Below, piece after piece: positions 1 through 56,998 of a DNA stretch of 56,998 nucleotides. The stretch spans positions 1-56,998 of the forward strand of contig JANWZI010000013.1 in the NCBI GenBank assembly GCA_025054695.1, read 5' to 3'. Position 1 is the stretch's first letter, and every line of letters begins with the position of its first letter. The notes under the pieces were generated by a model. It made no database searches, was not told the origin of the DNA, and saw only the letters and a program-made list of their open reading frames with translations. Source of the stretch: Myxococcota bacterium. Its GTDB lineage: Bacteria; Myxococcota_A; Polyangia; Polyangiales; JANWZI01. Both the position numbers and the translations under genes were made by a program.

Positions 1-227
1 ACCCGCGCCTCGCGCAGCGAGCCCAGCGCCGTGTGCAGCCGAGCCCGTCGATTGCCGCGATCGCTGCCGTCGGCTTCCGCTAGATTCAGTGCTGCGCTGC
101 TCGCCGCGCGCCGGATTTGTCGTGCAAGGTCTCGGTCGACCGATTCGATCGATTCGACGATCGAGCGCATGCGGGCGATGGTGTCGAGCAACAGCTCCAG
201 CGCCTCGAGCCGCAGGGGGGTGTGCAT
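1..227 (-). CDS. four-helix-bundle protein (23S rRNA IVS family), 3' end cut by window
   Basis: Small helical protein of the family first noticed as ORFs in 23S rRNA intervening sequences (TIGR02436/PF05635, 'four helix bundle protein'); cellular role not established. The 75 visible residues start at an ATG (225-227) preceded by a strong GGAGGGAGGG ribosome site at 229-238. Family signature visible: LARQIRRAASSAALNLAEAD at about residues 36-55, followed by the R-L-H-T-A-L-G-S-L-R-E-A segment typical of the third helix. The gene runs leftward out of the window, so about 40 residues are missing. Its 5' leader forms part of a 94-base imperfect palindrome (215-308). It is divergent from ssb. Family assignment is good; function unknown. 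Confidence 0.8.
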   Translation of the reverse strand, partial: MHTPLRLEALELLLDTIARMRSIVESIESVDRDLARQIRRAASSAALNLAEADGSDRGNRRARLHTALGSLREAR

Positions 228-308
228 GCCCTCCCTCCAAGCGAAAGAACCGTGACAGCGTCGTGTGCTGGCACGGGTTCTTTCGCCCTTCCGGGCTGCA
301 CACCCCCC
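215..308. repeat. imperfect inverted repeat at the leader of the four-helix-bundle gene
   Basis: Outer arms of 12 bases match perfectly (215-226 GGGGGGTGTGCA against 297-308). Inner arms of 14/15 bases (241-254 GCGAAAGAACCGTG against 272-286) match with one bulged base and enclose a 17-base loop. The right half is therefore an inverted, diverged copy of the leader and first codons of the minus-strand gene, with its ATG changed to CTG. In the minus-strand transcript the inner hairpin abuts the ribosome site. It could be a regulatory hairpin, or the relic of a duplicated gene start. Confidence 0.75.
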
Positions 309-350
309 GAGGCGACGAGGCGCGGCGATACGCGAGCGGGCGCGGTCACC

Positions 351-422
351 GATCCCGATCCCGACTCCGAGTCCGAGTCCGAGCCCGAGCCCGAGTCCGA
401 GTCCGAGCCCGAGCCCGAGAGC
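351..422 (+). repeat. H1: GAGNCC hexamer tract, 12 units
   Basis: Twelve contiguous hexamers in one register: two GATCCC, one GACTCC, then GAGTCC and GAGCCC in pairs, ending GAGAGC. It lies in the 309-base divergent gap between the four-helix-bundle gene and ssb. The tract is in the same frame as ssb, and the frame stays open, but the first ATG with a ribosome site is far downstream (537), so it is probably not translated. The rest of the gap (423-536) shows only the ssb leader. Confidence 0.85.
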
Positions 423-536
423 GGAGACACCATGACGCCCTGCGCACCGGAACGGGGTCCCCCACCGGGCTCGACGGCGGGGCCAGACCGGCGTACTGTG
501 CGCCGTTCCTCGACCGCCGCGAGGTGGGATTGCGCC

Positions 537-1007
537 ATGGCTGACGGACTCAACAGGGTGTTCTTGCTCGGCAACCTCGGTCAGGACCCCGAGATGCGCT
601 ACACGCCGAGTCAACAGGCGCTGATGCGCCTCCGGATCGCGACGAACGAGTCGTACCTCGACCGCAATCGCCAGCGGCAGCAACGCACCGAGTGGCACAC
701 GGTCGTGGTCTGGGGCGCACGCGCGGAGGCCCTTCAGAGGTATCTGCACAAGGGCCAGCAGGTGTTCGTCGAGGGGCGTTTGCAGACGCGTCAGTGGGAG
801 GATCGCGACGGCAACAAGCGCACCACCACCGAGGTCATCGCCATCAACATCTGGCCCGTCGGAGCCGGCCGCCGCGAATCGCTGGCGGACGCCGATGCGG
901 CTCGCCGTGCCGATCGCGACGAGGTCCCTGCGGACTACGTCCCGGTCGACGAGTTCGCCGCAGAGCCCGGTCGGGATCCCGGAACCGACGACGACGTGCC
1001 GTTCTGA
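537..1007 (+). CDS. ssb: single-stranded DNA-binding protein SSB
   Basis: Binds single-stranded DNA during replication, recombination and repair. 156 residues. An OB-fold occupies about residues 4-108: the opening LNRVFLLGNLGQDPEMRYT, then the WHTVVVWG strand and the G-Q-Q-V-F-V-E-G-R-L segment, are textbook SSB. A variable acidic linker follows, and the protein ends DDDVPF, the conserved acidic tip that recruits partner proteins. The start is the ATG at 537, chosen because GAGGTGGG (521-528) lies at ribosome-site distance and the family begins M-x-x-x-N. The frame is open upstream through hexamer tract H1 but that part does not resemble SSB. No recombination or replication neighbours are present. 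Confidence 0.95.
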   Translation: MADGLNRVFLLGNLGQDPEMRYTPSQQALMRLRIATNESYLDRNRQRQQRTEWHTVVVWGARAEALQRYLHKGQQVFVEGRLQTRQWEDRDGNKRTTTEVIAINIWPVGAGRRESLADADAARRADRDEVPADYVPVDEFAAEPGRDPGTDDDVPF

Positions 1008-1235
1008 AATGCGCCCCGTCGTCCGAGAATGAAGCGTCGGCAGCTCGAGCGCGACGACGACCCGGCTGCTGCCCATGGGCGAGCCAAACCACGGAGGCGC
1101 CACAGCACTCGCAGCGCGCGGGAATTCCTTCGCAACCCGGGGCTGCCCGCTTCGTCGCCGCCGGTCCTCGGTGCTGGGATGGCCGTGGCACGATCGGAAA
1201 GCCCACCTCCGGTCGGTCGCAAGCAGGCGGGCGCA

Positions 1236-2150
1236 ATGGAGCCCGCGACGGAGTCGGAGACTGAGACTGAGACTGAGACTGAGACCGTGACCGAGACGGA
1301 TCCCGAGCCCGAGTCCGAGCGCAACCACACGCCGGATACGGCAGACCGCCGTGGCGGTTCCGCACCGGTAGCAAGGCGGCGGCCCTCGCGGGTACGCGTC
1401 GACGTGCTGCTCGTCCAGCGAGGCCTGGCGCCGAGCCGCGAGCGAGCGCGCGCGTTGCTGCTCGCGGGCCACGTCTTCTCCGTCGACCGCCGCATCGACA
1501 AGGCCGGCACGCTCCTTCCAACGGATGCGCCGCTTCGCCTCCGGGTACCGGACCACCCCTACGTCTCCCGCGGCGGCGTCAAGCTCGCCGCCGCGCTCGA
1601 TGCGTTCGGCGTCGATCCGATGGAGCGGCTGTGCGCCGACATCGGCGCGTCGACCGGGGGCTTCACCGACTGCCTGCTTCGGCGGGGCGCACGGCGTGTC
1701 TACGCCATCGACGTGGGACACGGGCAGCTGCACCCCAAACTACGCGTCGATCCACGCGTCGTCTGTCTGGAAGGGATCAACGCGCGCCATCTGCACGCGC
1801 ACGCGCTGCCCGAACGCGTCGAGCTCGCCGTCGTCGACGCGAGCTTCATCAGCCTACGCCTGTTGCTCGAGCCCATCGCGTCGATTCTCCGTCCCGGCGC
1901 CCCCCTGATCGCCCTCGTCAAACCTCAGTTCGAGGTGGGCCGCCGCTCGATCCGCGGCGGCGTGGTACGCAACGCGTCCGATCGTCGCGCCGCCATCGAC
2001 GCAGTCGCCGACGCGGCACGGCGAATCGGCTACGCCGTCCTCGGCGGCGTCGACAGCGTGCTACCGGGCCCCGCCGGAAACGTCGAAGCGTTCCTGCATC
2101 TGGTCTGGGGAGGACTCGAGCGCTGCGCAAACGGCGCTCCCGAAGATTGA
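1236..2150 (+). CDS. tlyA: TlyA family rRNA (cytidine-2'-O)-methyltransferase
   Basis: S4-domain plus FtsJ-type methyltransferase; characterised homologues 2'-O-methylate cytidines of 16S and/or 23S rRNA. The S4 domain begins at VRVDVLLVQRGLAPSRERAR, the point where TlyA proteins normally start. The SAM pocket is CADIGASTGGFTDCLLRRGA, and the K-D-K-E tetrad is present (GGVKLA, VVDASFISL, LVKPQFE, GNVEAF). The start is unsure: between the S4 domain and hexamer tract H2 there is no in-frame ATG, GTG or TTG, so translation must begin in or before the repeat. Candidates are ATG 1236 (used here), GTG 1287 and ATG 1029, all without a good ribosome site. The result is a 30-50 residue Glu/Thr-rich N-terminal extension. 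Confidence 0.88.
   Translation: MEPATESETETETETETVTETDPEPESERNHTPDTADRRGGSAPVARRRPSRVRVDVLLVQRGLAPSRERARALLLAGHVFSVDRRIDKAGTLLPTDAPLRLRVPDHPYVSRGGVKLAAALDAFGVDPMERLCADIGASTGGFTDCLLRRGARRVYAIDVGHGQLHPKLRVDPRVVCLEGINARHLHAHALPERVELAVVDASFISLRLLLEPIASILRPGAPLIALVKPQFEVGRRSIRGGVVRNASDRRAAIDAVADAARRIGYAVLGGVDSVLPGPAGNVEAFLHLVWGGLERCANGAPED
1239..1322 (+). repeat. H2: GAGNCC hexamer tract, 14 units, at the 5' end of tlyA
   Basis: Fourteen hexamers in one register, including four identical GAGACT copies in a row (1257-1280), the most homogeneous run of the whole family. The tract is codon-aligned with tlyA and supplies the only plausible nearby start codon after ATG 1236, a GTG made by a GAG-to-GTG change at 1287. 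This is the single tract that probably overlaps a coding region. Confidence 0.85.
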
Positions 2151-2195
2151 CGTCCGGTTTCGTGGGGCGCCGTTCGATAATGGTGTGGGGAGGCC

Positions 2196-2420
2196 GGCCT
2201 CGGGCTGGGGATCGGGCTCGGACCCGGACTCCGACTCGGCCTCGGGCTCCGGACCAGGGCTTCGAACTCGGGCTCGGCCTCTGTCTCGGTCTCGGACTCC
2301 GACCCGGACTCGGCCTCGGTCTCTGACTCGAACTCGGAGTCGGGCTGGGTCGCGGACTCGAACCCGGACGCGGGCTAAGCCTCTGTCTCGCTCGCCGGCC
2401 CGGGCTCGGCCTGCGACTCA
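2196..2420 (-). repeat. H3: GAGNCC hexamer tract on the minus strand, about 37 units
   Basis: On the plus strand it reads CTCGGN repeats, so the GAGNCC unit is on the minus strand. It fills most of the 359-base convergent gap between tlyA and nuoN. The register changes by 3 bases near 2250-2270 and units are more diverged than in H1. No clear terminator hairpin with a T-run is visible in the rest of the gap (2421-2509). Confidence 0.8.
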
Positions 2421-2509
2421 TCTTGCGCAGTCGCGCTCACGCCGTCTCTTACGCTTCGGCGCTTGCACACCCAGGGCGGCGCGCAGCGCACCGTCGCTCG
2501 CGATGTGCC

Positions 2510-3991
2510 CTACGCAACGAGCCGCGAGGCGGCTTCGAGGGCCATCTCGAGATAGGCGTCCGGCGCCACGCCCATCCGGACGACGAAGTAGCCGGCCAGG
2601 ACGAGCGCGAGCACGACGTAGCCGCTCTTCATAGGTACGGCGATGGGCGCGCCCGCCCGCGGCTCGCGCATGAAGAGGTAAACGAGGACGCGCAAGTAGT
2701 AATAGGCGCCGACGACGCTCGCGACGACGCCGATGACCGCGAGCCAAACGTAGCCCCCGCCGGCCTGCACGGCCGCCGCCAGCACGTAGTACTTGGCGAA
2801 AAAGCCCGCCGTCGGGGGCACGCCGATGAGGCTCGCGATGGCGACGACGAAGGGCACGGCCACCATCGGGTGGCGGCGCCCGAGCCCGGCCAGATCCTCG
2901 TAGCTGACCGCCTCGCGCCCCTTGCTGCCCGCGAGGATGAGCGCGCCGAACGCGAGCGCGTTGCTCACCGTGTAGGCCATCAAGTAATAGAAGACCGCCG
3001 AGACGGCCTCCTTGCCCGCGACGGGCACTGCCGCCGCGCCGATGAGCACGTACCCGGCGTGCGCGATCGACGAGTAGGCGAGCATCCGCTTGACGCTCCC
3101 CTGGACGAGCGCCGCGAGATTGCCCCAGACGAGCGAGGCGACCGCCAGCGCCGCCAGCACGGGTGGCCAGCCCGCCGCGACGCTCGCCGACAGCTCGTCG
3201 CCGAAGCTCGTCAGCAGCACGCGCACGAGCGCGGCGAATGCGGCACTCTTGACCGCGACCGCCATGAACGCCGTCGCGGGCGTCACCGCGCCCTCGTAGG
3301 CATCGGGCGTCCAGACGTGGAACGGCACCGCGCTCACCTTGAACGCGAGGCCGACGAGCACCAGGAACAACGACAGCAGCAGCAGCGGCAGGTCGGCCTG
3401 ACCCCCGCGCACGGCCTGACCGATGCCCACGAGGTCCGTCCGTCCCGTCGCTCCGTACAGCAGGGCCGCGCCGAACAGCAGGACCGCCGCGGCGAACGAG
3501 CCGAGCAGGAAGTACTTGAGCGCGCCCTCGACCGCGCGCGCGCTCGTACGTCGGAATCCCGCCAGCGCGTACGCCCCGAGCGAGACCGTCTCGAGGCCGA
3601 TGAACAGCGAGACGAGATCGACGGCGCGCGCGAGTACCACGGCGCCCGCCGTCGCGAGCACCAGCACGACGTAGAATTCGCCGCGCTCCAAGCCGTGCTC
3701 CCGCAGGTAGCCCCCCGCGAGCAGGGCTGAGAGCGCCGCGCCGCCGCAGATGACCACGTCGAAGAACAGGCTCATCCGGTCGGTCGCGAGCCAGCGCGCG
3801 ATCTCGGCGGGAACCTCGGCGGGCCCCCCGCCGACCCACAGCCCGAGCGAGATCCCCGCCGCGGTGAGCAGCACGACCGTCGACAACGTCGCGAGCTCCG
3901 CGCGCTCGCGCGCGAACGCATCGGCGAGCATGAGCCCGACGGCCCCCGCAACGAGCAGCCCGAGCGGCGCGAGCGCGATCCAGCCGCTCAT
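2510..3991 (-). CDS. nuoN: NADH-quinone oxidoreductase subunit N
   Basis: Membrane subunit of respiratory complex I, one of three antiporter-like proton channels. 493 residues, about the usual length, almost entirely transmembrane helices. The antiporter core is recognisable: a Lys-containing FKVSAVPFHVWTPDAYEGA segment in the middle and the R-M-L-A-Y-S-S-I-A-H-A-G helix after it. Its ATG overlaps the nuoM stop by four bases (ATGA, 3988-3991), indicating translational coupling. It is the last gene of the nuoE-F-J-K-L-M-N operon and is followed by hexamer tract H3. Confidence 0.96.
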   Translation of the reverse strand: MSGWIALAPLGLLVAGAVGLMLADAFARERAELATLSTVVLLTAAGISLGLWVGGGPAEVPAEIARWLATDRMSLFFDVVICGGAALSALLAGGYLREHGLERGEFYVVLVLATAGAVVLARAVDLVSLFIGLETVSLGAYALAGFRRTSARAVEGALKYFLLGSFAAAVLLFGAALLYGATGRTDLVGIGQAVRGGQADLPLLLLSLFLVLVGLAFKVSAVPFHVWTPDAYEGAVTPATAFMAVAVKSAAFAALVRVLLTSFGDELSASVAAGWPPVLAALAVASLVWGNLAALVQGSVKRMLAYSSIAHAGYVLIGAAAVPVAGKEAVSAVFYYLMAYTVSNALAFGALILAGSKGREAVSYEDLAGLGRRHPMVAVPFVVAIASLIGVPPTAGFFAKYYVLAAAVQAGGGYVWLAVIGVVASVVGAYYYLRVLVYLFMREPRAGAPIAVPMKSGYVVLALVLAGYFVVRMGVAPDAYLEMALEAASRLVA

Positions 3992-5625
3992 CGCCGTCCC
4001 TCGTCGCCGGGCACCCCGGCCGACGCGACGTGGACCGACCCGCCCCCCGACGGCTCCGTCTCACGCCCCGCCTCGGTCCCCCCCGGCGCGTCGAACAGGA
4101 ACGTCTCGTCCCGCGCGTTGCTGTGTTGCAGCCGCAGCTGGAAGCTCGTCACGAACCGACCCACGGCCGGCTCCATCGGGCGCAGGAAGGTCGCCGGATG
4201 GAGCCCGATCCAGAACACCAGCGCCACGAGGGGCACCAGGGTCGCCGCCTCGCGCCACGTGACGTCGTGCACGCCCTCGTGCTCCTTGCGCACCGGTCCC
4301 CAGAACGTGTGCAGGACGGCGCGCAGCATGTAGAGCGCGGCCAGCACGACGCCCGTCGCCGCGACGGCGGTGAAGATCCGAGGCCACGGATGGAGGGCTT
4401 CACTCGCGAACGTACCCGCGAGCACCATGAATTCTCCGATGAATCCGTTGGTCCCCGGCAACCCGATGGAGCTCATCGCCACGATGACGAACAGCAGCGC
4501 GTAGTACGGCATCGGAGCCGCCAGCCCGCCCATCGCGCCCAAGTCGCGCGTGTGCAGCCGCTCGTAGACGACGCCCACGAGCAGGAACAGCGCCCCGGTC
4601 GAGATTCCGTGATTGATCATCTGGAGCACGGCCCCCTGCACGCCCGTCGGATTCATCGAGAACAGTCCGAGCATCACGAAGCCGAGGTGGCTGACGGAGC
4701 TGTAGGCGACGAGCTTCTTGAGGTCCTGCTGCACCCAGGCGCACAGGGCGCCATAGACGATGCCCACGACGCCGAGCAGGGCGATGGTGGGCCCCACGTG
4801 GTGCGAGGCCCACGGGAACAGGGGCATCGCGTACCGCACGAAGCCGTACGTCCCCATCTTCAGCATCACCGCGGCCAGGATGACCGAGCCGCCCGTGGGC
4901 GCCTGCACGTGGGCGTCGGGCAACCACGTGTGCAGCGGGAACATCGGCACCTTGATGGCGAAGGCGAGCGCGAACGCCGCGAAGCACAAAAGCTGCTCGT
5001 CGTGCGCGAGCAGCACGCGCTGCAGGTCCGCGAGCTCGAAGCTCCACGCGCCGGCGAGCTGCCGGTGACGCACGGCGAGCACGAGCAGCGCGACGAGCAT
5101 GAGCACGCTGCCGACGAGCGTGTACAGGACGAACTTGACCGACGCGTAGATGCGATCGACGCCGCCCCACACACCGATGATGAGCGCCATCGGCACCAGG
5201 ACGAGCTCCCAGAACACGTAGAAGAGGAACGCGTCCAGGGCGACGAACGTGCCCAGCATCGCCGCCTCGAGCACGAGGAAGGCGACGGCGAGCTCCTTGA
5301 GCTTGGTGCGCACGCCGAGCCAGCTCGCGTACAGCGCGACGGGCGACAGCAGCGTCGTGAGCAGCACGAGCCACAGCGAGATGCCGTCGACGCCGACCGA
5401 CCAGCCGATGCCGAACGGCTCGATCCACGGCGCGCGCTCGACGAACTGCATCTGGCCCGTGGCGTAGTCGCCGTCGAGCAGCTTCAGGCTCAGCGCGAAC
5501 GTGGCGAGCATGAAGCCATTGGCGAGCCATCGCACCGCCCGGACGGCTTGGCGCGGCGTGAACAGCACCACCGCCGCCCCCAGCAGCGGCAGCGCGACGA
5601 GCACCGTGAGCAGCCGCTCGCTCAT
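3988..5625 (-). CDS. nuoM: NADH-quinone oxidoreductase subunit M
   Basis: Proton-pumping membrane subunit of complex I (MrpD-like antiporter family). 545 residues. Visible family features are the conserved Glu in FYVFWELVLVPMALIIG (helix 5), the FAIKVPMFPLHTWLPDAHVQ segment of helix 7-8 with its key Lys, and VAYSSVSHLGFVMLG. The last ~60 residues are a polar, Ser/Gly/Glu-rich tail not needed for the fold. The ATG overlaps the nuoL stop by four bases (5622-5625), and the stop overlaps the nuoN start, so nuoL-M-N are translated as a coupled block. Confidence 0.96.
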   Translation of the reverse strand: MSERLLTVLVALPLLGAAVVLFTPRQAVRAVRWLANGFMLATFALSLKLLDGDYATGQMQFVERAPWIEPFGIGWSVGVDGISLWLVLLTTLLSPVALYASWLGVRTKLKELAVAFLVLEAAMLGTFVALDAFLFYVFWELVLVPMALIIGVWGGVDRIYASVKFVLYTLVGSVLMLVALLVLAVRHRQLAGAWSFELADLQRVLLAHDEQLLCFAAFALAFAIKVPMFPLHTWLPDAHVQAPTGGSVILAAVMLKMGTYGFVRYAMPLFPWASHHVGPTIALLGVVGIVYGALCAWVQQDLKKLVAYSSVSHLGFVMLGLFSMNPTGVQGAVLQMINHGISTGALFLLVGVVYERLHTRDLGAMGGLAAPMPYYALLFVIVAMSSIGLPGTNGFIGEFMVLAGTFASEALHPWPRIFTAVAATGVVLAALYMLRAVLHTFWGPVRKEHEGVHDVTWREAATLVPLVALVFWIGLHPATFLRPMEPAVGRFVTSFQLRLQHSNARDETFLFDAPGGTEAGRETEPSGGGSVHVASAGVPGDEGRR

Positions 5626-8321
5626 CGGACCTTCTCCTCGCGCCGCACGGCCGCCTCCGCGACCGGCTCGGCGTCACGGTCGACCTTCACCACGAGCTCG
5701 ATGCGCTCGCGCGCTTGCCGCCCGAACACGTTGCGCGTCTCGAGCGTCGCGTGCACGAGCGCGGCCACGCGCACGGTCGCGGCGCCGACGACCACGATGT
5801 CCCCGGGCTCGAGGGGCCGTTCGTCCTCGGTGACCTCGCTGCCTCGAATCCGCACCGCGGCGCCGTTGCGGCGCAACACGAGCCGACCGTCACGCCACAG
5901 CAAGGCCGCGGGCAGCGCATTCTCGCCGGCGTCGCGCCGACGCCAGCCGCGGCCGACCAGCCGCTCGCCGAGCTCCACGAGCCTACCCGGCTCGAGGCGA
6001 ACTTCGCGCTCGGGCGACCGCGGATCGCGCGTTACGACGAGCGCCGGTGCGCGCGCATCCGCGGCCGAGTACGTGCGGCTCGCCTCGTACGCCTCGGCGC
6101 TCCACGGCACGTCGAACGTGCCGTCGCCGTCGAGATCCCAGCGATACTCGTATCCCGGCCCCCGCCCCGCCTCGAAGCGCACCGTCGCGCCCTCGACACG
6201 GGCCTCGATGCGCGGATGGGGATACACGACCCACCAGCCCAACAACACGACGCCGACGGCGATGGCGCCCGCGTAGGCCGGCATCGCGCCGGTCTGCAAT
6301 CGTGACAGCAGCCAGCCCCCCAGCTCGGTGACGGCCGCGGTCAGACGCGCGAACAGCGCGTCGACGACGTACCGGTCGAACACGTCGGCGAAACGCCCCG
6401 CCGCCCGCACCGCCCGGACCACCGTCGCGTCGTAGAGCGCGTCGATGCGCCACTCGTCGCGAAGCAGCCGGTACAGCGCCCCGACGCGCGTCGCCAGGGA
6501 CGAGGCCGCCGCGCCGGGCTCGCCCGTCCCGTACCACGCGCGCGCGAGCCCGATCCCGACGAGCATCGCAACGAGGCCAACGCCCATCGCCGCGGCCTCC
6601 GCCGGCCCGAAGTGATGAGCGGCCCCACCGGCACCGGCGGGCTCGCCGCCGGCGGTGGACAGGGTCGCAAAGAAACCCGCGAACCAATCGCCCCAGACGT
6701 TCGGCAGTCCGAGCGCGTGGGGCAAACCAAGCCAGCCGGCGGCGATCGCCCCCACGCCGAGCACGATCAGAGGGAGGGTCAGCACGCGCTCTTCGTGATG
6801 CGGATGCGACTCGTACGGGTGCTCGTCGTCGTGGTGGACGGTCGCTCCGCCCTCACCCACGACCCCGGAAGCCGCTGCGGCCGCGCTGCGGTACGAGCCC
6901 GAGAACGTGAGGAAGTAGAGCCGGAACATGTAGAACGCGGTCATCGTCGCCGCGGCACCGAGCCCGACCAGCACCACCGCGCCGACCCACGCGGGCAGCG
7001 GCCCATCGGGGCCGCCGAGCGCCACGCTCGACGCGCCGAGAAGGATCTCGTCCTTCGAGAAGAAGCCGCTCAGCCCCGGCACGCCCGCGATGGCGAGACA
7101 GCTGACCAGAAACGTCCAGTGCACCGTCGGCAACGCGGTGCGTAGCCCGCCCAGGCGCCGCACGTCGGCGTCACCGTGCGCTCCCACCGCGTGCATGACG
7201 GCGCCCGTCCCGAGGAACAGGCACGCCTTGAAAAAGGCGTGCGTGAAGACGTGGAAGAAGCCCGCCGCGAACGCCCCGACGCCGACGCCCGCGAACATGA
7301 ACCCGAGCTGACTGACCGTCGAATACGCGAGGATCTTCTTCATCCGCGTCTGCACGAGCGCGATGGACGCGGCCAGCAGCGCCGTCGCGGTCCCCACCAG
7401 CGCCACAACGGCCATCGCCGTCGGGCTCTGCACGAAGACGTGCGACAGACGGCAACAGAGATAGACGCCCGCGGTGACCATGGTCGCCGCGTGGATGAGC
7501 GCGGAGACCGGCGTCGGGCCCGCCATCGCGTCGGGCAACCACACGTGCAGCGGGATCTGCGCGCTCTTGCCCGCGCAGCCGAGCAGCAGCAGCAGGCAGG
7601 CGACCGTGGCGACGCTGGCGCCGAACAGACCGCCGCGACCGAGCGTGAACGGCGCGGCGAGCTCCGGTGCCGCACGGTTGATCGCCTCAAGCTCCACGCT
7701 GCCCGTCGCCACCACGAGCACGAACATCCCGAGCAGCATCCCGAGGTCGCCGATGCGGTTGACGACGAAGGCCTTGCGCCCGGCCGCGGCATACGCGGGG
7801 TTCTTCCACCAGAACCCGATGAGCAGGTAGCTGCACAGGCCGACGCCTTCCCAGCCGACGAACAGCAGCGGCAGGTTGCTCGCGAGCACGAGCAGCAGCA
7901 TCGAGCCCGTGAAGAGGTTCAGGTACGCGAAGAAGCGCGCGTAGCCCGGATCGTCGCGCATGTACCCGAGCGAGAAGACGTGGATGAGCGCCCCGACCCC
8001 CGTCACCACCAGCGTCATCACGCCCGAGAGCGCGTCCATCACGAACCCGACGCCGACGGGGATCGCGCGCCCGTCGACGTGCAGGCTGAACCAGTCGTAC
8101 AGGTGCGCGACGATTCGCACGGGCTCGCCGCCGTCCGCGCGCAGATCGACCAGTCGCGCGAACAGCGCCACGGCGAGCAGAAACGACGCGGTCACCGAGC
8201 CGACGCCGATGGCGCCGACGAGCCGGCGGTCGGCGTAGCGGCCGAAGAGGCCATTGAGCACCGCCCCGAACAGGGGCAGCAGCACGATCCAGACGAGCGC
8301 GCGTTGCGGGTCGATGGACAT
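5622..8321 (-). CDS. nuoL: NADH-quinone oxidoreductase subunit L with C-terminal PKD/FHA-like extension
   Basis: Distal proton-pumping subunit of complex I. 899 residues against the usual 600-680. Residues 1 to about 700 are a normal NuoL: FVGWEGVGLCSYLLIGFWW, the SAQIPLHVWLPDAMAGPTPV segment with HAATMVTAGVYL after it, and a final helix ending in WWVVYPHP. Residues about 704-899 are extra and soluble. They begin with a PKD-like strand pair (YEYRWDLDGDGTFD, 724-737). About 800-853 resembles an FHA beta-sandwich (DGRLVLRRNG ... LEPGDIVVVGAATVRV) but lacks the phosphothreonine-binding Ser-x-x-His. Domain names for the tail are inferred from pattern only. The start ATG lies 9 bases after nuoK. 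Confidence 0.93.
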   Translation of the reverse strand: MSIDPQRALVWIVLLPLFGAVLNGLFGRYADRRLVGAIGVGSVTASFLLAVALFARLVDLRADGGEPVRIVAHLYDWFSLHVDGRAIPVGVGFVMDALSGVMTLVVTGVGALIHVFSLGYMRDDPGYARFFAYLNLFTGSMLLLVLASNLPLLFVGWEGVGLCSYLLIGFWWKNPAYAAAGRKAFVVNRIGDLGMLLGMFVLVVATGSVELEAINRAAPELAAPFTLGRGGLFGASVATVACLLLLLGCAGKSAQIPLHVWLPDAMAGPTPVSALIHAATMVTAGVYLCCRLSHVFVQSPTAMAVVALVGTATALLAASIALVQTRMKKILAYSTVSQLGFMFAGVGVGAFAAGFFHVFTHAFFKACLFLGTGAVMHAVGAHGDADVRRLGGLRTALPTVHWTFLVSCLAIAGVPGLSGFFSKDEILLGASSVALGGPDGPLPAWVGAVVLVGLGAAATMTAFYMFRLYFLTFSGSYRSAAAAASGVVGEGGATVHHDDEHPYESHPHHEERVLTLPLIVLGVGAIAAGWLGLPHALGLPNVWGDWFAGFFATLSTAGGEPAGAGGAAHHFGPAEAAAMGVGLVAMLVGIGLARAWYGTGEPGAAASSLATRVGALYRLLRDEWRIDALYDATVVRAVRAAGRFADVFDRYVVDALFARLTAAVTELGGWLLSRLQTGAMPAYAGAIAVGVVLLGWWVVYPHPRIEARVEGATVRFEAGRGPGYEYRWDLDGDGTFDVPWSAEAYEASRTYSAADARAPALVVTRDPRSPEREVRLEPGRLVELGERLVGRGWRRRDAGENALPAALLWRDGRLVLRRNGAAVRIRGSEVTEDERPLEPGDIVVVGAATVRVAALVHATLETRNVFGRQARERIELVVKVDRDAEPVAEAAVRREEKVR

Positions 8322-8330
8322 GGCGCCGCG

Positions 8331-8639
8331 TCAGTGCCTGAGTTGATCGGCCGCGTCGATCTCGACCGTCTTGCGAAGCCGGAAGAACGCGATGACGAGC
8401 GCGAGGCCCACGGCGGCCTCCGCCGCGGCCACCGCGATGACGAGGAACGCGAAGAGCTGACCCGCGTGCGTCTCGGGGCGGAAGCGGTTGAACGCGACCA
8501 GGGCCAGATTGGCCGCGTTGAGCATCAGCTCGATGCACATGAGCTGCACGAGCACGTTGCGCCGGAGCAAAAAGCCCACCGCGCCGATGCCGAAGAGCAG
8601 CGCCGACAGGCCGACGTAGGCGTTGATGCCGGCCGACAT
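8331..8639 (-). CDS. nuoK: NADH-quinone oxidoreductase subunit K
   Basis: Small three-helix membrane subunit of complex I, 102 residues, the standard length. The start [20 protein letters not shown] is family-typical. The two conserved buried Glu residues are in [12 protein letters not shown] (helix 2) and [17 protein letters not shown] (helix 3). The ATG overlaps the nuoJ stop by one base (TGATG, 8637-8641). It is followed after 9 bases by nuoL, the canonical J-K-L order. Confidence 0.96.
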
Positions 8640-9274
8640 CAGTGGCCTCCGTGCGCGGCCACCTCGGCCGCCAGCCGTCGCTCCTCGGCCTGCCGCCGCT
8701 CCGCCTCGGCGCGCCGCTCGCGCTCCCGCGCCTCGTGCGCCTCCTGCTCGGCCCGGCTCCGTCCGCGGGCCACGGCGATGGCCCCGACGATGGCCGCCGT
8801 GAGCAGGACGCCGACGAGCTCGAACGCGAGCGCCGCCTCCCCGTACAGAATCCGCCCGAGCGCCTCGACGCCGCCGAACGGGGCGCAGCCCGGCTCGCGG
8901 CACGCCGCGATCGCAGGCCGCGGCGCGCGCACGCCGAGCAGGATCGCCACGAGCCCCGCCGCGACCGTGGCGAGCAGCGCCGCCCCGAACAGGCGCACCC
9001 CCACGTTGCGTCCGCTGCCGGCCGCCTCGGCGTCGGGTCCGATGAGCATGATGACGAACACGAACAGCACCACGACCGCGCCCGCGTACACGAGCAGTTG
9101 CAGCGCCGCGAGCAACTGCGCGTGCAGGGTCAAGAAGAGCCCCGCCAGCGCGACGATGTGCCCGAGCAGGGACATCGCCGCGCGCAGCGGCCGGCGCGAG
9201 GCGACGGTGCCGAGCGCCGTTCCGACGGCGAGAAGCGCGCACAGCACGAACAGCGCGATGCCGGGCGCGCTCAC
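8639..9274 (-). CDS. nuoJ: NADH-quinone oxidoreductase subunit J
   Basis: Five-helix membrane subunit of complex I. 211 residues, about 35 longer than usual. Family segments: [20 protein letters not shown], then [20 protein letters not shown], the helix with the pi-bulge. The GTG start at 9272-9274 is fixed by a four-base GTGA overlap with nuoF. A highly charged Arg/Glu/Ala helix of about 40 residues (from [12 protein letters not shown] to the end) extends the C terminus and would form a coiled coil on one face of the membrane; this extension is unusual. NuoH and NuoI, normally next to J, are absent here. Confidence 0.95.
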
Positions 9275-10644
9275 GGAGCCCCTCCGACGAGCGCACGCGT
9301 CGAGTCGTCGAGGCGGCGGTCGCGCGCCCCGCCCCGGACCGCCTCGAGGAACTCCTCGTGGAAGTACTTGACGAGCGCGAGCATCGGCATCGCCGTCCCG
9401 TCCGCGAGCGCGCAGATCGTGTTGCCCATCATGTCGTTGGAAACGTCGACGAGCAGCGCGACGTCCTCGGGACGGCCGCGCCCCTCGCAGATGCGATCCA
9501 TGATGTCGACGAGCCACCCCGTCCCCTCGCGGCAGGGCGTGCACTGGCCGCACGACTCGTGCGCGTAGAAGCGCATGAGGTTGCGCGCGACCTCCACCAT
9601 GCTCACCGAGCTGTCCATCACGATCGCGCCGCAGGTGCCGAGCATCGAGCCGAGCGCGCGGAACGTCTCAACGCCCATGGGCACGTCGAGCGCGCTCTTG
9701 CCGTGCCAGGCATGCAGCGGGTGCGAGGGCGCCGGCGCGTGCACGACGAGCGAGGCGGGGATAAGCGGTGTCGAGCTGCCACCCGGGATGACCGCCTTCA
9801 GGGGCCGGTCCTCGTGCAGCATCCCGCCCCCGAGATCGTAGATGAGCTCGCGCAGCGTGATGCCCGAGGGCGCCTCGTAGATGCCGGGCTTCTTGACGTG
9901 GCCCGAAACGCCGTACAGGCGCGTGCCGCCCTCGCCAGGCAGCCGTCCCAGCGCCGCGAACGCCGCTCCACCCATCGTGATGACGTCGGGCAGGTGCGCG
10001 ATCGATTCGACGTTGTTAACGATCGTGGGCATCCCGAAGGCGCCCCGCACCGCGGGGAACGGCGGCTTGAGCCGCGGCTCGCCCCGTCGGCCCTCGAGCG
10101 ATTCGAGCAGCGCGGTCTCCTCGCCGCAGATGTAGGCGCCGGCGCCCGGATGCGTGAAGATCTCGATCTCGTGCGGGACGCCGAAGGGCCGCGGGCCGAG
10201 GTACCCCCGCGCCCGCGCCGCAGCGATGGCCTCGTCGAGCCGCTGCATGGCGAGCGCGAGCTCGCAGCGCACGTAGATCCAGCAGCGGTGCGCTCCGATG
10301 GCGCGGCACGCGATGATGCAGCCCTCGACGAGCCGGTGCGGATCACGCTCCATGATCGAGCGGTCCTTGAACGTCCCGGGCTCGCCCTCGTCCGCATTGA
10401 CGACGAGATAGACCTGCTGGCCCGGCGCCGGCCTCAGGAAGCCCCACTTGACCCCCATCGGAAAGCCGGCGCCGCCGCGTCCGCGGATGTGGGCTGCCTT
10501 GACTTCCTCGCGGATCTGCTCGGGCGTCATCTGCGTCAGCGCCTTGCGCGCGGCCGCGTAGGCGCCGTGTCGCTCGGCCACCTCGAGCCGGTGCGCGTCG
10601 GGCACGTCGTAGCGCGCCGTCAGGTAACGCATCTCGAGCGTCAC
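9271..10644 (-). CDS. nuoF: NADH-quinone oxidoreductase subunit F
   Basis: Peripheral-arm subunit that binds NADH and FMN and carries the N3 [4Fe-4S] cluster. 457 residues. The Gly-rich nucleotide loop [17 protein letters not shown], the [16 protein letters not shown] motif and [19 protein letters not shown] are all present. The cluster ligands are three Cys in [12 protein letters not shown] and the fourth in [10 protein letters not shown]. The GTG start (10642-10644) is set by a four-base overlap with the nuoE stop; the open frame further upstream runs antisense to nothing meaningful and overlaps nuoE. It passes electrons to nuoE and nuoG; nuoG is not in this window. Confidence 0.96.
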
Positions 10645-11180
10645 GCGGCTCCTCCGGCGTCGGGCTCCTGATGCCGTGGCTCCGACGGCTCGACCGCTGC
10701 GGTCCGAGCCGCGATCTCGTCCAGGATGCGGTCGAGCTCGGCGAGCGTGAGATTCTCGTAGTAGCGGTCGTTGATCTGCACCACCGGGGCACCCCCGCAG
10801 GCGGCGAGGCACTCGGCCTTTTTCAGTGCGAACTTGCCGTCCTTGCTCCGGCCCCCCGGCCGGCATCCGAGCCGCCGCTCGAGGTGCTCCTGAATGACTT
10901 TGGCCCCACGCAGGTCGCAGGAGAGCGTGCGACATACCCAGACGACGTTCGGCGGATGGGGCTTCTGGAACAACGACGTGTAGAAGGTGACCACGCCGAG
11001 GACGTGGGCCGTCGAGACCCCGATCCGACGAGCGACGTAGTCGATCACCTCCGGCGAGCACCAGCCGTGCTGCTGCTGGCAGAGGTGCAGCAGCGGAATG
11101 CACGCCGCGCGCGGGTCCGGATATCGGGTGAGGATCTGCGCGGCGAGCTGCTCGCGTTCGGGACTGAGTGCAAAGGCCAT
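10641..11180 (-). CDS. nuoE: NADH-quinone oxidoreductase subunit E
   Basis: Thioredoxin-like [2Fe-2S] subunit (cluster N1a) of the NADH dehydrogenase module. 179 residues. Cluster ligands follow the family spacing: CRTLSC (C-x4-C) in VWVCRTLSCDLRGAKVI and ECLAACGGAP (C-x3-C). The N-terminal helical part (AQILTRYPDPRAACIPLLHL) is also typical. First gene of the seven-gene nuo operon here. Its 267-base upstream region holds hexamer tract H4 and no obvious consensus promoter. Confidence 0.95.
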   Translation of the reverse strand: MAFALSPEREQLAAQILTRYPDPRAACIPLLHLCQQQHGWCSPEVIDYVARRIGVSTAHVLGVVTFYTSLFQKPHPPNVVWVCRTLSCDLRGAKVIQEHLERRLGCRPGGRSKDGKFALKKAECLAACGGAPVVQINDRYYENLTLAELDRILDEIAARTAAVEPSEPRHQEPDAGGAA

Positions 11181-11338
11181 GCGGCGTCCTCGGTCGCGGC
11201 CCGTACTGGGCCGAGCGTGCGAAACGCTCGACGAGCCGCTCGAGCGCGCGCGACGCTAGGCCGCCCCCCGCACGGTGTCAAGCGTCTCGGTCCGGTTCGC
11301 CGCGACACGGCTGCGCGGGGTTTCGCGAGGCCAGGACC

Positions 11339-11398
11339 AAGTCGGAGTTCGAGTCGGAGTCGGAGTCGGAGGCCGAGTCCGAGTCCGAGCCCGTGCCA
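11339..11398 (+). repeat. H4: GAGNCC hexamer tract, 10 units
   Basis: Ten units in one register, beginning AAGTCG and passing through three GAGTCG, then GAGGCC, two GAGTCC and GAGCCC. Lies in the divergent gap between nuoE and the lipoprotein at 11448. Not in frame with that lipoprotein. Confidence 0.82.
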
Positions 11399-11447
11399 GG
11401 GTCCACCGGTTGACCCGTTCCGGCCCGGCCCGCAGGCTCCATGCATC

Positions 11448-12170
11448 GTGCGGGAGCTGTCCGCAGTCCTGCTCGCAGCGGCGTTGGTGGGCTGCCCGCG
11501 TTCTTCGCCCGCGGCGGACGCCTCCGCGCGCGACGCGCCGGCCGCCGACCGGCCCCACGAGGCAGGCGGAGCCGACGATGCGGACGCCGACGGGCTGTGC
11601 GACGAAACGGAACGGCGGTACGGAAGCGATCCGACGTCGGTGGATACCGACGGGGACGGGTTCCCGGATTACTACGAGGTGGTCGCGGTGCTCGATCCGA
11701 CCGCGCCCTCGGAGCCACCCCGACAAGACGTCGTCGTCCTGACGGAAAGCGGCGGCTCGCGCGCGTCCGTCCACCTCGACATCACGGTGCGTGGCGCCGG
11801 CGAAGACTTTCAAGGCGCATTCGAATCCGTGTGGGTGCCGGACGTGGCGGGCACAACCGCCGCCGAGTTTTTCGAGGACGCCGACGCGATCGACGCGTAC
11901 CCGCGCGAGAACGTCGCGATCATCGAAGGGGAAATCGAGCGCTTCCGTGGCGTCGTGGGCCGCACGCGCCTGTGGTTCGAACTGACGTTCCTGTGGCGCG
12001 ACGCGTTGGAACGACGCTGCGTGCGACTCTATCCGTTCCACTACACCGTCAAGCGCAACGACGGCGTACTCGTGGCACGTCCCCGACGCCTGCTCCTGGT
12101 GGTGCCGGCCGGCACGTCGAGGCCGCAGCCCGCCTCGTGGTGCGCCCCTCCCGAAGCACCCTGCCGCTGA
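11448..12170 (+). CDS. predicted lipoprotein with calcium-binding-type DxDxDG repeats
   Basis: 240 residues; function not recognised. The GTG start gives a compact lipoprotein signal, VRELSAVLLAAALVGC, with L-V-G-C at the lipidation site. After a short Ala/Asp linker, DADADGLCDETERRYGSDPT and SVDTDGDGFPDYYE form a thrombospondin-type-3-like Ca2+ loop pair (about residues 45-80). The remaining ~160 residues are a beta-rich globular domain with two Cys and no motif I can name. Such Asp-loop lipoproteins are common on the surface of Polyangia-type bacteria. Stands alone; the divergent neighbour is the nuo operon. Confidence 0.75.
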   Translation: MRELSAVLLAAALVGCPRSSPAADASARDAPAADRPHEAGGADDADADGLCDETERRYGSDPTSVDTDGDGFPDYYEVVAVLDPTAPSEPPRQDVVVLTESGGSRASVHLDITVRGAGEDFQGAFESVWVPDVAGTTAAEFFEDADAIDAYPRENVAIIEGEIERFRGVVGRTRLWFELTFLWRDALERRCVRLYPFHYTVKRNDGVLVARPRRLLLVVPAGTSRPQPASWCAPPEAPCR

Positions 12171-12217
12171 CGGCGGCGACGCGTTCTCTCGATGTTGCCA
12201 ACCAAAAGGGCGGCCGC

Positions 12218-12470
12218 GAATCTGAATCCGACTCAAAGTCCGAGACGACGAGCACGCCCGATACGCAGCACGGAGTCTGAGGCCAAGTCAAAAGCCGAGT
12301 CCGCATCCGAGACCGACTCGGAGCCCGTGTCCGAGTCCGACACCCCGGACGGCCCCGAGTCGGAGACCGCGTCTGCGGACGAGTCCGAGCCCAAGCCGGA
12401 AACGGCTTCCGAGACCGACTCGGAGTCCGAGTCCGCCTCACAGTCCGAGCACGCGACCGAATCCGAATCC
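12218..12470 (+). repeat. H5: GAGNCC hexamer tract, 38 units in two registers
   Basis: A short first block (12218-12247, 5 units) and a long second block (12273-12470, 33 units) are offset by 55 bases, that is one base out of phase. The unit is more diverged than elsewhere (AAGTCA, AAAGCC, GCATCC, GTGTCC, GACTCG), but the 6-base register of the long block never slips. The following stretch, 12471-13062 (about 590 bases), holds no gene I can support: the open frames there have no recognisable family on either strand. Confidence 0.8.
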
Positions 12471-13062
12471 GTCTTCACGGGCCATTGGCCGTCCCCGACC
12501 AAGCAGGTAGCCTGTTCGGTGCGTTGGCGCAGAAGTCTGTCGTTCCTTTGTGCCACGAGCCGCCGAGTCAAGACCTCGGGCTCGCCGTACAGCGCAGTCC
12601 GCTGGCGACCCGAAGAGGTACGGGTTTCTCTCTTGCGCGCAGAGGTGACCCTCGACGCCCTTCGCGTGGGCCGGATCGACCTGTCCGATGTTCCCTTGCT
12701 GCCCGGCCTCGAGCCGCTGCGTTTTGCGGCTGCCCCGCGGTTCCAGCCTCCGCTCCAGCGCGCCGCTCCGTGGATCGGTCGGCCGATCCCCGTGCGGCGA
12801 TCCACGCGGACAACTTTGAGCGAGCGGTGATGGTTGCGCGCTGGGACTTGCCTGGGCGAGCACGCGCCACGGCGGTGATTGTCGCGGCGCGCTAGCCAGC
12901 GCGCTTGCGGGGTATCGCGTCCTCCCCCTGGCCCGATGACACCGGACTGCGCAGGTCTGTTGTCCCCGTCAGCATCCCGAATTCCGAAGACTCCGCCGAA
13001 CGGCACGTCCCTTGCTTGGCGCCAATGTGAAACGCACCGAACACAAAAGGGGAAGCGCAAGA

Positions 13063-14589
13063 ATGCGTACCAGGAGCCGGACCGCAGGCGCTTGCGGGTC
13101 GTTGCTAACGATTGTTGCGCTCGGGTGCGCCGGGGAGATGGGGCCTGCGCGGCGCGTGCGTGGATCATCGGACGCCGCAATCTCGGAGATCGACGGCGGA
13201 CTTCCCTGTGATCCGGCCGCGTGCGGTGCGTCGTGCCGAGCGAGCGGTGCCGCCGGTGGGCGGTGCGAGGCCGACGCTCGTTGCGCGTGCGTTGCGAGCT
13301 CAACCGAGGAGGCCTGTGGCGACGGCTTCGACAACGACGCAGACGGCGCAATCGATGAGAGCTGCGCGTGCATGCCGGGAGCGATGCAGGCCTGTTACAC
13401 AGGTCCTGCCCAAGCGCGCGGAGTCGGTGCGTGTCGCGAAGGACGTCAACGCTGTGTGTCCTCCGGAGAATTCGGCGCCTGGGGAGCCTGCGAAGGCGCC
13501 GTCCACCCCGCAGTCGAGCGCTGTCGCGGCACCGACGACGACTGCGATGGCCTCGTCGACTGCGCGGACCCTGATTGCACGGAGGCGTTGTCCTGTTCGT
13601 GTCGCCCCCGGGATGAATCCTGCACCAACAGCGCGGACGACGACTGCGATGGACTCGTCGACTGCGCCGACCCTCACTGCGGCATGCATCCCGTCTGCTG
13701 CGTGCCGCGCTCGGCAATCGAGAGCACGTGTGACAACGCGACCGACGACGACTGCGACCGGCTCATCGACTGCGTCGACCCCGATTGCGCAACCCAACCC
13801 GCCTGTTGCATGCCTCGCTCCGAAGCCTGCAGCAACTGGGTCGACGATGATTGCGATCGTCTCGTGGACTGCGCAGACTCGGATTGCCGCGGACAACCGG
13901 CATGCTGCATGCCGTATCCGGAGCAGTGCACGGACGGGGCGGACAACGACTGCGATGGGCTCGTGGACTGCGCAGACCCGCATTGCGAAACGAGTGCGGC
14001 CTGCTGCCGTGTCGGCGCGGAAACGGGCGGTGCGTGCACCGATGGACGGGACAATGATTGCGACGGATCCATCGACTGCATGGACCCGGACTGCACTGCG
14101 CCCGGCGGGTCTTGTCGCGCGACTTTCTGCAATACCGGCGGAACGTGGCGATTGGATAGGGCCTGGTACTGCTGCTGCGGATCGGGGCCCGGAGGATTGG
14201 GAGGGTTCATGAGCGGAACCACAGGAGGCGGTTGCGGAACCACCCCATGGTCGAGCGGAACGTTTCAGGCGCGATGTGCGGGAACGTACAACGTTTGTTT
14301 TCGTACGACACCGAACGGGGGGTCGGGGTGCACGTTGAACGAGCAATGTGTCACGGTTCGCGTGCCGACCGATGGCGCGACGGTGTCCGTTCCGGCCCTG
14401 AACGGTTGGGGATGCGATCGAGGGGCATGCGGCGACGAAGCTTCTCGCCTGGGAGGGCGCGTGTGCGTCCGCGTCACCGGAACGACGGTTGATGGCGTCC
14501 CCGTTTCGCGGGAAGGTAGTTGTTCGGTCGAATCCGGAGCATGCGGTGGCGGGGGTGGCGGTGGTGGGGGTGGCGGCGGCTCGTGGTAG
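13063..14589 (+). CDS. Cys-rich lipoprotein with six MopE-like DxDCDG repeats
   Basis: 508 residues, predicted lipoprotein. The ATG start has AAAGGGGAAG upstream and gives MRTRSRTAGACGSLLTIVAL followed by GC, with the lipid Cys at residue 22. One degenerate (about 85-101) and six good copies (about 154-344) of a C-x7-CDG-L-V-DCADPDC unit follow. These are the Asp/Cys 'putative metal-binding motif' found in the copper-binding MopE family and many myxobacterial surface proteins. A second Cys-rich beta domain fills residues 350-490, and the protein ends in a run of about 12 Gly. Metal binding is inferred from the family. Not linked by operon structure to its neighbours. Confidence 0.8.
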   Translation: MRTRSRTAGACGSLLTIVALGCAGEMGPARRVRGSSDAAISEIDGGLPCDPAACGASCRASGAAGGRCEADARCACVASSTEEACGDGFDNDADGAIDESCACMPGAMQACYTGPAQARGVGACREGRQRCVSSGEFGAWGACEGAVHPAVERCRGTDDDCDGLVDCADPDCTEALSCSCRPRDESCTNSADDDCDGLVDCADPHCGMHPVCCVPRSAIESTCDNATDDDCDRLIDCVDPDCATQPACCMPRSEACSNWVDDDCDRLVDCADSDCRGQPACCMPYPEQCTDGADNDCDGLVDCADPHCETSAACCRVGAETGGACTDGRDNDCDGSIDCMDPDCTAPGGSCRATFCNTGGTWRLDRAWYCCCGSGPGGLGGFMSGTTGGGCGTTPWSSGTFQARCAGTYNVCFRTTPNGGSGCTLNEQCVTVRVPTDGATVSVPALNGWGCDRGACGDEASRLGGRVCVRVTGTTVDGVPVSREGSCSVESGACGGGGGGGGGGGGSW

Positions 14590-14925
14590 CGAGCGTCCCC
14601 ACCATGCCCGCTCGGTCCAATCGGCAATGCGCATCGGCGTAGCCACGTCGTGCCTGCACTCCCGCTCAGGGAACGAAGTCGGGATGGGTTCCCACCGGAC
14701 TTGGGCCGTCCCCGACGAGGGAAAGAGGCAAGAGGTTGCGCGCTGCGGCGGATAGGTCGGTGGTTCCGTGGTGGCAGAAACCCGCGAATCCGTCGGACCC
14801 TGGGTCCCGCGATTCCCCCGCACGGTCGCCTCGGGTCGGCAACACGACCCCGGAACACGCGCTCGAGGGCCTCGCGCTCGCCCTACAGGTCGGCCCGCTC
14901 GCCGCCTGAGGAGTCTCAAGGCTCA

Positions 14926-14997
14926 GAGTTCGAGTCCGAGATTGCGCCCGAGGCCGACTCCGCGTCCGCGCTCGAGGCGGGTGCCGTGACCGAGCCT
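14926..14997 (+). repeat. H6: GAGNCC hexamer tract, 12 units
   Basis: Twelve diverged units in one register (GAGTTC, GAGTCC, GAGATT, GCGCCC, GAGGCC, GACTCC and so on). It lies in the 452-base convergent gap between the MopE-like lipoprotein and the membrane protein ending at 15042. The rest of the gap, 14590-14925, shows nothing I can name. Confidence 0.72.
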
Positions 14998-15041
14998 CAT
15001 ACAAGAACTGTAGCGAACGACGCGTCGCGTGCCGCGACCCT

Positions 15042-16658
15042 CTAAGCGGCCTTCTGCCGAGATGCCGTCCCCGCGGGCTGTGTGGCGGGCATCGCCGCAT
15101 CGAGCCATGCGAGCGCCGCGCCGAGTGCTGCGCCGAGCCTCCTGGGGTCGTTCAGGACATGGGCGCAGCGGCTCCCCCACCGATGCCGACGCGCGCCGGG
15201 CCACAGCTGCGGAAACATCCGGTCCGCCTCACCGTCTGCGCGAGTGAGGGCGACCAGCGCGGCCCGCCCCCGATCCAGCGCGAGATCGAGGCGGAGCAAT
15301 CCTCGCGATCGGTCTGGATCCACGAACCGGATGCGCGCGTCGAGGAGCCTCCCGTCGGCGCATACGAGCACGACGGGGGTGCCCACCACAGCCAGCCGTC
15401 CGCTTCGTGCGAGCAGCGCCCCCAGCGTCTCGAGGGCGCTCCGGCCTGCGAGGTGCCCCCGACAACCCCACGCCGCGACGAGTGCCGCCATCGCGAGCGC
15501 AACGCGTTCGATGGTGGCGACCGCATCGCCCTCGAGCCAGCTCGCGGCGAGCATCGCACCCAGCGAGCCGAGCCACAGCACGGCCCCCGAGGGCGCGGTC
15601 GCGTCGAGCACATGAGCACCGAACCAGCAGCGACGGCGGTTCGCCCGCACGGCATCGACTCGCTCGCGGCCGTCCGCCGGTCGCCACGCAGCGGGCCGCA
15701 GGGTCGGGTCGTCGCCAGCGGGTCGCACGACAGCCATCGCGGCAATCGCGCAGAGCACGAGCCCGAGCAGCGCCCCCTCGAGAGGCACCACCAAGCCGAC
15801 CGTCCCGAGCCCCAGCGCGAGCAGCGCGGCCAGGCCGTGCGTCCCCGGCACCAGCGGCTGCAGCCGCCGACCCCGTCGAGCACCGGCACGGAGCACGCCC
15901 GCCCGCCCGCACCAGCTCACGATGCTCGACACGATCACCGCGAGGAGCAGCCCCGGACGCTCGGGGGCGCGCCAACGACCGACGACCGGCTGCTGCGCTT
16001 CCACCTCAAGAGGTTCAACGAGCGCCTCTTGCTCGGAGGCTGGCCGCCGGAGCTCGAGGCCGACGACCCAAGGAAGGGTGCGCGGGAGCTGGGACCGCTC
16101 CAGTCGCCAATACGTCGCGTCTCTGAGCTCCCACCGCGCGAGGCGTACGGTGGGCTCGGGGTCGAGCAACCGGGCACCGGGCGGCGCGCGCACCGTCACC
16201 GCGGCGCGCGCGAGGTCCGACTCCCACGCCGGCAGGCTCCAGCGAAGCCGCTGCGGCTCCTCGGCGGAGCCATCCGCGTGCAACGACGGGCAGCGCATCG
16301 CGACCCCCAGTTCGAGCCTTCCCCGTCGCGGCGCTCGCGCGCGTTCGAACCGCACGACGAGCCGGTCGCCGCGCACCTCAGCGCGCGGCTCGAACTTGCG
16401 CCCGTTGGACCCCCAAGCCCATGAACTCTTTTCGCGCTCGAGCTGCACCCCCTCGCACACGCCGCCGATCTCGAGCCGCTCGAGCCACCCCGCGCGCACC
16501 TGCACGACGAGCGCGAGCGCGACCCGTGCCGAGCCGTCCGCTTCGATGTCCAGATGCGCGCTCGCCTCGGTCACCGATGCGTCGGTCCACGCACGAGCGA
16601 CCGTGGGCCGCGCGCTGCAAGCCGAGACGAGCACGACGAGCACGCGGAGCCGATGCAT
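15042..16658 (-). CDS. hypothetical membrane protein with large extracytoplasmic N-terminal domain
   Basis: 538 residues, not recognised. The ATG at 16656-16658 gives a signal peptide (MHRLRVLVVLVSACSARPTV). About 240 residues of beta-rich extracytoplasmic domain follow. Then come two groups of hydrophobic helices (starting LLLAVIVSSIV, LAALLALGLGTVGLVVPLEG, LVLCAIAAMAVV and, after a polar gap, GAVLWLGSLGAMLAASWLEG), and a cytosolic tail of about 130 residues that includes a short beta segment, VVLVCADGRLLDARIRFVD. The topology resembles DUF2207-type predicted membrane proteins but I see no shared motif. Convergent with the lipoprotein upstream; separated from the kinase gene behind it by tract H7. 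Confidence 0.6.
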   Translation of the reverse strand: MHRLRVLVVLVSACSARPTVARAWTDASVTEASAHLDIEADGSARVALALVVQVRAGWLERLEIGGVCEGVQLEREKSSWAWGSNGRKFEPRAEVRGDRLVVRFERARAPRRGRLELGVAMRCPSLHADGSAEEPQRLRWSLPAWESDLARAAVTVRAPPGARLLDPEPTVRLARWELRDATYWRLERSQLPRTLPWVVGLELRRPASEQEALVEPLEVEAQQPVVGRWRAPERPGLLLAVIVSSIVSWCGRAGVLRAGARRGRRLQPLVPGTHGLAALLALGLGTVGLVVPLEGALLGLVLCAIAAMAVVRPAGDDPTLRPAAWRPADGRERVDAVRANRRRCWFGAHVLDATAPSGAVLWLGSLGAMLAASWLEGDAVATIERVALAMAALVAAWGCRGHLAGRSALETLGALLARSGRLAVVGTPVVLVCADGRLLDARIRFVDPDRSRGLLRLDLALDRGRAALVALTRADGEADRMFPQLWPGARRHRWGSRCAHVLNDPRRLGAALGAALAWLDAAMPATQPAGTASRQKAA

Positions 16659-16801
16659 CGCACGCGTCGCCCTCCGCGTTCGGAGCGCCCTGGGACCGCA
16701 CGTGCCTCGCGGCGGGGCCGTCTCGGTCGTGGCCACGACGCACGAGCCTACGGGCGCTCACGGAATTGCCGAAAATTCGTGCGATGGGACGCGGGAACCC
16801 G

Positions 16802-16933
16802 GACACGGAGTCGATGTCGGGCTCCCATTCTGGCTCGGATTCGGACTCGGTCTCGGTCGCGGGCTCCGACTCGGCCCCGCACATGGCCTCGGGCGCGGTC
16901 TGGGACGCGGACTCGGGTTCGAGCTCCGACGCG
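16802..16933 (-). repeat. H7: GAGNCC hexamer tract on the minus strand, 22 units
   Basis: Plus-strand units are GACTCG, GTCTCG, GGCTCC and similar, so GAGNCC is on the minus strand, the same strand as both flanking genes. One register over 132 bases. It sits in the 317-base gap between the membrane protein start (16658) and the kinase-PilZ stop (16976). Confidence 0.78.
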
Positions 16934-16975
16934 AACGCCGCTGCCGCCGCACCCCAACGGGCCGCGCGCGCAACC

Positions 16976-18388
16976 TCATGGCCCGGCCGCGCGCGCTCCC
17001 ACGTACGAAGCGATGGCGTCGCGCACAGTCTTCTCCAGGGCATCGAACGCCAACCCCGCGGCACAGTGTCGGCGGGCCACGCGCGCCCATCGGACCGTCG
17101 CGCGCGTATCGACGGGTGGGTCGACGCCGGGCAATGCGAAACGGACGCGAATGCGTTCGCCCACCGACAGCGTCTCCGATCCGATCACGAGCATGCCACC
17201 CGCGGACAAGTCCTCCGCGTTCGCTTCGAGTCGTCGGCCATCCTCGCGCACGAGCACGACCGGAGCGGTGAACGGCACGCGCGGATCGCGTCGGCGCTGG
17301 AGCCCCTCGTGCGCCGCGGCGTCGGCAAGCCCGGCGTCCGCGCGAGGCTCCGAAGCCCCGAGCGCTCCCGTGGGTTGCGCCATTCCGGGCGCGCCGGCGT
17401 AATGCAGCAGCAGCGAGGAGCAACCCCGCGCCACGGACGGCCCGAGCGTCGTGCCCACTGCGTTGAGCAGCGCGTCGAGCATCGCGCGCGCGCTCGGCCA
17501 TCGCGCGTCGCGATCGACCGCGAGCCCTCGCAGGATCACCTCCTCGACGGCCGCGGGCAGTTCCGGGCGCGTCGCCCGCAACGGCGTGGGGCGCTCGTTC
17601 TGCAGGACCCGGACGAGGACCGCCGCGTACTCGCCGCCGAAGGGAACCGCGCCCGACAGGCACTCGTACGCCGTGACCGCGGCCGCGTACAGGTCCGCGC
17701 GGGCATCGACGTCGGGCCGCGCCAGAAGCTGCTCCGGAGCCATGTACTCGACCGTTCCGAGCAACTCGCCCGCGCGCGTGATCTTGGGTCCCACGGGCTC
17801 CTCGTCCGGCTCGTCGGCGAGCGCGACGAGGCCGAAGTCGATGAGCTTGATCGTCTCGACCCCCGCGGCGTCGCGGCAGACGAGGACGTTGCCGGGCTTG
17901 AGGTCCCGGTGGACGATCCCGCGCCCGTGCACCGCGCACAGCGCCTCGAGCAGTTGCCGCAGCACGCGAAGCGCGTCGGGTAGCGGGAGGCGCTGGCGCG
18001 CCGCGAGCAGGCTCTCGAGCGTGCGACCTTCGAGCGACTCGAGCGCGACGAAGGGCCCCGCCTCGTCGCAGACGCCTGCGTCGAGCACCTCCACGACGTG
18101 GGGATGCCGCACGCGCCCCAGCGCGCGCGCCTCGCGCAACAGCCGCTGATGCGCGGCCTCCGATCCCAGCGCACGCCCCGCGAGCAGCTTGAGCGCCGCC
18201 CGCCTGCCGGTCCGCACGTGCTCGACCTCGAGCACGATCCCCATCCCTCCCCGCGCGATCTCGCGCACCACGCGGTAACGCCGGTCCACGACGCTGCCGG
18301 GCCCCACGTGGACCACCGACGGTCGGCAAAGGCGCGGACCGGATCCCTGCGCCCCGTCGCGCGGGGAGCCGCTCACGCCGGGGATCAT
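16976..18388 (-). CDS. Ser/Thr protein kinase with C-terminal PilZ domain
   Basis: 470 residues. Eukaryotic-like (Hanks) kinase at about 38-300: Gly loop IARGGMGIV, Lys67, catalytic IVHRDLKPGNVLV (Asp162), DFG at 184-186, and the APE-type MAPEQL. A linker with no transmembrane helix leads to a PilZ domain (about 362-465). That domain keeps both cyclic-di-GMP contacts: RxxxR at 366-370 (R-R-D-P-R) and D-L-S-A-G-G at 393-398. This suggests a soluble kinase whose activity or partner choice responds to c-di-GMP; that coupling is inference. The start is the ATG at 18386-18388, leaving 56 bases to divergently transcribed glyQ. An earlier ATG at 18451 would overlap glyQ. Confidence 0.88.
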   Translation of the reverse strand: MIPGVSGSPRDGAQGSGPRLCRPSVVHVGPGSVVDRRYRVVREIARGGMGIVLEVEHVRTGRRAALKLLAGRALGSEAAHQRLLREARALGRVRHPHVVEVLDAGVCDEAGPFVALESLEGRTLESLLAARQRLPLPDALRVLRQLLEALCAVHGRGIVHRDLKPGNVLVCRDAAGVETIKLIDFGLVALADEPDEEPVGPKITRAGELLGTVEYMAPEQLLARPDVDARADLYAAAVTAYECLSGAVPFGGEYAAVLVRVLQNERPTPLRATRPELPAAVEEVILRGLAVDRDARWPSARAMLDALLNAVGTTLGPSVARGCSSLLLHYAGAPGMAQPTGALGASEPRADAGLADAAAHEGLQRRRDPRVPFTAPVVLVREDGRRLEANAEDLSAGGMLVIGSETLSVGERIRVRFALPGVDPPVDTRATVRWARVARRHCAAGLAFDALEKTVRDAIASYVGARAAGP

Positions 18389-18444
18389 CGGTCGAACCCA
18401 TCCCGACCTTGAGCCGGGCCGGCCGGTCTTGCTAACGCAGCGCC

Positions 18445-19401
18445 GTGGCACGCGCGCGCACCTTCCAGGACCTCGTGCTCTGCCTGCAGCGCTTCTGGGC
18501 CGAGCGCGGTTGTCTGATCGTCCAGCCGTACAACAGCGAGGTGGGCGCGGGCACCTTCAACCCGGCGACGTTCCTGCGCGCGATCGGGCCCGAGCCGTGG
18601 AACGTCGCGTATGTCGAGCCCTCGCGGCGACCGACGGACGGCCGCTACGGAGACAATCCCAACCGCTTGCAGCAATTTCACCAGTTCCAGGTGATCCTGA
18701 AGCCTTCGCCGCTCGACATTCAGGAGCTGTACCTGGACTCGCTTCGGGCGATCGGCACCGACCCGCTGCGACACGACATCCGCTTCGTCGAGGACGACTG
18801 GGAATCGCCCACGCTCGGCGCATGGGGCCTGGGATGGCAGGTCTGGCTCGACGGACTCGAAATCAGCCAGTTCACCTACTTTCAGCAGTGCGGCGGCATC
18901 GACTGTCGACCCGTCAGTGGCGAGCTCACGTACGGGCTCGAGCGCATCGCGATGTACTTGCAGGACTGCGACGACGTGTTCGATCTCGACTGGGGCGCGG
19001 GCGTCCGGTACGGCGAGCTGTGGCGGCGCGCCGAGCGGGAGTGGAGCACGTACAACTTCGAGCGCGCCGACGTCGACACCTACCTGCGCAACTTCGACGA
19101 GCAGGAGGCGCGCTGCCACGCGCTGCTCGGCCTCGAACGCGGCCGCGGGTCGGACGGCGGGCCGCGCTTCCGCATCGAGGATCCGCTCGAGCGGTTGGTT
19201 CTGCCCGCCTACGACGCGGTCGTCAAGTGCAGCCACCTGTTCAACGTGCTCGACGCGCGCGGCGCCATCGGCGTCACCGAACGGCAGCGCTACGTGCTGC
19301 GCGTCCGCTGGATGGCGCGCGCGGTCGCCGAAAGCTGGCTCGCGCAGCGCGAGCGTCTCGGTTTTCCGTTGTCGCGCGCGGCAGCCGCGGCGACGCCGTG
19401 A
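18445..19401 (+). CDS. glyQ: glycyl-tRNA synthetase alpha subunit
   Basis: Catalytic alpha chain of the bacterial heterotetrameric glycyl-tRNA synthetase. 318 residues, slightly longer than the usual ~300. Hallmarks include [20 protein letters not shown] near the N terminus, [39 protein letters not shown], and [20 protein letters not shown] followed by [15 protein letters not shown]. The GTG start is supported by family alignment. glyS, which encodes the beta chain and normally follows directly, is absent: glyQ is followed by hexamer tract H8 and a protease gene. The beta subunit must be elsewhere in the genome, since the alpha chain alone is not expected to be active. Confidence 0.95.
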
Positions 19402-19430
19402 AGCGTGCGCTCGCTCCCGGCGCGGCGAGC

Positions 19431-19610
19431 GAGCCGAGGACGGAGCCGGAGGCCGTCTCGGAGTCGGCGTCCGAGATCGAGTCCGAGTCCGAGTCCGACC
19501 CCGAGTCGGAGACCGAGTCCGCGACCGAGTCCAAGCCGGAGTCGGGGCCCGAGTCCGACCCCGAGTCCGAGGCCGAGACCGAGACCAAGTCCGAGTCCGG
19601 GGCCGAGGTG
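19431..19610 (+). repeat. H8: GAGNCC hexamer tract, 30 units
   Basis: Thirty units without register loss over 180 bases, between glyQ and the serine protease. The tract is in the protease frame and the frame is open through it. It could therefore be read as a Glu/Ser-rich extension if an upstream start were used, but the protease signal peptide lies after it. Confidence 0.85.
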
Positions 19611-19622
19611 CCGTCGCGCTCG

Positions 19623-20963
19623 GTGGCGACGGCCCGGGTACCGAGGACGTCAGACGGCTCGGTTCGTCGCGCTTCACGATGCACCGTGGCCGCGCTGCCC
19701 GCAATGCTGCTCGGTTGTGCGCTCGACACGACCGAGCCCATCCCTTCGGCCCAACGCGTCGAGCTGGCGCGGGGCATTGCCGACGAGCCGAGCAGCTACC
19801 AGGCCGTCGCGCAACTGGTCAGTCGCGACGGCCGCTGCACGGCCACGCTCGTCGCGCGGAACGCCGATCGCCTGTGGCTGCTGACCGCAGCGCACTGCGT
19901 CGTCGATCCCATCGCGTTGGAGGCGATTGGCCCCCTGTTCGTCCGGTTTGTCGCAGGCCTTGCCGACGCGCCGCAGCCGCTCCTCCCGGTCACGCGCGTC
20001 GTGGTGCATCCCCGTTTCGGCTGGCAGCGCGTCGAGGCGGCTCACCCGTGGCTCGCGGACCCTTGGCCCGTGCAGTCGGCATGGGACGTCGCCGTCGTCG
20101 AGGCACGTTCGCTCGACGACGTCGAGCTCCCGACGCCCATCGCGATCGAGGTCGCATCCGAGCCGCCCGCGCCCGGCACACGCGTTCGCGTGGTCGGCTT
20201 CGGCGTCGACGAGACCGGCGTCGCAGGAACACGCAGAGAGGGGCAGACCGTCGTCGCTCGCGTGCTGCGCGGCGGGCGCGGCGCGCAGGTCCTCGCGCTC
20301 GACGCGCGGCCGCCGCGGCCCGGTGCGTGCGCCGGCGACAGCGGGGGACCGGTGCTCCGTGCCGACGCGTCCGGAACCGAGCGCATCGTGGCGGTTCTGG
20401 TCGGCCACGCCGTTCCGGGTACGTGCGATCACGAGTCGTACGCGCACCCGGTCGACGAGGAAGTGGCGCAGCTCGTCGCGGCCGCCGTGGAAGGCCGCGA
20501 GACGGGCTCCGCGCCCGGCTGCCTCGCGTGCATCGCGACCGGAGCGAGCGCCGACGCATGCGGTTGCGGCCCTGCCGACCGCGCGCCGCAGCGTTGCGGC
20601 TGGTGGCTCGGAGAGCCCGAATGCGATGGTTGCCTGGGTGCCTCGGATTGCTGCGCGCTCGCCGCGCGATGCCGCGCCGAACGCGCGTGCGCCGCGTGCA
20701 TGGACGACGCGCGGCGCCCCCATTGCCACGCCAACCGCGCGTACACCGAATGGGCGCGCTGTACGCTGCGGCATTGCCCCGCATGCGCCGTGGGTGTCGC
20801 GCACCGGGTTGAGCCGAAGCGCTCGCCGCGGGGAGGCGCGTGCGCGAGCGGTCCCGCCGGCGAGGCGTGCGGCGCCCATCCAACCGTCGCTTCGGCGCTG
20901 GCCTGGTCGCTGGTCGTGCGCCGACGCCGCGGCTACCCTGCGAGATCGTCGAGGACCTCGTGA
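19623..20963 (+). CDS. trypsin-like serine protease, predicted lipoprotein
   Basis: About 446 residues. Chymotrypsin-fold (S1) protease with the full triad: His91 in LWLLTAAHCVVD, Asp155 in QSAWDVAVVE, Ser240 in GACAGDSGGPVL. The signal segment VAALPAMLLGC puts a lipid-modifiable Cys at residue 32, so the enzyme is probably anchored at the cell envelope. The C-terminal ~150 residues hold about 20 Cys (for example CLACIATGASADACGCG) and may be a disulfide-rich binding module. The start is uncertain: GTG 19623 (used), GTG 19608 or GTG 19686 would each keep the lipobox. The stop overlaps the ROK kinase start by four bases (GTGA). Confidence 0.85.
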   Translation: MATARVPRTSDGSVRRASRCTVAALPAMLLGCALDTTEPIPSAQRVELARGIADEPSSYQAVAQLVSRDGRCTATLVARNADRLWLLTAAHCVVDPIALEAIGPLFVRFVAGLADAPQPLLPVTRVVVHPRFGWQRVEAAHPWLADPWPVQSAWDVAVVEARSLDDVELPTPIAIEVASEPPAPGTRVRVVGFGVDETGVAGTRREGQTVVARVLRGGRGAQVLALDARPPRPGACAGDSGGPVLRADASGTERIVAVLVGHAVPGTCDHESYAHPVDEEVAQLVAAAVEGRETGSAPGCLACIATGASADACGCGPADRAPQRCGWWLGEPECDGCLGASDCCALAARCRAERACAACMDDARRPHCHANRAYTEWARCTLRHCPACAVGVAHRVEPKRSPRGGACASGPAGEACGAHPTVASALAWSLVVRRRRGYPARSSRTS

Positions 20964-21814
20964 TCGGAGCGGTCGAAGGCGGCGGCAGCCGCATTCGCTG
21001 CGCGGTCGCTCGGAGCGACGCGACGCCGCTGGCGACCGCGAGCTTTCCGACGTCCGATCCGGCCTCGACCCTTCCGCGCATCATCGAGTTCTTCCGCGCG
21101 CATCCCGTCGAGGCGCTGGGACTGGCGTGGTTTGGGCCGCTCGATTTGCGCGCGGGCGCGACCGCCGCGACCCCGAAACCCGGCTGGTCCGACGTCGCCC
21201 TCGTCGAGCCGCTGCGCCGCGCGCTCGAGGTGCCCGTGGTGCTCGAGACCGACGTGGGCGCGGCCGCGATCGCCGAGCACGAACGCGGCGCGCTGCGCGA
21301 CGCCGACCCGGCGGTCTACGTCACGGTCGGAACGGGCATCGGAGCCGGCGTGCTGGTCGGAGGCCGCCCCGTGCACGGGCTCGTCCACCCCGAGATGGGT
21401 CACGTCCTCGTGCCCCGAGACGGCGGGGACACCTTCGACGGCGTCTGTCCCTTCCACGGGCGCTGTCTCGAAGGACTGGTGGCGGCTCCGGCGCTGCGCG
21501 CGCGGCACGGCGTCGAGCCCGACGCGCTGCCCGACGATCATCCGACCTGGGCACGACTGGCGCGCTACCTCGGCACGGCGCTCGCCAGCGTCGTGCTCGT
21601 CCTCTGCCCCCAGCGCATCGCCGTCGGCGGCGGGCTGATGCGCCGCTCCGGCCTGCGCGAGGCCACCGCACGTGCGATGCGTGACGCGCTCGGCGGGTAT
21701 CTGCGCCACGACGCGCTCACGCGGACCCCCGAGCGCTATCTCGTCGCGCCCGCGCTCGAAGAGCCCGGCCTCGCAGGTGCCCTGCTTCTCGCCCGCCGCT
21801 GTCTGGCGCGCTGA
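20960..21814 (+). CDS. ROK-family sugar kinase, fructokinase-like
   Basis: 284 residues. ROK kinases phosphorylate free hexoses with ATP in the cytosol. The N-terminal phosphate loop is IGAVEGGGSRIRCAVA; the catalytic ETDVGAAAIAEH and VTVGTGIGAGV follow. The zinc-site region reads PEMGHVLVPR and then VCPFHGRCLEGL. This C-P-F/Y-H-G-x-C-L-E-G form matches the fructokinase branch (Bacillus YdhR/GmuE type), so fructose is the likeliest substrate. The GTG start is set by a four-base overlap with the protease stop, although the two functions look unrelated. The following 229 bases up to serA hold no gene or clear repeat. Confidence 0.85.
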   Translation: MIGAVEGGGSRIRCAVARSDATPLATASFPTSDPASTLPRIIEFFRAHPVEALGLAWFGPLDLRAGATAATPKPGWSDVALVEPLRRALEVPVVLETDVGAAAIAEHERGALRDADPAVYVTVGTGIGAGVLVGGRPVHGLVHPEMGHVLVPRDGGDTFDGVCPFHGRCLEGLVAAPALRARHGVEPDALPDDHPTWARLARYLGTALASVVLVLCPQRIAVGGGLMRRSGLREATARAMRDALGGYLRHDALTRTPERYLVAPALEEPGLAGALLLARRCLAR

Positions 21815-22043
21815 CCCGAGGCGCGCGCGCAGCGCCGACCGGAGCTCGGGCTCGCCCTCGGGCCCGACGGATCGCTCGTTCCGAACCAGCCGCGCGTCCC
21901 GCGCATTCACGACGAGCGCAGCGGTGCGCCGACGGGCCACGGTCCGCGGGCGAATCGAACCGAGCTCCATCGACGCGATCGCGTCGCTTGAACCGCTCGC
22001 GCCCCTCTGGTAGCCCTGCGCGGCTCCGTCGAGAGGCGACCGC

Positions 22044-23633
22044 ATGACCGACGTCAGGATCCTGGTGTCCGACAAGCTGAGCGAGGCAGGGCTCGCCACG
22101 CTTCGCGAGGCCGGCTTCGCCGTGGATTACCGCCCGGGGTTGTCGGAGAACGAGCTCGCGGCGTCCATCGGTCCCTACGACGCGCTCGTCATCCGATCGG
22201 GGAGCAAGGTGACCGGCCGCGTCCTCGAACGCGCCGACGCGTTGCGCGTCATCGGACGCGCGGGAATCGGCGTCGACAACGTCGACGTCGCGGCGGCCAG
22301 TCGCCGGGGCATCGTCGTGATGAACACCCCGCTCGGCAACGTCGTCACGACGGCCGAGCACACCCTGGCGCTGCTGCTCGCGGCCGCACGCCGCATCCCG
22401 CAGGCGACGGCTTCGATGCGCGCGGGCAAGTGGGAGAAGAACCGCTTCGAGGGGCGCGAGTTGTGCGGAAAGACGCTCGGCATCGTCGGCCTCGGAAACG
22501 TCGGCCGGGCCGTCGCGGAACGCGCCCGCGCGTTGCACATGAAGGTCATCGCCACCGATCCAAACGTCGGACCGGAGCGCGCCGCCGAGGTGGGCGCGGA
22601 GCGAGTCGAGCTGGACGAGCTGCTCGCGCGCGCCGACTTCATCACCCTGCACGTCGCGGGTGCGGCCTCCACCCGGGGGCTCATCGACGCGCGTGCCTTC
22701 GCGCGCATGAAGCGCGGCGTCGTCCTCGTCAACGCCTCGCGGGGCGGGGTCGTCGACGAGCAAGCGCTGCTCGACGCGCTCGAGCAGGGCATCGTCGAAG
22801 CCGCCGCGCTCGACGTGTTCGAGACGGAGCCGCCGCCCGCCGACCATCCGTTGCTGCGCCACGAGCGCGTGGTGCTGACGCCGCACCTGGGTGCGAGCAC
22901 GGTCGAGGCCCAGGAGCGCGTGGCGGTCGAGATCTGCGAGCAAGTGGTCGCGTTCCTGCGGGACGGGACGGTGCGCAACGCGGTTAACGTACCGGCACTC
23001 GGTCCGGAGGCATCGCGCATCGCGGCGAGCTACGGTCCGCTCGCCCGCCGGCTCGGAGCCCTGCTCGCGCAGCTTGATCCGTCGGAGGCGCGCGAGCTGC
23101 GCGTCGAGTGCGCCGGGGAGACGGCCGAGGCGACCGCGGCGCTCGCGGCCGAGGCGCTCGCGGGCTACCTGTCGCGCCGTCTGGGCGAGGAAATCAACGC
23201 GCTGCGCGCGCCGTTCGAGGCGCGCGCGCGCAATCTCCCGCTCGTGGAATCGCGCGAACCGCGCGCGGTCGGATGGGTGGGCACCGTCCGCGTGACGCTG
23301 TCCGGCGCCCGGCACCTGCACACCGTCACCGGCACGCGGTCGCCGTCGGGCGAGCCGCGCCTGGTCGGCCTTGACGGTTACCACATCGACGCCCTGCTTC
23401 GGGGGCAAGCCCTGCTGCTCGAGAATCGCGACCGTCCCGGCGTCATCGGCGCCGTGGGGACCATCCTCGGTCGCCGCGGCATCAACGTCTCGCGCATGCA
23501 GGTCGGCCTCGACGAGTCGACCCGGCAAGCCGTCTCGCTGTGGAACGTCGACTCGACCGTGCCGCAGGATGCGCTCGCCGAGATCGGCGGGTTACCAGAC
23601 GTTTCGAGCGCGCGGCTCGTCGATCTCGGATGA
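22044..23633 (+). CDS. serA: D-3-phosphoglycerate dehydrogenase
   Basis: First step of serine synthesis: oxidises 3-phosphoglycerate to 3-phosphohydroxypyruvate with NAD+. 529 residues, the long form. The Rossmann loop is GIVGLGNVGRAVAERARAL. The catalytic Arg is in NASRGGVVDEQALLDAL, with the Glu and His downstream (FETEPP, LTPHLGASTVEAQERVA). An intervening (ASB-type) domain spans about 320-450, and a C-terminal ACT domain (ENRDRPGVIGAVGTILGRRG) suggests allosteric control by serine. The ATG start is clean. Its stop overlaps hisZ (ATGA, 23630-23633), giving the operon serA-hisZ-purA, three biosynthetic steps of different pathways. Confidence 0.96.
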   Translation: MTDVRILVSDKLSEAGLATLREAGFAVDYRPGLSENELAASIGPYDALVIRSGSKVTGRVLERADALRVIGRAGIGVDNVDVAAASRRGIVVMNTPLGNVVTTAEHTLALLLAAARRIPQATASMRAGKWEKNRFEGRELCGKTLGIVGLGNVGRAVAERARALHMKVIATDPNVGPERAAEVGAERVELDELLARADFITLHVAGAASTRGLIDARAFARMKRGVVLVNASRGGVVDEQALLDALEQGIVEAAALDVFETEPPPADHPLLRHERVVLTPHLGASTVEAQERVAVEICEQVVAFLRDGTVRNAVNVPALGPEASRIAASYGPLARRLGALLAQLDPSEARELRVECAGETAEATAALAAEALAGYLSRRLGEEINALRAPFEARARNLPLVESREPRAVGWVGTVRVTLSGARHLHTVTGTRSPSGEPRLVGLDGYHIDALLRGQALLLENRDRPGVIGAVGTILGRRGINVSRMQVGLDESTRQAVSLWNVDSTVPQDALAEIGGLPDVSSARLVDLG

Positions 23634-24922
23634 CGCCGGCGACCGGCAGCCGACTGCCGCTCGTCCCGCCGGCCGGCATGCGGGATCTGCTGCATCCGCA
23701 CGCGACCCGACGCCGCGCCCTCGCCCGCGCGCTCGTCGAACGCTTCGCGGCGCACGGTTACGACCTCGTCGTCACGCCGCCGTTCGAGCACGCCGAAGTG
23801 CTCGAGCGCGGGCTGGGCCCGCTCGATCGGCGCGACCTGTTGCGGTTCGTCGAGCCCGAATCGGGCGAGGTCGCGTTGTTGCGGCCCGACGTGACGCCCC
23901 AGATCGCCCGACTCGTCGCCACCCACCTGCGGGATCGACCCGGTCCCTGGCGCCTTGCGTACGAAGGCAGCGTCGTGCGGCGCGCGCGGGGCCGGATGCA
24001 CCGGACGGTGCAAATCGCCCAGGCCGGAGTCGAGTGCATCGGACTGCCTTCACCTCTGGGCGACGTGGAGGTCGTCGCGCTGGCCTCGCGCTGCGTCGAG
24101 GCGGTGGGTCTCGGTGAGCACCGCGTCGAGCTGTCCGACGTCCGCATCGCGTCCAGCGTCCTCGACGAGCTTCCCGAGGCGCTTCGAGACGCAGCGGCCC
24201 AGGCCCTGGACCGCCGCGACGCGGCGGCGCTCGAGCGACTGGCGCGCGAGGCACGCTGTCACGCCGCGCTCCGACGCGCGTTGCCATGGCTGTGCGAGGC
24301 CCAGGGCGGACGCGAGGTGCTCGACCGGGCACGGCGCACGCCCCCGCGACCCGCGTGGAAGACCGCGCTCGACGCGTTGACCGACTTGTGGGACGAGCTC
24401 GACGCGGAGGGCCTGGGCGATCGCCTCCTCGTCGATCTCGGCGAAGTGCGGGGCGCTGCCTACTACACGGGGCCCAGTTTCCGCCTGCTGGCCGAGGGCC
24501 CGAGCGGCCCGGTGGGCGCCGGCGGCCGCTACGACGAACTGTTGCCGCGCTTCGGCCTCGAGGCTCCGGCGACCGGATTCGCGCTCGACCTCGACGCGCT
24601 CGAGCAGGCCCTGGAGCATGCCGGCACGGCACGGCCCCTCTCGGTGCCGGTGCGCATCGCGGTCGGGGGCCGCGGTCGCCTCGAGCCGTTCGCGCGCACC
24701 CTCCGCGAGGTCGGCGCGACGGTCGCAGCGTTGCCGCTCGAGGAGCCGCGCCAGGCGCTCGCCTTCGCACAGGCCTGGGGCTACGACGCGGTCGTCGTGC
24801 TCGGTGGCGATGCGGTGCGCGCGACGCGCGTGCGCGACGGCGCGCGTCGCACATGGTCCGCGGGACGGCTCCGACCCGTCGCGCTGTGCGCTTGGGCGTG
24901 CGGTCGCACCGTGGAGGCGTAG
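23630..24922 (+). CDS. hisZ: ATP phosphoribosyltransferase regulatory subunit HisZ
   Basis: HisRS-like protein without tRNA-charging role that activates the short form of HisG, the first enzyme of histidine synthesis. 430 residues. The class-II fold begins with PPAGMRDLLHPHATRRRALA; motif 2 is WRLAYEGSVVRRARGR, and AQAGVECIG and GGRYDELLPRFG follow. The last ~100 residues are a short HisRS-like C-terminal domain. HisZ rather than true HisRS is preferred because the histidine-specific segments around motif 3 are weak (YDELLPRFG, then GFALDLDAL), and because hisZ-purA adjacency is common. This implies a short-form HisG elsewhere. The ATG start is fixed by overlap with serA. Confidence 0.85.
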   Translation: MTPATGSRLPLVPPAGMRDLLHPHATRRRALARALVERFAAHGYDLVVTPPFEHAEVLERGLGPLDRRDLLRFVEPESGEVALLRPDVTPQIARLVATHLRDRPGPWRLAYEGSVVRRARGRMHRTVQIAQAGVECIGLPSPLGDVEVVALASRCVEAVGLGEHRVELSDVRIASSVLDELPEALRDAAAQALDRRDAAALERLAREARCHAALRRALPWLCEAQGGREVLDRARRTPPRPAWKTALDALTDLWDELDAEGLGDRLLVDLGEVRGAAYYTGPSFRLLAEGPSGPVGAGGRYDELLPRFGLEAPATGFALDLDALEQALEHAGTARPLSVPVRIAVGGRGRLEPFARTLREVGATVAALPLEEPRQALAFAQAWGYDAVVVLGGDAVRATRVRDGARRTWSAGRLRPVALCAWACGRTVEA

Positions 24923-24926
24923 CGCC

Positions 24927-26243
<1,317 letters not shown>

Positions 26244-26288
26244 ACGAACCGAGCTGGCCGCAGGACGCAGGGGCGGCCCCGTTCGTCC

Positions 26289-26330
26289 GAGCCTGAGTCC
26301 GAGGCCGAGACCGAGCCAGCGGCCAAACCG
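26289..26330 (+). repeat. H9: GAGNCC hexamer tract, 7 units
   Basis: Short run (GAGCCT, GAGTCC, GAGGCC, GAGACC, GAGCCA, GCGGCC, AAACCG) just downstream of purA. It and H10 flank the IS630 remnant and may be two halves of one tract split by the insertion. Bases 26331-26497 hold nothing I can name. Confidence 0.7.
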
Positions 26331-26497
26331 CACGGCTGCGGCTGCGCAGGTTGATCGGGTAGGGTTGCGGCTGCGAGACGTTCGGGATCCGCCGCGGTCG
26401 TACCCGCTGCGCTCTCGCTCGGTCTTCGCCCTCGAATCGCGGCCGCCTCGCAGCGCCAGGACGGAAGCTGGGAGCCAATCATCAGGCGATTGGACGT

Positions 26498-27293
26498 GTG
26501 CGCCTCCACCCTCAACCGCCTCGTCGCGAGGCCTCGCAAGACGGGCGCCGTCGCGCCGACCCGACTCTGTCCGCTCCCGGAGCCAGCCCGACATCACGCT
26601 GCTGGAGCGGGTCGCACGCCCTCGAGCAGAAGCGGCGCGTCCACGTGGACATCTCGACGATGGGCGGCTCGTCCGAAAGCGCCTGGGTTGAGCTCGAAAA
26701 GAAGAGCATCCTCTCGATGGAGCCCGACCGCGCGCCGCTGATCGCGGTGCGCGCCGCATGTCTCGAGCAACTGCACGCCGTGCCGCCCCATCGACTCGTC
26801 TTGCTCGACGAGACGGGCTCGCACATCGCAATGACGCGCTCCCACGGCCGTACCCCCCGAGGACGACGTCTGCTGGAACGCATCCCGCCAAACCGTGGTG
26901 TGCTCACCACCGTCCTGGGCGCGATCGCTCGGCGCAGCCTGACCGCGCCGACGACGGCGCACGGTGGCACCTCGAAGGACGTCTTTCCCGCTTCGTGGGT
27001 GACCCTCCCGTTCCCACCCACCGCCCTGGGGATGGGGTCCTCATCAACAACCTCGGCGCCATGCGCACGAAGTCCGCACCGCAACCCGGCGGGTGGGCGC
27101 AGCCGTCATGTCCATGCCTACGTAAGCGCCCGACCTTGACCCCATCGCGCCGTGCGGGTCGAATCTCGAGCAGACGCTTCAAATGCTCGGCGCCCGTACC
27201 GTCCTGCCCTTCACGCGACCGTACAGGCCGCAGGCGGCCTCATCACCCCGCGAGACGCCATCGGATGGTTCCTCCCTGCCGCCATCGACACCC
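26498..27293 (+). pseudogene. decayed IS630-family transposase
   Basis: No single frame is intact, but four segments line up in family order. First comes RVHVDISTM and then VELEKKSILSMEPDR, RLVLLDETGSHIAMTRSHGR and PNRGVLTTVLGAIARR (about 26620-26930). A second frame carries RPGDGVLINNLGAM (about 27025-27070). A third carries P-D-L-D-P-I-A at 27129-27149, the YSPDLNPIE position. The first frame again has GLITPRDAIGWFLP (about 27238-27275). The catalytic D-D-E triad is broken: the second Asp is Asn (INNLG) and the final Glu is Ala. At least three frameshifts, so the element is dead. No terminal inverted repeats or TA duplication could be assigned by eye. Confidence 0.8.
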
Positions 27294-27316
27294 CCAGCCT
27301 TCGTCATCGGCGCTGT

Positions 27317-27424
27317 GAGTACCAGTCCGAGTTTGAGTCCTTGACCGAGCCCGAGCCCGAGCCCGACACCGAGCCCGAGCCCGAGCCGGAGCCCGAGCCT
27401 GCGTCACGGGCCGAACCCGACCTC
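27317..27424 (+). repeat. H10: GAGNCC hexamer tract, 18 units
   Basis: Eighteen units in one register, dominated by GAGCCC, ending 4 bases before the ftsQ stop codon (27429-27431) on the opposite strand. It forms the boundary of the dcw operon. Confidence 0.83.
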
Positions 27425-27428
27425 GTAG

Positions 27429-28385
27429 TCACCCCGGCCGGCGGCCGCCTTCAGGAGCGGCTGCCGCGTCCTCGACCGGGCGGCGCCGCCTGACCACGAC
27501 GCGATCGGGACGCCGCTCCCCGTCGAGAAACACCACGGCGGGCTCGATCCCGCGGGCGCGCACGACGTCGAGCACCCGCACCAGACGAGCGAGGTCGGCC
27601 TCGTGAGGTGCCCTGCCCAGGCGCACGAGCAATCCGTCACCGGCATGGACGCTCCATCCCTCGTCCGCTTCCAGGTGCAATTGCTCGAGCGGCGCCCTGC
27701 GTTCGAGGCCGCGGGTGCGCCACATCGTCACCAGCGAGACCGCTTCCGCGAGCCGACGGCCGGCCCAGGCGCGATCGGCCGCCATGCGCGCCGGATCGAG
27801 TCCGACGAGGACGGGAAGGTCGAGCGCGCGCGTGCCGTCGACACGGCTGAACGGTCGGCCCTCGGCCGAGACGACGTACACCGCGTCCGAGGTGACCAGG
27901 AGCGCAGCCGGCTCGTGCTCGCGCACCGCGATGCGCAGCGTGCGCGGCAATCGTCGGGTGACCGTGGCCTCGGCGATCCATGGATGGGCGAGAAGCCGTT
28001 CGCGAACGACGACGGGATCTGCGGCGAATGCGTTCGTTCCTCGTCGAACGCCGGCCGCGGCGAGGACCTGCGCCTCGGAGAGGTGCCGCGTGCCGGTGAC
28101 GATCGGCGCGTCGAGCGCGAACGTCGGGCTCGTGTGCAACCAGCGCACGCCCAGCCGCCCGGTCGCGACGGCACCGCCGAGCATCGCAACCACTGCAAGC
28201 AGGCGCAGCACAAACCTCCACCGCCCGCGCGTGCTCGGCGCGTCTGCGATCCCGCGGGACGCGGCATGGGGCGAGGTGCCGTCCGACCCGCCGACCCTCG
28301 GGACGCGGCGGTTCGGACGCGGCGGGATGCTCGAACGCACGCTCCTGGAGCCCTCCGCCTCGAGCGCGCGACCGTCAGCCGCCAT
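27429..28385 (-). CDS. ftsQ: cell division protein FtsQ
   Basis: Single-pass divisome protein that recruits FtsB/FtsL. 318 residues: a long Arg/Pro-rich cytosolic N terminus (~60), one transmembrane helix ([19 protein letters not shown]), then a POTRA domain ([20 protein letters not shown] ... [19 protein letters not shown]) and the FtsQ beta domain ending PDRVVVRRR. The chosen ATG (28383-28385) overlaps the end of murC by 11 bases; an earlier Met exists but lacks family support. Last gene of the dcw operon here. ftsA and ftsZ, which usually follow, are missing; tract H10 and an IS remnant lie there instead. Confidence 0.9.
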
Positions 28386-29766
28386 GGGCGCCTCCACCGC
28401 GAAGCAGCGCGAGCAGCTCCGGGCCCGTTCGCGTGATGTCGCCCGCACCCATCGTGAGCACGACGTCCCCCGGCCGCAGACGCGGCACGAGCGCGGTGGC
28501 CAAGGCGTGCCGTTGCGGAACGTACGTCACGTCGCGATGGCCGTGAGCCCGAATGGCGGTGACGAGCCGCTCGCTGGTCGCGCCCTCGATGGGAGCCTCG
28601 CCGGCGGCGTACACATCGCACACGAACAGGACGTCGGCGCGATTGAACGCGCGCACCAGCTCGTCGAAGCACAGATGGGTGCGGCTGTATCGGTGTGGCT
28701 GGAATGCCACGACGAGACGCCGGCCGAAGGCGCGCGTCGCGGCCTCGAGCGTGGCCTGGATCTCGGCGGGGTGATGACCGTAGTCGTCGACCACGGTCAC
28801 GCCGGCCGCCTCGCCCACGATGGTGAATCGACGCGCGACGCCCTCGAACGTCCGCAGCGCCTCGCGCACGACGTCGTGGGGGACGCCCACCTCGTCCGCC
28901 ACCGCGATCGTCGCCAGCGCGTTGAGCACGTTGTGAATGCCCGGCAGCCGCACCTCGAAGGCGCCCATCGGACGGCCGCGGACGACAAGATCGAACGAGG
29001 AGGTCAGCCCTTCGACCCGGGGGTTGCGCGCGCGGTAGTCGGCCTGCGCCGACAAGCCGTACGTGGTCACCCGCTTGTCGATGCGCGGCAGCAGGTCCTG
29101 CACGTGGGGATGATCGAGGCACGCGACGACGAGGCCGTAGAAAGGTACCAACCGCGCGAAGGCGACGAAGGCGTCCGCGAGTCGCTCGAGCGTGCCGTGG
29201 TGATCGAGATGCTCCGGATCGACGTTCGTGATGACGGCGATGTCCGGAAACAGGTGCAAGAACGACCCGTCGGATTCGTCGGCCTCGGCGACGAGCCAGT
29301 TGCCCTCGCCGCGTGCCGCGCTGGCGCCCAGTGCGTTGAGCCGACCGCCGATGACGACGGTCGGGTCGAGCCCCGCGGCGCGCAGCACCGTCGCGACGAG
29401 CGACGTCGTCGTCGTCTTGCCGTGCGAGCCGGCCACGGCGATGGCGTCCTTGAGCCGCATCAGCTCGCCGAGCATTTCCGCGCGCGGGATCGTGGGAATC
29501 GAGGCCGCCCGCGCGGCGCAAAGCTCCGGGTTGTCGCGCGGCACCGCGGACGAATAGACGACCACGTCGGCGCCCGCGACGTGCTCCGCCCGGTGGCCGA
29601 TGACGATCCGGGCACCCCGTTCGCGCAGCCGCCGCGTCGTCTCGCTCTCGCGCACGTCGCTGCCACTGACCGAGAATCCGTGCGCGAGAAGCACCTCGGC
29701 GATGCCGCTCATGCCGACGCCTCCGACGCCGACGAAATGGATGGCGCGGACGCGACCGCGAAACAC
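28375..29766 (-). CDS. murC: UDP-N-acetylmuramate--L-alanine ligase
   Basis: Adds L-Ala to UDP-MurNAc, the first amino acid of the peptidoglycan stem; ATP-dependent, cytosolic. 463 residues. The UDP-binding opening is [20 protein letters not shown], the ATP loop is [18 protein letters not shown], followed by [23 protein letters not shown] and [17 protein letters not shown]. The ATG starts 3 bases after the murG stop. murB, its usual neighbour and substrate supplier, is not in this operon. Confidence 0.97.
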
Positions 29767-29769
29767 GGC

Positions 29770-31071
29770 TCAGCTCTCGAGCACCGGCAACAGCGGACGC
29801 CGCGAGGAGCGCGCCACGGCCGGTCCATCGAGCCCTTCGGAACGTCGACGCGGCACGTACGCATGCCGCGTGCGCCGCAACGACGAGGTCGGTCCGGAGT
29901 CCGGCTCGTCGCGCGTCGGCCCCTCGCGGTCGCGCGCAGGCAGCGACGACCTTTCCACGGGCCCGCGCGCGGGCCAGCCAAGCCAGCCCACCAGGTCGTC
30001 GACCACGTCGGCGGCGGCCTGGGGCCGGCCGAGGCGGCGGGCCGCCTCGGCCATGGCCCGTCGGCGAGCCGGATCGTCGAGCAGGGCGCCGAGTCGCTCG
30101 GCGAGCCGCGCCGCATCGAGCCCGGTCTCGGGCAGGCACAGCGCCGCACCGGCCGCCTCCAGCGCGCGGGCGTTGTGGAGCTGGTGATCCCCCGCCGCGT
30201 GCGGATAGGGCACGTAGACGGCGGGCCGGCCGACGGCGCACAGCTCAGCGATGGTGGTCGCACCGGCCCGGGCGACCACGACAGCGGCCGTCGCGTACAG
30301 GGCGGCCACGTCGTCCACGTACGCGACGACGTCGGCGGGGATGCCGAGACGCCGATACGCCTCCGCCACCTCGTCCCGCATGGCCGATCCGGCCTGGTGC
30401 AGGACCGTTAGGCCTCGCTCCGCAAGCCGGAGGCGCGCCAACGCTTCGGGCACGATGCGATTGAGCGTTCGGCTTCCCTGCGAGCCGCCGAGCACGACGA
30501 GGCGGCGGGCGCGCGCCTCGAAGCCCTCCGGATCGGCGGTGACGCGACGCGCGGCATGGACGAAGGCGCGGCGCACCGGATTGCCGACGACGCGCACGCG
30601 AGACGAGGGAAAGACGCGGGCCGTCTCGGCGAACGAGACGTAGGCGCGGCCGACGAGCGGCGCGACCAGGCGGTTGGTCAGGCCGACCGTGGCGTTTTGC
30701 TCGAGCAGCGCGCACGGCACGCGCGACAGGATCGCCGCCATCATCACCGGCCCGGCCGCGTAGCCACCCAGCCCGATCACCAAGCCCGCCTCGTGCGCGC
30801 GCAATAGCGACCGTGCCCGCGCGATCGCACCGGGCAGCCGGCCAACGCCGTGCACCAGACCGCGCAAGTCCCGCCCGACGAGCGGCTCGACGTCGAGCCA
30901 CTCGACGCGTTCCCCCATCGCGGGCAGCACGCGCGCCTCCAGGCCCCGCGCGGTGCCCACCCAGGTCACCTCCACGCCCGGCAATCGCCGCCGCAGCTCC
31001 TCGACGACGGCGATGCCCGGATACAGATGCCCGCCCGTTCCTCCGCCGGCCACGATGACGCGAGGGTTCAT
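29770..31071 (-). CDS. murG: undecaprenyldiphospho-muramoylpentapeptide beta-N-acetylglucosaminyltransferase
   Basis: Transfers GlcNAc to lipid I to make lipid II at the inner face of the cytoplasmic membrane. 433 residues; the GT-B core (about 1-365) is standard: VIVAGGGTGGHLYPGIAVVE, GLGGYAAGPVMMAA, LLEQNATVGLTNRL, LGGSQGSRTLNRIVPEAL and ARAGATTIAELCAVGRPAV with HQLHNA. The last ~60 residues (from about GWPARGPVERSS) are an Arg/Ser-rich tail beyond the family's normal end. The ATG is fixed by a four-base overlap with the ftsW stop (31068-31071). Confidence 0.96.
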   Translation of the reverse strand: MNPRVIVAGGGTGGHLYPGIAVVEELRRRLPGVEVTWVGTARGLEARVLPAMGERVEWLDVEPLVGRDLRGLVHGVGRLPGAIARARSLLRAHEAGLVIGLGGYAAGPVMMAAILSRVPCALLEQNATVGLTNRLVAPLVGRAYVSFAETARVFPSSRVRVVGNPVRRAFVHAARRVTADPEGFEARARRLVVLGGSQGSRTLNRIVPEALARLRLAERGLTVLHQAGSAMRDEVAEAYRRLGIPADVVAYVDDVAALYATAAVVVARAGATTIAELCAVGRPAVYVPYPHAAGDHQLHNARALEAAGAALCLPETGLDAARLAERLGALLDDPARRRAMAEAARRLGRPQAAADVVDDLVGWLGWPARGPVERSSLPARDREGPTRDEPDSGPTSSLRRTRHAYVPRRRSEGLDGPAVARSSRRPLLPVLES

Positions 31072-32300
31072 GTCGTCGCTCCTCTCGGCAGCGGCCGCCC
31101 GTGCTGCCGCACCATCGGGGTCGCCCGTGCCGCCTCGGCCGTCCGGCTCGCGCCGTCGTCGGCCGCGCGCACGCGCGACAGGTTCAGCAACAGGCCCACC
31201 GCCGCGCAGTTGACGAGCAGCGACGAGCCTCCATAGCTCACGAAGGGAAGCGCCAGTCCCTTGGTCGGAAGCAATCCGGTGACGACGGCGAGGTTGGTCA
31301 GCGCCTGCACGCCGACGAACGTCGTCGCGCCGATCCCCAGGTACAGTCCGTACGCGTCGGGCGCCCGCAGCGCCGCGCGCAGCCCGCGCGCGAACAGCAG
31401 CGCGTAGGCGCCGAGCAGCCCGAGCACGCCCAGCAGGCCCAGTTCCTCGGCCACGATCGCCGCGATGAAGTCGGTGTGCGCCTCGGGCAGGAAAAAGAGC
31501 TTCTGACGCGAATCGCCGAGGCCGACTCCCGTCAGTCCCCCCGCCCCGAACGCCAGCAGCGATTCGCTGATCTGGTAGCCCGCGTCCAAGCGGTGGGCGA
31601 AGGGGTCGAGAAACGCCTCGATGCGGCGCAACCGGTACGGCGATCCGGCCACCAGGGCCCACAGCAAAGGCAAGGCGGCGAGCAGCGCGCCGAGCAGGTA
31701 GCCGGTACGCGCCCCGGCGGTGAACAGCAGGATGAACGTGAGCAGCACGATCATCAGCGCGCTGCCGAAGTCGGGCTGGGCCAGACACAGCGCCGCGAGC
31801 ACGCCGGCGACCAGCGCATGGGGCAAGAAGCCGATCGAGAACGTGCGGATGCGCTCGCGCTTGGCGGCGAGCGAGCGCGCGAGCCAGAGGACGACGACGA
31901 GCTTGGCGGCTTCGGCGGGCTGCACGTGGATGGGTCCCAGGGCGATCCAGCGCGTCGCGCCACCGGCCGTGCGCCCCCATCCGAGCAGCACCGCGAGCAG
32001 GAGCAACGTGACCGCCGCGAGCAGCGGCAGCGTGAGGCGGTGCCAGCGCGGATAATCGATCCGCGACAGCGTGCCCATCACGACGAGGCCGGCGACCGCG
32101 TACAGGGCTTGCCGGACCAGGTAGTGCGTCCCATCCCCGTACGCCCGGTCGGACAGCACCGCGCTCGCCGAGAAAACCATGACCACCCCGAACGCCACGA
32201 GCGCGACCGCGACGGCGGCGAGCACGGCGTCAACCTCGCCCGCTTGCCTCGAGCCGGAGGGCGCGGTCACCGCGCCACGCGTCGGTTTCGTCGCGCTCAT
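31068..32300 (-). CDS. ftsW: peptidoglycan glycosyltransferase FtsW (SEDS family)
   Basis: Septal polymerase that joins lipid II into glycan strands together with FtsI. 410 residues, ten predicted membrane helices. SEDS hallmarks: AVALVAFGVVMVFSASAVL in the first helix, then WIALGPIHVQPAEAAKLVVV, AQPDFGSALMIVL, FLPEAHTDFIAAIVAEELGL (catalytic Asp region) and GLALPFVSYGGSSLLVNC. FtsW is preferred over RodA because of its place in the dcw operon. The ATG start is chosen from the ATGA overlap with murD (32297-32300); the open frame continues upstream but only as antisense noise. Confidence 0.96.
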   Translation of the reverse strand: MSATKPTRGAVTAPSGSRQAGEVDAVLAAVAVALVAFGVVMVFSASAVLSDRAYGDGTHYLVRQALYAVAGLVVMGTLSRIDYPRWHRLTLPLLAAVTLLLLAVLLGWGRTAGGATRWIALGPIHVQPAEAAKLVVVLWLARSLAAKRERIRTFSIGFLPHALVAGVLAALCLAQPDFGSALMIVLLTFILLFTAGARTGYLLGALLAALPLLWALVAGSPYRLRRIEAFLDPFAHRLDAGYQISESLLAFGAGGLTGVGLGDSRQKLFFLPEAHTDFIAAIVAEELGLLGVLGLLGAYALLFARGLRAALRAPDAYGLYLGIGATTFVGVQALTNLAVVTGLLPTKGLALPFVSYGGSSLLVNCAAVGLLLNLSRVRAADDGASRTAEAARATPMVRQHGRPLPRGATT

Positions 32301-33688
32301 CCGACCCCTCCCGACGATGCCGCTTCCGAGGCCAGAGCCTGCACGGCCGCGACGAACGCCTCGCCCCGCGCCTCGAACGAGGGAAACATGTCGAGGCTCG
32401 AGCAAGCCGGCGACAGCAACACGGCGTCGCCCGGTCGCGCCAGACGCGCAGCGCGTCGGACGGCGTCCGACAGATCGCACGCGCGTTCGATGGGCAGCCC
32501 GACGTCCACCAGAGCCCGTTCCATCAGGCCCGCGGCCTCGCCGAGCAGGACCACGGCCCGCCCGCGCGCGCCCAGCGCCGCGGCGAGCGGCTCGTACGAA
32601 CCACCCTTGTCACGACCCCCGGCGACGAGGACCACGCGCCCCTGCGTCTCGATTCCCTCGATCGCGGCGACGCTCGCCGCCACGCTCGTCGACTTGCTGT
32701 CGTTCCACCAGTCGACGCCGGCGACGCGCGCGACGTGCTGCGTCCGGTGCGGCAAGCCGCGGAACGAGCGCAGCGCCCGCTCGACGCCGTGCCGTTCGGC
32801 GCCCGCGAGCCGGGCGACGAGGACCGCCGCGGCCGCATTGCGCGCGTTGTGCGCCCCGCGGATGCCGAGCGACTCGACGGGCAGCTCCAGCCCCAGCGCC
32901 TGGTCCACGATCCGCCCGTCCCGCAGGCCGACGGCCGTCGGGCCCGGCGCGCCGCCGAAGGTGTGGAGGCGACCCGCGCCGGCGCGAGCCAGCGCGAGGC
33001 AGAGCGCGTCGGCGTCGGGCACGCACGCCGCGTCCTGCCGGTGCTGCCCGAGGAAGATGCGCCCCTTGGCGGCGGCGTAGGCGGCGAACGAACCGTGCCG
33101 GTCGATGTGATTCTCCGTCACGTTGAGCAGCGCCGCCACGTGCACCCGCAGGGCGCGCGCGCGCTCGAGCTGGAAACTCGACAGCTCGACCACCGCGATC
33201 CCGTCGGGACGATCGGCCGGGCCATCCACCGCCTCGCAAAGCGGCGTGCCGAGGTTGCCGCCGACGAACAGCGGACGACCGAGCGGCTCGAGCATCTTGC
33301 CCACGAGCGTGGTCACCGTGCTCTTGCCGTTGCTCCCGGTGATCCCGACGAGCTTCGCGCGCAGCTGGCTCGCCGCGAGCTCGACCTCGCCCACGACCGG
33401 CACCCCGGCGCGCTCGGCCGCATCGAGCAGCGGATTGGACGCGACGCCGGGCGAGACGACGACGAGGTCCGCACGGTGCGCGAGCGAGGGATCGTGGCCG
33501 CCGAGTGACAACTCGACACCTCTCGAACGCGCCCCGTCGAGCCAGCGCGCATCGAGCGCGGACGCGGGGGCCGCGTCGTTGGCCAGCACGCGTGCCCCGC
33601 GTCGCCCGAGTAAGTCGACGGCCGCCCGGCCCGACCGACCGAGCCCCACGACCAGCACGCGGCGTCCTTCGAGCTGCACGGCGCTCAC
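32297..33688 (-). CDS. murD: UDP-N-acetylmuramoyl-L-alanine--D-glutamate ligase
   Basis: Adds D-Glu to UDP-MurNAc-L-Ala. 463 residues. The N-terminal nucleotide fold is RRVLVVGLGRSGRAAVDLLG. The ATP loop is LVGITGSNGKSTVTTLVGKM, with VVELSSFQLERA, NVTENHIDRHGSFAAYAAAK, WWNDSKSTSVAAS and LLSPACSSLDMFPSFEARGE to follow. Start and stop both form four-base ATGA overlaps, with mraY before (33685-33688) and ftsW after. Confidence 0.97.
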   Translation of the reverse strand: MSAVQLEGRRVLVVGLGRSGRAAVDLLGRRGARVLANDAAPASALDARWLDGARSRGVELSLGGHDPSLAHRADLVVVSPGVASNPLLDAAERAGVPVVGEVELAASQLRAKLVGITGSNGKSTVTTLVGKMLEPLGRPLFVGGNLGTPLCEAVDGPADRPDGIAVVELSSFQLERARALRVHVAALLNVTENHIDRHGSFAAYAAAKGRIFLGQHRQDAACVPDADALCLALARAGAGRLHTFGGAPGPTAVGLRDGRIVDQALGLELPVESLGIRGAHNARNAAAAVLVARLAGAERHGVERALRSFRGLPHRTQHVARVAGVDWWNDSKSTSVAASVAAIEGIETQGRVVLVAGGRDKGGSYEPLAAALGARGRAVVLLGEAAGLMERALVDVGLPIERACDLSDAVRRAARLARPGDAVLLSPACSSLDMFPSFEARGEAFVAAVQALASEAASSGGVG

Positions 33689-34812
33689 CTCAGCTTCAGC
33701 TGGCCGAGCGTGACCAGGGCCAGCAGCACGGCGACGATCCAGAAGCGAACGATGACCTTGGGCTCGGCCCAGCCCTTTTTCTCGAAATGGTGGTGGATGG
33801 GCGCCATCAAGAAGACGCGCCGCCCCGTCAGCCGGTAGCTGACCACCTGCACGAGCACGCTGACGGCCTCGAGCACGAAGATCCCGCCCAGGATCACGCT
33901 CACCAGCTCGTTCTTCGTGCAGACCGCGATGGCGCCCAGCCCGCCCCCCAGGGCCAGCGAGCCCACGTCGCCCATGAAGACCTGGGCCGGGTAGGCGTTG
34001 TACCAGAGGAAGCCCATGCCCGCCCCAAGCAGCGCGCCGCAGTAGATCGCGAGCTCACCGGCGCTCGGCAGCGGCGGGATGTCGAGGTACGTCGCGACCG
34101 AGCGACCGAACACCGTCAGGCCGCCGAGGTAGGCGAGCAGCAGGTAGGTGCCCGCGTTGATCATCACGGGCCCGATGGCCAGTCCGTCGAGCCCGTCGGT
34201 CAGATTCACCGCGTTCGACGTCGCGACGATCACGAGGGTGGCGAAGACGACGTACAGCTCCGCCGGCAGCTCGACCGGGTGTTTCTGGAACGAGACGAAC
34301 GGCATGGCGAGCCGGGTGCGGATCGCGAGCCAGTCGGCCGGCAGGCCCGATTCCCCCAGGAACAGCCACGCGCAGAGCGCGGCCGCGACGGGAATCTGCA
34401 GCGCGAGCTTGACGCGCGCGGACAGGCCGCCGCTGCTGCGCCGCCGGATTTTGGCCGCGTCGTCGAGCCATCCGACGAGACCGTAGGCCGCCGTGACCCC
34501 CATCACGGTCCAGACCATCGCGTTGGTCGGCTCGGCCCACGCGACCGTCGAAAGCCCCAGCGCGAGCAGCACGAGCGCGCCGCCCATCGTGGGCGTGCCC
34601 GCCTTGCCCAGATGCGTGGCGGGCCCGTCGTGCCGCACCACCTGACCGATCTGCCGAGCCCGGAGCCGTCGGATGAACCACGGGTACAGGCCGAACGTCA
34701 GGAACATCGCCGTCACGGTCGCGGCGACGACCCGAAACGGCACGTAGCGAAGCACGTTGAGGAATCCGAGCCCCTCGTGCGCGCTCAGCGGATAGAGCAG
34801 CGTGTAGATCAC
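33685..34812 (-). CDS. mraY: phospho-N-acetylmuramoyl-pentapeptide-transferase
   Basis: Makes lipid I from UDP-MurNAc-pentapeptide and undecaprenyl phosphate in the cytoplasmic membrane. 375 residues, ten helices. The characteristic HLGKAGTPTMGGALVLLALG loop, GWLDDAAKIRRRSSGGLSAR with its Asp pair, NAVNLTDGLDGLAIGP, QVFMGDVGSLALGG and the cytosolic APIHHHFEKKGWAEPKV His loop are all intact. The GTG start (34810-34812) overlaps the murF stop by four bases and lies just before YTLLYPLS, where the family begins. Confidence 0.97.
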   Translation of the reverse strand: MIYTLLYPLSAHEGLGFLNVLRYVPFRVVAATVTAMFLTFGLYPWFIRRLRARQIGQVVRHDGPATHLGKAGTPTMGGALVLLALGLSTVAWAEPTNAMVWTVMGVTAAYGLVGWLDDAAKIRRRSSGGLSARVKLALQIPVAAALCAWLFLGESGLPADWLAIRTRLAMPFVSFQKHPVELPAELYVVFATLVIVATSNAVNLTDGLDGLAIGPVMINAGTYLLLAYLGGLTVFGRSVATYLDIPPLPSAGELAIYCGALLGAGMGFLWYNAYPAQVFMGDVGSLALGGGLGAIAVCTKNELVSVILGGIFVLEAVSVLVQVVSYRLTGRRVFLMAPIHHHFEKKGWAEPKVIVRFWIVAVLLALVTLGQLKLR

Positions 34813-36227
34813 GACGCCCCTCCCGCCTCGAGCGACGCGACGAGCGCGTCGAGCCCGACCGACCGGCTCGCCTTGACCAGCAGCAGCACGTCGGGAGCGA
34901 GCCGCCCGCGGAGCACCTCGAGCGTCGCGGCCCAGTCCGGCCGTGCGCTCGCCTGCACTCCCGCGGCGTGCGCGACGTCGGCGGCCGCGCGCATCCGGGG
35001 ACCGACCGCCACGAAGAACTCGGCCCCGACCTCGGCGACGCGCCGGCCCGCCTCCTCGTGCGCCTCGCGCTCGAACGGACCCAGCTCCAGCATGTCGCCG
35101 AGCACGACGAAGAGCCGTCGCCGCGTCCGGTCCGCCAGCGCGCGCGCCGTCTCGAGCGCCGCGCGCAGCGAACGCGGGCTCGCGTTGTAGGTGTCGTCCA
35201 GCACCAGGCACCCGTCCGGCCCCCGCACCGGACGGAGCCGCCCCGGCACTGGTCGCAACGCGGACAGTCCCTCGACGAAGCGCGCGCGATCGACGCCGAG
35301 CGCGAGCGCCACCCCGAGCGCCGCGCCGGCATCCAGCGCGGCCCCCGGTCCGAGCAGAGACAGCACGACGTCGAGCGGCTCGCCGTCGATCTCGAAGCGC
35401 GCACGCGTACCGGGCTCCTCCGTCAACTCCCAGCCGAGCAGACGCACCTGGGCACCCGCGCGCGTTCCGAAGCGCAGGAGCCGACCGGCGCGCGATCGCG
35501 CCGCGGCCGCCTCGACGTGCGCGTCGTCGGCGTTGACGACGGCGACGGCCGCGGGCCCCAGCGCGTCGAGCAGCGCCCCCTCCTCCCGCGCGATGTCCTC
35601 CAACGTACCGAGCCCCTCGGCGTGCTCGACGTCGACGAGCGTGAGCACACCGACGTCGGGCTCCGCGATGGCGGACAACGCGGCGATCTCGCCACGGCGG
35701 TTGGTGCCGAGCTCGAGCACCGCGAGCTCGTGCTGCGGGGCGAGCCCGAGCAGCACGAGCGGTACGCCCACGCGGTTGTTGAGATTGCCCGGCGCGGCGT
35801 GCACGCGCAGTCCGGCCGCTCGCAACCCGGCCGCGACCAACTCCTTCGTCGTGGTCTTGCCCGCGCTGCCGGCGACGCACACGACGCGTCCACCCCATTG
35901 GCGTCGCCACGCCCGACCGAGGGCCCCCAACGCCTCGAGCGTGTCGGCGACTTCGACGACCGCGACCGACGGATCGTGCGGCGCCCGCGCCGCGTCGCGC
36001 ACGACGAGCGCCGCCGCCCCCGATTGCGTCGCGCGCTCGAGAAAGTCGTGCCCGTCGTGCCGCGTTCCGACGAGCGCCACGAACGCGTTTCCCGGACGCA
36101 ACGAACGGCTGTCCGTACAGATGCCGCGCGCCTTGGCAGCACCGCGACGCACCAGCCGCCCGCCCGTGTGCGCGACCAGTTCGTCGAGCTCGAAGCTCGC
36201 CTCGTTCACGGGCAGCGGCGTGCTCAT
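34809..36227 (-). CDS. murF: UDP-N-acetylmuramoyl-tripeptide--D-alanyl-D-alanine ligase
   Basis: Adds the D-Ala-D-Ala dipeptide to the stem peptide. 472 residues. ICTDSRSLRPGNAFVALVG opens the N-terminal domain; the ATP loop is CVAGSAGKTTTKELVAAGL, followed by NLNNRVGVPLVLLGL, VLELGTNRRGEIAAL and LDDTYNASPRSLRAALE. Position 36227 is chosen for the ATGA overlap with murE (36224-36227). The D-Ala-D-Ala ligase (ddl) that supplies the dipeptide is not in this operon. Confidence 0.97.
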   Translation of the reverse strand: MSTPLPVNEASFELDELVAHTGGRLVRRGAAKARGICTDSRSLRPGNAFVALVGTRHDGHDFLERATQSGAAALVVRDAARAPHDPSVAVVEVADTLEALGALGRAWRRQWGGRVVCVAGSAGKTTTKELVAAGLRAAGLRVHAAPGNLNNRVGVPLVLLGLAPQHELAVLELGTNRRGEIAALSAIAEPDVGVLTLVDVEHAEGLGTLEDIAREEGALLDALGPAAVAVVNADDAHVEAAAARSRAGRLLRFGTRAGAQVRLLGWELTEEPGTRARFEIDGEPLDVVLSLLGPGAALDAGAALGVALALGVDRARFVEGLSALRPVPGRLRPVRGPDGCLVLDDTYNASPRSLRAALETARALADRTRRRLFVVLGDMLELGPFEREAHEEAGRRVAEVGAEFFVAVGPRMRAAADVAHAAGVQASARPDWAATLEVLRGRLAPDVLLLVKASRSVGLDALVASLEAGGAS

Positions 36228-37723
36228 GGGGCCCCTCCCCGCGCGAGCGCGGCCGCCGCCACGGCCACGTCGTCGAACGGACGGCGCTCCGCGCCGACGA
36301 TCTGCCAGCGCTCGTGACCTTTGCCTGCGATGAGCACCGTGTCGCCTTCGCGTGCCGCCGCGACGGCGAGGCCGATGGCCTGCGCGCGATCCTCGACGAC
36401 GACGTAGCCGCGGCTCGCCGTCCCGAGCGCCCGCTCGCTCAGCCTCGGCTGGCCCGTTTGCTCGAGGCCCGGGACGATCGCGTCGAGGATGGCGTGCGGC
36501 GGCTCGCTGCGCGGGTTGTCGCTCGTCACGATGCACAGGTCGGCACCGCGTCCGGCCGCCTCGCCCATGCGCGGCCGCTTGCTCCGATCGCGGTCGCCGC
36601 CACAGCCGAACACGCACAACAAGCGGCCGGGCGTCAGGGCCCGAACGGCCTCGAGCACGCGCGCGAGCGCGTCCGGCGTGTGCGCGTAGTCGACGAGAAC
36701 CAGGCGGGACTCGTCCGGCGCGCCGACGCGCTGCAATCGTCCCGGCGCGCCGACGGCCCGCGGCAACGCGCGTTCGACGTCCGCCGGCGTCACACCGAGC
36801 GCGAGGGCACAGCCGGTCGCGACGCAGACGTTTTCGAGGTTGTGCGACCCGATGAGGGGACTGACCAGCTCGATCGCGCCGCCGGGCACCTGGATGCGAC
36901 CGCGCAACCCCTCGCGCCCGCTGCGCGCCTCGAACACGCGCACGCGCGCACCCGGCTCGCCGCGCGCCGAGCAGGTCCAGACGGGCATTCGGACGCGCCG
37001 CGCCAGGGCCGCGCCGAACGGATCGTCGACGTTGAGGGCGGCCGCCTCGGTGCGCAGCGCCTCGAACAGCCGCGCCTTGGCCGCCGCGTACGCCTCGAAG
37101 CTGCCGTGGAAGTCGAGGTGATCTTGCGTGAGATTGGTGAACCCCCCGACGCGGAACCGCACGCCGTCTGCGCGATGCAGCGCCAGAGCGTGGCTGCTGA
37201 CCTCCATCACCAGATGCGTGGCGCCCGCCTCGAGCGCCTCGAGGCAGAAGCGCGCCAGATCGTCCGCCTCGGGCGTCGTGAGCGAAGCGTCGCGCTCGCG
37301 GCCATCGGGCAGGCGAGCCCCGACGGTGCCCAGACGAGCCACGCGGTGGCCCGCCTGTTCGAGCATCGCTTCGAGCAAGTAACTGACGGTCGTCTTGCCG
37401 TTGGTGCCCGTGATGCCGGCGACCTTCAGGCGCTCGGTCGGCCGTCCGTAGACGATTTCGGCTGCATGCGCGAGCGCGAGCCGCGCGTCGGAGACGACGA
37501 GCACGGGCACCTGCGCCCGAAGCGGACGGTCCGCAATCACCGCGACCGCTCCGTGACGCACCGCGTCGTCGACGAACTGCGTCCCGTCGACGGCGCCACG
37601 CACCGCGACGAAGGCGTCGCCCGGCTGCACCGCGCGCGAGTCGTGCCGCACCCCACGGACCCACGTCGTGCCGCTCCCGTCGAGCCGCGCCCCCAGCTCC
37701 GTCGCGAGCGCATCGAGCCTCAT
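36224..37723 (-). CDS. murE: UDP-N-acetylmuramoyl-tripeptide synthetase, meso-DAP type
   Basis: Adds the third stem residue. 499 residues. The ATP loop is VAGITGTNGKTTVSYLLEAM; LTTPEADDL, VMEVSSHALALHRADGV, FTNLTQDHLDFHGSFEAYAA and VDYAHTPDALARVLEAV follow. The substrate-selecting motif reads SDNPRSEPP, the DNPR form specific for meso-diaminopimelate rather than lysine, so the cell wall is meso-DAP type. The ATG at 37721-37723 overlaps the ftsI stop by four bases. Confidence 0.97.
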   Translation of the reverse strand: MRLDALATELGARLDGSGTTWVRGVRHDSRAVQPGDAFVAVRGAVDGTQFVDDAVRHGAVAVIADRPLRAQVPVLVVSDARLALAHAAEIVYGRPTERLKVAGITGTNGKTTVSYLLEAMLEQAGHRVARLGTVGARLPDGRERDASLTTPEADDLARFCLEALEAGATHLVMEVSSHALALHRADGVRFRVGGFTNLTQDHLDFHGSFEAYAAAKARLFEALRTEAAALNVDDPFGAALARRVRMPVWTCSARGEPGARVRVFEARSGREGLRGRIQVPGGAIELVSPLIGSHNLENVCVATGCALALGVTPADVERALPRAVGAPGRLQRVGAPDESRLVLVDYAHTPDALARVLEAVRALTPGRLLCVFGCGGDRDRSKRPRMGEAAGRGADLCIVTSDNPRSEPPHAILDAIVPGLEQTGQPRLSERALGTASRGYVVVEDRAQAIGLAVAAAREGDTVLIAGKGHERWQIVGAERRPFDDVAVAAAALARGGAP

Positions 37724-39897
37724 GGCCGCTCCCTCTCCCGTGGCAGCGACCGGCCCGCCGGGCCGGACGGCTCGCCCCGAGCGCGCGCGCCGACTTCGTG
37801 CGGTGGCGAGACGGCGGCTTGCGACGAACGCGACTCGCCGGAGGGAAGCGGTCCGTGGATCGTGACCGGCGATGCCTCGACGGGCTCGCGCAGTGTCAAG
37901 ACGACACGCGTCCCGCGCGGCACGTCCGCCCCCGCTGCGGGCTGCTGCGCGACGACGCGACCGACGCCCCGCAAGGACGCCTCGAGACCTGCGGCGAGCA
38001 GCATGCGCATCGCGGTGCGCGCTCCTCGTCCGACGACGTCGGGAACCGTGCTCCGGCCCTCCGGATCGCGAGACGCATGCCGCACGGCCTCCAGCGGTGG
38101 GGTGCTGCCGTCGGCCGCCTGCTGCGCTGCGCCCCGTGGCATCGCCCGCCCCGCATCCGTGGGTCTGTCGTCCAGCCGTCCCACGGGCACCCCGAGCTGG
38201 CGCAACGCGACCTCGGCGATGCGCCGGAACACGGGGCCCGCCGCACCCCCGCCCGACGCGAGCACGACGGGCTCGTCGAGGACCACCGCGATGACGACGC
38301 GGGGGCGATCCGCCGGCACGAAACCGACGAACGAGACGACCCATGCCCCCTCGCGGTAGCCCCCCGCCACCTCGTCGGCCTTCTGGGCCGTCCCCGTCTT
38401 CCCCGCGACCAGATGCCCTTCGACGGCCGCCTGCGAGCCCGTCCCCTCCGGCCCCGTGACCGCGACGAGCATGTCCGCCACCTGGCGTGCGACGGAGCGC
38501 GGAAGCACCCGCCGGCGCACGCGCCGCTCGGCGGTCTCGACCACCGTCCCATCGGGCGCACGAATTCGGCGGACGAGCACCGGCTCGAGCAGCTCACCCC
38601 CATTGGCGATCACGGCCATCGCGAGCGCGAGCTGGAGCGTCGTCGCGCTCATGCCCTGACCGAACGCAATCGTGGCCGCGTCGACGTCGTACCAGGTCCG
38701 CGGGTGACGCAGCGTGCCGGCTGCCTCGCCCGGCAGCGCGATGCCCGTGCGCGCGCCGAAGCCGAACGCGCGAAGCGTCTCGTACAGCCGCTCGCGTCCG
38801 AGTGCGGCCCCGATGCGCGCCGTGCCGACGTTGCTCGAATACTGGAGGATCTGGGCGGGCCGCAGCACGTCGAATCGCCGCGCGTCGTGCAGCACGTGAT
38901 CGGCCACCTGCAGCCGCCCGCCGCCGCAGTCGATGGGCGTGTCGGCCTCGATGACGCCCGCGGCGAGCGCACCGGCCACCGTGAAGGGCTTGATGGTCGA
39001 GCCCGGCTCGAAGCGCTCGCCTACGGCGCGATTGCGCCGCGCGGAGAGGGGCGCGGCGCCCGGCTCGTTCGGATTGAACGTCGGACGGCTGGCCATGGCG
39101 AGCAGCTCGCCCGTGTGCGGATCGAGCACCACAACGCTGCCCGCGCGCGCCTCGAGCGTCTGCACGGCGAGCCCGAGCTCCCGCTCGGCCGCGTGCTGGA
39201 TCGTCCGATCGAGCGTCAGCTCGAGGTCGTCGCCGCGCAGCGATCGCTCGTCCAGCCACGGCTCGCCGAAGACGACGCGGCCGGTCCGATCGCGCAGCAC
39301 GCGCACGGTCCGCGTCGATCCGCGCAGCCGCGCGTCGTAGGTCAGCTCGAGCCCGTCGAGCCCGATGCCGTCGACGTCGGCGTAGCCCAGCACGTGCGCG
39401 GCCAGCTCGCGATGGGGGTAGTAGCGCCGCGCTTCGCGCTGCATCGCGACGCCCGGGATCCGCAGCGCGCGGACCGCGTCCGCCTCGCGGGGGGTGACCC
39501 GACGCGCCACCCAGACGAAGCTGCGATCCGAGGCGAGCCGGCGAGCGAGAGCGGCGGCATCGACGCCGTCGAGCACGGAGGCCAGGCGAGCGGCGGCGGC
39601 GGCCGGCTCGACGCCCGCCTCGCGCAACGTCCGTGGATCCGCCCAGACGCTCTCGACGTCCACGCTGACGGCCAGCGGGGCGCCGTGCCGGTCGACGATC
39701 GAGCCTCGGCGCGGACTGAGGCGCACCTCGCGCAACGCCTGCTCCTCGGCCATCTCACGCAACAGCGGGCTCGCGTCGAGTCCGAGCTGGACCGCCCGCC
39801 GCGCGACCAGCCCCGCGCCGAGCGACATGAGCGCCGTCAGCACGCCCACGCGCACGCGCGTCCAGCGCTGGCTCGTCGCGAGGCTCGCACCGCTCAT
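37720..39897 (-). CDS. ftsI: peptidoglycan transpeptidase FtsI (PBP3) with PASTA domain
   Basis: Cross-links septal peptidoglycan; partner of FtsW. 725 residues. One N-terminal membrane anchor (about 17-38), a PBP dimerisation domain with SPRRGSIVDRHGAPLAVSVD (61-80), and a transpeptidase domain with nucleophile Ser300 in EPGSTIKPF (S-x-x-K), YSSN at 353-356 and KTG at 500-502. A single C-terminal PASTA domain (about 617-672) follows, with VPDVVGRGARTAMRMLLAAG at its start. PASTA is typical of Gram-positive PBPs and SpoVD but rare in Gram-negative FtsI. A polar tail ends the protein. The ATG is fixed by overlap with ftsL (39894-39897). Confidence 0.96.
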   Translation of the reverse strand: MSGASLATSQRWTRVRVGVLTALMSLGAGLVARRAVQLGLDASPLLREMAEEQALREVRLSPRRGSIVDRHGAPLAVSVDVESVWADPRTLREAGVEPAAAAARLASVLDGVDAAALARRLASDRSFVWVARRVTPREADAVRALRIPGVAMQREARRYYPHRELAAHVLGYADVDGIGLDGLELTYDARLRGSTRTVRVLRDRTGRVVFGEPWLDERSLRGDDLELTLDRTIQHAAERELGLAVQTLEARAGSVVVLDPHTGELLAMASRPTFNPNEPGAAPLSARRNRAVGERFEPGSTIKPFTVAGALAAGVIEADTPIDCGGGRLQVADHVLHDARRFDVLRPAQILQYSSNVGTARIGAALGRERLYETLRAFGFGARTGIALPGEAAGTLRHPRTWYDVDAATIAFGQGMSATTLQLALAMAVIANGGELLEPVLVRRIRAPDGTVVETAERRVRRRVLPRSVARQVADMLVAVTGPEGTGSQAAVEGHLVAGKTGTAQKADEVAGGYREGAWVVSFVGFVPADRPRVVIAVVLDEPVVLASGGGAAGPVFRRIAEVALRQLGVPVGRLDDRPTDAGRAMPRGAAQQAADGSTPPLEAVRHASRDPEGRSTVPDVVGRGARTAMRMLLAAGLEASLRGVGRVVAQQPAAGADVPRGTRVVLTLREPVEASPVTIHGPLPSGESRSSQAAVSPPHEVGARARGEPSGPAGRSLPRERERP

Positions 39898-40205
39898 CGC
39901 AACCGTCCTCGCGGAACGCCGCCGCCGCCCTCTCGCACCACGACGACGTCGTGAACCGGCGGCGCGTCCATGCCGAGCAACGGGCGCGCGATCGCCTCGA
40001 TGCGCGCGGGCGCCCGAAGGCTCGCGGCCTCGACCGTCAGCCAGCGGTGACGGTCGAGCCACTGACGCTGCGCGCGCCGCGCCTCGCCCACCGCGTAGCC
40101 CAGGCGCACCGTCTCGAAGCGCAACGCCAGGTGCACGACGAACGCGCACGTCGCGGCCACGACGGCGGCCGTCCACAGCGCGAGGAAACGTCGCCGCGGC
40201 GACAT
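39894..40205 (-). CDS. ftsL: FtsL-like division protein
   Basis: Small bitopic protein, 103 residues, in the invariant ftsL position between rsmH and ftsI. One transmembrane helix (FLALWTAAVVAATCAFVVHL, residues 7-26). The periplasmic part (about 30-80) is a charged helix, LGYAVGEARRAQRQWLDRHR, followed by APARIEAIARPLLGM, the L-x-x-P-x-R-I-E-x-x-A pattern typical of FtsL ends. Sequence similarity in this family is always low, so the assignment rests on position and topology. The ATG overlaps the rsmH stop by one base (TGATG). Confidence 0.85.
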   Translation of the reverse strand: MSPRRRFLALWTAAVVAATCAFVVHLALRFETVRLGYAVGEARRAQRQWLDRHRWLTVEAASLRAPARIEAIARPLLGMDAPPVHDVVVVREGGGGVPRGRLR

Positions 40206-41107
40206 CACGTTCCCTCCTCGACGCCCCGCGGTCGCCGGCGCGCCGCGCGCAGTCGCGCGCTGCGCGCTCGTGGGTTGCCCCGAACCTCGCGGAGCGACGG
40301 ACGCACCGGGCCGCGCGTCAATGGCTGCAGACGTGCATCGGCTCGAAACGCCTGCTTGACGAGCCCGTCTTCGAGCGAGTGAAAGGAGACGACGACAATC
40401 ACGCCCCGATCGGCGAGCAGGTCCGGCCCGGCGCGCAGCAGCGCGTCGAGCTCGGAGAGTTCTTCGTTGACGGCGATGCGCAGCGCCTGGAACGTCCGCG
40501 TCGCCGGATCGATCCGCCCCCGCGAGGGGCCTGTCGCGCGCAACACGGCGCGCCTCAGCTCGACCGTGCTTCGCAGTCGCCCCGCTTCGCGCGCGCGCAC
40601 GATCGACCGCGCGATGGCCCGCGCGCGCGGCTCTTGCCCGTAGTCGGCGAGGATTCGAGCGAGGTCCACTTCGCGCAGCTCGCGCAGCAGCTCGGAAGCC
40701 GTCGGCCCGACCGTCGGGTCCATGCGCATGTCGAGCGGACCGTCGAGACGGAACGAAAAGCCCCGGGTCGGGTCGTCCAGTTGCGGCGAGCTGCAACCGA
40801 GATCCGCCACGATGCCGTCGAGCCTGCCCCAGCCGACCGATTCGAGCTGGTCGGGCAGCTCCGACATCCGCGCGTGCCGGACGATTGCGCGCGAGCCGTA
40901 CGGCGCCAGGCGTTCGCACGCCGCCCGTACGGCCGTCGGATCGCGGTCCAGCCCGATGAGCCGTCCGTCCGGAGCGCTCGCATCGAGGATCGCGGCCGCG
41001 TGGCCGCCGCCCCCGATGGTCACGTCGGCATAGCAGCCACCCGGAGCCGGCGCGATCGCGGCGAGCACCTCGGCGAGCATCACCGGTACGTGCGCGAACC
41101 CGCTCAC
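40205..41107 (-). CDS. rsmH: 16S rRNA (cytosine(1402)-N(4))-methyltransferase
   Basis: Also called MraW; N4-methylates C1402 in the 16S decoding centre. 300 residues. HVPVMLAEVLAAIAP opens the protein. The SAM loop is YADVTIGGGGHAAAILDA, with GLDRDPTAV, GIVADLGCSSPQLDDPTRGF, MRMDPT, TRTFQALRIAVNEEL and VSFHSLEDGLVKQAF all in family order. The GTG start (41105-41107) overlaps the mraZ stop by four bases and fits the family N terminus. Confidence 0.97.
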   Translation of the reverse strand: MSGFAHVPVMLAEVLAAIAPAPGGCYADVTIGGGGHAAAILDASAPDGRLIGLDRDPTAVRAACERLAPYGSRAIVRHARMSELPDQLESVGWGRLDGIVADLGCSSPQLDDPTRGFSFRLDGPLDMRMDPTVGPTASELLRELREVDLARILADYGQEPRARAIARSIVRAREAGRLRSTVELRRAVLRATGPSRGRIDPATRTFQALRIAVNEELSELDALLRAGPDLLADRGVIVVVSFHSLEDGLVKQAFRADARLQPLTRGPVRPSLREVRGNPRARSARLRAARRRPRGVEEGT

Positions 41108-41556
41108 AGCCCGAGCTCCGCCAGGCGTCGCGCCATCTCCGTGCGCCGCGCGGCGTCCTCGAGCGTCGCACGACGCAGTTCCTCGAAGCGCTCTTTCGCC
41201 CACAGCTCGCAGTGCCGCCCCATCCCGGCCCACAGCACGTCGCGCTCGAGCCCGGCGTGCGCGCGCAGCGTCGCGGGCACGAGCAACCGGCCGAGCCGGT
41301 CGACCTCGCACTCGACGGCGGCCGAGACGTAAATGCGCCGCAGGGCGACCACGCTCGGGTCGAATTGCGGCAACGCCGCCAGACGTTCCTCGAACGCGCG
41401 CCACTCCGACATCGGATAGGCGACGACGCAGGCGTCGAGCCCGGTCGTCAACACGAGCCGCTCTTCGCCGGCCGCCGCGAGCACCTCGCGGAAGCGGGCC
41501 GGAAGCGACGTGCGCCCTTTGCCGTCGATGGCGTGCTCGTAACGGCCTCGAAACAC
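41104..41556 (-). CDS. mraZ: transcriptional regulator MraZ
   Basis: DNA-binding regulator that forms oligomeric rings and represses its own dcw operon. 150 residues, with two AbrB-like MraZ repeats: FRGRYEHAIDGKGRTSLPAR near the N terminus and VDRLGRLLVPATLRAHAGL in the middle. First gene of the twelve-gene dcw operon. It starts with GTG (41554-41556) preceded by GGAGGGC at 41565-41571. A promoter and paired TGG boxes lie upstream on the same strand. Confidence 0.95.
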   Translation of the reverse strand: MFRGRYEHAIDGKGRTSLPARFREVLAAAGEERLVLTTGLDACVVAYPMSEWRAFEERLAALPQFDPSVVALRRIYVSAAVECEVDRLGRLLVPATLRAHAGLERDVLWAGMGRHCELWAKERFEELRRATLEDAARRTEMARRLAELGL

Positions 41557-41608
41557 CCGAATCCGCCCTCCGCGTCAGATCGGAAGCGCCGCTTCGAGGC
41601 ACTGCATA

Positions 41609-41621
41609 CCACTTTTTTCCA
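41609..41621 (-). promoter_or_regulatory. candidate MraZ operator: two TGG boxes 10 bases apart
   Basis: On the minus strand, TGGAA and TGGTA are separated by exactly five bases (TGGAAAAAAGTGG), the TGGNN-N5 spacing of known MraZ sites (TGGGN repeats). They lie between the proposed -10 and the mraZ start, about 55 bases from it. Only two of the usual three or four boxes are recognisable. Confidence 0.5.
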
Positions 41622-41630
41622 CCGTCGTGG

Positions 41631-41660
41631 ACCCTACGAGCTCTGCCACGGAAGAGTCAA
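41631..41660 (-). promoter_or_regulatory. candidate sigma-70-type promoter of the dcw operon
   Basis: On the minus strand, -35 TTGACT (41655-41660) and -10 TAGGGT (41631-41636) are 18 bases apart. The -35 matches consensus in five of six bases; the -10 is weak. The whole 41557-41727 gap is notably more AT-rich than the surroundings, as expected for a divergent promoter region. Confidence 0.5.
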
Positions 41661-41727
41661 CTTCTTTCTCCCGTGGAACTATTTGAAATGTCCTACATAA
41701 GAAGGAATCACCCCTACATTGGCACAC

Positions 41728-42135
41728 ATGCATGTTGTTTCGCTGAAACAAGCATGTGCCCATCTGTGCCACGACCTCGTAGTCGCGTATGCTTCGGGGG
41801 TGAGCCCCACCGAACTGGTCGATGAGGCCTGGCGCCGCCTCGAAGCGCGATGGCACGACGCGGACGCCCACCGAGCGTTCCGATCGACGTGCGCCTCGCT
41901 CGGCAAGCTCGACGAAGCCGCACGGCGCTACAGGCAGGTCGCCGAGAGCGACCCGGTCCGAGCGGCCAGCGCCCGGACGGAGCTCGAGGCGCTCATGGCC
42001 GAGGCGCTCGCCTCGCTAGCGGCCACACGCAGCCCGAGACCACGCCGCACACGGACCCCCTTGTTCTTCGTCGCGCTCAGCCTGGCCACGGTGCTGGTCC
42101 TGGGTGCGCTCTGGGCGAGCCTGCACGGTTCGTGA
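41728..42135 (+). CDS. small protein with helical repeat and C-terminal membrane anchor
   Basis: 135 residues, not recognised beyond topology. Residues about 20-85 look like TPR-type helices (DEAWRRLEARWHDADAHRAF, then LGKLDEAARRYRQVAESD). A basic linker of about 20 residues (RSPRPRRTRTP) leads to a single C-terminal transmembrane helix (FFVALSLATVLVLGALWASL), so the helical part faces the cytosol. The ATG at 41728 is used; TTG 41719, with GAAGGA 12 bases upstream, is equally possible. Divergent from mraZ, it lies 141 bases ahead of the MglA-like GTPase gene. The arrangement could make it a membrane docking partner for that GTPase, but nothing in the sequence proves it. Confidence 0.65.
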   Translation: MHVVSLKQACAHLCHDLVVAYASGVSPTELVDEAWRRLEARWHDADAHRAFRSTCASLGKLDEAARRYRQVAESDPVRAASARTELEALMAEALASLAATRSPRPRRTRTPLFFVALSLATVLVLGALWASLHGS

Positions 42136-42276
42136 ACGACCGCGGAGCGGAACGAGCGTTCCCGTCGGTCCGATCACCGTGCGAAGCTTTCACTTGCCCT
42201 CGAAACGGCGTCGAGGTGCGCTCCCCCGGGTCGTCGCGGCGAGCCGAATTCGCGCTACGATGGCTCGCGAACCGCG

Positions 42277-42945
42277 TTGCAGCTCGACTTCGCCAACCGC
42301 GAGCTGACGATCAAGCTCGTGTACTACGGCCCGGCGCTCAGCGGGAAGACCACGAACCTGCAGGCGCTCCATCGCCTCCTGGACGCCTCGGCGGCCGGCC
42401 GCCTGATGACGCTCGAGACGCGGGACGACCGCACGCTGTTCTTCGACATGCTGCCCGTGGCCTTCGACGCGGGCAGCGGCCTGCGCGTCCGCTTTAAGGT
42501 CTTCACCGTTCCCGGTCAGGTGATGCACGCCGCGACGCGTCGCATGGTGTTGCAGGGCGCCGATGGCGTCGCGTTCATCGCCGACAGCCAGCGCAACGAG
42601 ACCCGCGCCAACCAGCAAGCGTACCTCGATCTGCAGCAGAACCTGCGCGAGCTGGGCGTCGATCCGGCGCGCCTGCCCGTCGTCATCCAGTTCAACAAGC
42701 GCGATCTGCCCGACATCCGTACCGACGCCGAGATCGACGCGCTTGCCCGGCACGGCACCGAGCCCGTGTACAAGGCCGTCGCGCTTCGCGGCGCCGGGGT
42801 CCTCGAGACGTTCTTCGGTCTCGTCGAGCGCACCTGGGACGCGCTCGAGCGGGAACACCGCATCGAGCAGCGCTTCGGCGTCACGCGCGCGGCCGTGCTC
42901 GAGCGGCTCCGCGCGCGCACGCATCGAACCGGTACCGTGCCGTGA
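42277..42945 (+). CDS. MglA-like small Ras-family GTPase
   Basis: 222 residues. Bacterial small GTPase of the MglA group, which sets the leading cell pole in myxobacterial motility and acts as a polarity switch elsewhere. P-loop YYGPALSGKTTNLQALH (residues 16-32), switch region DDRTLFFDMLP, then FTVPGQVMHAATRR (the MglA PGQ form of the G3 motif) and FNKRDLP for guanine specificity. The start appears to be TTG 42277, giving MQLDFANRELTIKLVYYGP, which fits homologues; no in-frame ATG or GTG lies closer and no ribosome site is evident. No mglB is adjacent. Its stop overlaps the start of a histidine kinase gene by four bases (GTGA), so the two are translated together. Confidence 0.9.
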   Translation: MQLDFANRELTIKLVYYGPALSGKTTNLQALHRLLDASAAGRLMTLETRDDRTLFFDMLPVAFDAGSGLRVRFKVFTVPGQVMHAATRRMVLQGADGVAFIADSQRNETRANQQAYLDLQQNLRELGVDPARLPVVIQFNKRDLPDIRTDAEIDALARHGTEPVYKAVALRGAGVLETFFGLVERTWDALEREHRIEQRFGVTRAAVLERLRARTHRTGTVP

Positions 42946-44363
42946 CCGCGCCGGTCCCGCAGACCGATCCCCTCGACGTCGAGCTCGGAGACGTCGCGCG
43001 GCTGGAGGACATCGTCGATCGCGCCGCCCTCGCCGAGGTGTGCCGCAACTTCCACGCGCTGTTCGGCATCTCGGTCCGCGTCGTCTCCCGCGATGGAGCG
43101 CTCATCGCCGACGCGCACCACGAGCAGGCCATCTGTCAGCAGGTCAACGCGCTGACTGCCGGACGTCAGGCGTGCGCGAGCACGGTGAGCGAGGTCCGCG
43201 CGCTCGATCCGACTGGCGGCGTGCAGGTCCACCCCTGCTTCACGGGGGCCGTCTATCGCGTCGTAGGCCTCGACTATCAGGGACGTCGCATCGGGCGCAT
43301 CGTCATCGGACCGTACCTTCCCGCCGAGACGCGCGAAGTGCCGCAGTCGCTGCTCCGCATCGACGCCGGCCTCGATCCGGACCGCGCGCGAGAACGGCTC
43401 GCGCAGATGCCACGGGTACGCGCCGAGACCGCCCAGCGCATCGCCGACCACCTGCGCGGCGTCGTCGATCTCATCGTCTTCTCCAGCCATCGCGCCCGGC
43501 TCGCGAGCGCAATGCACGTTGCCTCCGTCCGCGAGAGCTACCGCCAGCTCGCGGAGAAGACTGCCGCGCTGCAGACCGCCTACGACCGGCTTCGGGAGCT
43601 CGACCGGCTCAAGTCGTCCTTTCTCGCCACGGTCAGCCACGAGCTGCGCACGCCGCTCACGTCCATCCTCGGCTACTCGGACATGCTGCTGTCGGGCATG
43701 GCCGGCGAGATCGGCGGCGAGCAACGGGAGTTCGTCGAGACCATCCGAGCCAAGGGTGAGCAGCTCCTCGGACTGATCACGAATCTGCTGGACCTCGGTA
43801 AGCTCGAGCAGGGCAGCCCCACGCTCCGACGCGAGCCCGTCGACGCCGTCGCGCTCGCTGCGGATGTGGTCCGGACGATGGCCCCGGCCGCGCGGCGCAA
43901 GGGCGTCGAGCTCGTCCACCGGGTCGACGGAAGCGTGGCCCCGATCGAGGCCGACCCGGTGCGACTGCGTCAGGTGCTCAACAACCTCACCGACAACGCG
44001 ATCAAGTTCACGCCGTCCGGCGGCCGCGTCGTGGTTGGCGTGCGGGCCACTGAAGTCGCCTCGTCCCGGACCGATGGACCAGGTGGCGTGCTCTTCGGGG
44101 TGCCGCGGCGCGCGGTCGAGCTGACCGTCTCCGACACCGGGATCGGGATTCCCGAATCGGAACGCGGCCGAATCTTCGACGCCTTCTATCAGGTGGACGG
44201 ATCGAGCACGCGCGAGCACGGCGGTGCCGGTCTCGGCCTCGCGATCGTCCGACGGCTGGTCGAGGCCCATGGCGGCCGCATCGACGTCGAGAGCAAGGTC
44301 GGCCAGGGAACCACGTTCCGCGTCGTCATTCCAGAGCCCGAGATTGCGTCCGACGAGGGGTGA
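42942..44363 (+). CDS. soluble sensor histidine kinase with PocR domain
   Basis: 473 residues with no transmembrane helix. An N-terminal PocR sensory domain (about 22-180; LEDIVDRAALAEVCRNFHAL, ICQQVNALTAGRQACA, GLDYQGRRIGRIVIGPYLP) with Cys65, Cys77 and Cys99. PocR domains bind small hydrocarbon derivatives such as diols, or heme/metal cofactors. A coiled coil (about 195-225) leads to HisKA with the phospho-acceptor His233 (FLATVSHELRTPLTSILGYS). The HATPase has NLTDNAIKFTP, DTGIGIPESE and GGAGLGLAIVRRL. No response regulator is adjacent; instead the kinase is coupled by a GTGA overlap to the MglA-like GTPase. GTG start 42942. Confidence 0.9.
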   Translation: MTAPVPQTDPLDVELGDVARLEDIVDRAALAEVCRNFHALFGISVRVVSRDGALIADAHHEQAICQQVNALTAGRQACASTVSEVRALDPTGGVQVHPCFTGAVYRVVGLDYQGRRIGRIVIGPYLPAETREVPQSLLRIDAGLDPDRARERLAQMPRVRAETAQRIADHLRGVVDLIVFSSHRARLASAMHVASVRESYRQLAEKTAALQTAYDRLRELDRLKSSFLATVSHELRTPLTSILGYSDMLLSGMAGEIGGEQREFVETIRAKGEQLLGLITNLLDLGKLEQGSPTLRREPVDAVALAADVVRTMAPAARRKGVELVHRVDGSVAPIEADPVRLRQVLNNLTDNAIKFTPSGGRVVVGVRATEVASSRTDGPGGVLFGVPRRAVELTVSDTGIGIPESERGRIFDAFYQVDGSSTREHGGAGLGLAIVRRLVEAHGGRIDVESKVGQGTTFRVVIPEPEIASDEG

Positions 44364-44368
44364 TCGCA

Positions 44369-44396
44369 GGCACGCGCGGCGTTCCGTGCGTGTGCC
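44369..44396 (+). terminator. hairpin just after the histidine kinase stop
   Basis: GGCACGCGC (44369-44377) can pair with GCGTGTGCC (44388-44396), nine base pairs including one G-U, with a 10-base loop, six bases after the stop codon. There is no T-run after it, so it is either a weak intrinsic terminator or a 3'-end stabilising hairpin. Confidence 0.45.
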
Positions 44397-44472
44397 ACGC
44401 AGACCGTCGCCGCGGCTTTCTGTCCCCTCCCCGTCGAAACGAGGAGATGGCACCACACGACACATAGCTATC

Positions 44473-44478
44473 TATAAT
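44473..44478 (+). promoter_or_regulatory. consensus -10 box upstream of the beta-propeller lipoprotein gene
   Basis: TATAAT, a perfect sigma-70 -10 hexamer, in an AT-rich patch of otherwise GC-rich DNA, about 85 bases before the ATG at 44563. No -35 consensus lies 16-18 bases upstream. Confidence 0.45.
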
Positions 44479-44562
44479 TCGTGAATGATTTAGGCCAATT
44501 TTGCCTGGACCACGTATTGCTTGGCCAACTGTGGAACGAACATGTGCCACAGGAGGCATGTC

Positions 44563-46734
44563 ATGAGCAGGAAGATGGCACACACACCGAACCGATCGTT
44601 CGTCGCCGTGCTTACGTCGATTCCACTGCTCGCCGTCACTGCGGGCTGCGTGCAATCGACTTCGGATGGGGGCGGTTTCAGTCCCGAGCACCCGGTCGGA
44701 GCCGCCAGCGTCGCCCTGACGCGTTCCCGCAGCTGCGACGACCTGGTGCGGCTCGCTCAGGCTGATGCCCTCGCGCACATCGAGGTGGCCACCGCTCAAT
44801 ACCTCGAGTGGTACGCGGAGTACTTCGACCGAGGGGGAGGCGGAGGAGCCGATGCGGGTGCCGCGGCGCCGGCTCCCGCCGATGGTGCCGGTTCCCGCGA
44901 CGAGGGGCCGTCGACCTATTCGGAGACGAACGTCCAGGTCGAGGGCGTCGACGAGGCAGATATCGTCAAGACCGACGGGCGACACATCTATGCGCTGGCC
45001 GGTAACCGGTTGCACGTGCTGCGGTCGTGGCCCGCGAACGAAACGAGCTTGCTGGCGAGCTTCGATATCGAGGGCTACGTCCACGAAATGTTCGTGGCCG
45101 AGGGCCGGGCGCTGGTCTTTTCGCAGACGGGCGATCCGCGGGGCCCGGCGGAAGGGGATGCGAGGTGCGCTGTACCGGGGGCGCGTGATCGCTGGCGGTG
45201 CGGCTGGGGCGCCGGCTTCACCAAGCTGACCGAAATCGCGCTCGACGAGCTGTCCTCACCGCAGCTGGTGCGCGAGTTGTACGTGGAAGGCGAGTATTTG
45301 AGCTCGCGTCGCCACGGCGACCGGGTCCGCGCGATCATCACGAATTGGGGCCATTTCTTCGATTGGAACCTGCCGTCGGTCTGGGAATACCTGTACCCTG
45401 AGCCGGGCAGCGCATTCGGTGGACCACCGCGCTCGAGCACGGAGGCGAGGCTGCGCATCCTCGCCTGGCGGCGCCATGCCATCGCGTACGTGCGCGCGCT
45501 TCGCGACGTCGCGGATTGGGTCCCCGCCGCCTTCGAGCGAGACGGCGGCCTGTTGCGCGCCGTCCCCCCCCGTTGCGATGGGTTCTACTTCCCCGGCCCC
45601 GGCATGACCGACGTGGGCATGACGCAGATCGTCGGCATCGAGCTTCGCTCCGACACCCCGATCGCTCGAACGGGCATTTCCGGACGCGCGCTCCAGGTCT
45701 ACGCGAACGCCGACACGATGCTGCTGGCTCAGCCAGACTACTCGGTCGCTTTCCGCGCCTGGCGCGACGACGCCGACATCTACGAGGACCGCACGGTCCT
45801 GCATCGGTTCCGACTCGAGGACGGGATCGAGACCGTGTACGAAGCCTCCGGCGTCGTGCCCGGAGTTCTCGTCGACCAGTTCGCGATGGACGAGCGCGAC
45901 GGCGTGGTGCGCGTGGCCACGACGCAGACGCGCTGGAGGCCATGGTGGGAAGACTGCGGCCGATCCGGATGCGGCTGGACGGAGCCGGAGACGACCAATC
46001 AGGTGCTCACGCTTCGGACGGCAGAGCCGGGCGCGCTCGTCGTGGTCGGCAGCACCGGACCGATGGCCCCGGGCGAGCGGGTCTTCTCCGCGCGTTTCGT
46101 CGGGGATCGCGGGTACGTGGTGACCTTCCGACGAGTCGACCCTCTGTTCGTCGTCGACCTCTCGGTCGCGGAGCGCCCGCGCGTGCTGGGTGAGCTGAAG
46201 ATCCCTGGGTTCAGCACGTACATGCACCCGCTCGGCGTCGATCACCTGCTCACCATCGGCTACGAGGCGGACGAGGCTTCGGGCCGCGTGCTGGGGCTCG
46301 CGCTGCAGATCTTCGACGTCTCGGTCCCCACCCGTCCCACGCTGAAGCACAAGCACGTGTTCGAGCGCGAGGGATGGTCGGGGTCCGAGGCCGCGTGGGA
46401 TCATCGCGCGTTCACGTACTACGGGCACCTGAACCTGCTCGCGTTCCCGTACTTCGCATGGAATCCGGAATGGACCGGGTTCCGCAGCAGCCTCGAGGTA
46501 TTCGAGGTGGACGTCGAGGAGGGCTTGCGCCCGGTCGGGTCCATCAACCACTCGGAGCTGCTCGCGGGGCGTTGCACCCCTGAGTACGGCTGCCATCCGT
46601 ACGAGGTGATGGTGCGACGCGGCGTGTTCATCGAGGACTATGTCTACTCGCTGTCGGAAGGCGGCGTGCTCGTCCACCACGTCTCCGACCTGGGCCGCGA
46701 AGTGGCGCGCGTGCCGTTCGTCTCCGCGCCCTGA
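44563..46734 (+). CDS. secreted beta-propeller domain lipoprotein (COG4880/PF09826 type)
   Basis: 723 residues. Start ATG 44563 with an ideal AGGAGG (44551-44556). Signal peptide SFVAVLTSIPLLAVTAGC gives a lipoprotein. After a Gly/Ala-rich linker comes YSETNVQVEGVDEADIVKTD and GRHIYALAGNRLHVL, the diagnostic opening of the 'secreted protein with C-terminal beta-propeller' family. The rest is WD40-like blades, for example GERVFSARFVGDRGYVVTFR and DPLFVVDLSVAERPRVLGEL. An insertion with paired Cys (WWEDCGRSGCGW) may hold a disulfide. The biochemical role of the family is unknown; surface or periplasmic location is inferred. Followed by a kinase gene 127 bases downstream. Confidence 0.85.
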   Translation: MSRKMAHTPNRSFVAVLTSIPLLAVTAGCVQSTSDGGGFSPEHPVGAASVALTRSRSCDDLVRLAQADALAHIEVATAQYLEWYAEYFDRGGGGGADAGAAAPAPADGAGSRDEGPSTYSETNVQVEGVDEADIVKTDGRHIYALAGNRLHVLRSWPANETSLLASFDIEGYVHEMFVAEGRALVFSQTGDPRGPAEGDARCAVPGARDRWRCGWGAGFTKLTEIALDELSSPQLVRELYVEGEYLSSRRHGDRVRAIITNWGHFFDWNLPSVWEYLYPEPGSAFGGPPRSSTEARLRILAWRRHAIAYVRALRDVADWVPAAFERDGGLLRAVPPRCDGFYFPGPGMTDVGMTQIVGIELRSDTPIARTGISGRALQVYANADTMLLAQPDYSVAFRAWRDDADIYEDRTVLHRFRLEDGIETVYEASGVVPGVLVDQFAMDERDGVVRVATTQTRWRPWWEDCGRSGCGWTEPETTNQVLTLRTAEPGALVVVGSTGPMAPGERVFSARFVGDRGYVVTFRRVDPLFVVDLSVAERPRVLGELKIPGFSTYMHPLGVDHLLTIGYEADEASGRVLGLALQIFDVSVPTRPTLKHKHVFEREGWSGSEAAWDHRAFTYYGHLNLLAFPYFAWNPEWTGFRSSLEVFEVDVEEGLRPVGSINHSELLAGRCTPEYGCHPYEVMVRRGVFIEDYVYSLSEGGVLVHHVSDLGREVARVPFVSAP

Positions 46735-46861
46735 TTCCATTCCCGCGTCGCGAGCGACCGGGACCCGGCGGAGGCACTCGTCCTGCGCCGCGGTCCCGTT
46801 CGCGCCTTGTGGGATCCCTCCGGCGACCCGTATTCTCTCATGCGCTCGGCCCGGTCCGCGC

Positions 46862-48742
46862 ATGATCCGCAAGGTCGGCCGTTACGAACTGCTCGAGGAA
46901 ATCGGGCACGGGGGCATGGCGACGGTCTACCGCGCGCGCGACAGCCGTCTGGATCGCGCGGTGGCCGTCAAGATTCTGCACCCGCACCTGCGCGGGGCGC
47001 ACGAGGCGCGCGTCCGGTTCGACCGCGAGGCGCGCAGCGTCGCGCGCTTGCGGCATCCCCACATCGTCGAGATCTACGACAACAGCGACGAGAACAGCGA
47101 AGAGGGGTACATCGTCACCGAGCTGCTGACCGGCCCGACGCTGCGGGCTTTCGCCGAGGCGCACCCCGACATGCCGGTCGAAGTCGCCGCCTGCCTGGGC
47201 ATCGCGATCGCCCGCGCGCTCGGCGCGGCGCACCGAGCGGGCATCGTGCACCGCGACGTCAAGCCCGAGAACGTGCTGCTGCACGAGGCACGCGACATCA
47301 AGCTCACCGACTTCGGCATCGCGCAGATGCTCGACGCGCAGTCGTTCACCGTCACGGGCCAGATCCTGGGCTCGCCCGCCCACATGGCGCCCGAGCAGGT
47401 CGAAGGCGGGCCATGTGACGCGCGGACGGACGTCTTCGCGCTCGGCACCCTGCTCTATTTCCTGGCGACCGGGCGTCTCCCGTTTACGGGGCGCAATCCG
47501 CACCAGGTCCTGCGCCGCGTCGTCGAAGGAGATTACCCGGACCCGCTCCGGCTCCGTCCGGCCATGGGCACGCGCTTCCGCGCCATCCTGACGCGCTGTC
47601 TCGCGCGCAATCCCGACGAGCGATTCGCGAGCATGGCGGATCTGGAGCGCGCGTTGCTCGAGTTTCTCGCCCATTCGGGGGTCGACGACCCCGACGCGCT
47701 GCGGGTGCGTTACCTCGGCGATCCGCAGGGAACCACGCGGGAGCTCGTTCCCCGCGTCGTCGAGACGCTGATCGGGAGGGGCAAGCAGGCGGCCGCGGCA
47801 GGCCGCCTCGAGGAGGCACTCGACGACTGGAATCGCGCCCTCGCGCTCGACGAGGGAAACACGCGCGTGCTCGGGCTCGTCGAGCGACTGCACCGGCAGC
47901 ACCGCCACCGGCGTCTGGCCGTAGGGCTCGTCACCGCGGCTGGATCGCTCTCGCTCGCGGTCGCGGCGTGGGCCTCGATGCGGACGGATCCGGACGCCAC
48001 GGCGACCGATGCGCGCGATGCAGCACGCGCGACGACGCAGCTGGCGCCGGATGCGAGCGCGATCACCGCGAGCGCGGACGCGACGACGCGAGACGTCGCT
48101 CGCGTCGCTCGCACGACGACCGACGCCTCGTCGAACGAACCCGTGCGTCAGCGCACAGCCAGTCGGGAAACGTCCGGCGGCGAGCAGCGCGGAGCGGACC
48201 CGTCGTCGTCACCGCGCGCGTCCGCCGAGCGCGCGCTCGTCGCCAATCCCGATCGCGCCGCACCGCGGCGCGTCGTCTTCGACCCGTGGCCCACCGACGA
48301 CGTCCAGGTCTCCATCGACGGCGGCCCCCTGCGGCCGTATGGCAGCGAAACGCGCGCGGTGGATCTCGTCCCCGGGCGCCATCACATCCGCGCGGTCACG
48401 TCCCAGGACTGTTGCGAAGAGTGGTCGGCCGAGGTCGAGGTCCCACCGGGCGACGAGCCCCTGCGTCTGCGCATTCCGCTGCCGCTTCGGCCCGCAGCGA
48501 TCATCGTTCGGACGCGAGCCGGGACCGAAGACGGACCCAACGTCTTCGGTGACGTGCTCGTCGGCTCCAGTCGCGGTCGCACGCACGACCCGTTGCTCGT
48601 GCCCGTCGACGCCGTCTCGACGCGACTTCCGTTCCGCGTGACGGCACCCGGGTACCTCGAGCACGACGGCGTGCTCGAGGCGCGCGCCGGTCGCACGACG
48701 ACGCTGATCGTGGTGCTCGAGCCGCGCCCCACGCAGGGCTGA
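46862..48742 (+). CDS. transmembrane Ser/Thr protein kinase with PEGA-like extracytoplasmic domain
   Basis: 626 residues. Hanks-type kinase (about 7-268): IGHGGMATVYRARD, Lys37 in AVKILHPHL, GIVHRDVKPENVLL with Asp132, DFGIAQ at 150-155 and MAPEQVEGG. A TPR-like helical linker (about 303-345, AAAAGRLEEALDDWNRALAL), one transmembrane helix (about 351-372) and a Thr/Ala-rich spacer follow. The extracytoplasmic domain (about 470-626) has the PEGA-type beta pattern (VQVSIDGGPLRPYG, AVDLVPGRHHIRAV, FRVTAPGYLEHDG). The layout suggests a kinase that senses the envelope. ATG 46862 is taken because the kinase domain starts at once; no ribosome site is obvious. Confidence 0.9.
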   Translation: MIRKVGRYELLEEIGHGGMATVYRARDSRLDRAVAVKILHPHLRGAHEARVRFDREARSVARLRHPHIVEIYDNSDENSEEGYIVTELLTGPTLRAFAEAHPDMPVEVAACLGIAIARALGAAHRAGIVHRDVKPENVLLHEARDIKLTDFGIAQMLDAQSFTVTGQILGSPAHMAPEQVEGGPCDARTDVFALGTLLYFLATGRLPFTGRNPHQVLRRVVEGDYPDPLRLRPAMGTRFRAILTRCLARNPDERFASMADLERALLEFLAHSGVDDPDALRVRYLGDPQGTTRELVPRVVETLIGRGKQAAAAGRLEEALDDWNRALALDEGNTRVLGLVERLHRQHRHRRLAVGLVTAAGSLSLAVAAWASMRTDPDATATDARDAARATTQLAPDASAITASADATTRDVARVARTTTDASSNEPVRQRTASRETSGGEQRGADPSSSPRASAERALVANPDRAAPRRVVFDPWPTDDVQVSIDGGPLRPYGSETRAVDLVPGRHHIRAVTSQDCCEEWSAEVEVPPGDEPLRLRIPLPLRPAAIIVRTRAGTEDGPNVFGDVLVGSSRGRTHDPLLVPVDAVSTRLPFRVTAPGYLEHDGVLEARAGRTTTLIVVLEPRPTQG

Positions 48743-48762
48743 CGGCACCGGGCGGCGACGCG

Positions 48763-48990
48763 GAAGCCGAGACCGAGTCCGAGTTGGTGGCCGAGGCCGA
48801 TTCGGCGTCCGAGTCGGAGTCGGAGGCCGAGACCGAGGCAGGGCCCGATTCCGACCCCGAGCCCGAGTGGGAGCCCGAGTCCGAGCCCGAGTCGGAGACC
48901 GAGTCAGAGACCGAGTCCGAACCCGATTCCGAGCCCGAGCCCGAGCCTGTGTCCGAGGCCGAGGCCGAGGCCGAGCCGGGGGCGGAGTCC
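48763..48990 (+). repeat. H11: GAGNCC hexamer tract, 38 units, longest unbroken register
   Basis: Thirty-eight hexamers over 228 bases with no insertion or deletion. Base 4 of the unit is T 15, C 10, G 9 and A 4 times, while bases 1-3 are nearly always GAG and base 5 is nearly always C. It lies between two plus-strand genes (kinase and glycosyltransferase) and is not in the frame of the downstream gene. Confidence 0.88.
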
Positions 48991-49057
48991 GCGGGCAACG
49001 ATGTGCCGCCCCCGTCTCGACGCCGGCTCGTGCCTCGACTACACGGACGGCGGCAGC

Positions 49058-51661
49058 ATGCCGCGCCCGCTTCGCGTCCCGGTCGCGCTCGCCGCGCTCG
49101 CGCTCGCTGCGCTGGCGCTTCTCGCCTTCTGGCGCCTGTCGGCGTTCGGCATCTGGGACCCGTGGGAGCTGGAGCCCGCAGACGACGCGCGCCGCATCCT
49201 CGCGGGCGAACCGCTGACGAGCGCGCGGCCCGAACTGAGCGTGTGGCTCATCGCGCGGGCGTTCGACCTGTTCGGCGTGCGCGAGTGGGCGGGGCGAGCG
49301 CCGATCGCGCTCGCGGGCCTGATCGCCGTCGGCGCGGCGGCCTGGATCGGCGCGCGTCTCGGGGGCGCGCGCACGGCGCTGTACGCTGCCCTCGTCGCCG
49401 GCACGAGCCCCCTGCTGCTCTTCAATGCGCGCCACATGCTGGGTGAGGCCCCGGCTTTCGCCGCGCAGGGACTGCTGGGCGCCGCCATCGGCAGCTTGCT
49501 GTTCGGTCGCGCTGGCTCCTGCGGCAATCGACCGATGGCCGGTACGAGCCGGTGGAAGCTCCCCGCGCTGGGCGTTCTCGCCGTCGCCGCGGCCCTACTC
49601 GCCACGAGCGCGCGCGGCGTCTTGCTCGGCGTGCTTCCACCCGTGTGCGCGGCCGCGCTCGTGGTCTTTCTCGACGGGCGCGCGTGGCGGACGCGCGAGC
49701 GCGTGGAGCGAGTCGTCGGCGCGGTCGTGCTGTCCGTCGCGTTGCTGCTGACCGTGCTCGTCGCCCGCGCGATCGTCACCGATGCGTTCGAATACTCGGC
49801 GTGGCTCGGCGGCCGACCGCGTGGCGGCCAACCACCGAGCTTCGAGGTCGAGATCGAGGCGCTGTTGCACGCCTTCGCGCCGTGGAGCGCGCTCGTCCCC
49901 GTCGCGTTCGCCGTCGCCGTCGCGCGCGTGCTCTGGCCCGGAAGCGAGGAACCGACGAGCGCGATCCCCGAGAACGCCCCGCCGCTGACTCCGACGTCGT
50001 CGCCGACGCCCCCGAACCCCGCGGAGCCGTCCGGGGTGGCAAACGGCGCCACGGACCCCGTCCAAGCAACGGCGAGCCGGGACGACGGTACAAGCGGCGC
50101 GACGTCGACGTCGGCCGTGCGCGCGGACGCCCTCGCGAGCCCATCCTCGTCGGACGCGAGCGCACCCGCCGGCGACGCGAGACTCGAAGCGTTCCTGGTG
50201 GCGTGGGCGGTGCTCGCGTGGGGCGCGCTCGTGCTCTTCACGTCCCGCTACGGTCCGGCCGCGTACCCCGCCGTCGTCGCGCTCGCCGCGCTCGTCGGCC
50301 TGCTGTTGTCGCGCATCGAACGGAGCGGCGTACCGTGGGTCGCCGCCGGGATTGTCGCCGTGCTCCTGACGTGCCTGCTCGCGCGGGACCATATCCTCTA
50401 TCCCGCAAGCCCCCTCGCCGGTCTGGGCATCGACGGGCCGACGGTGCCCGAGGCATTCGAGGCGCGTCGTGCGTGGGCCGTCATGTTCGTCGTGTTCGCC
50501 GCCGGGCTGCTCGCGTCGTTGTGGGCACGTCCCGGCGTGCCGTTTCCGGATCTGCGCGCGCCCTACCGCGGCGTGAGGGATTTGTGGCGGCGCGGACGGC
50601 CCTGGAAGGCGTGGCTCGTGCTCGCGGCACTGCTCGCCGTCGGTTCCACGATGTTCGGACTCGTCGCCGTCCTGGCGGGCGAGCAGCTCGGCCTCATGGT
50701 CATCGTGCAGAAAGTCGGCAAGCTCTTCGTCGTCGCCCCGCCTATCGTCGTGCTGCCCGCCGCCGTCGCGGCGCTGCAGCTCGTGCGGTGGCTGCTCGGC
50801 CGCCTCGGCCCGCTACGAATGCTCCCCATCTCGCTCGCGGCCCTTGCGTTCGCCGCCTGGATCGTCTTGGGCTACCAGCCCGCGCTTTCCGCACACCTGT
50901 CCCCGCGCGAGGTCTACGACACGTACAATCGCCTCGCGCAGCGCACGGAGCCCCTCGCCGAGTATCGCGTCGGGGGCCGTGCAGCCGCCTATTACGCGCG
51001 CGGCGAGGTCCGCGATGTCCGCACGCAGGGGGAGCTGCTCGCGATGCTGCGACGGCCCGATCGCGTCTGGGTCGCCATGGCGGCCGACGAGCTGCCCTCC
51101 GTCAATCGCGAGTTCCGGCGCGCGACGGGCCGGCACCTGTTCGTCGCCGACGCGCGCAGCGCGCGCGTGGTGCTCGCCACCAACCAGCCCGTCGCCGGCG
51201 TGCAGGACCAGAACTTCCTCGCCCGTTACGTACTCGACCGACCCCCGCGCGTGCAGTTCCCCGTCGGCGCGCGCTACGAGGACAAGATCGAGCTGGTGGG
51301 CTACGACCTCGAGCTGCCCCGCGGCGATCACGTGGGCACGGGCGAGTCGTTCACCGTCACGTGGTACTGGCGCGTCCTGCGTCCGGTCCCCGGCGGCTAC
51401 AAGGTCTTCCTGCACATCGACGGCGAGGGCAACCGCCTCAACGGCGATCACGATCCGGTCGACGGCCGCTACCCGGTGCGTCTGTGGGACGAGGGCGACG
51501 TCGTCGTCGACACCCAGCGGCTGACGGTCCCCGCGAACTATCGTCCGGGCCTCTACACGATGTTCATCGGCTTCTTCAGCGGTGAGACGCGGCTCGAGGT
51601 CGTCGCCGGCCCCGAGGACGACGCCAATCGCGTGCGCGCCGGCGTGTTGAGGGTGCGATGA
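49058..51661 (+). CDS. GT-C glycosyltransferase, ArnT/PMT-like (family 39), with C-terminal beta domain
   Basis: 867 residues, multi-spanning. First helix PLRVPVALAALALAALALLA, then the catalytic loop FGIWDPWELEPADDARRILA with the acidic D-x-W-E/D-D signature of PMT-2/ArnT enzymes. These use polyprenyl-phosphate sugars outside the cytoplasmic membrane. More than ten helices follow, interrupted by a Pro/Ser/Thr/Ala-rich linker of about 75 residues (about 310-385). After the last helix (~620) a soluble part ends in a beta-sandwich (KIELVGYDLELPRGDHVGTG, then YKVFLHIDGEGNRLNGDHDP) seen in other family members. Substrate unknown. The stop overlaps the PilZ gene by four bases, hinting at c-di-GMP control of this glycosylation. 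Confidence 0.82.
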   Translation: MPRPLRVPVALAALALAALALLAFWRLSAFGIWDPWELEPADDARRILAGEPLTSARPELSVWLIARAFDLFGVREWAGRAPIALAGLIAVGAAAWIGARLGGARTALYAALVAGTSPLLLFNARHMLGEAPAFAAQGLLGAAIGSLLFGRAGSCGNRPMAGTSRWKLPALGVLAVAAALLATSARGVLLGVLPPVCAAALVVFLDGRAWRTRERVERVVGAVVLSVALLLTVLVARAIVTDAFEYSAWLGGRPRGGQPPSFEVEIEALLHAFAPWSALVPVAFAVAVARVLWPGSEEPTSAIPENAPPLTPTSSPTPPNPAEPSGVANGATDPVQATASRDDGTSGATSTSAVRADALASPSSSDASAPAGDARLEAFLVAWAVLAWGALVLFTSRYGPAAYPAVVALAALVGLLLSRIERSGVPWVAAGIVAVLLTCLLARDHILYPASPLAGLGIDGPTVPEAFEARRAWAVMFVVFAAGLLASLWARPGVPFPDLRAPYRGVRDLWRRGRPWKAWLVLAALLAVGSTMFGLVAVLAGEQLGLMVIVQKVGKLFVVAPPIVVLPAAVAALQLVRWLLGRLGPLRMLPISLAALAFAAWIVLGYQPALSAHLSPREVYDTYNRLAQRTEPLAEYRVGGRAAAYYARGEVRDVRTQGELLAMLRRPDRVWVAMAADELPSVNREFRRATGRHLFVADARSARVVLATNQPVAGVQDQNFLARYVLDRPPRVQFPVGARYEDKIELVGYDLELPRGDHVGTGESFTVTWYWRVLRPVPGGYKVFLHIDGEGNRLNGDHDPVDGRYPVRLWDEGDVVVDTQRLTVPANYRPGLYTMFIGFFSGETRLEVVAGPEDDANRVRAGVLRVR

Positions 51662-52050
51662 GCGAACGGCGACGCCGCACGAGCACCCCGGGCACGGAGC
51701 GGCGAAGCCATCCGCGGTTCGAGGCTCATCTCGAGGTGGACTACGCGCACGGTGACACGTTCCTGTTCGCGTACGTCGAAAACATCAGCGAAATGGGCAT
51801 CTTCGTCCGGACGGACGACCCGGCCCGCGTCGGGACGCGCCTGACGCTGCGCTTCAGCCCGCGCGACGCCGAACCCCTGCTGCTGCAGGGCGAAGTGGTC
51901 TGGATCAACCCCGTGCGACCCGGCGGCGACAATCCCAATCCCGGCATGGGCATTCGATTCGTCGAGCTGTCCGCGGATCAGCGCGAGCGACTCGTCGAAC
52001 TGGTCCGGACCGTCGCGTATCTGCAAGCTCCCGACCGCGCGAACGATTGA
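51658..52050 (+). CDS. PilZ domain protein
   Basis: 130 residues, a single PilZ domain. Both c-di-GMP contact motifs are intact: RxxxR in ERRSHPRFEAHLEV and N-x-S-x-x-G in YVENISEMGIFV. The C-terminal strand GEVVWINPVR and GMGIRFVELSADQRERLVEL complete the family pattern. Its ATG overlaps the glycosyltransferase stop by four bases (51658-51661), so it is made together with that membrane enzyme and may regulate it. Of the MxPilZ adaptor size common in myxobacteria. Confidence 0.92.
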   Translation: MSERRRRTSTPGTERRSHPRFEAHLEVDYAHGDTFLFAYVENISEMGIFVRTDDPARVGTRLTLRFSPRDAEPLLLQGEVVWINPVRPGGDNPNPGMGIRFVELSADQRERLVELVRTVAYLQAPDRAND

Positions 52051-52110
52051 CGGCGCGGATCGGGCCCGCCGGCCGTACGGACCGAATGCTCCCAAGCCGA
52101 GGCCCCCTCC

Positions 52111-52309
52111 GATCCCGAGCCCGAATCGGTGACCTGAGGCCGAGACCGAGACCGAGGCCGAGGCCGAGACGGAGGCCGAGACAGCCCCCGAGGCCAAGCC
52201 AGAGTCCGAGTCGGTGTCCGAGACCGAGTCCGACTCCGAAGCCAAGTCCGAGACAGAGTCCGAGCCCGAGACGGAGTCCGTGACCGAGCCCGAGACGGAG
52301 CCCGACCCC
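52111..52309 (+). repeat. H12: GAGNCC hexamer tract, 33 units in two registers
   Basis: A four-unit block (52111-52134) is separated by one extra T (52135) from a 29-unit block (52136-52309). The extra base creates an in-frame TGA, so the tract cannot be one coding stretch. It lies in the convergent gap between the PilZ gene and the TetR gene. Confidence 0.85.
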
Positions 52310-52325
52310 GTGCGGAGCGCCACCG

Positions 52326-52976
52326 TCAGCTCGCCGCGCCGTCGGCGAGCACGCCGCGCAGGTTGAAGTCCAGCACGGCGTGACAGACGCGCTCGATGGG
52401 AAGCGGCGCCTCGGGCGTGAGCATGACGGCGCGCTCCATCACGTGCTTGATGCTCCCGAGGATGCAGGCTGCGGCGATCTCGACGTCGAGCGGCCGGACG
52501 ATCCCCATCGCCTGACCCGCCACGAGCGCCTCGACGACGTACGCATGCAGGCTGGCGTAGAATTCGCGCAATTTCGCATCGACCGACGGGTCCAGCCCTA
52601 CCGCTTCTCGCAGCACGACGGCGATCGCACGCCGCTCGCGCTCGACGACCTCGAGCAGCCGCCGCACGGTCTGCTGCAACTGCCGTTCGACGGGAGGCGC
52701 CCCGGGCGTCGTGTCCACGCCGACCACGTGGGCCCGAAGGTGCGCGAGCAGCCTATCGAGCAGCGCGTGGAAGATGGCCTCCTTACTCTCGAAGTACAGA
52801 TAGAACGTCCCCCGCGCGACGCCCGCCGCATCGATGATGTCGCTGACGTGCGTCGCGTGATAGCCGCGCTCGGCGAACAGTTTCAGCGCAGTCTCGAGAA
52901 TGCGCGTGCGACGCCGGTCGCGTGCGGCCTCGGCACGCCGACTCCGGCCGTCGACGCGCGTCCCGGTCGTGCTCAT
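52326..52976 (-). CDS. TetR family transcriptional regulator
   Basis: 216 residues. The N-terminal helix-turn-helix is textbook: RRTRILETALKLFAERGYHA, then VSDIIDAAGVARGTFYLYFE and SKEAIFHALLDRLLAHL. The C-terminal ligand domain is all-helical and of the AcrR/FadR-like type. The ATG overlaps the stop of the acyltransferase gene by four bases (52973-52976), so it is the last gene of the lipid operon and probably its own local repressor. A fatty acyl-CoA ligand is a reasonable guess from context. Confidence 0.9.
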   Translation of the reverse strand: MSTTGTRVDGRSRRAEAARDRRRTRILETALKLFAERGYHATHVSDIIDAAGVARGTFYLYFESKEAIFHALLDRLLAHLRAHVVGVDTTPGAPPVERQLQQTVRRLLEVVERERRAIAVVLREAVGLDPSVDAKLREFYASLHAYVVEALVAGQAMGIVRPLDVEIAAACILGSIKHVMERAVMLTPEAPLPIERVCHAVLDFNLRGVLADGAAS

Positions 52977-53752
52977 CGCGCCCCCCGTGCGGCCCACCAC
53001 GCGTCGACCCGCGCCGCGATCGCGGCCCGGCAGCGGTTGGCCAGCTCGCGCACGGCCTCGACCGGCACGTCACGGGTCTCGATCGGCGCATCGACCCACA
53101 CCGTCACCTCGTGACCGGGGCGGATGATCCACGAGTCCGCGCGCATCACCGCATACATTCCGGTCACGGCCATCGGGACGACCGGAACCCCGAGGTCGCG
53201 CGCCACGCGGAAGACGCCGAGTCGGAACGGCCCCACGCGCCCGTCGCGCGTGCGGGTGCCTTCAGGGAAGGCGAGGATCGAGTGCCCTCGATCGAGCTCG
53301 CGACGGAAGGCCTCGCGCATCCGCTCCAGATTGTCGCGCCGGCGCGGATCGACGGGAATCGTGCCGCGTTGCCGCATGAACCAACCGTAGAAGGGGTAAC
53401 GAAAGTGGTCGATGCGCTCGAGGCCCTGCTTGAAGTGCGGGGTTGCGCGGTATCCCACGCAGTGGTCGAAGTGATTGGTGTGGTTCTGGCAGAAGATGTA
53501 CGGACGACGCGGATCGACGGCTGGATCGACAACCGCCTTCCATCGGCTTCCCGTCAGGGCAATCTGGCCCCAGCAGTAGAACCGGTTCAGCCACTCGAGC
53601 CGATCCGCAGGAACCACGAGCTGCAAGAGCATCAGCGTGCTCAGGGTGGGCACGAGGAACGAGACGCCGGCAGCCCACAACGCGGCCGACACGACGCACT
53701 CGGCCCACGTCGCCGCGATCGCCGGGGACGACACCCGCGCCGTCTCGTTCAT
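52973..53752 (-). CDS. 1-acyl-sn-glycerol-3-phosphate acyltransferase (PlsC-like)
   Basis: 259 residues. One N-terminal hydrophobic segment (WAAGVSFLVPTLSTLMLLQL). The acyltransferase block I motif is QNHTNHFDHC (H-x4-D), block III is ILAFPEGTRTRDGRVGPFR, and block IV is VPVVPMAVTG. This family moves an acyl group from acyl-CoA or acyl-ACP to lysophosphatidic acid or a similar acceptor. ATGA overlaps with the genes on both sides tie it to a diacylglycerol-kinase-like enzyme, an AMP-ligase and an acyl carrier protein, so its acyl donor may be the local ACP. Confidence 0.9.
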   Translation of the reverse strand: MNETARVSSPAIAATWAECVVSAALWAAGVSFLVPTLSTLMLLQLVVPADRLEWLNRFYCWGQIALTGSRWKAVVDPAVDPRRPYIFCQNHTNHFDHCVGYRATPHFKQGLERIDHFRYPFYGWFMRQRGTIPVDPRRRDNLERMREAFRRELDRGHSILAFPEGTRTRDGRVGPFRLGVFRVARDLGVPVVPMAVTGMYAVMRADSWIIRPGHEVTVWVDAPIETRDVPVEAVRELANRCRAAIAARVDAWWAARGAR

Positions 53753-54654
53753 GCCATCACCTCGAAAGCGCCCGGCACGACCTCGAGCGACCGCAACGCG
53801 AGGCGCAAGAGCTCGCCGTCGAGCACCACGTCCTCCTCGCGGCCATCCTCGAGCTCGACCCGACGCGCGCGCGCCGTCTCTACCCCCGGAGCGTGCACGT
53901 GCTCACCGCGGTACAGGGCCGGAAGCGTCGCCACGAGACGCAGCCGGCCCATTGGCCCGACCCGGACCACGTCGAGCCGGCCGTCCGACGGATCGGCGCC
54001 GGGCGCCATGCGCATGCCGCCCCCCGTGTACTGGCTGTTGCAGAACGAGAGCAACAGCGCCGCACGTCGATCGACGGGCCCCTGGTCGAGCCGGACGGCC
54101 CGTGGCTCCGCCCGCAGCCGCGCGAGCGAGGCGAGCACGGCGACCGCGTACCCCGCGGTGCCGAGCGGCTTGAGACGCGCGTTGGTCAGCGCTCCGACGC
54201 GCGCCGAGAAGCCCACCGAGACGATGTTGAACGCGTAGCGCTCCGCGCTTGCGTGGCGCACGCGGATCAGATCGACCGGCCGCGAACGCCCCGCGCCGAT
54301 CGCGCGCACGGCCGCCTCGAGCTCGCCCAGCCCGAAGTCGCGCAAGAACGAGTTGCCCGTGCCGACGGGAAGCATCCCGACCACGGGTCGTTCCCCGATC
54401 GACGACGCGAGCGGAAACAAACCGTTGAGCACCTCGTGCGCCGTTCCGTCTCCGCCGACGACCACGAAACGCCGAACGCCCTCCCGGAACGCCTCGGCGG
54501 CGATCCGGCTCGCCTCCCCCGGGCCCGTCGTCTCGCGCACGCGAAGCGCGATCCCGTGGTTCCGCAGCGCATCGAGCGCCGCGACCGCTCGGGCCCTCGC
54601 CCGACCGCCGCCCGCCGCCGGATTGAGGATCGCGACGAGCCGGTCCGCCCTCAC
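53749..54654 (-). CDS. diacylglycerol kinase / YegS-type lipid kinase
   Basis: 301 residues. DAGK catalytic fold: VAILNPAAGGGRARA at the N terminus, VVVGGDGTAHEVLNGLF (the GGDGT nucleotide motif), LPVGTGNSFLRDFGL, and a C-terminal half with FNIVSVGFSARVG and VLDGELL. Such enzymes phosphorylate diacylglycerol, sphingoid bases or other lipids. The GTG start is set by a four-base overlap with the AMP-ligase stop. Together with the PlsC-like gene that follows it could turn a free lipid alcohol into a phospholipid-type product. Confidence 0.9.
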   Translation of the reverse strand: MRADRLVAILNPAAGGGRARARAVAALDALRNHGIALRVRETTGPGEASRIAAEAFREGVRRFVVVGGDGTAHEVLNGLFPLASSIGERPVVGMLPVGTGNSFLRDFGLGELEAAVRAIGAGRSRPVDLIRVRHASAERYAFNIVSVGFSARVGALTNARLKPLGTAGYAVAVLASLARLRAEPRAVRLDQGPVDRRAALLLSFCNSQYTGGGMRMAPGADPSDGRLDVVRVGPMGRLRLVATLPALYRGEHVHAPGVETARARRVELEDGREEDVVLDGELLRLALRSLEVVPGAFEVMA

Positions 54655-56357
54655 GGCCGCACCACCGCGTCGCGCCCGACGCGCGCCCGGATCGACTCGG
54701 CGAGGGCCTCGCGCCGTACCTTGAGCGACGCCGTACGCGGAAACGCCTCGGACCACCACAGCAGCCCCCGCACCCGCTTGTGCTCCGGCAGCCGGCCGTT
54801 GCGCTCGCGCAGCGCCTCGCGAACCTGCGCGTCGCACCCCTCCTTGGGACGCACCACCGCGAACAGGAACTCCTCGTCGAGTCGAGCCCCGGGCCAGACG
54901 GCGTTGCTCGCGAGCACGACGAGCTCCTCGACGTCGATCCCCTCGAACGCGCCCTCGACGTCCTCCGGATAGACGTTCTTGCCGCCGGGCGTCACGAAGA
55001 CGTTCTTGCGCCGGCCGCGCAACTGGAGGTGGCCGCTCGCGTCCAGCCGGCCCAGGTCCCCCGTGTGCAACCAGCCGGCGGCGTCGAGGGTCTCCGCGGT
55101 CAGCTCGGGGTCGTCGAGGTAGCCCTTCATCACCGTCCGGCCGCGCACGAGCACCTCGCCCACACCGTCGGCCCCGGGCGCGTCGATGCGGACTTCGACG
55201 CCGGGAACCGGACGGCCGACCGAATCGGCGCGGAACGGACGCAGGTCGTTGACCGTGACCACCGTGCATGCCTCGGTCAGCCCGTAGCCGATGGAGACGG
55301 GCAGCCCGAGCCGATAGAAGCGCTCGGCGCGCGCTCGGTCGACGAAGGCGCCGCCCGCGAACAGATGCCGCAACGCACCTCCGAACGCCGCGTGGACCGG
55401 CGCGAGCAGTCGGCGCGACAATTCGTGCGAGGGGCGGCGCTCGGTGAGCGCGAGGTTGACGGCAGCGAGCGCATCGAGCGCCCGACGGGCCCACCGGGGT
55501 GTCTCCCGCAGGCGCTCGTCGAGGGCGCGCTCGAACGCCTCCAGCAGCAGCGGAACCACCGCCATGTGCGTAGGCCGTTCGGCCTGCATCGTCGCGCGCA
55601 GCGTCTCCGGCCGCATCGTCCGCTGGTGGATCACGGTCGCGCCGCCGAGCGCTGGCCCGAGAAAGCCGCACATGAAGTCGATCGCGTGGTTCGTCGGCAG
55701 CACGGAGAAGAAGCGGTCGCCGGGCCCCATCGGATACAGCCGGCTGAGCCCCGCGTACTGCTCGAGGTAGGCGTCGTGCGTGAGCATGCAGCCCTTGATA
55801 CGGCCGCCGGTTCCCGACGAGTAGACGATCACGGCCACGTCGTCGCGGCGCCGCGGAGCGACGGGCGGCTCGTCGTCGGTCGGCGCCAGCTCGTCCCAAC
55901 GGACCGCGGGCGGGGGCAACGGCCGGCCCACTGGCGCCCCCGGCGCATCGGTGACCAGCGCGAGCGCCAGTCCATCGAGCGCGAGCCGACGCGCGATGGG
56001 CTCCTCCGTGAGCAACACCGCCGCGCCGCTGTGCCGCAACAACGTTTGCTGCTCGGCGGCGGACAGCTTGTAGTCGAGCGGAACGAGCGTCGCGCCGAGG
56101 TGCAGCGCCGCGTACGCGCCGACGATCCAGCGCGCCTGGTTCGGCATCAGGACAGCCACGCGCACGCCGGGCCCGACCCCCGCCCGGGCGAGCGCGGCCA
56201 TTACGGGCAGCGCCTGCCGGCGCACGTCGAGGTAACGCAACCGGCGCAGCGTCCTGCGCCGGTCCAGCTCGACGAGCGCCGTCTGCGACTTCCACGTCAG
56301 CCACGCCTCGCGCAGCGCGCTGCCGAGCGACTCGTGCCGGCTCACCTCGACGCTCAC
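54651..56357 (-). CDS. AMP-dependent acyl-CoA/acyl-ACP synthetase
   Basis: 568 residues, ANL superfamily. The phosphate loop is IVYSSGTGGRIKGCMLTHD; GYGLTEACTV (A5-like), GWLHTGDLGRLDASGHLQLR (A7) and RRKNVFVTPGGKNVYPEDVE (A8) are intact, and a catalytic Lys is present near the C terminus (TASLKVRREAL). This form adenylates a carboxylic, probably fatty, acid. Because a dedicated acyl carrier protein gene directly precedes it with a GTGA overlap, loading of that ACP is as likely as CoA ester formation. GTG start at 56355-56357. Confidence 0.9.
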   Translation of the reverse strand: MSVEVSRHESLGSALREAWLTWKSQTALVELDRRRTLRRLRYLDVRRQALPVMAALARAGVGPGVRVAVLMPNQARWIVGAYAALHLGATLVPLDYKLSAAEQQTLLRHSGAAVLLTEEPIARRLALDGLALALVTDAPGAPVGRPLPPPAVRWDELAPTDDEPPVAPRRRDDVAVIVYSSGTGGRIKGCMLTHDAYLEQYAGLSRLYPMGPGDRFFSVLPTNHAIDFMCGFLGPALGGATVIHQRTMRPETLRATMQAERPTHMAVVPLLLEAFERALDERLRETPRWARRALDALAAVNLALTERRPSHELSRRLLAPVHAAFGGALRHLFAGGAFVDRARAERFYRLGLPVSIGYGLTEACTVVTVNDLRPFRADSVGRPVPGVEVRIDAPGADGVGEVLVRGRTVMKGYLDDPELTAETLDAAGWLHTGDLGRLDASGHLQLRGRRKNVFVTPGGKNVYPEDVEGAFEGIDVEELVVLASNAVWPGARLDEEFLFAVVRPKEGCDAQVREALRERNGRLPEHKRVRGLLWWSEAFPRTASLKVRREALAESIRARVGRDAVVRP

Positions 56358-56593
56358 AGCCGCCTCCGCAACACCTCGGCCAGGGCGCCGAACGTGCGCA
56401 CGCCCTCCAGCTCCCAGTCGGGCACCTCGACACCGAACGCGTGCTCCAGCTCCGTGAGCAGCTCCAGCGCGCGATAGCTGTCGATGCCGAGCGCATCGAA
56501 GAAGTCCTGATCGGCATGCAGCTCCTCGCGGCGCCGTCCGAAGCGCCGCGCGGCCAGATCGAGCAGTCGGGCGAGCAAGTCGTCGGACGTCAT
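56354..56593 (-). CDS. acyl carrier protein
   Basis: 79 residues. Four-helix ACP with the phosphopantetheine Ser39 in FDALGIDSYRALELLTELEH (a G-I-D-S variant of the usual D-S-L). The family's hydrophobic helix 3 region ends VEVPDWELEGVRTFGALAEV. Stand-alone and distinct from a housekeeping AcpP because of its place in a five-gene lipid operon. The ATG at 56591-56593 overlaps the crotonase stop by four bases; a GTG nine bases upstream is possible but would break that overlap pattern. Confidence 0.9.
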   Translation of the reverse strand: MTSDDLLARLLDLAARRFGRRREELHADQDFFDALGIDSYRALELLTELEHAFGVEVPDWELEGVRTFGALAEVLRRRL

Positions 56594-56998
56594 GGCAACC
56601 ACGTCATCGCGTCGGTGCGCGTTACGAAGCGCTCGAGCGCCGCCTGAACGGCCGGGCGCTCGACGAGATCGAGAAACACCTCGCGCTCCGCGCGCAGCTC
56701 CGCCTCCGGTACGGGCGCGAGCAGTGCGCGGGCCCGACGTGACGCCTCCGGGTCGAGCCGGCCCAGATGCGCGGCGAGCGCGCGCGCCGCCCTGCCCTGC
56801 TCGCCGGGCCCCACCAGTTCCGCCACCAGCCCCAGCGCGTGCATCCTCGCGGCCGAGACGCTCCGACCGGTCAGCACGACGTCGCGCACGACGGCGCCCC
56901 CAAGCGCGCGTCGCAGCCGGGGGATGCCGCCAAAGCCCGGCACCAGGCCCAGGCGCAGCTCGGGAAACGCGAAGCGCGCCGTGCGGTCCGCCACGATC
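56590..56998 (-). CDS. enoyl-CoA hydratase/isomerase family protein, 5' part missing
   Basis: Crotonase-fold protein; only the C-terminal 135 or so residues are inside the window. ADRTARFAFPELRLGLVPGF and then GGIPRLRRALG match the oxyanion-side segment of the fold, followed by the typical VVLTGRSVSAARMHALGLVA helix pair. The catalytic first half lies beyond 56998. It is the upstream neighbour of the acyl carrier protein gene with an ATGA overlap, so it belongs to the lipid operon and may modify a carrier-bound acyl chain. A GTG at 56992-56994 is inside the conserved fold and is not the true start. Confidence 0.85.
   Translation of the reverse strand, partial: IVADRTARFAFPELRLGLVPGFGGIPRLRRALGGAVVRDVVLTGRSVSAARMHALGLVAELVGPGEQGRAARALAAHLGRLDPEASRRARALLAPVPEAELRAEREVFLDLVERPAVQAALERFVTRTDAMTWLP

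Follow-up and report, generated by a model that had tools for sequence, protein, structure and literature searches.

Between a protein kinase gene and a glycosyltransferase gene of a Myxococcota bacterium, the six-base unit GAGNCC is repeated in tandem, with one base apparently free and the remainder apparently kept. What kind of sequence is this, and what would hold five positions of a unit while the fourth varies? A sequence-only reading of the window, the whole 56,998-nt stretch of DNA analysed here, had proposed either a Leu-Gly reading frame under protein-level selection or a protein or RNA contact that skips one base in every six. The answer we favour, and consider somewhat probable, is that the tract, termed H11, belongs to a genome-wide family of non-coding (GAGNCC)n arrays that lie in the gaps after stop codons and have grown by unit duplication.

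The H11 tract and its neighbouring genes

H11 occupies positions 48757–48996 on the + strand and consists of 40 units in a single register. The interval previously described (48763–48990) contains 38 units, all in the same register, and the absence of a register slip claimed for it extends to one further unit on each side. The tract score of H11 was 174, whereas the maximum over ten Markov-1 shuffled windows was 17.4. Across the 38 units the reported base-4 counts (T15 C10 G9 A4) were reproduced, and base 4 was more variable than each of bases 1, 2, 3 and 5 (Fisher p = 2e-9, 3e-5, 1e-4 and 3e-7, respectively) and than base 6 (p = 0.011). The other five positions had all been described as held. 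This stands for G1 (38/38), A2 (33/38), G3 (32/38) and C5 (36/38), with the qualification that base 6 is also loose and shifts from C (27/38) to G (8 units). Neighbouring units had been said mostly to differ at base 4 without forming blocks of identical bases, in agreement with the 10 identical neighbours counted among 37 adjacent pairs, where shuffling gave a mean of 10.1.

The gap between the two genes is filled by H11. Upstream lies a Ser/Thr protein kinase gene with TPR (46862–48742, +; start as called, the open reading frame opening at 46640), and downstream a PMT_2-type glycosyltransferase gene (49001–51661, +; start as called), for which the ATG at 49058 is a likelier start than the called position 49001. 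The TGA stop of the kinase gene (48740–48742, +) is followed by CGGC, as in the motif found at the ends of other tracts. Resemblance of H11 to those ends is limited to this TGACGGC start, and the tract did not match the end models significantly.

A genome-wide family of intergenic arrays

The tracts form a genome-wide family of dispersed intergenic arrays, which tend to follow closely on stop codons and to be scarce in divergent gaps. Within the 4.27 Mb assembly, exact 24-mers made of four GAGNCS units number 3317, against 97 for the reversed control. A 1.04 Mb sample, consisting of 61 stretches of which some were picked for their tract content, contained 228 tracts that make up 3.2% of its bases, and scaling this sample by the 24-mer count gives an estimate of about 670 tracts for the genome. 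Arrays have a median length of about 20 units and a maximum of 71. All 152 intergenic period-6 arrays detected in the genome by Tandem Repeats Finder (TRF) were GAGNCC, a single unit type.

Genes were called with a simple self-trained caller written for this analysis. Among gaps of 60–1500 nt, a tract was present in 57 of 77 convergent gaps (74%), 84 of 217 tandem gaps (39%) and 24 of 99 divergent gaps (24%); for gaps of 150–300 nt the corresponding figures were 34/40, 37/71 and 4/26. Tracts lie close to the 3' ends of genes and farther from gene starts, with a median stop-to-tract distance in tandem gaps of 45 nt for sense tracts and 25 nt for antisense tracts. In tandem gaps, tracts run both with and against the upstream gene (53 sense, 33 antisense), and no leading-strand bias was found, neither orientation being in excess per contig (chi-square p 0.34).

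The window itself contains about 14 tracts in total. Those on the + strand include tracts of 13 units at 345–422, of 14 units at 1239–1322, located 5' of an FtsJ methyltransferase gene, of 13 units at 11327–11404, and of 33 units at 12273–12470, located 3' of the gene at 11448–12170. These are followed by a weak tract of 12 units at 14926–14997, one of 31 units at 19425–19610 in a gap of tandem + genes (for the gene after it, the start called at 19398 is probably too early), one of 6 units at 26289–26324 with a stop codon 46 bases before it, and one of 18 units at 27317–27424 that abuts the stop of a gene on the − strand. A further + strand tract (52136–52309) occupies the convergent gap between a PilZ gene (+) and a TetR gene (−). 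On the − strand, a tract at 2196–2419, in segments 2196–2249 and 2258–2419, lies in the convergent gap between FtsJ (+) and an antiporter-type gene (−), and a tract of 26 units (16795–16950) lies in a gap of tandem − genes. Separately, the caller placed no gene in the approximately 2.4 kb at 12471–14925, in contrast to the remaining window.

Variability of base 4 across arrays

Over 175 tracts comprising 4473 units, base 4 had an entropy of 1.83 bits, compared with 0.45–0.99 bits at the other positions. Because our tract scorer gives base 4 zero weight, and detection is thereby biased, the claim of a free fourth base was re-run with TRF, which is phase-neutral in detection. All 126 of the indel-free TRF arrays of at least eight hexamers in this genome were GAGNCC, and base 4 was the most variable position in 114 of them, with an order of variability of 4>6>3>2,5>1. 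Held positions stand at 80–93%, with A2 at 86–91% in this genome. The consensus base 4 of the 152 intergenic arrays was T in 95, C in 36, A in 16 and G in 5, and a change of consensus outside base 4 was seen in none of the 152.

The composition of base 4 (T.41, C.31, A.18, G.10) departs from that of intergenic DNA (T.14, C.36, A.14, G.36), and the position is therefore loose but not neutral. Its order along the arrays is memoryless in this genome, as identities at lags 1–12 are near those of shuffled arrays in the same 175 tracts. Shared base-4 words showed only a weak excess, both inside single tracts and from tract to tract (71 versus 42 ± 9 at k = 10 for copying between loci), and whole-array copying between loci was rejected on these grounds.

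The repeat is non-coding

On the complementary strand the unit reads CTC GGN, and it was proposed that selection on a (Leu-Gly)n peptide leaves the third base of the Gly codon free. The ideal unit is indeed open in six frames, and the loosened positions 3 and 6 loosely fit a GAR NCS pattern, as in a (Glu-Xaa)n frame on the GAG strand. The Leu codon ends in the complement of base 1. Being four-fold degenerate, this base would be expected to vary as freely as base 4, but the unit is more conserved there than anywhere else (G at.93 in the tracts and.96 in the TRF arrays). The Glu-Xaa frame was also rejected, the third base of NCC being C at.80–.85 versus C.47 and G.40 at genic third positions. 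The phase of the units bears no relation to the frame in which the upstream gene is read, with counts over the three frames of 41/42/32 for sense and 40/27/28 for antisense tracts. Stop codons within 194 tracts were present in all six frames, 52 of them in the Leu-Gly frame, and the tracts lie outside called genes and beyond their stop codons, with 31 of the 228 in the 1.04 Mb sample overlapping a called gene. The hexamer repeat is non-coding, in that its degenerate codon positions are not free and a single open frame is absent. We regard a coding role on either strand as extremely improbable, and the Leu-Gly proposal was abandoned.

Inverted-repeat ends on a minority of tracts

About 30% of tracts have at least one recognisable end, which begins TGACGGCGGCGGTCA, and about 70% have none. 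When the flanks of the 228 tracts are read inward, 50 left flanks match TGACRGCGGCGGTCACGTTGNTYGACGTGGCCGAGGGGTGTTGC and 43 right flanks match TGACNGCGGCGGTCAGGTTGGTYGATCGCGRCTC, and 25 tracts carry both ends where 9.4 would be expected. The left and right ends share the pattern TGAC-GCGGCGGTCA-GTTG-TYGA and are terminal inverted repeats, although the two ends within a copy match one another no better than ends taken from different copies. Matches to the end motifs adjoin tracts in 55 of 61 and 60 of 63 cases. The 1.04 Mb sample contains 9 that lie away from tracts, of which 3 have E below 0.01, and other genomes in the order show no enrichment of the motif. Three occurrences without an adjacent tract (L061:8931-8975, L073:19735-19762 and L075:8520-8546) are possible solo ends or sites of lost tracts.

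The arrangement of ends and array suggests a dispersed element with the hexamer array as its core. Among its copies no pair exceeded about 81% identity, so that recent movement is not seen, and no target-site duplication was visible by inspection of the 25 two-ended copies. In 20 of 93 ends the TGA of the end falls exactly on the stop codon of a gene. Two of the proteins at such ends could be judged against their families, NF006102 matching to position 392 of 394 and DUF4266 to 50 of 50, the last residue. As these matches reach the C-terminus, the ends lie at native stops in those two cases, for which the creation of new stops by insertion of the ends was rejected.

Ends are kept about equally whether they face the 3' end or the 5' end of a gene, and on this basis a directional terminator was rejected. 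They also lack pairing covariation and contain no covarying hairpin. These properties also count against the possibility that the tracts act as a signal in 3' untranslated RNA, whether as a Rho loading site, by TRAP-like binding of GAG or as a structured terminator. The location of the tracts 3' of stop codons and the recurrence of a GAG triplet every six bases would suit such a signal, but the mixed orientation relative to the upstream gene in tandem gaps would not. Predicted folding did not stand out (−0.37 and −0.46 kcal/mol per nt, versus −0.415 for other intergenic DNA) and a match in Rfam was absent, so that neither an RNA structure nor the low structure of a Rho-type site was retained. 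An RNA-level role is therefore judged improbable.

Tracts in other genomes of the class

A survey of 318 genomes of the class, which include no other species of the family of the window, found mixed tracts to be sporadic, occurring in G249, G053, G054 and G076 with a few scattered matches elsewhere. G249 represents another family of the class, and G053 and G054 belong to one genus within the order of the window. Tracts of the same kind as those described above are present in G249, which has 7874 matches to four consecutive GAGNCC units, whereas matches of the mixed kind are nearly absent from its four congeners. They occupy 11 of 19 convergent gaps and 1 of 35 divergent gaps in G249, frequently only a few bases from a stop codon, and are without shared flanking ends. 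The convergent gaps of the congeners have a median of 20 nt, and the G249 tracts consequently look added. At the one locus where an empty-site comparison was made, the downstream gene was not syntenic, hence no clean empty site was obtained.

Base 4 again varied most in 26 of the 28 TRF arrays of G249, with an order of looseness much as in this genome, which bears out across arrays the contention that base 4 varies more than the other positions. In G249 base 4 is mainly A and G and is partly clumped (lag-1 z 5.5). The arrays of G053 are often pure or composed of alternating blocks. Their unit is G[A57 T17 C14 G11]G[T55 A24 G11 C10]CC, with base 2 about as variable as base 4 in a sample picked by the GAGNCC pattern, a choice favouring base 4. 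Variability at both positions in G053 argues against a single universal binding factor. It had been reasoned that pure slippage would leave blocks of identical base 4, and the relatives agree, with blocks in G053, partial clumping in G249 and none in this genome. Two tracts of G053 (L182:8551-8796 and L185:6952-7301) consist of alternating twelve-base units, GAGACC-GTGGCC and GAGGCC-GTGTCC, and in one tract of G249 (L205:14192-14383) the units grade from GAGGCG and GAGACG, by way of GAGACC and GAGTCC, into a GAACCC block.

Other intergenic hexamers, among them AAGGGT and GGGGAC, occur in the congeners of G249. One of these congeners, G250, has a telomere-like (AAGGGT)n array at L232:6698-6731, and the G249 orthologue of the gene before this array is followed by a GAGNCC tract. 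The G250 array indicates that intergenic hexamers arise more widely.

The Y1 transposase PF01797 gave no match in this genome, of which the assembly is 92.6% complete, or in G249, G053 and G054. With these four tract-rich genomes unmatched and no covarying hairpin in the ends, an origin of the RAYT/REP type was rejected. A match to the Y1 transposase is present in 4 of 4 congeners of G249 and 0 of 4 tract-rich genomes, perhaps by coincidence. MutS1 was above the cut-off in this genome, G053, G054 and G249, and loss of mismatch repair was dismissed as a simple cause of the expansion.

Possible origin and maintenance of the hexamer skeleton

Slippage alone should not randomise one position while sparing five. 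In the explanation we favour, arrays would have started from a pure hexamer (GAGTCC in this genome, GAGACC in G249) and would have grown by unit duplication, for which ordinary slippage could account. Spread within this genome may have occurred, at least partly, as a small element with inverted-repeat ends at native TGA stops. Once growth slowed, base 4 would have drifted to near-random while G1, A2, G3, C5 and C6 were held at the DNA level. The blocks of G053, the partial order of G249 and the memoryless arrays of this genome can be placed in a series, an ordering that we infer across separate lineages. The holding force would be either a factor that reads CCGAG and ignores the spacer or a position-specific process of mutation or duplication. 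GC pressure, whereby G1, G3, C5 and C6 are held and A/T positions are loose, fits G053 but not this genome or G249; A2 is also an A/T position yet is held while base 4 is loose, and GC pressure alone is thus insufficient.

The two rival views of the skeleton, as a protein binding site or as a neutral satellite, are two ways to complete this explanation. A neutral origin, with functionless hexamers born by slippage in gaps that tolerate insertions and base-4 variation set by founder units and by an A/T mutation bias in a GC-rich genome, is quite conceivable, if short of an even chance. The G053 arrays are ordinary slippage blocks in which the weak positions 2 and 4 are labile and the G/C positions fixed, and the congeners of G249 carry hexamers of other sequence. 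Base-4 composition is compatible with transitions from the founder base, T to C here and A to G in G249, and 3' gaps without promoters would tolerate insertions. Under this view A2 should match base 4 in lability, which it does not in this genome or in G249, and the constancy of the consensus beyond base 4 in all 152 arrays likewise counts against it.

The alternative completion supposes a putative DNA-binding protein that reads CCGAG once per six base pairs, ignoring the spacer base, with the arrays after genes acting as an orientation-independent roadblock or insulator where transcription units converge and purifying selection acting on five positions. We hold this tentatively and consider it rather unlikely. 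Base 4 is randomised, the skeleton is well kept and the majority of tracts have no recognisable end, so that decay may have gone further around the tracts than in the skeleton itself; the absent ends, however, possibly never existed. A2 is kept contrary to the base composition of the genome, convergent gaps are favoured and divergent gaps avoided in two genomes, and orientation is mixed with respect to both genes and contigs, as for a DNA site. Against this, the near absence of tracts from the congeners of G249 implies no conserved need, and base 2 is free too in G053. A broader and more speculative proposal, which we doubt, is that a dedicated sequence-specific system, sporadic in myxobacterial lineages, has left the arrays as its footprint, recognising CCGAG at six-base intervals irrespective of the spacer base. 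Such a system might be a multimeric DNA-binding protein that keeps converging transcription units apart, or an enzyme that creates or amplifies the repeat with one non-templated position.

If the skeleton is selected, several hundred arrays per genome would mark gene ends, convergent ones above all, as candidate insulators or roadblocks. If it is not, position-specific variability in two families presents a clean problem in repeat mutation.

Comparison with known repeat families

No description of the GAGNCC repeat was found in the literature, nor any equivalent in this group. The short tandemly repeated repetitive (STRR) heptamers of cyanobacteria are dispersed intergenic repeats of fixed unit length, but with seven-base units and motifs other than GAGNCC. 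Mycobacterial MIRUs insert at stop codons. The GAGNCC copies resemble MITEs and MIRUs as a small dispersed element with inverted-repeat ends, and differ in that no target-site duplication was seen and their interior consists of a variable hexamer array. For REP/BIME elements, which are associated with RAYT transposases, hundreds of dispersed extragenic copies are described (PMC2817692). GAGNCC copies are likewise dispersed in hundreds, but have neither the covarying hairpin nor, in the four tract-rich genomes, the transposase.

The best reading of the GAGNCC tracts is that of a lineage-specific intergenic short-tandem-repeat family, for which the nearest described case is the GGGNATC heptamers of Xanthomonas and Nostoc. 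These are genome-wide, lineage-specific and mainly intergenic, occur on both strands and are rare in divergent gaps, with a preference for arrays of four units (PMC4692102). In Xanthomonas they lie on average 28 nt from the 5' neighbouring gene and 160 nt from the next, and positions 1–4 and 6 of the heptamer are held while 5 and 7 are loose (PMC4692102). The GAGNCC tracts likewise lie between genes, close to stop codons and seldom in divergent gaps, and their unit too has held and loose positions. Unlike the heptamers, the unit has six bases and its consensus, GAG[TCA]CC, contains no run of three G, so that no G-quadruplex is expected. The arrays are also far longer, with the median and maximum given above, base 4 is near-random, convergent gaps are favoured and some copies have shared inverted-repeat ends.
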